Source of the DNA: Verrucomicrobiales bacterium
Lineage (GTDB): Bacteria > Verrucomicrobiota > Verrucomicrobiia > Limisphaerales > F1-12-MAGs170
Reading direction: 5' to 3'
Length of the DNA: 34,341 nucleotides
Assembly (NCBI GenBank): GCA_005777315.1
Contig: SXMN01000048.1
Span: 1 to 34,341 of the forward strand
Shown: piece by piece, positions 1 through 34,341 of the stretch
How positions within the stretch are numbered: the stretch's first letter is position 1
Layout of the letters: the number at the start of each line of letters is the position of its first letter
Position numbers and translations under genes: made by a program
The notes under the pieces: model-generated
Databases searched by the model: none
What the model was told of the DNA's origin: nothing
Seen by the model: the letters and a program-made list of their open reading frames with translations, nothing else

Positions 1-105
1 GCACTTTCCAAAAGTCCTGCTCCCAATGATTTATGAACTTTCAGTCCTAAGTCAAAAACTATTTTTGATAATTGATTTTCATTTATATTTTATGTTTTTA
101 ACCGC
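1..105. other. AT-rich stretch fused to a permease gene fragment
   Basis: The first ~105 bases are strikingly AT-rich, with runs of T and A around 60-105, while the sequence from ~106 onward is GC-rich like the rest of the window. The change is abrupt and coincides with the point where recognisable MacB permease sequence begins. The frame of the downstream gene stays open to the window edge, but the encoded residues do not look like the usual MacB segment before the TREIGIR motif. It could be the end of an inserted element, a recombination scar or an assembly join. Confidence 0.5.
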
Positions 106-394
106 AAGGGAGATCGGCATCCGCCTCGCGGTCGGAGCGCGGGCGAGAGATGTGATGAGGCAGTTCCTCACGGAAGCAGTTTTATTGAGCGTGCTCGGCG
201 GCGCGCTGGGAATTGCCACCGGTTACTGGCTCGCCCCGTTGCTGACCAAATTCTTCGAGTTTCCCACGCTGATCTCCAACTCTTCCGTCATCATGGCGTT
301 CACCGTCAGCGCCATCATCGGCATCGTCTTTGGATTCTTCCCGGCGCTCAAGGCCGCGAACCTCGATCCCATCGACGCACTGCGCTACGAATAG
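26..394 (+). pseudogene. C-terminal fragment of MacB/FtsX-type ABC transporter permease
   Basis: From about base 104 the translation reads as the end of a MacB-like permease: the REIGIR motif after the cytoplasmic loop, the GAR..D..RQFL.EA segment, two hydrophobic membrane spans (around GGALGIATGYWLAPL and IMAFTVSAIIGIVFGFFPA) and the standard family ending DPIDALRYE. Full-length MacB-type permeases are roughly 400-650 residues, so only the last ~95 are here. The ~35 preceding residues are encoded by AT-rich DNA and do not resemble the family. The frame is open to the left edge, so the nominal ATG at 26 need not be a real start. Best read as a gene truncated at its 5' side by rearrangement, or a chimeric contig end. 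Full-length versions export macrolides, lipoproteins or peptides with an ATPase partner, which is not visible here. Confidence 0.7.
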
Positions 395-543
395 ACAGGC
401 GCAGTGGACCGGGCTGCGTCCTTGGGGGGCTTTGCAACGAAGTTCAGGCCATCGGAGAGTTGTGGGCCATGGCACCTTAGCCGTAACGGTTCAGAGGGAG
501 CGCGGAATTCCGCGCTTCTATTGTTCTATTGCATAGTCACGGC

Positions 544-1827
544 TCAGTGGGAGGGGTCAGGCTTCTGGACGACGACCAAGGCGTTCGCCATCCCGCGCTC
601 CTGGCCTTCAGAAGGGCTATTAACCACCTGGCCGAGCACCCACATCGTCGCGGAGCCTCCGCCATCCAGATTCAGAGCTTCCTTGCACCCGAGTTTGACC
701 ATGTAATCGGCAAGCTCCGAATAAGTCATACCAACAGACAAACCTGCCTGCCGTCCATCCACCTCGACGAGGTAAATGTATTTGTCATTCCATCCAACCG
801 CGCTTCTTGGATGACGAACCTGGAGCAATCCCCAACTCCTGGCCTTGCCATCCTGAACAAGCGCGGGTCCGCCGCCAATCGCTGTTCGGGTTCCCACAAG
901 ACTCGGGCTGGTTGTGAGAGAAATTCTTACCATGTCACCCACATTCACCGCAGGAATTTTCCCCAGCAGTTCTTTGGAGATCGACAATACCAGCCGTGTG
1001 GAACTGGTAGGAGAGTTACCTTCTTCACGCACTTCGCGAACACGAGCGGTGTACTCCTGCCCCACGCGGAGCGGAAGCCAGGCAGTAGAAGCCGTGGCTT
1101 CAAGGATCAGCTCACGTCCGTCCGGAGTGCCGGTGGTTCTTCCGGTGCGCGAGGTGTAGAGCACGGCGGTGCCTTTCCTTCGCTCCTCATTCAGACCGAT
1201 CGGGGTCCGTTTGTTGTCGGGCCATATAATTTCGAAGATTGGCGTCACTGCAGCGATGTGAGGGCTGCCGCCGGCATCCATCCAAAAGCAGCTCCAATCC
1301 CAGGGAGCGCTCACCAGTTCACCGTTCATGATCTGCAGGCCCTTTGGATCCCCTTTGTAAGGCGTGTCATCGTTGCGATAGAAATCACCATTCACCGCCG
1401 CGAGCGGGCGCCCGAGCTCCGGGGAGAGGCGTTTCATTTGAAGTGTGATGAGATCCAGCCCGATCGTCTGCCCGTAGGCCAGTGAGGTCTGCAGTTCGAT
1501 ATTGGTGGCGCTGCGGTCAATCTGAACCACGTGCACAGACCATGGAACGGACGCGATGATGTCGCGCCGGTAGGAAAAACCACGCTCAGTCTTGTTGGTC
1601 GCCGCAGCGGTGCTGTCGGCTGCGAGCGCGTTTCGACAATCTGTAGCTGCCAGGAGAAATACAGTGATGGTGATCGCCAACGACCGGGTGAAAAGCCTGC
1701 TTTCGCATATCCTCAGCCCCAACGCCAGGCAGTTACCGTATGACGCGCAGCCGAGCAAACGCTTCAGATCCAGGATCACCAACGGATGAGGTTCCTTTTC
1801 CATGCTCATTTGACCGGTCTGGTCCAT
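544..1827 (-). CDS. Secreted phosphodiester glycosidase (NAGPA-domain) protein, copy 1
   Basis: The C-terminal two thirds carry the signatures of the phosphodiester glycosidase / exopolysaccharide-biosynthesis NAGPA family: AAVNGDFY, an IGGGPALV-type turn, HPRSAVGW, VDGRQ followed by GMT..ELA, and the glycine-rich LNLDGGGSATMW loop before the closing ANALVV strand. In this family the domain removes GlcNAc from phosphodiesters or acts on wall or exopolysaccharide glycan-phosphate links; the substrate here is unknown. A hydrophobic stretch near residues 48-60 followed by an ALAAD-like site suggests export, but it sits unusually far from the annotated first Met. The true start may be Met7, Met9 or a later TTG/CTG codon, and no clear ribosome site decides it. 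Same orientation as a paralog ending about 225 bp upstream, consistent with a tandem duplication. Confidence 0.8.
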   Translation of the reverse strand: MDQTGQMSMEKEPHPLVILDLKRLLGCASYGNCLALGLRICESRLFTRSLAITITVFLLAATDCRNALAADSTAAATNKTERGFSYRRDIIASVPWSVHVVQIDRSATNIELQTSLAYGQTIGLDLITLQMKRLSPELGRPLAAVNGDFYRNDDTPYKGDPKGLQIMNGELVSAPWDWSCFWMDAGGSPHIAAVTPIFEIIWPDNKRTPIGLNEERRKGTAVLYTSRTGRTTGTPDGRELILEATASTAWLPLRVGQEYTARVREVREEGNSPTSSTRLVLSISKELLGKIPAVNVGDMVRISLTTSPSLVGTRTAIGGGPALVQDGKARSWGLLQVRHPRSAVGWNDKYIYLVEVDGRQAGLSVGMTYSELADYMVKLGCKEALNLDGGGSATMWVLGQVVNSPSEGQERGMANALVVVQKPDPSH

Positions 1828-2052
1828 TCGAGTTTTGAGATGGCTTGCGTCCGCGCAGTTCGTGGTTGTGTACGAGGATAAGGAACCCGCGCGTCAACCT
1901 TCAACCGCCAGGCGGAATTCTGGAATTGAACCGACGATATCAGTAGATGTTCCATTGGATGCCATGTTGCTTTTTGCCGCCATCATCTGAACACGAGCGT
2001 CGTGAAAAAGTTTCAAGAAGGAAATTGGTTGAGTGGTCCGGATTGATGTCTG

Positions 2053-3249
2053 CTATTTGTTCGCCGCATTATGCGCGGGCTGGGCTGCGGGCTTGCGGAT
2101 GACGGCAAGCGCATTGGCGATATCTCGTTCGTGACCATAGCAAGGCCGGTTCACGATGCGTCCTTCGAGCCACAATTCCGAGGAACCGCCACCATCAAGG
2201 TTCATTCCCGTGTCGCAACCGATCCTGGCCATGTAATTCGCGAGCTCCGCAAGTGTCATTCCTCTCGAAAAATCCTGCCTTCCGTCCACTTGAACCAGAA
2301 AGAAGTATTTGTCGTTCCAGCCGATGGCGCTGCGCGGATGGGGTTCGCGAGATTTGTTGGCGTTGGTGGGCTGGACTTTCCCGCCCTGGACGAGCAGGGG
2401 CCCTCCACTGATCGCCGTGCGGACGTTCCGAATTTCCGGAGCCGTGGTGGTGGACAAAGTGACGATGGAGTTGGTTGTGAGGGGTGGCAACTGGTTGGCA
2501 AGACCGCCCCCCATGGAGAGCACCACACTGCCGGGTCTCAAGCGCGTGTTGGCTGCGGAACGAATTTCCTGAATCACCATCTTATAGGTCTGCCCTACCT
2601 GGATCGGAAGCGGAGGAGCATTCGTGGCTGGTTGCAATACCAGATCCACTCCGGCACCAGCACGCGTGCTGGGCCCGTAGCGTGAAGTGTAAAGCACCGC
2701 TTCTCCAGATGAGCGTTCTTGATTCAGACCAAATGGGATGGTTTCTCCTGCGGGAAAGCTGGCCCTGAAGCGGCTCGCGACGGGCGAAATGTGAGGCTGG
2801 TTGGTCTCGTCGAGCCAGAAGACTGCGCTACCGCTAGGAGCGCTTGTCACTTCACTCTGGACGATGGACAGGCTCCGCGGATCGCCATTGTCGGTCTCGT
2901 AAAAATCGCCATTAATGGCGGCAACCGGACTACCCAGCGCCTTGGGAATGCCTCGGAGGTGTTGTGAAAGCGTGGTCAGTCCCTGCACCGTTCCGCGCGG
3001 AAGCGTCGTAACAAACTCGAGGTCGTTCTGGCTGCGGTCGATCTTGATGACATTGATGGACCATGGCTCTCGCTCAGTATTCTCCTGGAAATAGCTGACA
3101 CCGGGACTGGCCTTCAGTTCCTTGATAGTCCCGGTTGAGCGCTGCCCCCGAATCAGAAGAACGGAAACCAGGAGGCAACAACCGATCAGGAGCCAGCGGG
3201 AAAACATGCGAGCACGCATCGAGCGTGATGAGTGTTCAGTTTGATTCAT
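2053..3249 (-). CDS. Secreted phosphodiester glycosidase (NAGPA-domain) protein, copy 2
   Basis: Paralog of the neighbouring 544-1827 gene with the same order of motifs: AAINGDFY, a GLNQERSSGEAVLYTSR segment matching GLNEERRKGTAVLYTSR in copy 1, ISGGPLLVQGG, HPRSAIGWNDKY, VDGRQ..S.GMTLAELA and LNLDGGGSSELW. The start is well defined: a short basic N-terminus, then a strong hydrophobic core (WLLIGCCLLVSVLLI, around residues 19-33), either a signal peptide or a membrane anchor. The Cys pair in that core could hint at lipidation but no clean lipobox is visible. Expected role is extracytoplasmic hydrolysis of glycan-phosphate bonds. The two copies have diverged throughout, so the duplication is not recent. 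Confidence is high for the family and low for the substrate. Confidence 0.82.
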   Translation of the reverse strand: MNQTEHSSRSMRARMFSRWLLIGCCLLVSVLLIRGQRSTGTIKELKASPGVSYFQENTEREPWSINVIKIDRSQNDLEFVTTLPRGTVQGLTTLSQHLRGIPKALGSPVAAINGDFYETDNGDPRSLSIVQSEVTSAPSGSAVFWLDETNQPHISPVASRFRASFPAGETIPFGLNQERSSGEAVLYTSRYGPSTRAGAGVDLVLQPATNAPPLPIQVGQTYKMVIQEIRSAANTRLRPGSVVLSMGGGLANQLPPLTTNSIVTLSTTTAPEIRNVRTAISGGPLLVQGGKVQPTNANKSREPHPRSAIGWNDKYFFLVQVDGRQDFSRGMTLAELANYMARIGCDTGMNLDGGGSSELWLEGRIVNRPCYGHERDIANALAVIRKPAAQPAHNAANK

Positions 3250-3449
3250 GGGGCGTTACGAGAACATTTAGGATTTCGGGGAATGTGCATCGTCTTCCAA
3301 GGAACGCAAGGCGATCGTTCGCGCCGGGTAATCCTCACCGGTTTGGCTTTATTCCAAGAGCCTCATTCACCCCAGAAGCTCATCCCCCTTGCCATACACT
3401 TCCTCCGGCGAATTGACGGAATCGGTCCCTCTGCGTGGAATCCTGGCGA

Positions 3450-4544
3450 TCAGGCATCCCCGCGCACGCACCGCAGGAGCGCTTTGACGGCCGTCGGGTC
3501 GAAGGTTGTGCCGCTGCCGTGTTCAATCTTTTGCAACGCCGCCTTGTCGTGGCCGGATTCGACGTACGCGGTCGCAGCGGCGAGGAGTCTGGCGAGCGGA
3601 GGAATCTCATCTCCTTTCAGGCGTGAAGGGTAACCGCTGCCGTCGTGCCTCTCGTGGTGAGCGCGGATGACCAGACCCACGTCATTCAGCCCCCCCTTGA
3701 AGACCGCCATCTCCGCGGCGATGACCGGATGACGCTCGATCATGGCTCTCTCGTCTGTCGAGACCGCTCCGGAATCTTTGCACCAGCGTTCAACCAAATC
3801 ACGCGGCAGGTTGATAAGGCCGATGTCCTGGAGCCATGCACTGGTTTCGAGAGTGATGCGTTCATCCCTTGCGAGCTTGAGATGTGCGCCCATTCCGCGA
3901 CAGAGAGAAACCGTACGTTCCGCATATTCTGCGAGCGAAGGATGACAGGCTTGGAGAAGGTGCGTGGAAAGTTCAACCGCGTGCTGAAAATTGTCCGCCA
4001 TGGCCGTGCTGTTCTGCTCTAGTTCCTTGTTTTGGGCGGCAACAGTGGCGACCTGTTCTTCGAGGGCTTTGTTGAGCTTGGACAGCTTCTCGTTCATCGC
4101 GCGGGTGGTTGCCTGTAGAACGAGATTCTTGCAAACAAGTTCGTAGCGCTGGACCGCGTTGCGAATCGTGGCGAGAAGATCCTCACGCAACCAGGGTTTG
4201 ACGACGAAACGATAGATCTCGCCCTTGTTAATGGCATCGATGACCGTGCTCAGGCTGAGCACCGCCGTGATGAGGATGCGCGTGGCGTCGGGTTGGATTT
4301 GTTTCACCTGTGACAGGAATTCCAGCCCCGTGATCATGGGCATCTGCTGGTCGGAAATGATGACTGAAAAGGGCTGCTGTTTGAGAATTGTCAGGGCTTC
4401 GATGGCGCTGGAGCAGGCAACGACTTTGTATCCATCGCGGTGGAGTGTTTCCCTGAGGGCAACAAGCACGATCTCCTCGTCGTCCACGACCAGGATATGA
4501 TGCATGGGCGCGTTGGAGATTGAAGATTCGAGGGTGTTTGTCAT
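3450..4544 (-). CDS. Response regulator with coiled coil and degenerate HD-GYP domain
   Basis: Start chosen at 4544 because its ATG overlaps the TGA of the upstream kinase (ATGA), which implies translational coupling; a longer in-frame extension has no support. Counting from that Met, residues ~15-130 form a receiver domain with the acidic pair D21/D22, phosphoacceptor D65 (in IISDQQMP), T93 and K116. A coiled coil follows at ~148-180, then an HD-GYP-like domain at ~186-360. The GYP half is present (HHERHDGSGYP, H296/H297) and so is ERHP (H272). However, the signature HD pair reads QD (Q239-D240), and the later metal-binding Asp of the VADVYDA motif is Thr (T325 in AATAYVE). Active HD-GYP proteins hydrolyse cyclic di-GMP. 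Two altered ligands suggest this one is inactive or a binding/adaptor domain driven by receiver phosphorylation. Confidence 0.85.
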   Translation of the reverse strand: MTNTLESSISNAPMHHILVVDDEEIVLVALRETLHRDGYKVVACSSAIEALTILKQQPFSVIISDQQMPMITGLEFLSQVKQIQPDATRILITAVLSLSTVIDAINKGEIYRFVVKPWLREDLLATIRNAVQRYELVCKNLVLQATTRAMNEKLSKLNKALEEQVATVAAQNKELEQNSTAMADNFQHAVELSTHLLQACHPSLAEYAERTVSLCRGMGAHLKLARDERITLETSAWLQDIGLINLPRDLVERWCKDSGAVSTDERAMIERHPVIAAEMAVFKGGLNDVGLVIRAHHERHDGSGYPSRLKGDEIPPLARLLAAATAYVESGHDKAALQKIEHGSGTTFDPTAVKALLRCVRGDA

Positions 4545-6583
4545 GCGGTCGGTGTGGAATGAACCATGAGCTGATGGAGCCGGGAGAGAAAATCCGCCTC
4601 GGGAATGTCCGCCGAGAGAAGGAGATCGCAATTGCTGCGGAGAAATGGATTCAGCGCGTCCTGATCGCATCCAGCCGGTCTGACAACCAGCTTGAGTCCG
4701 GTTTTTGCGCGTTGGAGGACTTCGGCCGCGATACTGTTGAAGGTGGCATCATTGGACTCGGCGTGAATGACGACAGCGTCGAACTGATATTGAGGTGATC
4801 GCAGGAGGTCCGAGGCGATTTCCGGCGTGTCCGCCGTGGCGACATAGTAACCATGCAGGCGGAGCAGCTCGGAGGCACTGGCAAGCAGCTCGGGCGCACG
4901 TCCCGCCAGGAGAAGCGAGCGCCGACGCTGGGCCGTTGCCGCCGAGGCGTTCTGATCCCGTTCCTGCTCCATGAAATCGGCCTGTGGCAGCCATAGCTGA
5001 AAAGTGGATCCCACGTTCTCGGTCGAACTCACCGAGATGCAACCCAGGTGTTTTTCCGCGAACAGGCTGGCGTTGTATAGTCCAAGCCCGGACCCTTTGT
5101 GCGTCGCCTTCGTGGTGAAGAAAGGATCGAAGATCGCCTCGAGATGGCCTTTGCGAATGCCGCAGCCGGTGTCGTTGACGGAGAGGCAGACGACAGGCAG
5201 CCTCGGCCGCACTCCCTTGAAATGCTCAAGCAGCGGGAGCTCGGTATGCAAGGATGTGCGGAGTGTGAGTGTGCCGCCCTTGGACATGGCGTCGGCTGCG
5301 TTCACTACGAGATTGAGGACGACCTGTCTAAGTTCCACCGTGTCCACGTGCAGGGGGAGCCCTTCCGGTCTCGCATCCGCCACGATCTTTATCCGGCGGG
5401 GAAGGATCTTGCGTGCGAGTTCCACAAGGTCAGTCATCAGTTCATTGAGATTGTGATAACCACGCTCACCTGGCTGACCTTGATGGAGGTTCACCATTCT
5501 GTTGACCAACTGGCTGGTTTGAAGGGCATTCTTCTTGATCAAACCAAGTCCCTCATAAAATGGATGGTCCGGCTGGACCTGCGCGAGGAAAGACTCGGAC
5601 AGTGCATGAATGCCCGCGAGCATGTTCCCAAAATCGTGCGCCATGCCGAGCGTCAGCACAGCCAGGGTTTCCTTCCATGCGGAGGCGAACAGCCGTCGCT
5701 CTGCCAGCGTCTGCCGTGTCACGTCCACCCAGACACCTTCGTAACCGAGGAGGGTGCCATCGGGGCTGAGCGTGGCCTGGCGTTGTTCGAGGATATAAGC
5801 AATCCGGCCAGTCTGGGCGTGACAGATGCGATAAGTGCTGGTGACAGGCTGTTCCGTGAGAGCGGATGCACGGATCTGCTGCCGGAGAAATTCAACGTCT
5901 GAATCATGGACAAGCCGCCAGAACAACTCGCCCTGCCGCTGCCACTCTGGATTTGGAATTCCCGTCACCTCCTCCAGGTGGTCATTGGCTGCCCGAAACG
6001 TAAAATCAGTTCGCTGGCTGAACACCACGCCAGGCGAACGACGCATCAATGTTGCCAGTTGATTTTCCGCGTGGAGCATCCGTTTCCAAATCTCGCGCAC
6101 CATGGAGTTGGACAACGCGCCCCCAGCCATCTGGCTTTCACTTGAGACCAGATCCTGCGTCTGGGGAAGCACTGAACTTAATCGAACCACGGCACCACCC
6201 GGTACCCGGACACGTTCAATTCTCAGCGAATGGTTGGGTGCCACGCTCAGATGGATCACTGCTTCTGCAAATGTGCCGTGACTTGCCGCCAGGATGCTGA
6301 CCTGCTCCGGTAAACCTGCGGAGAGCCTGGATATCGCCGTCCAGAAATGATCGCCGACCTGGTTCCCCATGCTTTCCCACCAGGCCTGCAATGATGCGTC
6401 CCACTCCTTCGCCATCCCGCGTTCATCCAGCACCACGGTGCCACCATCCAGCCATTGGGTGGGAGCTCCGGGTTGGAATGTTGCTATTTCCGGACTGTGA
6501 CCGGGGAACAACTCGGACTGTTGGAGATCTCGAATCGCCGGATTCATGTGGGTTCTGATAACGATAAGAACCCGCCCTGTCAC
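4541..6583 (-). CDS. PAS sensor histidine kinase with degenerate C-terminal receiver-like domain
   Basis: About 680 residues with no transmembrane span, so probably cytoplasmic. Residues ~170-292 contain a PAS fold with a PAC-like end (YEGVWVDVTR). The phosphorylation site is H316 in the AHDFGNML box. The catalytic ATPase domain shows the N box (NLVVNAADAM, ~424-433), G1 (DTGCGI, 471-476), F box (FDPFFTTK) and G2 (GSGLGL, 497-502). The last ~125 residues look like a receiver fold, but the N-terminal acidic pair is replaced (LLLAGRAP) and the expected phosphoacceptor Asp position reads as His (VVIHAES), so it is probably a pseudo-receiver. It lies immediately upstream of, and overlaps, the response regulator gene, its probable phosphotransfer partner. 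Two starts are possible, GTG at 6583 or ATG at 6547; an inverted repeat lies between them, which mildly favours the shorter form. Confidence 0.88.
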   Translation of the reverse strand: MTGRVLIVIRTHMNPAIRDLQQSELFPGHSPEIATFQPGAPTQWLDGGTVVLDERGMAKEWDASLQAWWESMGNQVGDHFWTAISRLSAGLPEQVSILAASHGTFAEAVIHLSVAPNHSLRIERVRVPGGAVVRLSSVLPQTQDLVSSESQMAGGALSNSMVREIWKRMLHAENQLATLMRRSPGVVFSQRTDFTFRAANDHLEEVTGIPNPEWQRQGELFWRLVHDSDVEFLRQQIRASALTEQPVTSTYRICHAQTGRIAYILEQRQATLSPDGTLLGYEGVWVDVTRQTLAERRLFASAWKETLAVLTLGMAHDFGNMLAGIHALSESFLAQVQPDHPFYEGLGLIKKNALQTSQLVNRMVNLHQGQPGERGYHNLNELMTDLVELARKILPRRIKIVADARPEGLPLHVDTVELRQVVLNLVVNAADAMSKGGTLTLRTSLHTELPLLEHFKGVRPRLPVVCLSVNDTGCGIRKGHLEAIFDPFFTTKATHKGSGLGLYNASLFAEKHLGCISVSSTENVGSTFQLWLPQADFMEQERDQNASAATAQRRRSLLLAGRAPELLASASELLRLHGYYVATADTPEIASDLLRSPQYQFDAVVIHAESNDATFNSIAAEVLQRAKTGLKLVVRPAGCDQDALNPFLRSNCDLLLSADIPEADFLSRLHQLMVHSTPTA
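6550..6573. promoter_or_regulatory. Inverted repeat near the kinase start, possible operator
   Basis: Seven-base perfect arms (GGGTTCT and AGAACCC) flank a ten-base centre that contains GATA twice. The element lies between the alternative GTG (6583) and ATG (6547) starts of the histidine kinase and about 120 bp from the start of the divergent propeller gene. If the kinase begins at the ATG, this is leader sequence and could be a dimeric regulator site or an RNA hairpin. There is no direct evidence of binding. Confidence 0.35.
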
Positions 6584-6693
6584 TCTCGAACCGTTTGTTA
6601 CGTGTAAGTATGATTTGCAATGGACACCATCCTGTTCAATAGTCCCGCCGAAATCCGGTGCGACCGCCCGTTACGCGACCGGGTGTCGCAATC

Positions 6694-7863
6694 ATGGAAA
6701 TTCTGCTTAAAAATGCTCCATCGCGAGTTGTCTCGTGTTTTTTCACGGTCCTTCTTTTTGCTGGTTCCAACCTGTTGAATGGGGCGGGTGCTCCGGCCAA
6801 AAATTCGGAATGGCCCATGTTCCGCGGAAGCCCGGGGCTGCTCGGCGTTTCTGAATCTCCTCTTCCCGACAAGTTGTCCTTGCTCTGGAAGTTCAAGACA
6901 CAGGGACCGGTGAAATCTTCTCCCGCCGTGGTTGGTGGCCGGATCTTCATCGGTTCCACAGACAGCAACCTTTACGCTCTCAACCTCCAAACCGGTGAAA
7001 AAGTCTGGTCCTTCAAAGCGGGCGACGCGATTGAATCGTCTCCACTCGTGCTCGGCGGCAAAGTCTTCTTCGGCTCGACGGATGCCAATGTCTATGCAGT
7101 CGATGCCTCGACGGGCAAAGAGCTGTGGAAATGTCCGACCGGAGACAAGATTCTCAGTGGTCCCAATTGGGTGGCATCGACGAACAAAGGCGCCGCCCCG
7201 TGGATCCTCGTCGGCAGCTACGACTTCAAGCTTTACTGCCTGGATTCGGCAACCGGGAAGACGAACTGGACTTACGAGACCGGAAATTACATCAACGGTT
7301 CCCCGGCGGTGGCGGACGGGCGGACGGTTTTCGGCGGCTGCGATGCACTGCTGCATGTCATCTCACTGGCTGACGGCAGCAAGGTGAAGGAGGTCGAAGC
7401 TGGCGCCTACATTGCGGGCTCGGGGGCTGTCGAAGCCGGGCGCGTCTATATCGGTCACTATGAGAATGAAGTCATTTGTGTTGATCTCAATGAAGGAAAA
7501 CGCGCCTGGACCTTCCGCGACCGGAATTTCCCTTACTTCAGTTCACCGGCTGTGACCGGAGACCGGGTGGTCTTCGGTGGACGCGACAAGAAACTTCATT
7601 GTGTTCAGAAATCGGATGGCAAGGAGTTGTGGGCGTTCTCAGCTCGAGGAAAAGTGGACAGTTCGCCTGTTGTGACAGGGGACCAAAAAGTAGTGGTGGG
7701 ATCAGATGATGGACGCCTGTACGTTGTGTCGCTGAAAGATGGCAAAGAGCTGTGGAGTTATGAAATAGGTCAGCCTGTCGGAAGCTCACCTGCCGTGGCC
7801 GATGGGCGCATTGTCATCGGAAGCGATGATGGCCACGTGTATTGCTTCGGAGCGAAGAAGTGA
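6694..7863 (+). CDS. Secreted PQQ-like beta-propeller repeat protein
   Basis: Start set at ATG 6694, which gives a basic N-terminus and a hydrophobic signal sequence (about residues 11-27) ending near GAGA; the longer GTG start at 6658 adds twelve residues without a better signal. The mature part is a string of roughly forty-residue blades of the PQQ/outer-membrane-scaffold type, each with a 'G.V..GS.D...Y.LD..TGK..W' pattern, for example FFGSTDANVYAVDASTGKELW, and ends cleanly on a blade. Such proteins are periplasmic or surface scaffolds, and some bind pyrroloquinoline quinone; no dedicated cofactor ligands can be assigned here. The next gene starts four bases after its stop, so the two are probably co-transcribed. 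The function of this copy is unknown. Confidence 0.85.
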   Translation: MEILLKNAPSRVVSCFFTVLLFAGSNLLNGAGAPAKNSEWPMFRGSPGLLGVSESPLPDKLSLLWKFKTQGPVKSSPAVVGGRIFIGSTDSNLYALNLQTGEKVWSFKAGDAIESSPLVLGGKVFFGSTDANVYAVDASTGKELWKCPTGDKILSGPNWVASTNKGAAPWILVGSYDFKLYCLDSATGKTNWTYETGNYINGSPAVADGRTVFGGCDALLHVISLADGSKVKEVEAGAYIAGSGAVEAGRVYIGHYENEVICVDLNEGKRAWTFRDRNFPYFSSPAVTGDRVVFGGRDKKLHCVQKSDGKELWAFSARGKVDSSPVVTGDQKVVVGSDDGRLYVVSLKDGKELWSYEIGQPVGSSPAVADGRIVIGSDDGHVYCFGAKK

Positions 7864-7866
7864 CCT

Positions 7867-8316
7867 ATGGCATATCGTCGTAAGACCTGGCGCGAAAAGC
7901 TCGCCGACGACAAGGGGCTGCCGAAGATCGGCAAGGTTGAGGGCAATATGACCAAGCGCTGGGGCACTGGCACGATGGTCATCCCAGCTCCGCGTGAGGT
8001 GGACGAAATAATCCGCAAGATTCGGAAAGGGAGCACGGCCACCATCAACGATCTGCGTGCTGCGCTCGCGAAAAAGCATGGTGTGGACATCTGCTGTCCG
8101 ATCACCACCGGCATCTTTACCTGGATCGCCGCCTACGCCGCCGAAGAGGATGAGGCCGAAGGCAGGAAGCGCATTACGCCGTGGTGGCGGGTGCTGAAGT
8201 CGGACGGGAAGTTAAACCCGAAGTTTCCAGGTGGCGTCAAAGAACAGTCCCTTCGGCTCGCTGCTGAAGGCGTCATCGTTCCGCAGAGCCCGCCACGAAG
8301 AATCTCAACACGGTGA
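7867..8316 (+). CDS. MGMT-fold alkyltransferase-like protein, PWWR instead of PCHR
   Basis: A small basic protein. Its C-terminal half follows the DNA-binding and active-site region of O6-alkylguanine-DNA alkyltransferases: a helix-turn-helix-like TINDLRAALAKKHG, then TPWWRVLKSDGKLNPKFPGG and LAAEG. In true methyltransferases the loop is PCHRV with the alkyl-accepting Cys; here residues 106-107 are Trp-Trp, giving PWWRV. The known alkyltransferase-like (ATL) proteins also replace the Cys with Trp (PWHR), bind alkylated DNA and hand it to nucleotide excision repair. By analogy this protein may sense damaged or modified DNA without repairing it. It lacks the usual N-terminal domain. Its ATG is four bases after the propeller stop, with GAAG upstream as a possible ribosome site inside that gene's end. 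Confidence 0.72.
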   Translation: MAYRRKTWREKLADDKGLPKIGKVEGNMTKRWGTGTMVIPAPREVDEIIRKIRKGSTATINDLRAALAKKHGVDICCPITTGIFTWIAAYAAEEDEAEGRKRITPWWRVLKSDGKLNPKFPGGVKEQSLRLAAEGVIVPQSPPRRISTR

Positions 8317-8410
8317 GTTGTTCATCAAAATCTGAACAGTCCTCGAATGTGCCCCCCATCCAGCAATGAAAGAAACCGCTCACTGCCCAACTGTTCTTCG
8401 CACTCCTGAC

Positions 8411-9964
8411 ATGCGCTACCTCCGAATTCTCATTACATTGTTCATCGCGACAGCCTGCTTTTATCGCCAGGCGATGGCGGCGGATTCGGGACCGGACAAG
8501 CCCGCTTCAGCCGAAGCCAGGAAGGAGGATCAGAAGAAGGAAGAGGCAAAGCTTCAGCCGACGGTTCCGGATGCGTCACGCAAGCCTGTCACTGTGACGA
8601 ACTCGGTGCTCGTCGCAGGACAGCGCGTTACCTACACCGTCGAAACAGGAATGCTCCCATTGTTGAAGGCCGACGGCGCACCGCGTGCGTCCGTGTTCTA
8701 CATGGCCTACACCAGACTCGGTGAAACCAATACCGCCACTCGCCCGGTCACCTTCTGCTTCAACGGCGGGCCTGGATCGTCATCGGTGTGGCTGCATCTC
8801 GGCGGACTGGGACCGCGGCGCGTGAAGTTGAACGATGATGGTACGATGCCGCCGCCGCCGTTCGGATTGGTGGACAATGAGTATTCGATTCTTCATGCGA
8901 CGGACCTCGTCTTCATCGACCCGGTGGCGACCGGTTACAGCCGTCCTTCCAAGGATGAGAAAGCGGAGCAATTCTTTGGGCAGTCCGGCGATGTAGAGTC
9001 GGTCGGAGACTTCATTCGTTTGTGGACCACACGCGGCCAGCGCTGGCGCTCTCCCAAATATCTGTGCGGTGAAAGCTATGGCGTGTTTCGCGCCGCCGGA
9101 CTGGCCGAGCACCTGCATTCCCGCTATGGCATGTACCTGAACGGCCTCATTCTTGTATCGGGACTGCTCGATTATGGAACGATCCGCGAGGCGCGCGACA
9201 ACGATCTGCCTTCGATTTCGTTCCTCCCCTCCTTCACCGCCACCGCACAGTTCCACAAGAAGCTTCCGACGGATTTGCAGAGTGATCTTCCCAAGGCCAT
9301 CGGTGAATCCCGTGCTTTTGCAAGAGGGCCCTATGCGGCAGCCTTGCTGGCCGGAGCGAGCCTGCCCAAAGACGAACGTGCGCGAATCGTGGCGCAGCTT
9401 GCCCGTCTGACCGGCCTTACTCCCCAGGTCATCGAGGATCATGAGCTGCGTGTGAGCACCACTTCATTTCGAGAATTGTTGCTGCGCGACCAGGGACTCA
9501 TCCTCGGACGTTTCGATTCCCGCATTACTGGACGCGATGCTGACAAGACCTCGAACTCACCGCGCTTCGACCCTTCCTACGCGGTGACCTATGGTCCGTT
9601 TTCCGCCGCCATGAACGCTTATCTTCGGGAGGAATTGAAATTTGAAAATGACCTTCCATACGAGATTCTCAGCGGAGTCGGGCCGTGGAACTTCGCCTCC
9701 CCAAACAGCTACCCGAGCAGTTCTGGACAGCTCGCATCCGCGATGAGTCAGAATCCCTATCTCCGCGTGCTTGTGCTCGGAGCATGGTGTGATCTCGCAT
9801 GTCCGGTCGATGGCATCCGTCACAGCATCGACCATCTGACGCTGGACACTGCGCTTCGCAAGAACATCGCTTATGTGGAATACGAGTCCGGCCACATGAT
9901 GTATGTGAACCTGGCTGATCTCAAAAAGCTCCAGAAGGATCTTGAAAGCTTCCTGAAACCATGA
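8411..9964 (+). CDS. Secreted S10-family serine carboxypeptidase
   Basis: Start placed at ATG 8411, whose first ~28 residues make a good signal peptide (hydrophobic LRILITLFIATACF, then QAMAAD); an upstream ATG at 8366 would add a 15-residue polar extension. A charged linker rich in Glu and Lys follows. Peptidase family S10 features are all present: the oxyanion-hole motif FNGGPGSSS, nucleophile S222 in GESYG, Asp461 in GAWCDLACP and His495 in ESGHMMY. The family removes C-terminal residues from peptides at acidic pH, and bacterial members are exported. The protein is complete at ~517 residues. Its stop overlaps the start of the next gene (ATGA), so the two are translationally coupled even though one product is exported and the other cytoplasmic. 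Confidence 0.92.
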   Translation: MRYLRILITLFIATACFYRQAMAADSGPDKPASAEARKEDQKKEEAKLQPTVPDASRKPVTVTNSVLVAGQRVTYTVETGMLPLLKADGAPRASVFYMAYTRLGETNTATRPVTFCFNGGPGSSSVWLHLGGLGPRRVKLNDDGTMPPPPFGLVDNEYSILHATDLVFIDPVATGYSRPSKDEKAEQFFGQSGDVESVGDFIRLWTTRGQRWRSPKYLCGESYGVFRAAGLAEHLHSRYGMYLNGLILVSGLLDYGTIREARDNDLPSISFLPSFTATAQFHKKLPTDLQSDLPKAIGESRAFARGPYAAALLAGASLPKDERARIVAQLARLTGLTPQVIEDHELRVSTTSFRELLLRDQGLILGRFDSRITGRDADKTSNSPRFDPSYAVTYGPFSAAMNAYLREELKFENDLPYEILSGVGPWNFASPNSYPSSSGQLASAMSQNPYLRVLVLGAWCDLACPVDGIRHSIDHLTLDTALRKNIAYVEYESGHMMYVNLADLKKLQKDLESFLKP

Positions 9965-11328
9965 CCAACCCCGCCGCAGTTCCGAACGAGAACTCCTCCG
10001 GTCCGCCCATCCAGAAGGAGACAACCGCCGGCAATTACTTCGTTGCGAACTATCCGCCATTTGCTTTCTGGAAAAAGGAGGCTGTGCCCGAGTTCCTCGC
10101 CGCTCTCGATCGTCCTCCGGTTACGAATTATGAATATCGAATCACGAATCCGCTCGGTCTCTACACCCACATTCCCTTTTGCCGGAAACGTTGCCACTTC
10201 TGTTATTTCAAGGTCTATACCGACAAGGATTCCGCTCAAATCCGTGCTTACATAGATGCGGTGCTGCGGGAACTGACGGCTTACGCTGGCAAGCCCTGCA
10301 TCAGCGGGCGCAGGCCTAAGTTCATCTACTTTGGCGGCGGAACTCCCAGCTATCTTTCACCGGACCAACTGAAGTTCCTGACCGACGGCATGAAGGCGTT
10401 GCTGCCTTGGGACGAAGCTGAGGAAGTCACCTTCGAGGCCGAGCCGGGCACACTCACAGATCACAAACTCAAAGCTATCCGTGACCTCGGCGTTACGCGC
10501 CTGAGCCTGGGCATCGAGCACTTTGACGATCACATTTTGGAGATCAACGGACGCGCGCACCGCTCCAAGGAGATCGCCCGCGCCTACGCCTACGCGCGCG
10601 AAATTGGTTTCCCGCAGATCAACATCGACCTCATCGCCGGCATGGTCGAGGAGACAGAGGAAAAGTGGAAGGATACCGTCGCCAAAGCCGTTGAGCTGCG
10701 ACCCGATTCGGTGACGATCTACCAGATGGAAGTGCCGTACAACACCGGCATTTACCAGCAGATGAAATCGGAGGGCAAACTTGTCGCGCCTGTCGCCGAT
10801 TGGGAAACAAAGCGCCGATGGGTCAACTACGCTTATGGCGAGTTTGAAAAGATTGGCTACACCGTGACGAGCACGACCACGGTGGTTCGTGACCCTGCCC
10901 AGGTGAAATTCGTGTATCGCCAGGGCCTGTTCAGCGGTGCGGATGTTTTGTCCGTCGGCGTCGCGAGCTTCGGGCATTTGAATGGCGTCCATTACCAGAA
11001 CCATCATGACTTCCAGCCCTACCTGGATGCCGTGAACGCGGGGCAACTTCCTGTCTATCGTGCCTACGTTGTGCCCCGAGATGAGCATTACCTTCGCGAG
11101 TTCATGCTTCAGCTCAAGCTTGGCAGTGTGAGCGCGAATGCGTTCGCTCAAAAATTCGGCGCTGACCCTCGCGTCCAGTTCGCCGCCCCGCTCGCATCGC
11201 TCAAGGAGCAAGGCTTCCTCACCAACGGCGGGGACCGCATCGGCCTGACTCGAGACGGCCTGCTCCAGGTGGACCGATTGCTACAGCAGTTCTTTAAGCC
11301 CGAGCACAAGACGGGGCGCTATGCGTAA
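9961..11328 (+). CDS. HemN/HemW-like radical SAM oxidoreductase
   Basis: The [4Fe-4S]-binding CX3CX2C motif of radical SAM enzymes is at C74, C78 and C81 (CRKRCHFC), preceded by YTHIPF as in the HemN/HemW group. It is followed by FGGGTPS, EAEPGTL, RLSLGIE and INIDLIAGM, which shape the SAM-binding barrel. The C-terminal ~100 residues match the HemN C-terminal domain. Family members act in anaerobic coproporphyrinogen oxidation, haem chaperoning or, in some lineages, unrelated radical chemistry. The YFKVYTDK sequence after the cluster differs from the classic HemN loop, so the haem role should not be assumed. The gene starts with ATGA overlapping the carboxypeptidase stop. Chorismate-lyase-like and halogenase-like genes lie 3-4 kb downstream on the same strand. 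Confidence 0.85.
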   Translation: MTNPAAVPNENSSGPPIQKETTAGNYFVANYPPFAFWKKEAVPEFLAALDRPPVTNYEYRITNPLGLYTHIPFCRKRCHFCYFKVYTDKDSAQIRAYIDAVLRELTAYAGKPCISGRRPKFIYFGGGTPSYLSPDQLKFLTDGMKALLPWDEAEEVTFEAEPGTLTDHKLKAIRDLGVTRLSLGIEHFDDHILEINGRAHRSKEIARAYAYAREIGFPQINIDLIAGMVEETEEKWKDTVAKAVELRPDSVTIYQMEVPYNTGIYQQMKSEGKLVAPVADWETKRRWVNYAYGEFEKIGYTVTSTTTVVRDPAQVKFVYRQGLFSGADVLSVGVASFGHLNGVHYQNHHDFQPYLDAVNAGQLPVYRAYVVPRDEHYLREFMLQLKLGSVSANAFAQKFGADPRVQFAAPLASLKEQGFLTNGGDRIGLTRDGLLQVDRLLQQFFKPEHKTGRYA

Positions 11329-11349
11329 CGCATTGAGAACCACTCCAAA

Positions 11350-11829
11350 TTGAAGCCTTCAGTCTATATCGAAACCACCGTGTTGAGCGTGCTTACCGCA
11401 GGACCGACTCGGGACATTGTTCAGACAGCCCTGCAGCAATTGACGCACGAGTGGTGGGAAAGGCGAAGCCGCTCATTTGATTTGTTCATTTCCGATTTCG
11501 TCCTGCGCGAGGCGAGCCGAGGAGACAAGGTTGCAGCCCGGAGACGCCTCGATGCAGCAGCGAATCTCAAGGAACTTTCTGTGAATGTGGCCATTGAAAC
11601 CCTGGCCACACGCTTGCTGAACGAAACCCGCATGCCTTCCAAGGCACAGCAGGATGCAGCGCACCTGGCGTGTGCAGCCGTTCACGGGATGGACTATCTT
11701 GTCACCTGGAACTGCACTCATATAGCGAATGCGGTGCTGATTCCACAAGTGCAGGCCGTTTGCCTTCTGGCAGGCCACAAGTGCCCACAGATATGCACAC
11801 CTCAAGAACTCATGGTGAATCCAGCATGA
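11350..11829 (+). CDS. PIN-domain VapC-type toxin
   Basis: A 159-residue PIN domain of the VapC-like type. The N-terminal acidic residue is Glu rather than Asp (E8 in VYIETT), followed by E54 in LREAS, D102 in QQDAAH and the HGMDYLVTWN block (D115, N121). These are the usual metal-coordinating acidic residues of PIN ribonucleases. The predicted start is TTG at 11350, 21 bases after the radical SAM gene; no better ATG keeps the YIETT strand. VapC toxins cleave RNA, often initiator tRNA or rRNA, when freed from the antitoxin. The ORF ends in ATGA overlapping a small gene, probably its antitoxin. This puts the toxin first, the reverse of classical vapBC. Confidence 0.85.
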   Translation: MKPSVYIETTVLSVLTAGPTRDIVQTALQQLTHEWWERRSRSFDLFISDFVLREASRGDKVAARRRLDAAANLKELSVNVAIETLATRLLNETRMPSKAQQDAAHLACAAVHGMDYLVTWNCTHIANAVLIPQVQAVCLLAGHKCPQICTPQELMVNPA

Positions 11830-12026
11830 CAACCCACCGAACCAAGAAACCCTACCCCGCCGATGCCATTGCGGAGATTCGTCAGATTCGCGAAGAAATC
11901 GCCGCAGAATATAACTATGCCATCCACGAGATTTGTGCGGCTTCGATGCGCCGCCAGAAGGCATCGGGCCGGCCTATTGTGGACCGCTCGCGTCTGTCGA
12001 AGGCCACAAAACTACGAACTCCTTGA
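11826..12026 (+). CDS. Small putative antitoxin partner of the VapC-type toxin
   Basis: A 66-residue protein starting with the ATGA overlap at the end of the PIN toxin gene, so it is translationally coupled. The centre, AEIRQIREEIAAEYNYAIHEIC, is amphipathic and resembles the small proteins that commonly follow this subgroup of PIN toxins: an IREE helix, an 'YN' turn, then a basic SGRPIV-type tail. There is no obvious ribbon-helix-helix or AbrB DNA-binding fold, so autoregulation cannot be claimed. The antitoxin function is inferred from coupling, size and context. It ends about 75 bp before the beta-helix gene. Confidence 0.65.
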   Translation: MTTHRTKKPYPADAIAEIRQIREEIAAEYNYAIHEICAASMRRQKASGRPIVDRSRLSKATKLRTP

Positions 12027-12092
12027 ATCAGCTCACAACTCAGAAGATGAACGAGGCTGTGCCGCCCATCGAAGACTTCGGTTTCAATTTCC

Positions 12093-12098
12093 GAGAGG
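12093..12098 (+). promoter_or_regulatory. Ribosome binding site of the beta-helix gene
   Basis: GAGAGG lies five bases before the ATG at 12103. It is one of the few strong Shine-Dalgarno sequences in the window, and it decides the start in an ORF that is open for a further 80 codons upstream. Confidence 0.7.
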
Positions 12099-12102
12099 CT
12101 TC

Positions 12103-14271
12103 ATGACTCTTTCCATTCTCCAGCCGTTGCGCCTCGGCGTGCCGGGGTTGGCGTTGCTCGCAATGGCCAGCTCGATGGTCTTGGTGTCCGCTGATTGGCA
12201 CGTGGCACCAGCTGGTTCGGATACGAACCCAGGCTCAAAGGCGAAACCCTTCGCCACGCTCGAACGGGCGCGCGATGCGGTGCGCGAATTGAAGCGGGAA
12301 GGCAGGCTCCCAAACCACGGGCTCACCATCTGGATACGGGGCGGCGATTACGTTCGCACCAACACGCTTGAACTCACTTCAGCAGATTCCGGTGAGGCAT
12401 CCGCTCCGATTGTTTGGCGAGCGTATCGGGACGAACGCGTGCGTCTGCTTGGTGGACGGACGTTGACTGGCTTTGTGCCGGTCACTGATGCCGTTGTCCT
12501 TGCCCGGCTCGATGAAAACGCGCGTGACAGAGTCCTTCATCTTGATGTTCGCCAGGTTGGGATTGGCGACTTTGGAGAGATGAGGTCACGTGGCTTCGGA
12601 CGCGCCACAACGCCCGCTCATTGCGAACTCTTCTTCGGCGGCAAGCCGATGACGCTGGCGCGCTGGCCGAACCAAGGACAGTTCGAAAAGATTACGGGAT
12701 TTCCTGAAGCGGCAGGCAAAGGGGATGATCATGGAGGCAAAATTGGCGACCTGCCGGGTGGATTCCTTTTCTCCGGAGATCGGCCCAAGCGATGGCGTGA
12801 CATGAGCGAGCTGTGGGTCCACGGCTACTGGGCGTGGGATTGGGCAAATTCCTATGAGCATGTTGGGTCGCTAGACAACAGTACAGGCCTCATCAAGACC
12901 GCCGCGCCGCACGGACTTTATGGCTTTCGCAAAGGTCAGCGCTTCTATTTTCTGAACGTGCTCGAAGAGTTGAACCAACCTGGCGAGTGGTTCCTGGATC
13001 GGACTAGCGGATTACTCTACTTCTGGCCACCCGCACCGGTAGCTACTGCCCTCGTAACCCGCACCCGAGGCGGAACGGAAATTCCAGAAACAACTCTCTC
13101 CCTTCTCGATCAACCGCTCCTCAAACTCACCTCGGCTTCGCACATCACTTTTCAGGGCCTCACACTGGAAGCCACTCGCGGAAATGCCATCGAGATTCGA
13201 GGCGGCGAGGATAACCGCATTGCCGGCTGCCTCATTCGCAACATCGGCAACAACGGTGTGGTGATTGAGGGCGGCAGGGGCCACGGAGTTCTCTCGTGTG
13301 ACATCTTCGACACTGGCGACGGCGGCGTGACGCTCAGCGGCGGTGACCGCCAAACGCTCACACCCGGCGGTCACTTTGTGGAGAACTGCCATTTCCAGCG
13401 CCAGGGCCGGTGGTCGAAGTGTTACGTGCCGGCGGTTTTGATGAGCGGCGTGGGAATGCGCGTCTCGCACAACTTGATCCACGATCATCCGCACTGCGCG
13501 ATTCTCTTCACCGGCAACGACCACTTGATCGAGTTCAACGACATTCACCACATTGCCCTGGAGACAGGTGACGTCGGTGCGATCTACACCGGTCGGGACT
13601 ACTCATTTCGGGGAAACAAGATTCGCCATAACTACATTCACGAGACTGGCGGTGTGGGCATGGGCTCGATGGGAGTTTACATGGACGACTGCGTGAGCGG
13701 CACGGAGATTTTCGGGAACATTTTCTACAAAGTTCATTGGGCAATGTTCATCGGTGGCGGGAGGGATCACCGCGTCGAGAACAACATCTTCGTCGATTGC
13801 GATCCCGCAGTGCGAGCGGATGGGCGCGGACTCGACAAATCGCCCGTCTGGCGCGGCATGGTGGACGATTACATGCGCAAACAACTCCACGCCGTTCCTC
13901 TTGCGTTATATCGCGAGCGCTATCCAGAGATGAGATCACTTGATGGATACTACGGTCCGCCAGATGGCCCAGCCATTGAAGGCGGCGCATTCAACGGCAT
14001 TCCGCCAGAAGGTAACGTGATCAGGAGGAACATCGCGGTGGGCAAGTGGCTCGAAGCCGGATGGAACACGAAGAAGGAGCTTCTGGATCTGCGAGACAAT
14101 CTGACAGGGGAAGATCCGGAATTCGTGGCATCACACGCAACGGATTTCGGGCTGCGCAAGGGCTCGCCTGCCTGGAAGCTTGGCTTTCACCGCATCCCTG
14201 TCGAAAAACTTGGCCTTCAGATTGACAGTCATCGGCGAACAATTTCTTCATCCTCATTGCCGAAAAGGTAG
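12103..14271 (+). CDS. Secreted right-handed parallel beta-helix protein
   Basis: Start fixed at 12103 by a strong GAGAGG ribosome site five bases upstream and by a signal peptide (MTLSILQPLRLGVPGLALLA, ending near VSAD); the frame stays open 240 bases further upstream without merit. The mature protein opens with WHVAPAGSDTNPGS...PFATLERARDAV, the standard entry of pectate-lyase-like beta-helices. Repeated short strands (NRIAGCLIRNIGNNGVVIEGG, HLIEFNDIHH and similar) form PbH1 coils across ~340-600. Such proteins bind or cleave polysaccharides, or serve as surface adhesins. No classical pectate-lyase Arg/Lys-Asp catalytic set could be pinned down by eye. At 722 residues it is complete. The region downstream of the TA pair suggests an independent gene. 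Confidence 0.85.
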   Translation: MTLSILQPLRLGVPGLALLAMASSMVLVSADWHVAPAGSDTNPGSKAKPFATLERARDAVRELKREGRLPNHGLTIWIRGGDYVRTNTLELTSADSGEASAPIVWRAYRDERVRLLGGRTLTGFVPVTDAVVLARLDENARDRVLHLDVRQVGIGDFGEMRSRGFGRATTPAHCELFFGGKPMTLARWPNQGQFEKITGFPEAAGKGDDHGGKIGDLPGGFLFSGDRPKRWRDMSELWVHGYWAWDWANSYEHVGSLDNSTGLIKTAAPHGLYGFRKGQRFYFLNVLEELNQPGEWFLDRTSGLLYFWPPAPVATALVTRTRGGTEIPETTLSLLDQPLLKLTSASHITFQGLTLEATRGNAIEIRGGEDNRIAGCLIRNIGNNGVVIEGGRGHGVLSCDIFDTGDGGVTLSGGDRQTLTPGGHFVENCHFQRQGRWSKCYVPAVLMSGVGMRVSHNLIHDHPHCAILFTGNDHLIEFNDIHHIALETGDVGAIYTGRDYSFRGNKIRHNYIHETGGVGMGSMGVYMDDCVSGTEIFGNIFYKVHWAMFIGGGRDHRVENNIFVDCDPAVRADGRGLDKSPVWRGMVDDYMRKQLHAVPLALYRERYPEMRSLDGYYGPPDGPAIEGGAFNGIPPEGNVIRRNIAVGKWLEAGWNTKKELLDLRDNLTGEDPEFVASHATDFGLRKGSPAWKLGFHRIPVEKLGLQIDSHRRTISSSSLPKR

Positions 14272-14293
14272 AACTTCCCCGCAGCCAAGCCAC

Positions 14294-14842
14294 ATGACAC
14301 AACAATCGATCAGCTTTCCGTTGAACCAGTTCTATGCGCGCAGCGGACTGACGTTGCCTCCGATGGAACAGATCGACCGCGAAGCTGTCCCCGAGCCTTA
14401 CAAGACCCTGCTGGTGCATGATCGGGACATGACATCCACACTGGAGAATTTTCATCAGCGTGGAGTCCACCTGCGCGTCGTTGGACGGGACGTCACGGGA
14501 GATCAGTATTCCCGGGAAGTCGTGCTCCATCTGGATGATTTGGAGAAGCCGGTCGAGTTCGGAGCCATCTGCATCCACTTGAATCGGTTTTCCGCCGATG
14601 CCCGCAAGGCAATCCTGGAAGAGCGGTTTCCTCTTGGTCACGTGTTGAAGGACCATGCTGTTCCCTACACCAGTCGGCCTCGCGGTTTCCTCCGGATCGC
14701 GTCAGATCATTTGATCAACGACCTTCTAAATCTTCAGGGCGCGCAAGTTCTCTACGGCAGGAGCAACACATTGCTGAATCCCGCCGGCGAGGCGCTGGCT
14801 GAAATTGTCGAAGTTCTGCCTCCTTTGTTGCGCCCGGCTTGA
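14294..14842 (+). CDS. Chorismate-lyase-like (UbiC/DUF98-fold) protein
   Basis: Start taken at ATG 14294; the frame is open to 14180 but that part overlaps the end of the beta-helix gene. The 182-residue protein shows the layout of chorismate pyruvate-lyases and their relatives: an N-terminal HDRDMTSTLENFH motif, a central YSREVVLHLD strand followed by a short proline/hydrophobic segment, PLGHVLKDH, an Arg-rich RPRGFLRI, and a terminal YGRSNTLLNPAGEALAEIVEVLPP. Chorismate lyase releases 4-hydroxybenzoate from chorismate for ubiquinone or aromatic natural products. The product and the exact catalytic residues cannot be confirmed by eye. The halogenase-like gene begins 51 bases downstream, which suggests an aromatic substrate. 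Confidence 0.65.
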   Translation: MTQQSISFPLNQFYARSGLTLPPMEQIDREAVPEPYKTLLVHDRDMTSTLENFHQRGVHLRVVGRDVTGDQYSREVVLHLDDLEKPVEFGAICIHLNRFSADARKAILEERFPLGHVLKDHAVPYTSRPRGFLRIASDHLINDLLNLQGAQVLYGRSNTLLNPAGEALAEIVEVLPPLLRPA

Positions 14843-14893
14843 CTTAAAACACAACCGCAGGATCTTTCCACCCAACGCTTTGAACGCACACGT

Positions 14894-16171
14894 ATGAAAT
14901 TGAACAGCTCCTGGGATGTGATTGTGATCGGAGCAGGCCCCGCCGGTTGTTCCGCAGCGACATTGCTCTCCCAACAGGGACACCGCGTGCTGGTGCTTGA
15001 GCGTGAAAAGTTCCCGCGCTACCACATCGGTGAATCTCTGATTCCCTTCACTTACCAGCCATTGGAACGGCTTGGTTTGATCGATCGGATGAAGAAGAGC
15101 CACTTCACCAAGAAGTACAGCGTTCAGTTCGTGCAACCCAACGGCAAGGCGAGCCAGCCGTTCTATTTCTTCAACCGTTACGATCGCGAGACGGTTGCGC
15201 AGACATGGCAGATACTCCGAAGCGAGTTCGACCTGATGCTGATGCAACACGCACGGGAGAATGGCGCGACAGTGTTGGAACAAGTGACGGTCACGGGATT
15301 GTTGCGCATTGAGGGGCGGGTGGCCGGCGTCCAGGCAACAGCTTCTGATGGGGAGAAGATGGAGCTACGGGCTCCGATAACCCTGGATTGCACAGGAAAG
15401 GAGAGCTTCACCGCCGTGCGCGAGGGCTGGCGCATAAAGGATCCCTATCTGAACAAAGTGGCGGTGTGGACTTATTACAAGGGTTCAAAGCGGGAGAAGG
15501 ACATTGATGAAGGCCAGACCACCGTGGCGATGATCCCGGACAAGGGCTGGTTCTGGCACATCCCGCAACACGACGACATGGTGAGCGTTGGGGTGGTGGC
15601 GGATGGCAAGTATCTCTCTCGTGCCGGCGTGAAGAATCCGAAGGCCATTTTTCATCGCGAGGTTGAGGAAAACCTTTGGATCAAAGATCACCTCTCGGAA
15701 GGTCAACAGGTCGGCGATTATTTCATCACGAGCGAGTATTCCTTCCACTCCCGCCATTGCGGAAGCGAAGGGCTGCTGCTGGTGGGAGATGCATTCTGCT
15801 TCCTTGATCCTGTGTTTTCGAGCGGCCTGATGCTTGCCTTGAAGAGCGGGGTTCTCGCCGCAGATGCCGTCCACGCGGCTCTTGTGGCTCGGGACTTTTC
15901 CCCAGACCGCTTTGCTGCGTATTCAGCCGCGCTCCGGGAGGGAATCGAAAATATGCGAAAGCTTGTTTATGCCTTCTATGATCCCAAGTTCAGCTTCAAG
16001 CAGGTGATCGACAAATACCCGGAGATGGCAGGCGAGATCACCGATTGTCTGAGCGGCGATTTGAACAAGGATTTTTCCCGCTTGTGGTCGGCGATTTCTG
16101 AATTTGTATCCCTCCCTGATTCCCTGCCGGTGGGCGCACCTCAGACGACGCGAACTACTGCCACGAGGTAG
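14894..16171 (+). CDS. FAD-dependent oxidoreductase of the flavin-dependent halogenase family
   Basis: The N-terminal dinucleotide-binding fold reads VIGAGPAGCSAATLL, followed by PRYHIGESLIP and, at residues 71-80, FTKKYSVQFV, where halogenases carry their catalytic lysine (K73 or K74). Residues 219-224 (WFWHIP) match the WxWxIP motif that marks flavin-dependent halogenases. LLLVGDAFCFLDPVFSSG closes the FAD site. Length (425 residues) fits the class. Related proteins also act as geranylgeranyl-reductase-like or polyene-tailoring enzymes, so halogenation is not certain. A flavin reductase would be needed and is not in the window. The gene lies 51 bases after the chorismate-lyase-like gene in the same orientation and probably acts on its aromatic product or a downstream derivative. 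Confidence 0.8.
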   Translation: MKLNSSWDVIVIGAGPAGCSAATLLSQQGHRVLVLEREKFPRYHIGESLIPFTYQPLERLGLIDRMKKSHFTKKYSVQFVQPNGKASQPFYFFNRYDRETVAQTWQILRSEFDLMLMQHARENGATVLEQVTVTGLLRIEGRVAGVQATASDGEKMELRAPITLDCTGKESFTAVREGWRIKDPYLNKVAVWTYYKGSKREKDIDEGQTTVAMIPDKGWFWHIPQHDDMVSVGVVADGKYLSRAGVKNPKAIFHREVEENLWIKDHLSEGQQVGDYFITSEYSFHSRHCGSEGLLLVGDAFCFLDPVFSSGLMLALKSGVLAADAVHAALVARDFSPDRFAAYSAALREGIENMRKLVYAFYDPKFSFKQVIDKYPEMAGEITDCLSGDLNKDFSRLWSAISEFVSLPDSLPVGAPQTTRTTATR

Positions 16172-16197
16172 CCACAAGGCCGGGGAAATTCCTCGTG
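16162..16197. terminator. Weak hairpin between convergent genes
   Basis: CACGAGG (16162-16168) pairs with CCTCGTG (16191-16197) across a 22-base loop. It straddles the stop codons of the convergent oxidoreductase and LptD genes. There is no T-tract on either strand, so it is at best a weak bidirectional terminator. Confidence 0.22.
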
Positions 16198-16199
16198 CC

Positions 16200-18383
16200 T
16201 CAGCCTCCCAGCAACACCGAGTGCGGATCGCGGTCCTGGCCGAGGCGGAATCTTGGAAATGCCTTGAGCGAAAAAGTAATTGCGATCGTGATGTCATCCT
16301 GCCCCACGCGATAATTGCGAGCCCTCAGGGTAAGAGCCGAGGTCCAGCTTCGAAAATCCCTGTAAATGGTGTAATACTGTTCCTCGAGTTTGCCATCTCG
16401 CGCCTCAAAGTAATGAGTCGTGCGGAATCCCCAGTTCTCATTCAGCCGGTAGTGAATGCCCGTCCGGATGAGGTTGTTCGCGGAGATGGGGCCGAATGCG
16501 GGATCCTCCCTGAAGTAGAGGTGCCCAATCGACGCGCTCCAGATATCATTCGGAGTGAGTGTCAAAGTGTGGTTTGCCGAGCGTAGATGTCCGCTCTCCA
16601 CTCCATAACGCAACTCCGAATTCAACGTCATCCAGGAGCGTGGCCGCAAATCCAGATCCGAGTAGAAGTCTGAAAACCTGGTCTGCCCCAGACGCCGATC
16701 CAGGCGCCAGTCAGTGTAGAGCGCCCAGTTGACGAGGTGTTGAACGTCATCGCCGCGCTTGGTCTGAACCTTGTTCCGGAGCCCGAGGCGCACGACATTC
16801 TGGCTGTCCACTGAATCGATGGCGGTGTAGTCAGGGTAATTGAGAGGGAGCAGCCGGACACTGGGCATCTCGCTGTCGAACTGGGGCAGTTCACGGGGCG
16901 CATCGCTCGGCTTGGGAACAAACACGTAATTGAATGACGGCTCGATAATGTGGCGGATTCCAGAGACGTCGAGCGTCTTGTTCCGCGCTTCAGACCATGT
17001 GCGGGAGAGTTTGAAGGATAGTTCGGCACCGGTGTTGAACACACTGCGGTCGCGCTCGGCCAGCGTCGTTCCCCTGCCCTCGGATTCACCGTAATGCGTC
17101 AGCCGCATTCCGACACGCGGCGTGAAGTTGAGCCAGCCGAACCAGGTCGTTGGCAGCAATAGCTGATGAAAGGTATCCGCCCGCAGCGCAGCATAGGAAT
17201 TGGTGACGACACTATCGTCCGGACGGAATCGAAAGTATCCGGCGGATGTTTCGCTTTCGTAAAACAGTGGAGTGATGCCGAGTTGCTGGCGGATTCCGGA
17301 CAGCTTGAAGTCCGGGAGACGCTCGACAGTCTGGAAGAAATCGTTCAACTGCGGCTGAACCAGGAGGTCCATGGACCAGTTTGGCCAGGCGCGGTTGATT
17401 TCGAGAAATGACTTCGGTTCCGGATCCATCCGGTAATCGCTCTCGAAAAAATCTCGAATCATCTGCGCATCGCTGTGCTCTCGCACCACCAGCTTTGCCG
17501 TCAGATTGGTGGCCAGGGTGGTTTGATGCGTAAAGTTGATGCGGTGTCTGTCATCTCGAATAGGTGCTCCATTCGGATCCAGCCCCGGATTCTCGTCGCG
17601 AGTAAAATAGAAACTCAAATCGCCCGCGCCCCATCGCCCCAGTTCCCAACCGAACTTAGGTCCGCCAGCGACGCCCCTTTTCTGGCGATAATCCAGGTCC
17701 AGCGCGCCATGCAGGTTAGTGCTCCAAAACCAGCCATAACTCCCAAGGAGGTACGGACCGTAAAGGGATCGAAAGCCGGGGGTGAGCACCCAGAAATTTG
17801 GGTGATGCGAGAGGCTCTTGCTGAAAACTGGAAAGAACATGACCGGGAAGCCACCCGCATAGACTGTCGCGTTGCGAGCCTCGATTCTCTTCCCTTCGAT
17901 GATCCTGATGCTCCTGGCTCGGATCTCGTAGGAAGGATTCTCCACGTCGTCAGTGGTGATCCTCGCGTTCTTCGCGGCATAAACTTGATTGGTCTTATCC
18001 GCTGTGAGGTTCATGCCTGCGGCGAAAATGGGAGTTCGGCCGGTGCGAAAATCGCCGGTTTCCATCTGGCGGGTCTTGAAATTATAGCGGATGCGTTCGC
18101 CCCGCCATGTCACACCTTCGCGCTGAAGGTTCACTTCACCCGCGGCATCGGCGTCTCCCGTGTTGATGTTGACCGTTACCTGTCGCGCCGTGAGCACGGC
18201 ATTGGTGTAGCGAATGATGATGCCGTTCGTACCCCAGCCGATGCCCTTGCTGTAATCGTACACCACCTCGCTCTTGTCCGTCAGATTCTCGATAAGAATC
18301 TGCTGACCGTCCTGGGCGCGGCTGACCGCAGGCAATGCAAACGCAACCGCGACGCAAATCAGGAAAAGGCGGGATAAGTTCAT
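16200..18383 (-). CDS. lptD: LPS-assembly outer membrane protein LptD
   Basis: A signal peptide (MNLSRLFLICVAVAFALPAVSRAQ) is followed by an OstA/LptA-like jellyroll part (~30-160; VYDYSKGIGWGTNGIIIRYTNAVLTARQV and later TADKTNQVYAAKNARITTDDVENPSYEIRARSI). Next comes the PVMFFPVF..PGFRS-type LptD core, then alternating strands to a C-terminal beta-barrel end (ITFSLKAFPRFRLG). LptD receives LPS from the periplasmic LptA bridge and inserts it into the outer leaflet of the outer membrane. The mature sequence has no cysteine, so it cannot form the disulfides that gate LptD maturation in E. coli. This implies that the host has a true LPS-bearing outer membrane. No lptE, lptA or other lpt gene is present in the window. 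Confidence 0.88.
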   Translation of the reverse strand: MNLSRLFLICVAVAFALPAVSRAQDGQQILIENLTDKSEVVYDYSKGIGWGTNGIIIRYTNAVLTARQVTVNINTGDADAAGEVNLQREGVTWRGERIRYNFKTRQMETGDFRTGRTPIFAAGMNLTADKTNQVYAAKNARITTDDVENPSYEIRARSIRIIEGKRIEARNATVYAGGFPVMFFPVFSKSLSHHPNFWVLTPGFRSLYGPYLLGSYGWFWSTNLHGALDLDYRQKRGVAGGPKFGWELGRWGAGDLSFYFTRDENPGLDPNGAPIRDDRHRINFTHQTTLATNLTAKLVVREHSDAQMIRDFFESDYRMDPEPKSFLEINRAWPNWSMDLLVQPQLNDFFQTVERLPDFKLSGIRQQLGITPLFYESETSAGYFRFRPDDSVVTNSYAALRADTFHQLLLPTTWFGWLNFTPRVGMRLTHYGESEGRGTTLAERDRSVFNTGAELSFKLSRTWSEARNKTLDVSGIRHIIEPSFNYVFVPKPSDAPRELPQFDSEMPSVRLLPLNYPDYTAIDSVDSQNVVRLGLRNKVQTKRGDDVQHLVNWALYTDWRLDRRLGQTRFSDFYSDLDLRPRSWMTLNSELRYGVESGHLRSANHTLTLTPNDIWSASIGHLYFREDPAFGPISANNLIRTGIHYRLNENWGFRTTHYFEARDGKLEEQYYTIYRDFRSWTSALTLRARNYRVGQDDITIAITFSLKAFPRFRLGQDRDPHSVLLGG

Positions 18384-18507
18384 CAGCGGACAGAGCTAAC
18401 CAAATCGTTCGTGGAGTGCCAAGGGGGATTTCCGGCCGGAGATCCACGGGGGAGGAATTGCAGGATGCAATCGCCATCGGCTATCCCGGCATCTGATCAG
18501 CAGCCTG

Positions 18508-19920
18508 CTAAAGTTGCTTTTGCGTATCCCGGTATCGTCCCGCCGCCACCATCTTCGTTTCCGAAGTTGCATTGACGAACTCCACATTTCCTTCGCAGAT
18601 CACGCCACTGGCAAAGCGCACCGGGCCGGTGACTTTCAAGGAGTCGCAACGCACCAACGACGGAGCACCTTCAGGGAAGAACCGCTCGAAATCGCCGAGC
18701 AGTTTGTAGCACTTCTGATCCAGGTCCACCAACGGCGGCTGGCCTCGACGTTCATCGACGAGCACCAGCCGGTGATCGTCGGTAACCCTGCAGGCGTCCG
18801 AGCGGAGCACGAGAAGATCGGAAGTTGTCTTCACGGGAGCGAAACGCGCTCGCGGCACAACGACCGCACCGCTCTTGTCGAAGCACTCGATTGCCGCGCC
18901 CATCGCGGATTCGAGCTGGAGGACTTTCGTTGAACTCGCGTCGCGTGGATCGATCGTCTTCGTATTCGTAATGAGAGGCAGGGGCAGCGCACCACCGCTC
19001 CTTTCAAGCTCCGTTTTCACGTGATCCAGCCGCACCCAAAGGTTGTTCGTGTTGAAAAACTGATGACGCTGGATGTCCTGGAACAACGCCTCGTCCTCCT
19101 TCGGACATTGTGCTGACTCGCGAAGCAGCAGCCGGCCGTTGCTCCTGCCTCTCGCGAGATGGCCACCCTTGCGATCCGCCGCCGTGCGCTCAGCCACTTC
19201 CATCAAGAACGAAAGTCCTTCGCTGGCGAAGTATTGCAGGATCTTGAAATCCACCGTCGCCCCGAGATTGTCGGAATTCGAGACGAACATGAACTTGATG
19301 CCTCGCGCCAAAAGCCGGTCAAGCAGGCCCGAACCGATCAACGACGGATAGATGTCTCCGTGACCGGGCGGACACCACTCGAAGTCGGGCTGCGCGGGCC
19401 AGGAGACGGGTTCAAAGGATTTGGCATCGATCTTTGGAACCTTGTTTTGCAGGAAATCGAGCGGCTCGCCCGCATCAAGCGCCGGATACTTCCGCAGATA
19501 TGCCAGCGTGTCTTTTTGCGTGCTGAAACTGTCCATCAGATAGAACCCCGGCTCAGTTCCTCCGGTTGCCGCGCGCAGATGCAGAATCTGGCGCGCTATA
19601 TAATCAAGGAATGTGTCGCTCCCCTTGACCGGCAGAAGGGATTTGGCGCTTTCCAAGCCCATGCCCGTGCCCAGCCCTCCGTTCAATTTCACGACGACCA
19701 GTTGCTTGAGCAACGCCGTGCTCCCCTGCCCTGCCGCATCTGAAAATTGATCCAGTCGGGGAAGTGAAGGGATGGTGTCCACGGCCGATTCAGGCAGCAT
19801 GCCGCGTTCGCCTGCCGCCACCTTGCGCACGGCTCCTAGAAATGCGGCGATGGTCGGCGCTGCCACGCCGGCGTCGCGCATTTTCGTTTCGATCCTTTTC
19901 TCAAGTTCGTTTGTGCTCAT
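18508..19920 (-). CDS. UTP-glucose-1-phosphate uridylyltransferase, eukaryotic (UGP2) type
   Basis: Start placed at ATG 19920 (MSTNELEKR), discarding a 52-residue upstream extension with no resemblance to the family. The nucleotide-binding motif LNGGLGTGMGLESAKSLLPV and TFLDYIARQILHLR match the UDP-glucose pyrophosphorylase (PF01704) family used by plants, animals and some bacteria, rather than the GalU/RmlA fold typical of most bacteria. Downstream signatures include FVSNSDNLGATVD, FFNTNNLWVRLD, PLITNTKTIDP and TKVLQLESAMGAAIECF. It makes UDP-glucose, the sugar donor for glycogen, cell-surface glycans and galactose interconversion. It lies between LptD and the giant sulfatase on the same strand, but intergenic gaps of ~120-180 bp argue against a tight operon. 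Confidence 0.9.
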   Translation of the reverse strand: MSTNELEKRIETKMRDAGVAAPTIAAFLGAVRKVAAGERGMLPESAVDTIPSLPRLDQFSDAAGQGSTALLKQLVVVKLNGGLGTGMGLESAKSLLPVKGSDTFLDYIARQILHLRAATGGTEPGFYLMDSFSTQKDTLAYLRKYPALDAGEPLDFLQNKVPKIDAKSFEPVSWPAQPDFEWCPPGHGDIYPSLIGSGLLDRLLARGIKFMFVSNSDNLGATVDFKILQYFASEGLSFLMEVAERTAADRKGGHLARGRSNGRLLLRESAQCPKEDEALFQDIQRHQFFNTNNLWVRLDHVKTELERSGGALPLPLITNTKTIDPRDASSTKVLQLESAMGAAIECFDKSGAVVVPRARFAPVKTTSDLLVLRSDACRVTDDHRLVLVDERRGQPPLVDLDQKCYKLLGDFERFFPEGAPSLVRCDSLKVTGPVRFASGVICEGNVEFVNATSETKMVAAGRYRDTQKQL

Positions 19921-20097
19921 AGATGACTTCAACACCGCCGTGGGAACGCCAGGGATTAAGCTTGGAAATGCTTTGATGGTCAAGTGGAGGTCCATTCGTG
20001 GAGGTCCGAAGCGCCTCCAGCCTGGGAAAAGCACTGGCACCTGCCGCTGTTTTCGAACAGCGAATCGACTCTTCACCCGGCTGGCAGGCGTTGATGC

Positions 20098-23000
20098 TCA
20101 CGGTTTCCGGAGTCGGAAAAAGAGATTGGACTCGCGAGAGTTCACACTTTGGGTTTCGTGCGTGACCGAGCGGGTCGAGCGGCCCGGCGCTCTACGCCAG
20201 GTCCGGTCCGGTCCGACGGTGCTGGTGGCTTCGAGCACCCAGTTCGTGCCGGTCGCCGGCCAGTCGAGCTGCCGCTCACCTGAACTGGATTGCGTAATCT
20301 TCAGGTTGGGCCAGACACTCCAATCACCGCGGATGATCCAGGCCGTGTCGTGCGATTCATCCATCGCCGTATCGTAGCCGCCGAAGTAGAACACGCCCCC
20401 CTGGTCGTCGGCGAACGGGGACACGGCAATGCACCGGGTGGCGCGCAAGCTTTGGCCCGCTGGGACGGAGGGAGAAAAGTCTTCAATGCTGGCCAGTTCG
20501 TATGTGGCGTTGAAGTGGCGGACAAGGAAGTGGGAACCATTACGCGGCGACGCAGTGTCATCCGGATGCTGGAACCACACGCCCACAAGATGAACGCGCT
20601 CGCCGGTCACCGGGTTGGTCACGGCAGTAAACCCGGTGTAGGCGACTGTCACGGAGCCTTGACGCGCACGATCGTCGTTCCAGACGCGCGCGACGAAGTC
20701 GCGGATATCAAGTTCAACGGTGACGACATGTCCCCGGGCGGGATCGGGATCAATGCGCTCGATCACTCCAGGCCACGAACGGCCGGCAAGGAGGACCTGG
20801 CGGTCGGCACCATGAGGTTCCGGCACGGCGGTAAGGCCGCGCATGAGCCGCTGTTCCTCGGGTGCGTTGAAAAGCTCGGCAGGATGCGGCCACCGGTACA
20901 CGAGCTGCCAGATACGATTGGTATCCCGTCGGACGAACAGTCCGCCGTTGATCTCCGCAACACGGTTGGATTGAACAAGCCCGCAGGCAGCGTAGAGAAG
21001 TCCGTTGCATTCGGCAAACGATGTGACCGGACCCATTCCGGTCAACTCGACGGCGTTCGCTGCCCAGGCCATTTTGCTGTCATCGTTCCCGTCATACGCG
21101 CCACGATAAATCTCGCCATTTTGCAGTCCGGCAAAAATCTGATGCACACCGGTGAACCGATCCACGTGCGAGCCGAGGCTGATGACATTGGCAGGCGCGC
21201 GCGTCGTGGCAACGTGTGAATCGCGCCACGAAGGAACAGCTCCGTCGAGCCGGGTTCGCACCGTGGCAAGGTGCGCGCCCACCGAGCCGGAGTTGATGTC
21301 GCTCAAACCCGCGATCAGCAGATTCACTGGATCTCGCAGCGGGAGGCCATTGCTCCGGGTGGTGAATGTGAAGTCCACAAGCGTCTCGACCCTCAGATGG
21401 TCGCGAAAGATCGGCGGCGTCGCTTCGTCCACCCGCCAGGGCGTGGCAGCGGAATCCTTGACGAGAATCTGCGCGCCAGTCCAGTTGGTTGGAAAGTTCG
21501 GGGCGGTCGGATACTGAAGATTCATGCGATTCCCCGTTGCGGCGAAAAGCCGGCCCTGATGCGGCGCAAGGTTCAGTGTTTCGGTGCCGCTCATCCAGTT
21601 TGCATTCACGTCGTTCGTTCCGGCCGTGAAGCTCCGGCTGAATTGCAAGCTGGTGAAGCCACTGGGCGTCCCGAGATGTTCGGGAGGGTTCAAACCGGTG
21701 CTGGCAACCCGGAGTTGGGTCGCGTTGGTTCCCGTCTTGCGGCTGTAGTAGAGCAGAATTTCGCTGGCTCCGATGACCGTCTTCGGGGCGCGGCGGTCAG
21801 CCGTCAAACCTGTGGCAACGCCGTCATCCACGCGACGGAAGAAGTAACCGTTGTCGTCCGGTCCGAGTCCGACGATCCATATTTGAGAATCGCCGGGATT
21901 GAGCGGGTCGTTGCGCTCGTAAGCAGCGCAGGAGAAATAGCTGGTGCCATTGAAACCTCGCGCTCCTTGCAGTGGTTCGAGCGAATAGATGTAACGTGGC
22001 GGCACATCCGACGGCTGCACGAGCGTGGCTACGCGGGTATGGAGGCCGAGGGGTCTGTCACGAAGATCCCGATAGATCGCGATCGAGGTGCGATCCACCA
22101 CGGCCACATAGCAGTGCTCGCCGCCAAATTCTGGCGCAAAGAATCCCCAGACATCGGTTTTATCTCCATCGTCATCGGAGATGAAATAAGTCACTGCATT
22201 GGATGTTGAGTAGCGTTGAATCTGCGCGACACCGGGAATCGGAAAACCCTGAATGACTCCATACGCAACCCCCGCGTTGCCTGCCAACCAATGTCCGTTG
22301 CCCAGGCCACCCGAGTGAGCGAACAATCCATGCAGGTTCAAAGGCGAAGTTTCATCCGCGAAATAGACTGACGAATTCGCGACATTCCCCACATTGAAAA
22401 GCAATTCGACCGAGCCGCGGGTCAGGTCCTGAGTGACGTAAGCGTTGAAGCTGTTCGTTGGAGTGGTGGTCAGTTGAGATCGATCAATGCCGGCATCGAG
22501 TGATCCCGCCCGCCAAATTTGCAATGGTCCCGATGCCCCGGGCTTGGTGAAAAAGAGCGCGGGACCGTTTGTGGAAAGTCCCCACTCGGGACCGTTCACT
22601 GCTCTGTCCAGCGGAGCGAGTCCAGTGTCCACCTGAAGATCCTGGCCGTGGCCGGACAGGAGAAAGCCGCTGACGAGATCCAGTTCGCCGCGCCAAAGAT
22701 TGCCAGCTTCATCCTGAAAGGCGATTTGCGGGCGGTCTGGCCTGAACTCCGGAGCGAGATACGAAATTCCGGTTGCGCCAATGCGAATGTCCTCGAGCAC
22801 GAAGTCCGGAGGGACAAAGTGCAGGTTGTCCACCGCCCAACGCGGCCTGGCCATCTGTGCGCTCCATGCGTCGTAGGGTGAGACCAGTTGTTGCACAATC
22901 TCGGGTCGCAAATCCGCCAGATTCGTTGTTTCGCCAACGTCGGTGGCGAGATTGTAGAGCTCCCAATTCTCCCGCACCCCGCTCTTCACCAGCTTCCAAT

Positions 23001-25809
23001 CGCCCTCGCGAACGGCCCGAAGACCATCATTGATCTCCTCGCTGGGGCTCACGCCATCCGTTTCGACGCGCCAGAACAATCTGGGATGGGGCACGCCATT
23101 GGATTGCCCGCAAAGGTACGGGAGCAGGTTGACACCGTCCAGTTGCCACGCGGCCGCGTTCGTTCCTCCGACCGCCGCGATCGCCGTGGGAAGGATGTCC
23201 ATCGTGCTGACAGGAGCGTGGAACACCTGGTTCGTTGGCAGATGGGCTTTCCATTGCATGAAGAACGGCACACGGATGCCGCCTTCATAAATCTCCGTCT
23301 TGCCTCCGCGGAGCGGACGGTTGAGAGATCCGAGTTGAGTCATTCCTCCATTGTCGGTGGTGAAAAAAATCAGCGTGTTCGTTTCGATGTTCAGTTGGCG
23401 CAACTTCGCAAGGATGGCCCCAACGGCATCGTCCAGGCCCATCAACATCGCCGCCATGATGCGGCGGTTGGGATCGGTGATGGGCAGCAATGCGGCGCGG
23501 TCCCGCAACACGGTCGTAGCCTCCTGTGGAAAATGCACGGCATTGAACGGTGCGTACAGCAGGAACGGCTCGTTCGCATGACGATCGATGTATTGCACGC
23601 ACTCCCGGGCAAAGGCAGTGGTGAGGTAGTTCGTCTCCACGATCGGTGTGAAGCCACGCATTATAGGATCTTCCTGTTTCTCCAGCTTCTCCCCCGTGTC
23701 GAAGTAATGGTGATGACTCTCGATGAAACCAAAATACTCATCGAACCCGCGCCGCATCGGATGATACACATTCGTGACTCCACCCAGGTGCGACTTCCCA
23801 ACCCAGCCCGTTGCAAAATTCAGCTCCTTGAACCGGTCGCCGATTGTGGTTTCCGTGGGCGGCAGGCCGAAGTGGGGATCGCGTTCAAGGGATGTGCCCG
23901 GATTCGTCTCGTGTCCGAAACGCTGCTGATGGCGTCCCGTCAACAGCGCCGCTCGCGAGGGACTGCAGACTGGCGCGGTCACGTAGCCGCTGGTGAAGCG
24001 AACGCCGTTGCGCGCGATTGAATCGATGTGCGGGGTCGGGATGTCCGTGCATCCATGCGCACCGAGATCCGAGTAGCCGAGGTCGTCCGAGACAATGATG
24101 ATGACGTTGGGCCGGGTGGCTGGCAGAGGCAGACATGGCGCCACCGGAGACGTTATCTCCGCCGCGTAATCTTCGACCTCACCATCTGTCGCTTCACCGG
24201 TGAACGAAAGCCCTCCCGTCGTGCTCAAGCGAAATCGCGCAAACGTCAGGCCCGTCGAGGCGTTTGCCGGCACGGGAAAACTCAGCGGGTTCAGTCCGGC
24301 GCGAACCGGCAAGCTCATGAACACCTGTTCGCCGGGATCGGACCAGTCGCCGTCGCGATTGAAATCGACCCACGCGTCGAGCATTCCGGCGGCCGAGGCT
24401 CTCACGCTCAAGGAGGTTGATTGCGCGGGCACCAGCGGAAAAGTCATGCTCACCCCATCCTCGTCACTGGAGTCGAGATCATCATCACCGCGCGCGTAAT
24501 TGTGCGGCTGGCCATCGGCTTCGACGTCACGCAGGGCTCCCAGGAGAAGTCCGCTGGCTGCGTGGCGCGCTCCGGCCTGAGCAATTGTTGTGGGATAGGG
24601 AGCAGGCGCGTCGCCGAAGTCAAATAGAGCCTCCGCCGACTTGACCGCGACACGGTAATCCTCCACCTCCCCGGCGCCCGCCCCGCCGTCCGGAGGCAGA
24701 TTGCCAGTGGCGCTGAAGCGGACTCGCGCGAAGGTCACGCCAGATTTCGCGGAGGCAGGAAGAGTCAAAGACAGTGAATTCACGCCACCCACCAAAGGCA
24801 CGCCAGCGGCCACGCGTTCGGCGGGATGCTCCCAGACGCCGTTTTGATTGAGGTCGATCCAGGCGTCGAGCTTGCCGGCGGCCGAGGCCGTGACCTTGAT
24901 GCTATTGGACTGACTGGCTTGGAGCATCGCCCCCAGGACCACGCCATCCTCGTCGTCGAGGTTGCTCAGATCGTCGCCGGCAGCGGAAGTACCGGGCCGT
25001 CCGTCAGGCTCGGCATCGATGGCGGTGCCCAGTCGGAAACCTGGATTCACCGTGTGCCACGCGGCGTTATTCGCGATAAGGACGGGATAAGTCGCGGGTG
25101 CGTCACCGAAATCAACATCCTTTGGAAGCGTCACGGTAAGATTCACCGTCTGCTCAGTGAACGCGCCTGCCGGGTCCGTGGCTCGGAGCAGAATCCTCGT
25201 CTTCCCCAACCGGTGCGCCGCTGTGATCGACACACTCCGCCCAAATGAAGCGCCTGTGATGGAAGCATCAGAAATAAATTCTGGATCCTCCGCGGTGAGA
25301 GTTGGAGTCAGATTTGCGACGGGATCATCCACGTCCGCGACCCGGACGTTAAATTTCACGGTCCCGCCGGCTTCGGTGGTGAATTCACTGCCTCCAAGCA
25401 GTTCAAGGACTGGCGCGTCGTTCACTGGTTTGACCGTCACGTCAAACTCGCGGCTCACCGTGGCGAAAGTGTTGTCAATCACCTGAACCCTCACCCGCGC
25501 CGCGCCGCTTTGGTTGGCAGCCGGTTTGATCACGAGCGTTCGCTCAGTGCCAGTTCCTTCGAGCGTCAGACCGTTGACGAGCAACCCTCCGTTAACCAAC
25601 GCAGTCACCTTAAACGTGAGTTGATCAGCCGGAGTGTCGGTGTCCGTCGCCCGGATGATGATTGGCGCGCTGGCAGCATCCTCGTCGAGCGTGACGTCGG
25701 CAATAGGCTCAAGACTCGGAGCGGCTCCGAAAACGCGGATGCCGGTGAGGATGAGCAACGCCGCCATGCACCATGCGGGAGAAATCGGATTTTTTACCAT
25801 GGATACCAC
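20098..25809 (-). CDS. Giant secreted sulfatase with GEVED and propeller modules
   Basis: 1903 residues in one unbroken frame. A signal peptide at the start (MVKNPISPAWCMAALLILTG, second Met preferred) leads to two Ig/cadherin-like segments (~31-228). Two GEVED domains follow, each opening with DFGDAP (~233, ~397) and ending in GEVEDY (380-385) or GEVEDYA (543-549). A full sulfatase domain runs from ~567 to ~985: NVIIIVSDDLGYSD, the formylglycine site C615-SPSR, K672/H674 in GKSHLGG and D819/N820 in FFTTDNGG. The remainder (~1000-1850) is WD/YVTN-like strands that probably form beta-propellers, with a short C-terminal tail of the type seen on exported proteins of this group. The Cys would need a formylglycine-generating enzyme, which is not present here. 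The protein probably cleaves sulfate esters from extracellular polysaccharide. Confidence 0.88.
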   Translation of the reverse strand: MVSMVKNPISPAWCMAALLILTGIRVFGAAPSLEPIADVTLDEDAASAPIIIRATDTDTPADQLTFKVTALVNGGLLVNGLTLEGTGTERTLVIKPAANQSGAARVRVQVIDNTFATVSREFDVTVKPVNDAPVLELLGGSEFTTEAGGTVKFNVRVADVDDPVANLTPTLTAEDPEFISDASITGASFGRSVSITAAHRLGKTRILLRATDPAGAFTEQTVNLTVTLPKDVDFGDAPATYPVLIANNAAWHTVNPGFRLGTAIDAEPDGRPGTSAAGDDLSNLDDEDGVVLGAMLQASQSNSIKVTASAAGKLDAWIDLNQNGVWEHPAERVAAGVPLVGGVNSLSLTLPASAKSGVTFARVRFSATGNLPPDGGAGAGEVEDYRVAVKSAEALFDFGDAPAPYPTTIAQAGARHAASGLLLGALRDVEADGQPHNYARGDDDLDSSDEDGVSMTFPLVPAQSTSLSVRASAAGMLDAWVDFNRDGDWSDPGEQVFMSLPVRAGLNPLSFPVPANASTGLTFARFRLSTTGGLSFTGEATDGEVEDYAAEITSPVAPCLPLPATRPNVIIIVSDDLGYSDLGAHGCTDIPTPHIDSIARNGVRFTSGYVTAPVCSPSRAALLTGRHQQRFGHETNPGTSLERDPHFGLPPTETTIGDRFKELNFATGWVGKSHLGGVTNVYHPMRRGFDEYFGFIESHHHYFDTGEKLEKQEDPIMRGFTPIVETNYLTTAFARECVQYIDRHANEPFLLYAPFNAVHFPQEATTVLRDRAALLPITDPNRRIMAAMLMGLDDAVGAILAKLRQLNIETNTLIFFTTDNGGMTQLGSLNRPLRGGKTEIYEGGIRVPFFMQWKAHLPTNQVFHAPVSTMDILPTAIAAVGGTNAAAWQLDGVNLLPYLCGQSNGVPHPRLFWRVETDGVSPSEEINDGLRAVREGDWKLVKSGVRENWELYNLATDVGETTNLADLRPEIVQQLVSPYDAWSAQMARPRWAVDNLHFVPPDFVLEDIRIGATGISYLAPEFRPDRPQIAFQDEAGNLWRGELDLVSGFLLSGHGQDLQVDTGLAPLDRAVNGPEWGLSTNGPALFFTKPGASGPLQIWRAGSLDAGIDRSQLTTTPTNSFNAYVTQDLTRGSVELLFNVGNVANSSVYFADETSPLNLHGLFAHSGGLGNGHWLAGNAGVAYGVIQGFPIPGVAQIQRYSTSNAVTYFISDDDGDKTDVWGFFAPEFGGEHCYVAVVDRTSIAIYRDLRDRPLGLHTRVATLVQPSDVPPRYIYSLEPLQGARGFNGTSYFSCAAYERNDPLNPGDSQIWIVGLGPDDNGYFFRRVDDGVATGLTADRRAPKTVIGASEILLYYSRKTGTNATQLRVASTGLNPPEHLGTPSGFTSLQFSRSFTAGTNDVNANWMSGTETLNLAPHQGRLFAATGNRMNLQYPTAPNFPTNWTGAQILVKDSAATPWRVDEATPPIFRDHLRVETLVDFTFTTRSNGLPLRDPVNLLIAGLSDINSGSVGAHLATVRTRLDGAVPSWRDSHVATTRAPANVISLGSHVDRFTGVHQIFAGLQNGEIYRGAYDGNDDSKMAWAANAVELTGMGPVTSFAECNGLLYAACGLVQSNRVAEINGGLFVRRDTNRIWQLVYRWPHPAELFNAPEEQRLMRGLTAVPEPHGADRQVLLAGRSWPGVIERIDPDPARGHVVTVELDIRDFVARVWNDDRARQGSVTVAYTGFTAVTNPVTGERVHLVGVWFQHPDDTASPRNGSHFLVRHFNATYELASIEDFSPSVPAGQSLRATRCIAVSPFADDQGGVFYFGGYDTAMDESHDTAWIIRGDWSVWPNLKITQSSSGERQLDWPATGTNWVLEATSTVGPDRTWRRAPGRSTRSVTHETQSVNSRESNLFFRLRKP

Positions 25810-25985
25810 GACGGAAGCCTGAGTGCATTCGATTTACAATCACCGTTTTGATTCTGAGAAAACCATATTGGTTTCGCACACAGCGGACGATCGAACTCAA
25901 AAAGTGTCCATCATCCCATTGGCGCGGATCACTGACGCCAGACGCCCCCATGACGACGAATGAATTGACACTGGCATTGCTCGGT

Positions 25986-26001
25986 CGGCAAACTCTTTGC
26001 G
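25986..26001 (+). promoter_or_regulatory. Possible sigma-54 promoter of the 26024 gene
   Basis: GGCA at 25987-25990 and TTTGC ending at 26000 have the exact 12-base spacing of GG (-24) and GC (-12) elements. Transcription would begin around 26012, about 12 bases before the ATG at 26024, which is a short leader. The flanking bases are only partly conserved, and GG/GC pairs at this spacing are common by chance in GC-rich DNA. Confidence 0.25.
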
Positions 26002-26023
26002 TTTCAATCGCCCGAAGAATCTT

Positions 26024-29000
26024 ATGAAGACGTTTCTCCTCAACTTCACGCGCCGTCATTCCTGCCTTTTCCTGATCACCGCCCTAATTGGCCTGAGCCA
26101 CACACTCAACGCCACAGTCCTGGACGATTTCAATGACAACACCAAGACCGGCTGGACGGATTTCACTTTCATTCCCGGGTTTGGAATCCCGGTGGAATCC
26201 AACGGCCAGCTTCGCTTCGAGCAATCTGTCTCGCCATCCGGCGGTGGAATTTTCTCGGCCAGCCAAAGGACTTCCGAGGCGTATGAGCTCAAGGACGGGC
26301 GTACCATTGAGTTTCGAGTGGATGTGGTGCAGGGCGGAGCGAAGGATTCTTTCGCAATTCTGGCGTTTGTCCCCACAGCCGGCACCGGCGGCCCAGGCTC
26401 GCTTGCCGGCTATGGCCTGGCGAAATCCACCACAGACGTTCTCATCACAAAGGGAATCAGCAAGTATTTCATCGCCGATGCCGGGGCGGCCGCGAATCTG
26501 AAGCAGGACAACATCACACTCGTCCTGCGGCTGACCGCGCAGGGCGGCTCGGTCACCATCAACGCACAGGTGCTGGACAAGGAGAAGGCCGATGCCGTGA
26601 TCTGGGAACGCACAGTGGTGGACACACCCGTCGCAGATGTGATGACCGACGGTTCTGACAGCCCTGCCGGTCCATTCCTCACAAGCGGTTACTTTACTCT
26701 GTATCTGTACCAGGATCTCGACAAAGGAGCCGTCGAAGATCCGTACCTCGCGGTGTACGACAACGCGGAAGTGCTGGTGACAGACCAGTCGGCGCTCGAC
26801 GATTTCAACGACAACACCAAAACCGGCTGGACAGATTTCACATTCATTCCCGGCTTTGGAATCCCAACGGAATCCAACGGCCAGTTCCGTTTCGAACAAG
26901 CGATTTCTCCATCGGGCGCAGGGATCTTTTCGGCCAGCCAGAAGACCAGCCGTCCTTTTGAGTTGAAAAATGGCGAGGAGATCGAGTTTCGCGCCGACGT
27001 GGTGCAGGGTGGCGCCAAGGATTCCTTTGCCATCCTGGCATTCGTTCCCGCGTCGGGCACCGGAGGGCCGGGTTCGCTGGCTGGTTACGGCCTCGCGAAA
27101 TCCACTACCGACGTTCTGATCACAAAAGGCATTAACAAGTATTTCATCGCGGACGCCGGTGAGGCCGCCCATTTGAAACAGGACAACATCACGCTGGTTC
27201 TCCGGCTGAGAGCTCGCAATGGGTCAGTGACCATCCGGGCACAGGTGCTCGACAAGGATCAAAGCAACGCCGTGATCTGGGAACGGGTCGTGGTGGACAC
27301 CCCGTCGGCGGACGTCATGACGAACGGCACGGACAGTCCGGCGGCGCCGTTTATCACGAGCGGCTACTTCACGCTTTACCTTTACCAGGATCTCGACAAG
27401 GGAGCTGTCGAAGATCCCTATCGGGTGGTCTATGACAACACCATCGTAGCGTCCGTTCCCGCACCAGAAAATCTGCCTCCGGTCATCAGCGACCTGCGTC
27501 CTGGCGACACGGCAAATTTTCTCCCGTCCTCGACAAAGCTGGAGTTCAAAGTTTCGGATGACAAAGCAGTTGCGGACGAAAAGATCGCTGTGATCCTGAA
27601 CGGCACCCGCGTTACCAGCGCGAACGGTCTCACCCTGACCGGTGCCGGCAACTCCCGCCAGGCGACTCTCTCACCGCTCGCCGCCAACATCGATTACACC
27701 GCCACGATCGAAGTGACTGACAGCGACGGCGTCGCGGCGGCAAAGACGATTTACTTCGACACCTTTGGATCGCAAACCACCACCACCATCGAAGTTGAAG
27801 ACTACAACTTCAACGGCGGCCAGTTCATCAATGCTCCGTCCGCGCAGACTGAAGGCACCGGACCCGATGCCACCGGCTACGCCAACCAGGCGGGAGTTCA
27901 GGACGTGGACTTCAACGACACCCGGATGACACCACGCTCCCAGGACGCCCCTTGGCGCTCCTTCGATGCCGTGCGCATGGCGAGAAGTGTGGATGGCGAG
28001 CGGCCGAGATTCGCGGCTGCCGGTGGAGCCGCAGCGGGTGTCTTTGACTACGTCGTGGGAGACATCGCTGCCGGTGAATGGCTCAATTACACACGTCAGT
28101 TTGCACCGGCCACGTACGAAATTTATCTCCGCCAATCGATCGTGAACATGCCCTCCGGCGAAAGCGTCCTTGAGCTCGTCACCAGCGCTCCGACACAGCC
28201 AGACCAGTCCACGCGCGTGCTTGGTTCCTTCCTTGGAACTCGCACCGGTTTTGTGTTCCACAACTTCCCGCTCACCGATGGAACCGGCACGAAAAAGACC
28301 ACCGTCCGGTTAAATGGAGAGACAACCCTTCGGTTGCGACAGATCACTCCCGATGACAGCAACAGCGGCAGCGCTCGTTATCAGAATTATCTCATCTTTG
28401 TGCCGGTGGCCGACGCGGGTGTGCAACGTGCGACCGTGACATCCTCGGCGCCCGCCGCGAATTCCACCGCCGAAACAGCAACACCCGTCGTTCAGGTGAC
28501 AATTCAAAATCGGGATACCAGCGTGAATGTGTCGAGCATTGCGCTGAAGTTGAACGGGAGCCTGGTGACTGGCGCATCTATCAAACCAAGCGCCGACGGA
28601 GCGACAGTGGCGTATCCCATCTCGCCATTGCCTGCCTCCGGAGCTCTGAACACGGCTTCTGTCTCCTTCAAAGACAGCGAGAATCAGGAGATCACGAGCG
28701 AGTGGCAGTTCACGGTGTCGTACAATTCGCTCGATGCGACAACGCGCGTTGTCGGCACAGGAAAGACCCGCGGCTTCAACCTCCATGTCGTCCAGGCACC
28801 CCAAGATCTCGGAGCCTTGGAGAACAGCCTGGAGCGGGCGGAAACCCAGCTCGCAATCGGATCCAATATCGCGCGGGCAGTGGATCTCAAGACCACCGCG
28901 GATGTGATCAACTTCAACAAACGCGCCGGCGAGAGCGCCGGCTACATCGGGAACGATGCGCCCGTTCCCGGCATTGATCCTGACGTGACAGGCAATGGCG

Positions 29001-29551
29001 ACGCCGATTTTGCCATGGAGATTTCGACCTACCTTGAGCTGCCGTCCGGCGTGCATCGTTTCGGAGTCGCGACGGACGATGGCTACAAACTGGCATCGGG
29101 CAAAGCACCGTTGAACGCGAGCACCCCTGTCCTTGCCTTCCACAATGGAGGACCTGCCCGGGAAACCTTCGAGTTCGTCGTCACCGAGGCGGGATTGTAT
29201 CCCTTCCGGATGGTCTGGTACGAACGGGGCGGAGCAGCTTTCGCGGACTGGATTTCCGTCGATCTCGCCAACCCGGACAACCGGACACTGATCAACGATG
29301 CCTCCGCGCCAGGCGCGATCAAGGCATGGCGGGAAGTGAACATCTCGGCACCTTCCGTCGCGGTCCAATCTGCGGATGCCATCACCGGACCTTTCGCCGC
29401 GGATACATCAGCCGTCATTGACACGTCCGCAAGATCTGTGACGTTGCCTTTGACTCCGGGCAATCGCTTCTACCGCCTGCACGCCGGTTCGGCGCTGAAA
29501 ATCAAGACCTCCAAAATACAGGGTGCTTCGCTGGTCCTGACATGGGAGTAG
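26024..29551 (+). CDS. Large secreted multi-domain protein with duplicated domain, CBM6-like and PA14-like parts
   Basis: Start at ATG 26024, giving a signal peptide (hydrophobic CLFLITALIGLS, ending near LNA). The mature protein opens with two ~218-residue copies of a domain beginning LDDFNDNTKTGWTDFTF (residues 33-250 and 258-475), probably jellyroll sugar- or matrix-binding units. Then come an Ig-like segment (~485-580), a carbohydrate-binding segment of CBM6 style (~588-797; IEVEDYNF and GEWLNYT), another Ig-like stretch (~800-900) and a PA14-like region (~960-1085; FGVATDDGYKL ... YPFRMVWYERGG). A C-terminal tail with RFYRL resembles the sorting tail of Pedosphaera-type exported proteins. 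No catalytic domain is visible. It is divergent from the giant sulfatase and may help it hold or bind polysaccharide. Confidence 0.75.
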   Translation: MKTFLLNFTRRHSCLFLITALIGLSHTLNATVLDDFNDNTKTGWTDFTFIPGFGIPVESNGQLRFEQSVSPSGGGIFSASQRTSEAYELKDGRTIEFRVDVVQGGAKDSFAILAFVPTAGTGGPGSLAGYGLAKSTTDVLITKGISKYFIADAGAAANLKQDNITLVLRLTAQGGSVTINAQVLDKEKADAVIWERTVVDTPVADVMTDGSDSPAGPFLTSGYFTLYLYQDLDKGAVEDPYLAVYDNAEVLVTDQSALDDFNDNTKTGWTDFTFIPGFGIPTESNGQFRFEQAISPSGAGIFSASQKTSRPFELKNGEEIEFRADVVQGGAKDSFAILAFVPASGTGGPGSLAGYGLAKSTTDVLITKGINKYFIADAGEAAHLKQDNITLVLRLRARNGSVTIRAQVLDKDQSNAVIWERVVVDTPSADVMTNGTDSPAAPFITSGYFTLYLYQDLDKGAVEDPYRVVYDNTIVASVPAPENLPPVISDLRPGDTANFLPSSTKLEFKVSDDKAVADEKIAVILNGTRVTSANGLTLTGAGNSRQATLSPLAANIDYTATIEVTDSDGVAAAKTIYFDTFGSQTTTTIEVEDYNFNGGQFINAPSAQTEGTGPDATGYANQAGVQDVDFNDTRMTPRSQDAPWRSFDAVRMARSVDGERPRFAAAGGAAAGVFDYVVGDIAAGEWLNYTRQFAPATYEIYLRQSIVNMPSGESVLELVTSAPTQPDQSTRVLGSFLGTRTGFVFHNFPLTDGTGTKKTTVRLNGETTLRLRQITPDDSNSGSARYQNYLIFVPVADAGVQRATVTSSAPAANSTAETATPVVQVTIQNRDTSVNVSSIALKLNGSLVTGASIKPSADGATVAYPISPLPASGALNTASVSFKDSENQEITSEWQFTVSYNSLDATTRVVGTGKTRGFNLHVVQAPQDLGALENSLERAETQLAIGSNIARAVDLKTTADVINFNKRAGESAGYIGNDAPVPGIDPDVTGNGDADFAMEISTYLELPSGVHRFGVATDDGYKLASGKAPLNASTPVLAFHNGGPARETFEFVVTEAGLYPFRMVWYERGGAAFADWISVDLANPDNRTLINDASAPGAIKAWREVNISAPSVAVQSADAITGPFAADTSAVIDTSARSVTLPLTPGNRFYRLHAGSALKIKTSKIQGASLVLTWE
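26120..27448 (+). repeat. Internal tandem duplication within the secreted protein gene
   Basis: Two copies of ~655 bp with a 675-bp period begin at 26120 and 26795. The first 90 bases of each encode nearly the same residues, while the DNA differs mostly at third codon positions (for example aat/aac, aag/aaa, acg/aca). This is an old duplication held under selection for the protein. Confidence 0.85.
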
Positions 29552-29902
29552 ATCCAGCGGAATCCTGAATCCAGACACTGCTGCACCGAAACAGGACGTT
29601 TTGCTGAACAAGTCTTGGAAAGCTTCCGAGATTTGTGGCGAAATATGTGCGTTCGGTTCAGGCGTCTTCTGCTCACTTGTCTGAGCCGTAAACCCGTAAA
29701 CTCTCTCACTGGAAGGGAGACCTGCGTTCTGGCCCACTGATTTCCACGCTTGAGCAGGTGGTCGGGCAGTAATTGCGTCAGGATGCGAACCTGATTGCAG
29801 CCTGCCGGGTTGAACACAGCCTGCCTCGAACCCCACAATCTCAACCACAACGGCATCGCCCCTGCTAAACCAACAGCGCTCCTCAGCAGCGATAGAGTTT
29901 AG
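29552..29902. other. 351-bp intergenic region, no gene recognised
   Basis: Only short chance ORFs were found on either strand. There is a possible hairpin of CT-rich and GGGAGA sequence near 29705, and a possible sigma-54 site close to the downstream pilin start. No riboswitch, tRNA or small RNA motif was recognised. Confidence 0.4.
29850..29865 (+). promoter_or_regulatory. Possible sigma-54 promoter of the pilin operon
   Basis: GGCA at 29851-29854 and TGCT at 29862-29865 keep the 12-base GG-to-GC spacing typical of -24/-12 promoters. The likely start near 29876 gives a 27-base leader to the ATG at 29903. Sigma-54 control of pilin genes is well known in other bacteria, which adds some weight. 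The match is imperfect (one -12 T is C). Confidence 0.3.
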
Positions 29903-30364
29903 ATGAAAATTGATTGTCGTTACACAGGTTCCGAAAGGAATGCCGGATTCTCGTTAATGGAGACCATGATCGCGGTCTGCATCGCCGGACTCATGTTTCT
30001 CACGCTTTACGCGGGCTTCTCGTCCGGTTTCGCGATACTCCAATTGTCCCGGGAAAACCTTCGCGGAACCCAGATTCTTCAGGAGAAACTCGAAACCATC
30101 CGCCTCTACAGTTGGGATCAGTTGACGAACTCATCCTTCATTCCCGGCACGTTCGTCGAGAACTTCTATCCAGCGGGCCAGACCAATGTTGGCATTTCCT
30201 ACACTGGCAGCGTCACGATCGCTTCCGCCCCAATTTCGGAAACTTACAGCAACGATTTGAGGCTGGTCACCGTGGAACTGCAATGGACTTCGGCCAAGGT
30301 CTTGCGAAGGCGTGACATGACAACTTTTGTTTCGCGATATGGTTTGCAGAATTACATCTACTAA
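29903..30364 (+). CDS. Pilin-like protein, PilV/GspI type
   Basis: A 153-residue protein with a textbook prepilin N-terminus: a polar leader to G15, cleavage before F16, then FSLMETMIAVCIAGLMFLTLYAGF, including Glu at mature position 5 (E20). The hydrophobic helix forms the pilus-core spine. The rest is a small head with LQEKLETIRLYSW and several polar strands, fitting a minor pilin of the PilV/GspI sort. It is first in a three-gene set; the next gene overlaps its end. No prepilin peptidase, PilB/PilT ATPase or PilQ is in the window, so the machine that assembles it must lie elsewhere. It could be type II secretion or type IV pili. Confidence 0.85.
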   Translation: MKIDCRYTGSERNAGFSLMETMIAVCIAGLMFLTLYAGFSSGFAILQLSRENLRGTQILQEKLETIRLYSWDQLTNSSFIPGTFVENFYPAGQTNVGISYTGSVTIASAPISETYSNDLRLVTVELQWTSAKVLRRRDMTTFVSRYGLQNYIY

Positions 30365-30890
30365 ATCCGCGCGGCAACGGGGCATGTCGCTGATGGAGTT
30401 GATGATCTCAACGGCCATCGGCTCCATCATCGCGGCGGTTGTCATGGTCCTGATGCTCTACAGCGGCCGCAGTTTCGCCGCCATGGCAAACTACGTCAGC
30501 CTTGATCGCTCCAGCCGCAACGCGCTGGACATCATGTCCAAGCAAATCCGCCAGACGAACAAACTCACGGCGAGCACGGCAACCAGCCTGACGTTTGAAG
30601 ACTCCGACGGCGGCGTGCTCGTGTTCAATTATGACGCAAACGCCCGGACACTCACACGCACCAAGAATGGCGTGGCGGATGCCAAAGCGCTCCTGACCGA
30701 ATGCGATGAGCTGACGTTTTCGATCTTTCAAAGGAATCCAATCGGCGGAACTTACAACGTGTACCCCACGGCAACCTCCACGACCTGTAAACTGGTTCAA
30801 ATGAGCTGGACCTGTTCGCGAAAGATATTTGGGATCAAGAAGAATACGGAGAGCGTTCAATCGGCCAAAATAGTCATCCGAAAACAGTAA
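30339..30890 (+). CDS. Pilin-like protein, PilW/GspJ type
   Basis: Start taken at ATG 30339, which overlaps the previous gene by 26 bases (a TTG at 30327 is also in frame). The leader ends in RQRG15 and is cut before M16; MSLMELMISTAIGSIIAAVVMVLML gives the N-terminal helix with E20 at mature position 5. Downstream, SRNALDIMSKQIRQTNKLT and repeated strand-like segments match the PilW/GspJ group of minor pseudopilins. These sit near the tip of the pseudopilus and prime assembly. Overlap with the first gene and two-base spacing to the third show an operon. Confidence 0.82.
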   Translation: MVCRITSTKSARQRGMSLMELMISTAIGSIIAAVVMVLMLYSGRSFAAMANYVSLDRSSRNALDIMSKQIRQTNKLTASTATSLTFEDSDGGVLVFNYDANARTLTRTKNGVADAKALLTECDELTFSIFQRNPIGGTYNVYPTATSTTCKLVQMSWTCSRKIFGIKKNTESVQSAKIVIRKQ

Positions 30891-30891
30891 C

Positions 30892-32235
30892 ATGAAAATC
30901 ACCATAAATTCGCGTGGCAACGCCGGCGGTGCTCTGTGGATCGCCCTGATCACCTGCTCGGTCATCGGAGTGGTGCTGACCAGTTATCTCACGTTGATCA
31001 GGGCGCAAAACATCACAACGATGCGGGCCCAGGCTTGGAACGACGCAATGCCGGTGGCAGAAGCAGGCATCGAGGAGGCGCTGACTCACATCAACACGAA
31101 TGGATCAACAAATTGGGCAGCCAATGGCTGGACCCTCTCGGGCAGCGTCTATACAAAGACCCGTGATTTCACAAATTACACCTGGACGACCACGATCTCC
31201 GCGACCGATCCACCGACAATCATCTCCACTGGCCGGGTGGCGACGGTAGTCAACGGGATGTTCCTGGCAGCCGCCAATATCGGAGGCATCAACACAACGA
31301 ATTCGACGTTTCGTGTAGTTCGAGTCCAGACGACCAGGGATGGTTTGTTCACCAAAGCCATGGTGGCGAAGAACACGATCGACATGAATGGGAACAACAT
31401 CAAGACGGACAGTTTCGACTCTTCCAATCCGCTCTACAGCACCAACGGCATGTATGATCCCAACCCGAACAAAGTCCTCGACAACGGCGATATTGCGACA
31501 AATTCAGGAATCATTAACTCCATCTCGGTGGGCAATGCCGATATTTGGGGTCATGCTTCCACAGGTCCTGGCGGATCGCTCTCCATTGGCTCCAACGGCG
31601 CAGTTGGGAGCAAAGCCTGGGTTACGGGTGGCAATTCGGGTGTCCAACCTGGCTGGTTCAAAGACGACATGAACGTGTCCTTTCCAGACGTGGTTCAACC
31701 CTTCACCAGCGGGTTCACACCTGGCTCGGGTTCTGTCACCGGCACGAACTACACATATCTCCTGACGAACGGAAATTACCTCATGAGCAGCATGAGCATG
31801 TCCGGACAAAACAAAATGTATGTGTCTGGTGATGCTGTTCTGGTAATCACGGGCAATATGTCTATGAGCGGACAGTCCAAGATCATTCTTGCAACAAATG
31901 CCAGTCTCAAGATTTACGTTAAAGGTGCCTCGGCATCCCTGGGTGGCAACGGAGTCGCCAACAACACTGGTAAGGCCGAAAAATTCGCCTTTTTGGGTTT
32001 GCCCACAAACACCTCGCTTTCACTGGGAGGTAATGCCGCCTTCAACGGAGTCATCTACGCTCCCAGCGCAGATTTCACCTTGGGTGGGGGCGGCAACAAC
32101 ACCCTCGATTTTGTGGGTTCCAGCGTGACCAAGACAGTCAAGATGAACGGCCACTTCAACTTCCACTACGACGAGAATTTGAAGAAGAGCCAATGGGGTC
32201 GCGGTTATGTCGTGAGTGGCTGGGATGAGATCTGA
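30892..32235 (+). CDS. PilX/GspK-like pilin fused to bactofilin-like repeat domain
   Basis: Starts one base after the stop of the previous gene. The N-terminus (RGNAGGALWIALITCSVIGVVLTSYLTLI) is a PilX/GspK-like hydrophobic helix without the Glu at position 5, which is typical of the tip-most pseudopilin. A helical AEAGIEEAL segment follows, then about 250 residues of short glycine/serine strands (GNYLMSSMSMSGQNKMYVSGDAVLVITGNMSMSGQSKIIL and similar). These look like a bactofilin-style or DUF7305 beta-helix, and end in FNFHYDENLKKSQW. The repetitive half could be an adhesive or polymer-forming surface patch. With its two partners it probably forms a specialised pilus or secretion tip. Confidence 0.72.
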   Translation: MKITINSRGNAGGALWIALITCSVIGVVLTSYLTLIRAQNITTMRAQAWNDAMPVAEAGIEEALTHINTNGSTNWAANGWTLSGSVYTKTRDFTNYTWTTTISATDPPTIISTGRVATVVNGMFLAAANIGGINTTNSTFRVVRVQTTRDGLFTKAMVAKNTIDMNGNNIKTDSFDSSNPLYSTNGMYDPNPNKVLDNGDIATNSGIINSISVGNADIWGHASTGPGGSLSIGSNGAVGSKAWVTGGNSGVQPGWFKDDMNVSFPDVVQPFTSGFTPGSGSVTGTNYTYLLTNGNYLMSSMSMSGQNKMYVSGDAVLVITGNMSMSGQSKIILATNASLKIYVKGASASLGGNGVANNTGKAEKFAFLGLPTNTSLSLGGNAAFNGVIYAPSADFTLGGGGNNTLDFVGSSVTKTVKMNGHFNFHYDENLKKSQWGRGYVVSGWDEI

Positions 32236-32360
32236 TTCAGGTCCAGCATCGAGTGGACTCAGGCGGAGCGATGCTCCCTGCCCCATCAAAACTCATGATG
32301 TGGCGCTGGCTTCCAAACTTTCCCTCGACCTGAATACTTCCCTGTCGTTTCATCGCTTTC

Positions 32361-33032
32361 ATGCGATCGAAGCAAGAAATCATTCAGGCATTGATTGAAC
32401 CCGGGGTTATCGCCGTGGTCAGGGCTCAATCACAGGAACAAGTGCTGCCTTTGAGCCGCGCACTTGTGGCCGGCGGGATCATCGCCGTCGAAGTGACCAT
32501 GACCACGCCTCAAGCCATTGAAGCCATTGCCGAAACCAAACACGCCCTGGGAGATTCCGCGCTCGTCGGCGTAGGCACGATTCTCGATGCCGCCACCTGC
32601 GAACGCACCGTTGCTGCCGGCGCTGAATTCGTCGTCAGCCCGATAACCCGCGCGGAGATCGTCCACGCCGCCCATGCCGCCGACCGACCGGTCATGCTTG
32701 GAGCTTACACACCCACCGAGGCCCAGACAGCGTTCGAGCTGGGCGCGGATTTCATCAAGCTTTTTCCCGCTGATGGACTCGGACCGGCGTACGTCAAAGC
32801 GTTGAGAGCTCCCCTGCCCCACTTGAAAATCGTGCCGACGGGTGGCGTGGACTTGAAAACGGCGGGAGAGTTCATCAAGGCAGGGTGCGTGGCAGTCGGT
32901 GCCGGTTCATCCTTGCTGTCCGCTCAAATTCTGCGAGACGGGAACTGGCCGGAGTTGACGAGACTTGCCTCCGATTTCGTCGCGGCAGTTCGCACGGCAC
33001 GCAAGGAATTGCAGATCGTGGGAGGAAAGTAA
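32361..33032 (+). CDS. eda: KDPG/KHG aldolase
   Basis: A complete 223-residue class I aldolase of the Entner-Doudoroff type, 2-keto-3-deoxy-6-phosphogluconate / 4-hydroxy-2-oxoglutarate aldolase. Motifs are in the expected order: PGVIAVVRA, GGIIAVEVTMTTP (E44), GVGT, Schiff-base K133 in DFIKLFPAD, PTGGV and GAGSSLL. It splits KDPG to pyruvate and glyceraldehyde 3-phosphate. It sits alone, with no 6-phosphogluconate dehydratase or KDG kinase in the window, so it may serve uronate breakdown or amino-acid metabolism. The start ATG at 32361 keeps the full N-terminal helix. Confidence 0.93.
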   Translation: MRSKQEIIQALIEPGVIAVVRAQSQEQVLPLSRALVAGGIIAVEVTMTTPQAIEAIAETKHALGDSALVGVGTILDAATCERTVAAGAEFVVSPITRAEIVHAAHAADRPVMLGAYTPTEAQTAFELGADFIKLFPADGLGPAYVKALRAPLPHLKIVPTGGVDLKTAGEFIKAGCVAVGAGSSLLSAQILRDGNWPELTRLASDFVAAVRTARKELQIVGGK

Positions 33033-33060
33033 CCGCGGGAAACGCCCCCGGCGTCAGTCT

Positions 33061-33235
33061 TACTGAGGAGACCGTGGGATTGGCTACGAATGATGGCGAG
33101 CGCCACAGATGCAGATGCAGATGCGAGGCGCGAACGCGGAGGATGCCCGCAGCGGCCTCTGACCAAGCGAGCAACGAAGCAGATCCGTCTGTGCCGCCGT
33201 CAAGATTTGTAGCCTATCCCACGGTCTCCTCAGTA
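33061..33235. repeat. 175-bp palindromic element with 31-bp inverted arms
   Basis: The first 31 bases (33061-33091) and the reverse complement of the last 31 (33205-33235) agree at 29 positions; mismatches are at the 21st and 28th bases. The weaker inner part also pairs in places (CACAGA on one side, TCTGTG on the other) and holds three copies of AGATGC at ~33107-33124. The whole stretch could fold as one long imperfect hairpin. It lies between the ends of the convergent aldolase and CheW genes and contains no ORF. It may be a MITE-like repeat or a bidirectional terminator. No second copy was seen in the window. Confidence 0.75.
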
Positions 33236-33338
33236 TCACGACAAAGCGCCCCGGTGGGCACGTCCATGTGAACGATAGTGAGTCGGCTGCCGGAGGTAAT
33301 TGTCCCCGGCTCCAACCTTGCGGCTTTTGGCAGGTTCT

Positions 33339-33857
33339 TTAGTTCCGCGTGACTGCCTGCTGCACGGATTGAATGGTGTCGGCGGAAATCACGCGGTCGA
33401 TATCCAGCAGTGTTTTCACCGAGCCACGGATCTTGGCCATCCCAAGGATGTAATTCGTATCGAGCATTGCGCCGAAGTCGGGCGCGTCCTCGACATCTGC
33501 GTGCGTGATATTGATCACCTCCTCGACTCCATCCACGATCACTCCCATCTGCGTCTTGACACCAGACGGCAACGCGACCTGAACCACGACGATGCATGTC
33601 CTCGCGGTGGTATCAGCGCTGGCCAGGGCGAATTTCAGGCGTAAATCCACAATTGGAATGATCTTGCCTCGAAGATTGATGACGCCTTTCACGTAGGTCG
33701 GCATTTGCGGGACCGCGGTGAAATCCACCAGACGGATGATCTCGCGGACTCTCAACACTTCGATCCCATAGGACTCGTGCCCCAGGACAAAAGTAAGGTA
33801 CTTGCCTCCCAGGCCCCTTTGAGCGCTGGCGTTAGTTGGAACTGCTTCTGTAATCAT
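33339..33857 (-). CDS. cheW: CheW chemotaxis coupling protein
   Basis: A 172-residue CheW domain: KYLTFVLGHESYGIEVLRVREIIR, VPQMPTYVKGVINLRGKIIPIVDLRLKF, TCIVVVQV, MGVIVDGVEEVI and the closing YILGMAKIRGSVKTLLDIDRV. CheW links chemoreceptors to the CheA kinase. No CheA, receptor or CheY gene is in the window. A short N-terminal tail (MITEAVPTNASAQRG) precedes the domain. It ends facing the palindromic element. Its upstream 429 bp hold no recognised gene. Confidence 0.93.
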   Translation of the reverse strand: MITEAVPTNASAQRGLGGKYLTFVLGHESYGIEVLRVREIIRLVDFTAVPQMPTYVKGVINLRGKIIPIVDLRLKFALASADTTARTCIVVVQVALPSGVKTQMGVIVDGVEEVINITHADVEDAPDFGAMLDTNYILGMAKIRGSVKTLLDIDRVISADTIQSVQQAVTRN

Positions 33858-34286
33858 AATCTCTCACCGAGCCGGATTTATCCGAACATCAGACCAATCC
33901 ACATGCGACGGTCTGCATTATTAGGACTCCTATCGGTAAACCAGCTCACTGGCTTGAGGGTCCGTGCAAAAAAATTCGGGCGTTGGCTGGAGTGCTGCCA
34001 GCCTCCAAATCCGGAGCCTCTTCAATTTACGCATGCACCGTTAAGCCAGCGCCTTTGAATGCCGATATTCGACCGGTGGCTACAGGGCCATCCGGATGCA
34101 CATGAGAACGATGATAAAGAACAAATCCTCCCGTAATAGGGCCGCGGAAAAGTTACCGCGGAGCATAGCGGCACTTCACCAGCCTTGATCTGATTCGATT
34201 ACCCATGAGGCTCTTTCAAAACTCGGATTTGTTGAGAGATTTCAATTGATCATGTGAAGTGGCACGAGTCGCGCTGATTTTTGGAC
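33858..34286. other. 429-bp intergenic region upstream of cheW, no gene recognised
   Basis: Only small chance ORFs on both strands. Two hairpins stand out: GGCTGG...CCAGCC (33985-34003) and CCGCGG...CCGCGG with an eight-base loop (34142-34161). Neither has a T-tract at a convincing distance. From about 34205 the sequence leading to the 34287 ATG may be the end of an insertion sequence. Confidence 0.4.
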
Positions 34287-34341
34287 ATGCTCGACCTGAC
34301 GACGATCTTCCACAATTTGCAACGCCATCTTTTCCCCATGC
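34287..34341 (+). CDS. Possible N-terminus of an insertion-sequence transposase (partial)
   Basis: An ATG at 34287 opens a frame of eighteen residues, MLDLTTIFHNLQRHLFPM, running off the window. It recalls the first residues of some IS transposases (short hydrophobic start, then L..HLFP), but this is from memory and the fragment is tiny. The sequence around 34205-34225 (GAGGCTCTTTCAAAAC) would be in the right place for a terminal inverted repeat. An alternative is the last ~32 codons of a minus-strand gene ending in this region. No ribosome site decides it. Confidence 0.3.
   Translation, partial: MLDLTTIFHNLQRHLFPM

Follow-up and report, generated by a model that had tools for sequence, protein, structure and literature searches.

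The window analysed here, a stretch of 34,341 nucleotides from a Verrucomicrobiales bacterium (contig SXMN01000048.1), contains two closely spaced genes on the plus strand. The upstream gene (6658..7863) was identified by Pfam (PF13570, PF13360) and by its neighbourhood as a PQQ/ACSF4-type beta-propeller gene, and its stop codon at 7863 lies 3 bases upstream of the ATG of the second gene. The latter (7867..8316) encodes a protein of 149 amino acids, which contains the motif P105-W106-W107-R108 (8179..8190). A search for relatives yielded 57 rows; removal of 9 duplicates, 2 fragments (L056, L058) and 2 ordinary alkyltransferase-like proteins (ATLs; L016, L017) left 44 rows, which are referred to as the branch and whose counts identify the motif as the counterpart of PCHR. 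An earlier note on this DNA had described PWWR in place of PCHR, and the translated reading frame bears this out: W106 and W107 are present, and the active-site Cys and His are absent. As judged from its sequence, the window protein thus lacks the Cys required for alkyl transfer by the known route. Elsewhere in the window, an open reading frame of 159 amino acids (11350-11829), which we take to be PIN-like, had no Pfam match at E <= 1e-4.

Residues 1 to 39 of the window protein (7867..7983) form a basic, family-specific N-terminal extension, as defined by conservation in the alignment A1, by charge count and by the predicted model. Residues 1 to 37 contain 10 Lys or Arg and 4 Asp or Glu residues, and the AlphaFold model builds the extension from two strands and a pair of helices. 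It is kept across alignment A1, and ATLs of about 103 amino acids begin near residue 40. The calculated pI of the window protein is 10.1. The first helix of the helix-turn-helix (HTH) extends from T59 to H71 (8041..8079), and Ile60 is aligned with the base-flipping Tyr of Atl1 in a profile alignment, at the place used for flipping in AGTs and ATLs. The start of the recognition helix, C77 to W86 (CPITTGIFTW; 8095..8124), occupies the place of the AGT/ATL arginine finger in the columns of the 44 rows. The copy from the same genus (L001) is 82% identical to the window protein, and comparison of the two genes (NG86) gave a dN of 0.095 and a dS of 0.950; the resulting dN/dS of about 0.10 indicates that the gene is under purifying selection. 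Most relatives end in a C-terminal tail of the pattern KGKKY.V.DYEK.L, which is absent from the window protein (8250-8316) and from the same-genus copy; these two have another short tail in common. Since the tail is shared, it is no recent error, and a frameshifted C-terminus was rejected. On contig 462 of genome G314 (3555-4235), a partial second copy with 90 matched residues is located directly 5' of a nearly full copy, both within one open frame of 276 codons (L023/L036).

Several methods assign the window protein to the MGMT fold. The Pfam domain PF01035 matches residues 102-136 (8170..8274) with 31.6 bits (E 1.4e-7), which exceeds the gathering cut-off of 27, so the resemblance is above chance, and the same domain was matched by all seven branch members scanned (E <= 0.01). 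No match to the window protein was obtained in NCBIfam or PHROGs at E <= 1. AlphaFold2, supplied with an alignment of seven rows (P0001 and L001-L006), produced a model with a pLDDT of 87.7 and a pTM of 0.81, in which the last eight residues are of low confidence. When this model was compared with the PDB using Foldseek, ranks 1 to 40 were all MGMT, AGT, Ogt or ATL entries. VIA superimposed it on Sulfolobus Ogt (5llq_A) with a Z of 10.3 over 86 residues (rmsd 1.8 A) and on Atl1 (3gx4) with a Z of 8.1, the best unrelated chain reaching 4.4; that other folds are missing from the VIA list carries no evidential weight. Alignment of the 44 branch rows with 23 ATL/Ogt rows by HHalign gave a probability of 97.6% and an E-value of 3.4e-12. 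Given the matches from Foldseek, VIA and HHalign, the resemblance is not superficial, an objection that the earlier note had raised as possible, and the window protein is predicted to have the MGMT/ATL fold.

Within the branch, position 105 is Pro in 43/44 rows, and Trp107 and Arg108 are present in all 44, whereas position 106 varies between Tyr (36), Trp (6) and Phe (2). The rows with the invariant W107 and R108 span Verrucomicrobiota, archaea, Bacillota and Acidobacteriota, and P-[YFW]-W-R is likewise read by the later matches that reach the motif, which come from Acidobacteriota and from three copies on enterococcal plasmids. The second aromatic residue had been regarded as unusual, and a family search had been proposed to see how common PWWR is. 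This search leads to the opposite view: as W107 is invariant, the second aromatic is the fixed residue of the branch, and the window protein departs from the majority at position 106 alone. The Trp for Tyr at this position is a conservative change found in a small part of the branch.

ATLs lack the catalytic Cys, usually have a Trp in its place and bind O6-alkylguanine DNA with high affinity. Searches of two phylum samples with an ATL query yielded 19 matches (11/119 and 8/145 genomes): PCHR is found in 12, the motif is not reached in one (L111), and the Cys is absent from six, which read PWHR (3), PWHQ (1) or PWWR (2; L112, which is identical with L016, and L113). The twelve matches with PCHR (L104-L109, L114-L119), from Bacillota and Verrucomicrobiota, are ATL-like in sequence yet possess the Cys. 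In total, PWWR occurs in three ordinary ATLs of about 103 amino acids (L016/L112, L017, L113), all from one Verrucomicrobiota genus (g62), and the solved Vibrio ATL 2kif reads PWFR. The window protein is thus not alone in having a second aromatic, and the idea of PWWR as a rarity was dropped.

According to a review, an HTH with an arginine finger and a Tyr is common to AGTs and ATLs (PMC10779285). None of the 44 branch rows has a Tyr in columns 57-62, none has an Arg in columns 76-85 and none has a Cys at 106; an Arg at column 86 occurs in four rows. An insertion of 6-8 residues leaves an uncertainty of about three residues in the register of this helix, and the BLAST and HHalign registers differ by at least one; in none of them does an Arg fall within columns 76-85. 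Other positions are nearly fixed among the 44 rows: H71 (40), C77 (42), T80 (40), G114 (43), K119 (43), G123 (44) and E134 (44). L015 and L006 have Glu or Asp in place of C77, which is also absent from three enterococcal plasmid copies; the alignment and the predicted helices place C77 at the HTH turn, outside the strand of the AGT pocket. With neither the flipping Tyr nor the arginine finger, the branch is not a standard ATL by these residue tests. The earlier note was thus right about an MGMT domain without Cys and His, but its designation as alkyltransferase-like is too specific for a protein that lacks the other two elements as well.

The branch and the ATLs, represented by S. pombe Atl1 (3gva/3gx4) and the Vibrio parahaemolyticus ATL (2kif), have in common the MGMT fold, the missing active-site Cys, an aromatic residue at its position, the motif Arg and the Glu-Gly that ends the domain. 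In contrast to these ATLs, the branch lacks the flipping Tyr and the arginine finger, has a Trp where ATLs have His or Phe beside the aromatic residue, and possesses a longer recognition helix, around 39 additional N-terminal residues and a different C-terminal tail. With AGT/Ogt/MGMT proteins (human AGT, Sulfolobus Ogt 5llq and the Ogt of the window genome, L007) it shares the fold of the C-terminal domain; however, Cys, His, Tyr and arginine finger are all missing, and the chain is too short for an additional AGT-type N-terminal domain.

Using the window protein as query (E <= 0.001), the branch gene was found in 19/58 close relatives, the own genome counted. The same query matched 5/288 genomes across the phylum (own genome counted), two of which contain ordinary ATLs (G035, G247), 17/151 genomes in the phylum of a Bathyarchaeota genome, including a broken match in G456 and a partial one in G405, and 6/199 genomes of a Bacillota phylum sample. 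The profile A1 matched 9/149 genomes in the phylum of an Acidobacteriota genome, one match being a short broken stretch. In the tree, archaeal and Pedosphaerales members form neighbouring groups with rough support; the W106 rows cluster but are not one clade, as two changes are needed, although the bootstrap had not settled. No branch match was present in 50,697 phage records, none was confirmed in viral contigs, and 5/72,556 plasmid records, from Enterococcus and Subdoligranulum, contain one; a phage or plasmid origin was therefore rejected. The Enterococcus-plasmid protein annotated as 'MGMT family protein' belongs to the same branch (32-36% identity over 89-95% of the query, P-[YF]-W-R), but C77 is absent from the three copies read. 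Beyond an automatic DNA-repair term in one copy, no function is attached to this plasmid label. On a mobilizable Enterococcus plasmid (L121; NZ_CP033739.1, 58185-66601), the branch member is located a few hundred bases 5' of a predicted dfrF trimethoprim-resistance gene. A study of the PWWR or PYWR branch was not found in the open-licence literature.

A tight coupling to the propeller gene had been suggested on the basis of the window. The close spacing is real there and recurs: the propeller gene precedes the branch gene by 3 bases in the window and in L001, by 8 in L065, by 19 in L067 and by 11 in L076. However, propeller homologues (E <= 1e-60) are present in 45/58 relatives (own genome counted) and both genes in 16 genomes, which leaves 29 genomes with a propeller gene in which the branch gene was not found, and the two are adjacent in only five of the 16 (G000, G288, G296, G332, G334). 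These five are the Pedosphaerales carriers with W106. A functional operon is weakened by these numbers, and the link to the propeller is local synteny confined to part of one order. Among 43 neighbourhood stretches, there was neither a partner common to the whole branch nor a conserved neighbour pointing to DNA work. In two Pedosphaerales genomes (L070, L078), the branch gene lies between a RidA-type gene and rmuC and overlaps the latter. A small GIY-YIG gene is located directly 5' of the branch gene in L085 and L087; the RidA, RmuC and GIY-YIG domains were identified by Pfam in one copy each and by sequence clustering in the others. A role as defence system was rejected, as PADLOC gave no match for any of seven branch members.

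In bacteria, UvrA is the partner of ATLs for nucleotide excision repair. Archaeal carriers were screened for UvrA (TIGR00630), the set of 17 comprising 16 of the 17 match genomes of the Bathyarchaeota phylum (G456 was left out) and G348. UvrA was detected in 1/17 carriers compared to 3/20 genomes without a branch match, in assemblies that may have gaps; the search control was positive in 12/14 known genomes. Judging from these archaeal genomes, it seems unlikely that the branch as a whole depends on UvrA. A further PF01035 match of more than 80 bits is present in 30/34 carriers, the exceptions being G288, G296, G342 and G348, and the window genome, the one in which the motif of the further copy was read, encodes an ordinary Ogt with PCHR (L007) on another contig. 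The branch gene is therefore no substitute for Ogt.

The most likely explanation, which we favour tentatively, is that the branch protein derives from MGMT, has an altered pocket and binds nucleic acids without being catalytic. Binding would involve the HTH, which is retained, together with the basic N-terminal extension, and the pocket may have been rebuilt from an aromatic residue, Trp107 and Arg108 in place of Cys-His-Arg. Such a protein would probably mark or sense a modification or structure of DNA; AGT-type flipping would not be involved, and it could work independently of UvrA. A more far-reaching proposal, possible but more speculative, is that the P-aromatic-W-R branch constitutes a functionally separate MGMT-fold family across bacteria and archaea, in which the whole AGT/ATL set (Cys, His, flipping Tyr and arginine finger) has been exchanged for another conserved set (H71, C77, T80, aromatic-W-R and K119) and which may read a different DNA feature, with neither AGT-type flipping nor UvrA.

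That the branch consists of true ATLs, which flip O6-alkylguanine into an aromatic-lined pocket and flag it for nucleotide excision repair, is unlikely. The fold is the same, the aromatic residue in the place of the Cys makes Cys-based chemistry at the motif site impossible, as in ATLs, and ordinary ATLs with PWWR exist. However, the flipping Tyr (0/44) and an Arg at the finger position, both conserved in AGTs and ATLs according to the review (PMC10779285), are missing, and UvrA was not found in 16/17 archaeal carriers. Slightly more doubtful is a reuse of the MGMT fold outside nucleic acid biology, such as in protein or small-molecule binding. The known flipping residues are gone and new ones are strongly conserved (H71 40/44, C77 42/44, T80 40/44, K119 43/44), and the neighbours are diverse, with repair genes in the minority; such a role is opposed by the HTH and the basic N-terminal extension, both of which are retained, and by the RmuC or GIY-YIG genes that adjoin the branch gene in a few genomes. 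A different type of enzyme or alkyl acceptor, in which Cys77, where the recognition helix begins, takes the role of the motif Cys, is highly improbable: C77 and H71 are well conserved (42/44 and 40/44), but Glu or Asp replaces C77 in L015 and L006, three enterococcal plasmid copies lack it, and its predicted position is at the HTH turn rather than on the AGT pocket strand.

The branch described here is a widespread and uncharacterised part of the MGMT domain family (PF01035), in which the usual repair residues are replaced. Its notable feature is this replaced residue set rather than the double Trp, which is normal for the branch. Genes of the branch are annotated as 'MGMT family protein' and would consequently be taken for alkylation-repair genes. 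If its members perform neither flipping nor transfer, many bacteria and archaea would carry a misleading annotation; if the members still bind DNA, the branch would represent a second way of using the MGMT fold.

Follow-up and report, generated by a model that had tools for sequence, protein, structure and literature searches.

The 175-bp palindrome at positions 33061 to 33235 of the window, by which we mean the whole 34,341-nucleotide stretch of DNA analyzed here, is very probably a copy of a non-autonomous palindromic MITE of the IS630/Tc1-mariner type. What was unexpected is the tip of its hairpin, a folded segment of about 58 nt that has no Rfam match and is common to MITEs with different ends. 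Bacterial MITEs are mostly regarded as emptied IS remnants whose interior is irrelevant. Here the interior of about 58 nt is the most conserved part of the element, across different ends and duplications, with arms that change in step.

An earlier note, made from the sequence alone, had described arms of 31 bases pairing at 29 positions, and comparison of 33061 to 33091 with the reverse complement of 33205 to 33235 gave the same count (29/31). Its claim that the whole element forms one long hairpin was also confirmed, as all 175 nt fold together at -103 kcal/mol (z = -10.8), while 200 dinucleotide shuffles had a mean of -58.7 (standard deviation, 4.1) and none folded as well. The setting between convergent genes was as it had described, with an aldolase gene on the plus strand and a CheW-like gene on the minus strand. 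The element proper is best read as the 171 bp from 33063 to 33233, with the outer TA on each side being the duplicated target. The features of the locus are as follows.

32361 to 33032, plus strand: KDPG/KHG aldolase gene, a neighbor outside the element (Pfam PF01081, E = 9e-42)
33061 to 33062, no strand: TA, left copy of the target-site duplication (from TA flanks and two gap-free empty sites)
33063 to 33233, plus strand: palindromic MITE of 171 bp, most copies being 166 bp (from arm pairing, fold, and comparison of copies)
33063 to 33091, plus strand: left terminal inverted repeat, CTGAGGAGACCGTGGGATTGGCTACGAAT, which pairs with the right end and resembles IS630-family ends of the order
33107 to 33196, plus strand: structured core with inner arms, matched by covariance model R1 (77.1 bits, E = 9e-20)
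33108 to 33124, plus strand: GATGCAGATGCAGATGC, with one GATGCA unit more than most copies (from comparison with 166-bp copies)
33123 to 33180, plus strand: conserved hairpin tip, common to elements with other ends (from BLAST matches in other genomes of the order and covariation)
33205 to 33233, minus strand: right terminal inverted repeat, reverse complement CTGAGGAGACCGTGGGATAGGCTACAAAT, which pairs with the left end
33234 to 33235, no strand: TA, right copy of the target-site duplication (from TA flanks and empty sites)
33339 to 33857, minus strand: CheW-like gene (cheW), a neighbor outside the element (Pfam PF01584, E = 4e-34)

The window copy is 171 bp long rather than 166 bp because of one extra GATGCA unit, the main cause, and a 1-bp loss. 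A search of relatives for the orthologous locus of this copy found just the separate genes, and its own empty site was not seen.

The home genome (G000) is a Verrucomicrobiota MAG of 5.66 Mb that is 82% complete. A check for further copies returned at least 40 similar copies in this genome, in both orientations, with the true number being uncertain because many copies sit at contig ends. Repeats of this kind break assemblies, and many contigs of the MAG end inside a copy. Among the 40 copies that were scored, the full-length ones are about 170 bp, with 88 to 94% identity. With up to 3 mismatches allowed, the end motif CTGAGGAGACCGTGGGAT has 96 forward and 97 reverse matches in the home genome, compared to 3 and 2 for the reversed pattern, and the exact motif is present in named records from Pedosphaera sp. 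and other Verrucomicrobia MAGs. We read 53 copies, 38 of which measure exactly 166 bp between the TAs, seven measure 36 bp, and one measures 74 bp. The MITE copies have a uniform length of 166 bp and precise ends and carry no transposase gene, and they form two subfamilies whose arms differ while pairing is kept. The 36-bp forms look like internally deleted miniatures with the same ends as the main 166-bp form, and they may stem either from such deletion or from transposition of their own. These forms (L039 at C51:712-747, L093, L104 to L107, and L115) are barely more than two ends, and several of them are perfect or near-perfect palindromes. Neither the repeat nor its core is reported in the open-access literature that we searched.

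TA flanks on both sides were present in 45 of the 53 copies, a longer shared duplication was present in none, and the bases around the insertion showed a palindromic target preference (ACT-TA-AGT). For 12 copies, we fused the sequences on either side at a single TA and used them to look for empty sites, as the earlier note had proposed, in the home genome and one genome of the same genus (G003). Two empty sites were found, both of which aligned without a gap at the junction. The empty site of L004 is orthologous in G003 (178 bp at 77% identity) and has CA where the filled site has TA, while that of L011 is in the home genome, in a repeat whose other copies are without the element, and has GA. 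These alignments point to a duplication of a 2-bp target, TA, which fits both empty sites. Since the empty sites read CA and GA at this position, one has to suppose a subsequent mutation, and the one-base departure from TA presumably arose on one side or the other.

Complete IS630-family elements in relatives from the same order have the ends TACTGNNNAGTCCGTNGGATAGACTACA, about 1.05 to 1.11 kb apart. The element in genome G151 is 1,099 bp, with TACTGATCAGTCCGTTGGATAGACTAC at one end, TACTGATCAGTCCTTAGCATAGACTAC at the other, and a 356-codon frame between them that encodes an IS630-family transposase (NCBIfam NF033545, E = 5e-62; Pfam DDE_3, E = 1e-35). Elsewhere in the order, most relatives of this transposase with 66 to 75% identity also lie between ends of this kind. 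The MITE ends resemble the IS ends in part, with the best end agreeing at about 22 of 27 bases. We found neither an IS630 element with MITE-type ends nor a G151-type transposase in G000 or G003, both of which are incomplete MAGs. The home genome's own IS630-type (DDE_3) genes, on C151 and C23, were considered as the driver and rejected, since their ends do not match. The repeat family combines many copies with precise ends, TA duplication with two empty sites, and ends that match an autonomous IS630-family element in relatives. These features strongly support the earlier note's reading as a non-autonomous mobile repeat, here of the IS630/Tc1-mariner type, and the driver is likely to belong to this IS630 subgroup.

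Other IS630-type loci were seen. At L088 (G000:C151), two different DDE_3 transposase frames adjoin, and the second is bounded by inverted repeats that measure about 21 bp and start CTAGTGCTTAGTTGCATAAAT. Two small elements, L083 (G151:C313) and L267 (G034:C137, 1422-1524), have the same IS630-type ends and another interior that is without the core, so IS630-type ends can carry other cargo.

BLAST matches in relatives were often confined to element positions of about 63 to 120, a segment of about 58 nt at the hairpin tip. An order-wide BLAST search, which was shallow in that two candidates were scored per genome, gave matches in 41 of 293 genomes, a few of which are end motifs and not cores. 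We aligned 37 cores (alignment A1) and found 22 pairs, 18 of which change on both sides, with 93.3% of cells paired. The covariation score was 0.667, compared to 0.166 for shuffled sequences and at most 0.196 when the partners were slid. Conserved unpaired stretches lie between the helices (GAGGCG-CGA on the 5' side and GAGCAACGAAGC on the 3' side), and by eye, these may form tandem G-A pairs. With one mostly wobble pair left out, the stem cells contain 28 G-T and 11 A-C combinations, for which the binomial P value of 0.005 is indicative only because the sequences are related; a second alignment, itself fitted to the model, has 34 and 8. This excess of G-T over A-C suggests that the modeled strand is the one that folds.

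Covariance model R1 located the core 109 times in the home genome and, under strict filters, in 31 of the 388 genomes searched from the phylum, with other classes included. The strong matches carry the consensus GGC-AAGGCG-CGA...GAGCAACGC-AGCC, and the weak matches may be ordinary hairpins. A search of Rfam gave no family match in the window and only chance-level matches (E values up to 5) for six core-bearing loci. A search of plasmids, phages, and viral contigs gave no credible core match, although the patterns used on viral contigs were narrow and prove little.

Beyond the TA family, the core is carried by elements of 160 to 290 bp that have different ends and duplications of the TNA or CTAG type. 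Duplications of the TNA type are characteristic of IS5 elements in the IS1031 group. The CTAG duplication is less certain as such because the sequence is self-palindromic. The ends, duplications, and locations are as follows.

GAGCCTGTCTGAAAATT, TAA or TGA duplication: G000 contigs C199, C210, and C83
GGGTCCGTGCAAAAA or GGGTCCGTCAAGAAA, TTA or TAA duplication: G000 contigs C210 and C148
GGAGCCGGTAAGAAATAAAGG, TTA duplication: G000 contigs C91 and C308
TGTCCCGCGCGGCAAG, CTAG duplication: G611
GAACCTGTTTGGATAA, TAA duplication: G510
GAGACTGTCCAATAA, TCA duplication: G582

Many of the non-TA elements have, in addition, a CGCAACCCGNAGGG-like linker and a second hairpin in which the core is inverted; the TA family is without both. 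The home genome also has two-hairpin elements of 270 to 290 bp (L212, L213, and L319 to L323) whose two cores face opposite ways, whose terminal repeats are of other kinds, and whose duplications are mostly TNA. The positions of two-hairpin elements in this genome are as follows.

C199:12644-12862
C233:4584-4780
C210:3110-3324 and 8100-8299
C83:28512-28726
C148:779-977
C167:3351-3551

We also considered whether the core is part of IS5-like elements and rejected this, as it was near just 2 of 25 PF01609 loci. At one of these (L234) the core belongs to a small element of its own next to the IS, seen at one of seven IS copies, and at the other (L233) it is about 1.2 kb away.

The earlier note had also thought the position suitable for a shared terminator. 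That the aldolase and cheW genes retain the palindrome as a bidirectional terminator would agree with a highly stable hairpin between convergent genes. This reading nevertheless appears very unlikely from the sequence, as the T-tract expected after the hairpin of an intrinsic terminator is absent on both strands, three other weak terminator-like sites fall outside the hairpin, and the repeat family appears to be mobile. Moreover, the 33 copies whose gene context could be classified (genes were called with a simple codon score; 18 further copies unclassified and one inside a predicted frame) lie mostly between tandem (18) or divergent (9) genes, with only 6 between convergent genes. Copies are nearly always intergenic, the orientations of the flanking genes look random, and the core shows no clear bias relative to tandem genes (10 with and 6 against). 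Such intergenic, unoriented placement is in keeping with a selfish element that inserts outside genes. Even less probable is that the palindrome is a repeat of the REP/REPIN or TIR type, dispersed by a tyrosine (HUH) transposase resembling RAYT. Six Y1_Tnp genes are present in the genome, and RAYT genes flanked by inverted repeats are known (PMC3733652), but only one of the three RAYT-like genes is close to a copy, the other two (L135 and L136) have no repeat nearby, the unit is 166 bp rather than 20 to 40 bp, and neither TA duplication nor IS630-like ends are expected from that mechanism. The one copy in question (L134, G000:C112:3903-4518) lies shortly upstream of a RAYT-like Y1 transposase gene with a 329-codon frame, probably by chance.

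For the MITE, we propose that an IS630-family transposase supplied in trans would recognize the ends of about 28 bp and move the element into a TA, which would then be duplicated. Pairing of the arms is kept from end to end, and the structured, conserved motif at the tip occurs also in MITEs with unrelated ends. The folded strand, as RNA or single-stranded DNA, would most probably serve the element, for instance by stabilizing it or by aiding the joining or recognition of its ends, and placement between convergent genes would be incidental. The copies, their ends, the TA duplication, the matching IS ends in relatives, the covariation, and the presence of one core in elements with different ends are observed; mobilization in trans and the strand and function of the core are inferred.

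The core itself could be a structure that the element uses as RNA or single-stranded DNA, an RNA that benefits the host, or a remnant of a shared ancestor whose ends were exchanged. A host-useful non-coding RNA spread incidentally by MITEs would explain the RNA-like covariation, the wobble asymmetry, and the conserved unpaired stretches. We consider it unlikely, given the lack of a preferred orientation to neighboring genes, the patchy distribution over genomes of the phylum, the many near-identical copies, and the absence of an Rfam match. Descent of all core elements from one ancestral MITE, with ends that were exchanged or diverged and a core that has no present function, is plausible, if somewhat short of an even chance. 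Many families share more than the core, namely, the linker and the second hairpin. However, the TA family lacks these, the different kinds of duplication (TA, TNA, and CTAG) suggest different transposases, and common descent alone leaves unexplained why the tip was retained while the arms changed in step. We favor a core whose structure, as RNA or single-stranded DNA, is maintained for the element itself. More tentatively, this hairpin may be a portable module taken up across the phylum by MITEs of at least two to three transposase types because it is advantageous to its carrier; if so, the advantage would be in stability, transposition, or host tolerance. The conserved interior makes selected function inside MITEs testable and offers a defined but unclassified structure to probe.

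Among the closest known systems is RUP of Streptococcus pneumoniae, a small, intergenic repeat of about 100 copies with IS630-like ends that inserts at TA and whose proposed mover is IS630-Spn1 (PMC2229807). The relation of RUP to IS630-Spn1 matches that of the MITE to the IS630-family elements of its relatives (PMC2229807). RUP has a length of 107 bp and pairs over short ends, whereas nearly all 166 bp of the MITE are paired and its tip is common to other element families. ERIC (127 bp, from enterobacteria) is likewise palindromic and intergenic, with TA ends and a transcript that forms a long stem-loop (PMC2229807), but it differs in host group and size, as far as a comparison by description goes. 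Correia/NEMIS of Neisseria is a TA-ended MITE with a long stem-loop transcript (PMC2229807); the literature covered describes no core module shared across MITE families for it, whereas the core described here crosses families. CIR of Caulobacter and Brucella, with two hairpin arms, a linker, and a conserved GANTC at the hairpin tip (PMC2229807), is reminiscent of our two-hairpin elements. The conserved part of CIR is that GANTC motif, while here it is a structured tip of about 58 nt that recurs in elements whose ends and duplications are of several kinds. REP/REPIN sequences with RAYT are also abundant intergenic palindromes, and the verrucomicrobium O. terrae is known to have GTAG repeats (PMC3733652), but REPs are 20 to 40 bp and RAYT associated, unlike an element with IS630-type ends and TA duplication.

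A second, unrelated short repeat (GTGAACCGGGG...CACGGCTTCGCCGTGATGCAGATGGCCCG) is present in several copies in the home genome (C133:807-927, C218:8029-8112 and 1914-2004, C294:3239-3306, and C53 near 7180), and one copy of it is interrupted by the MITE.
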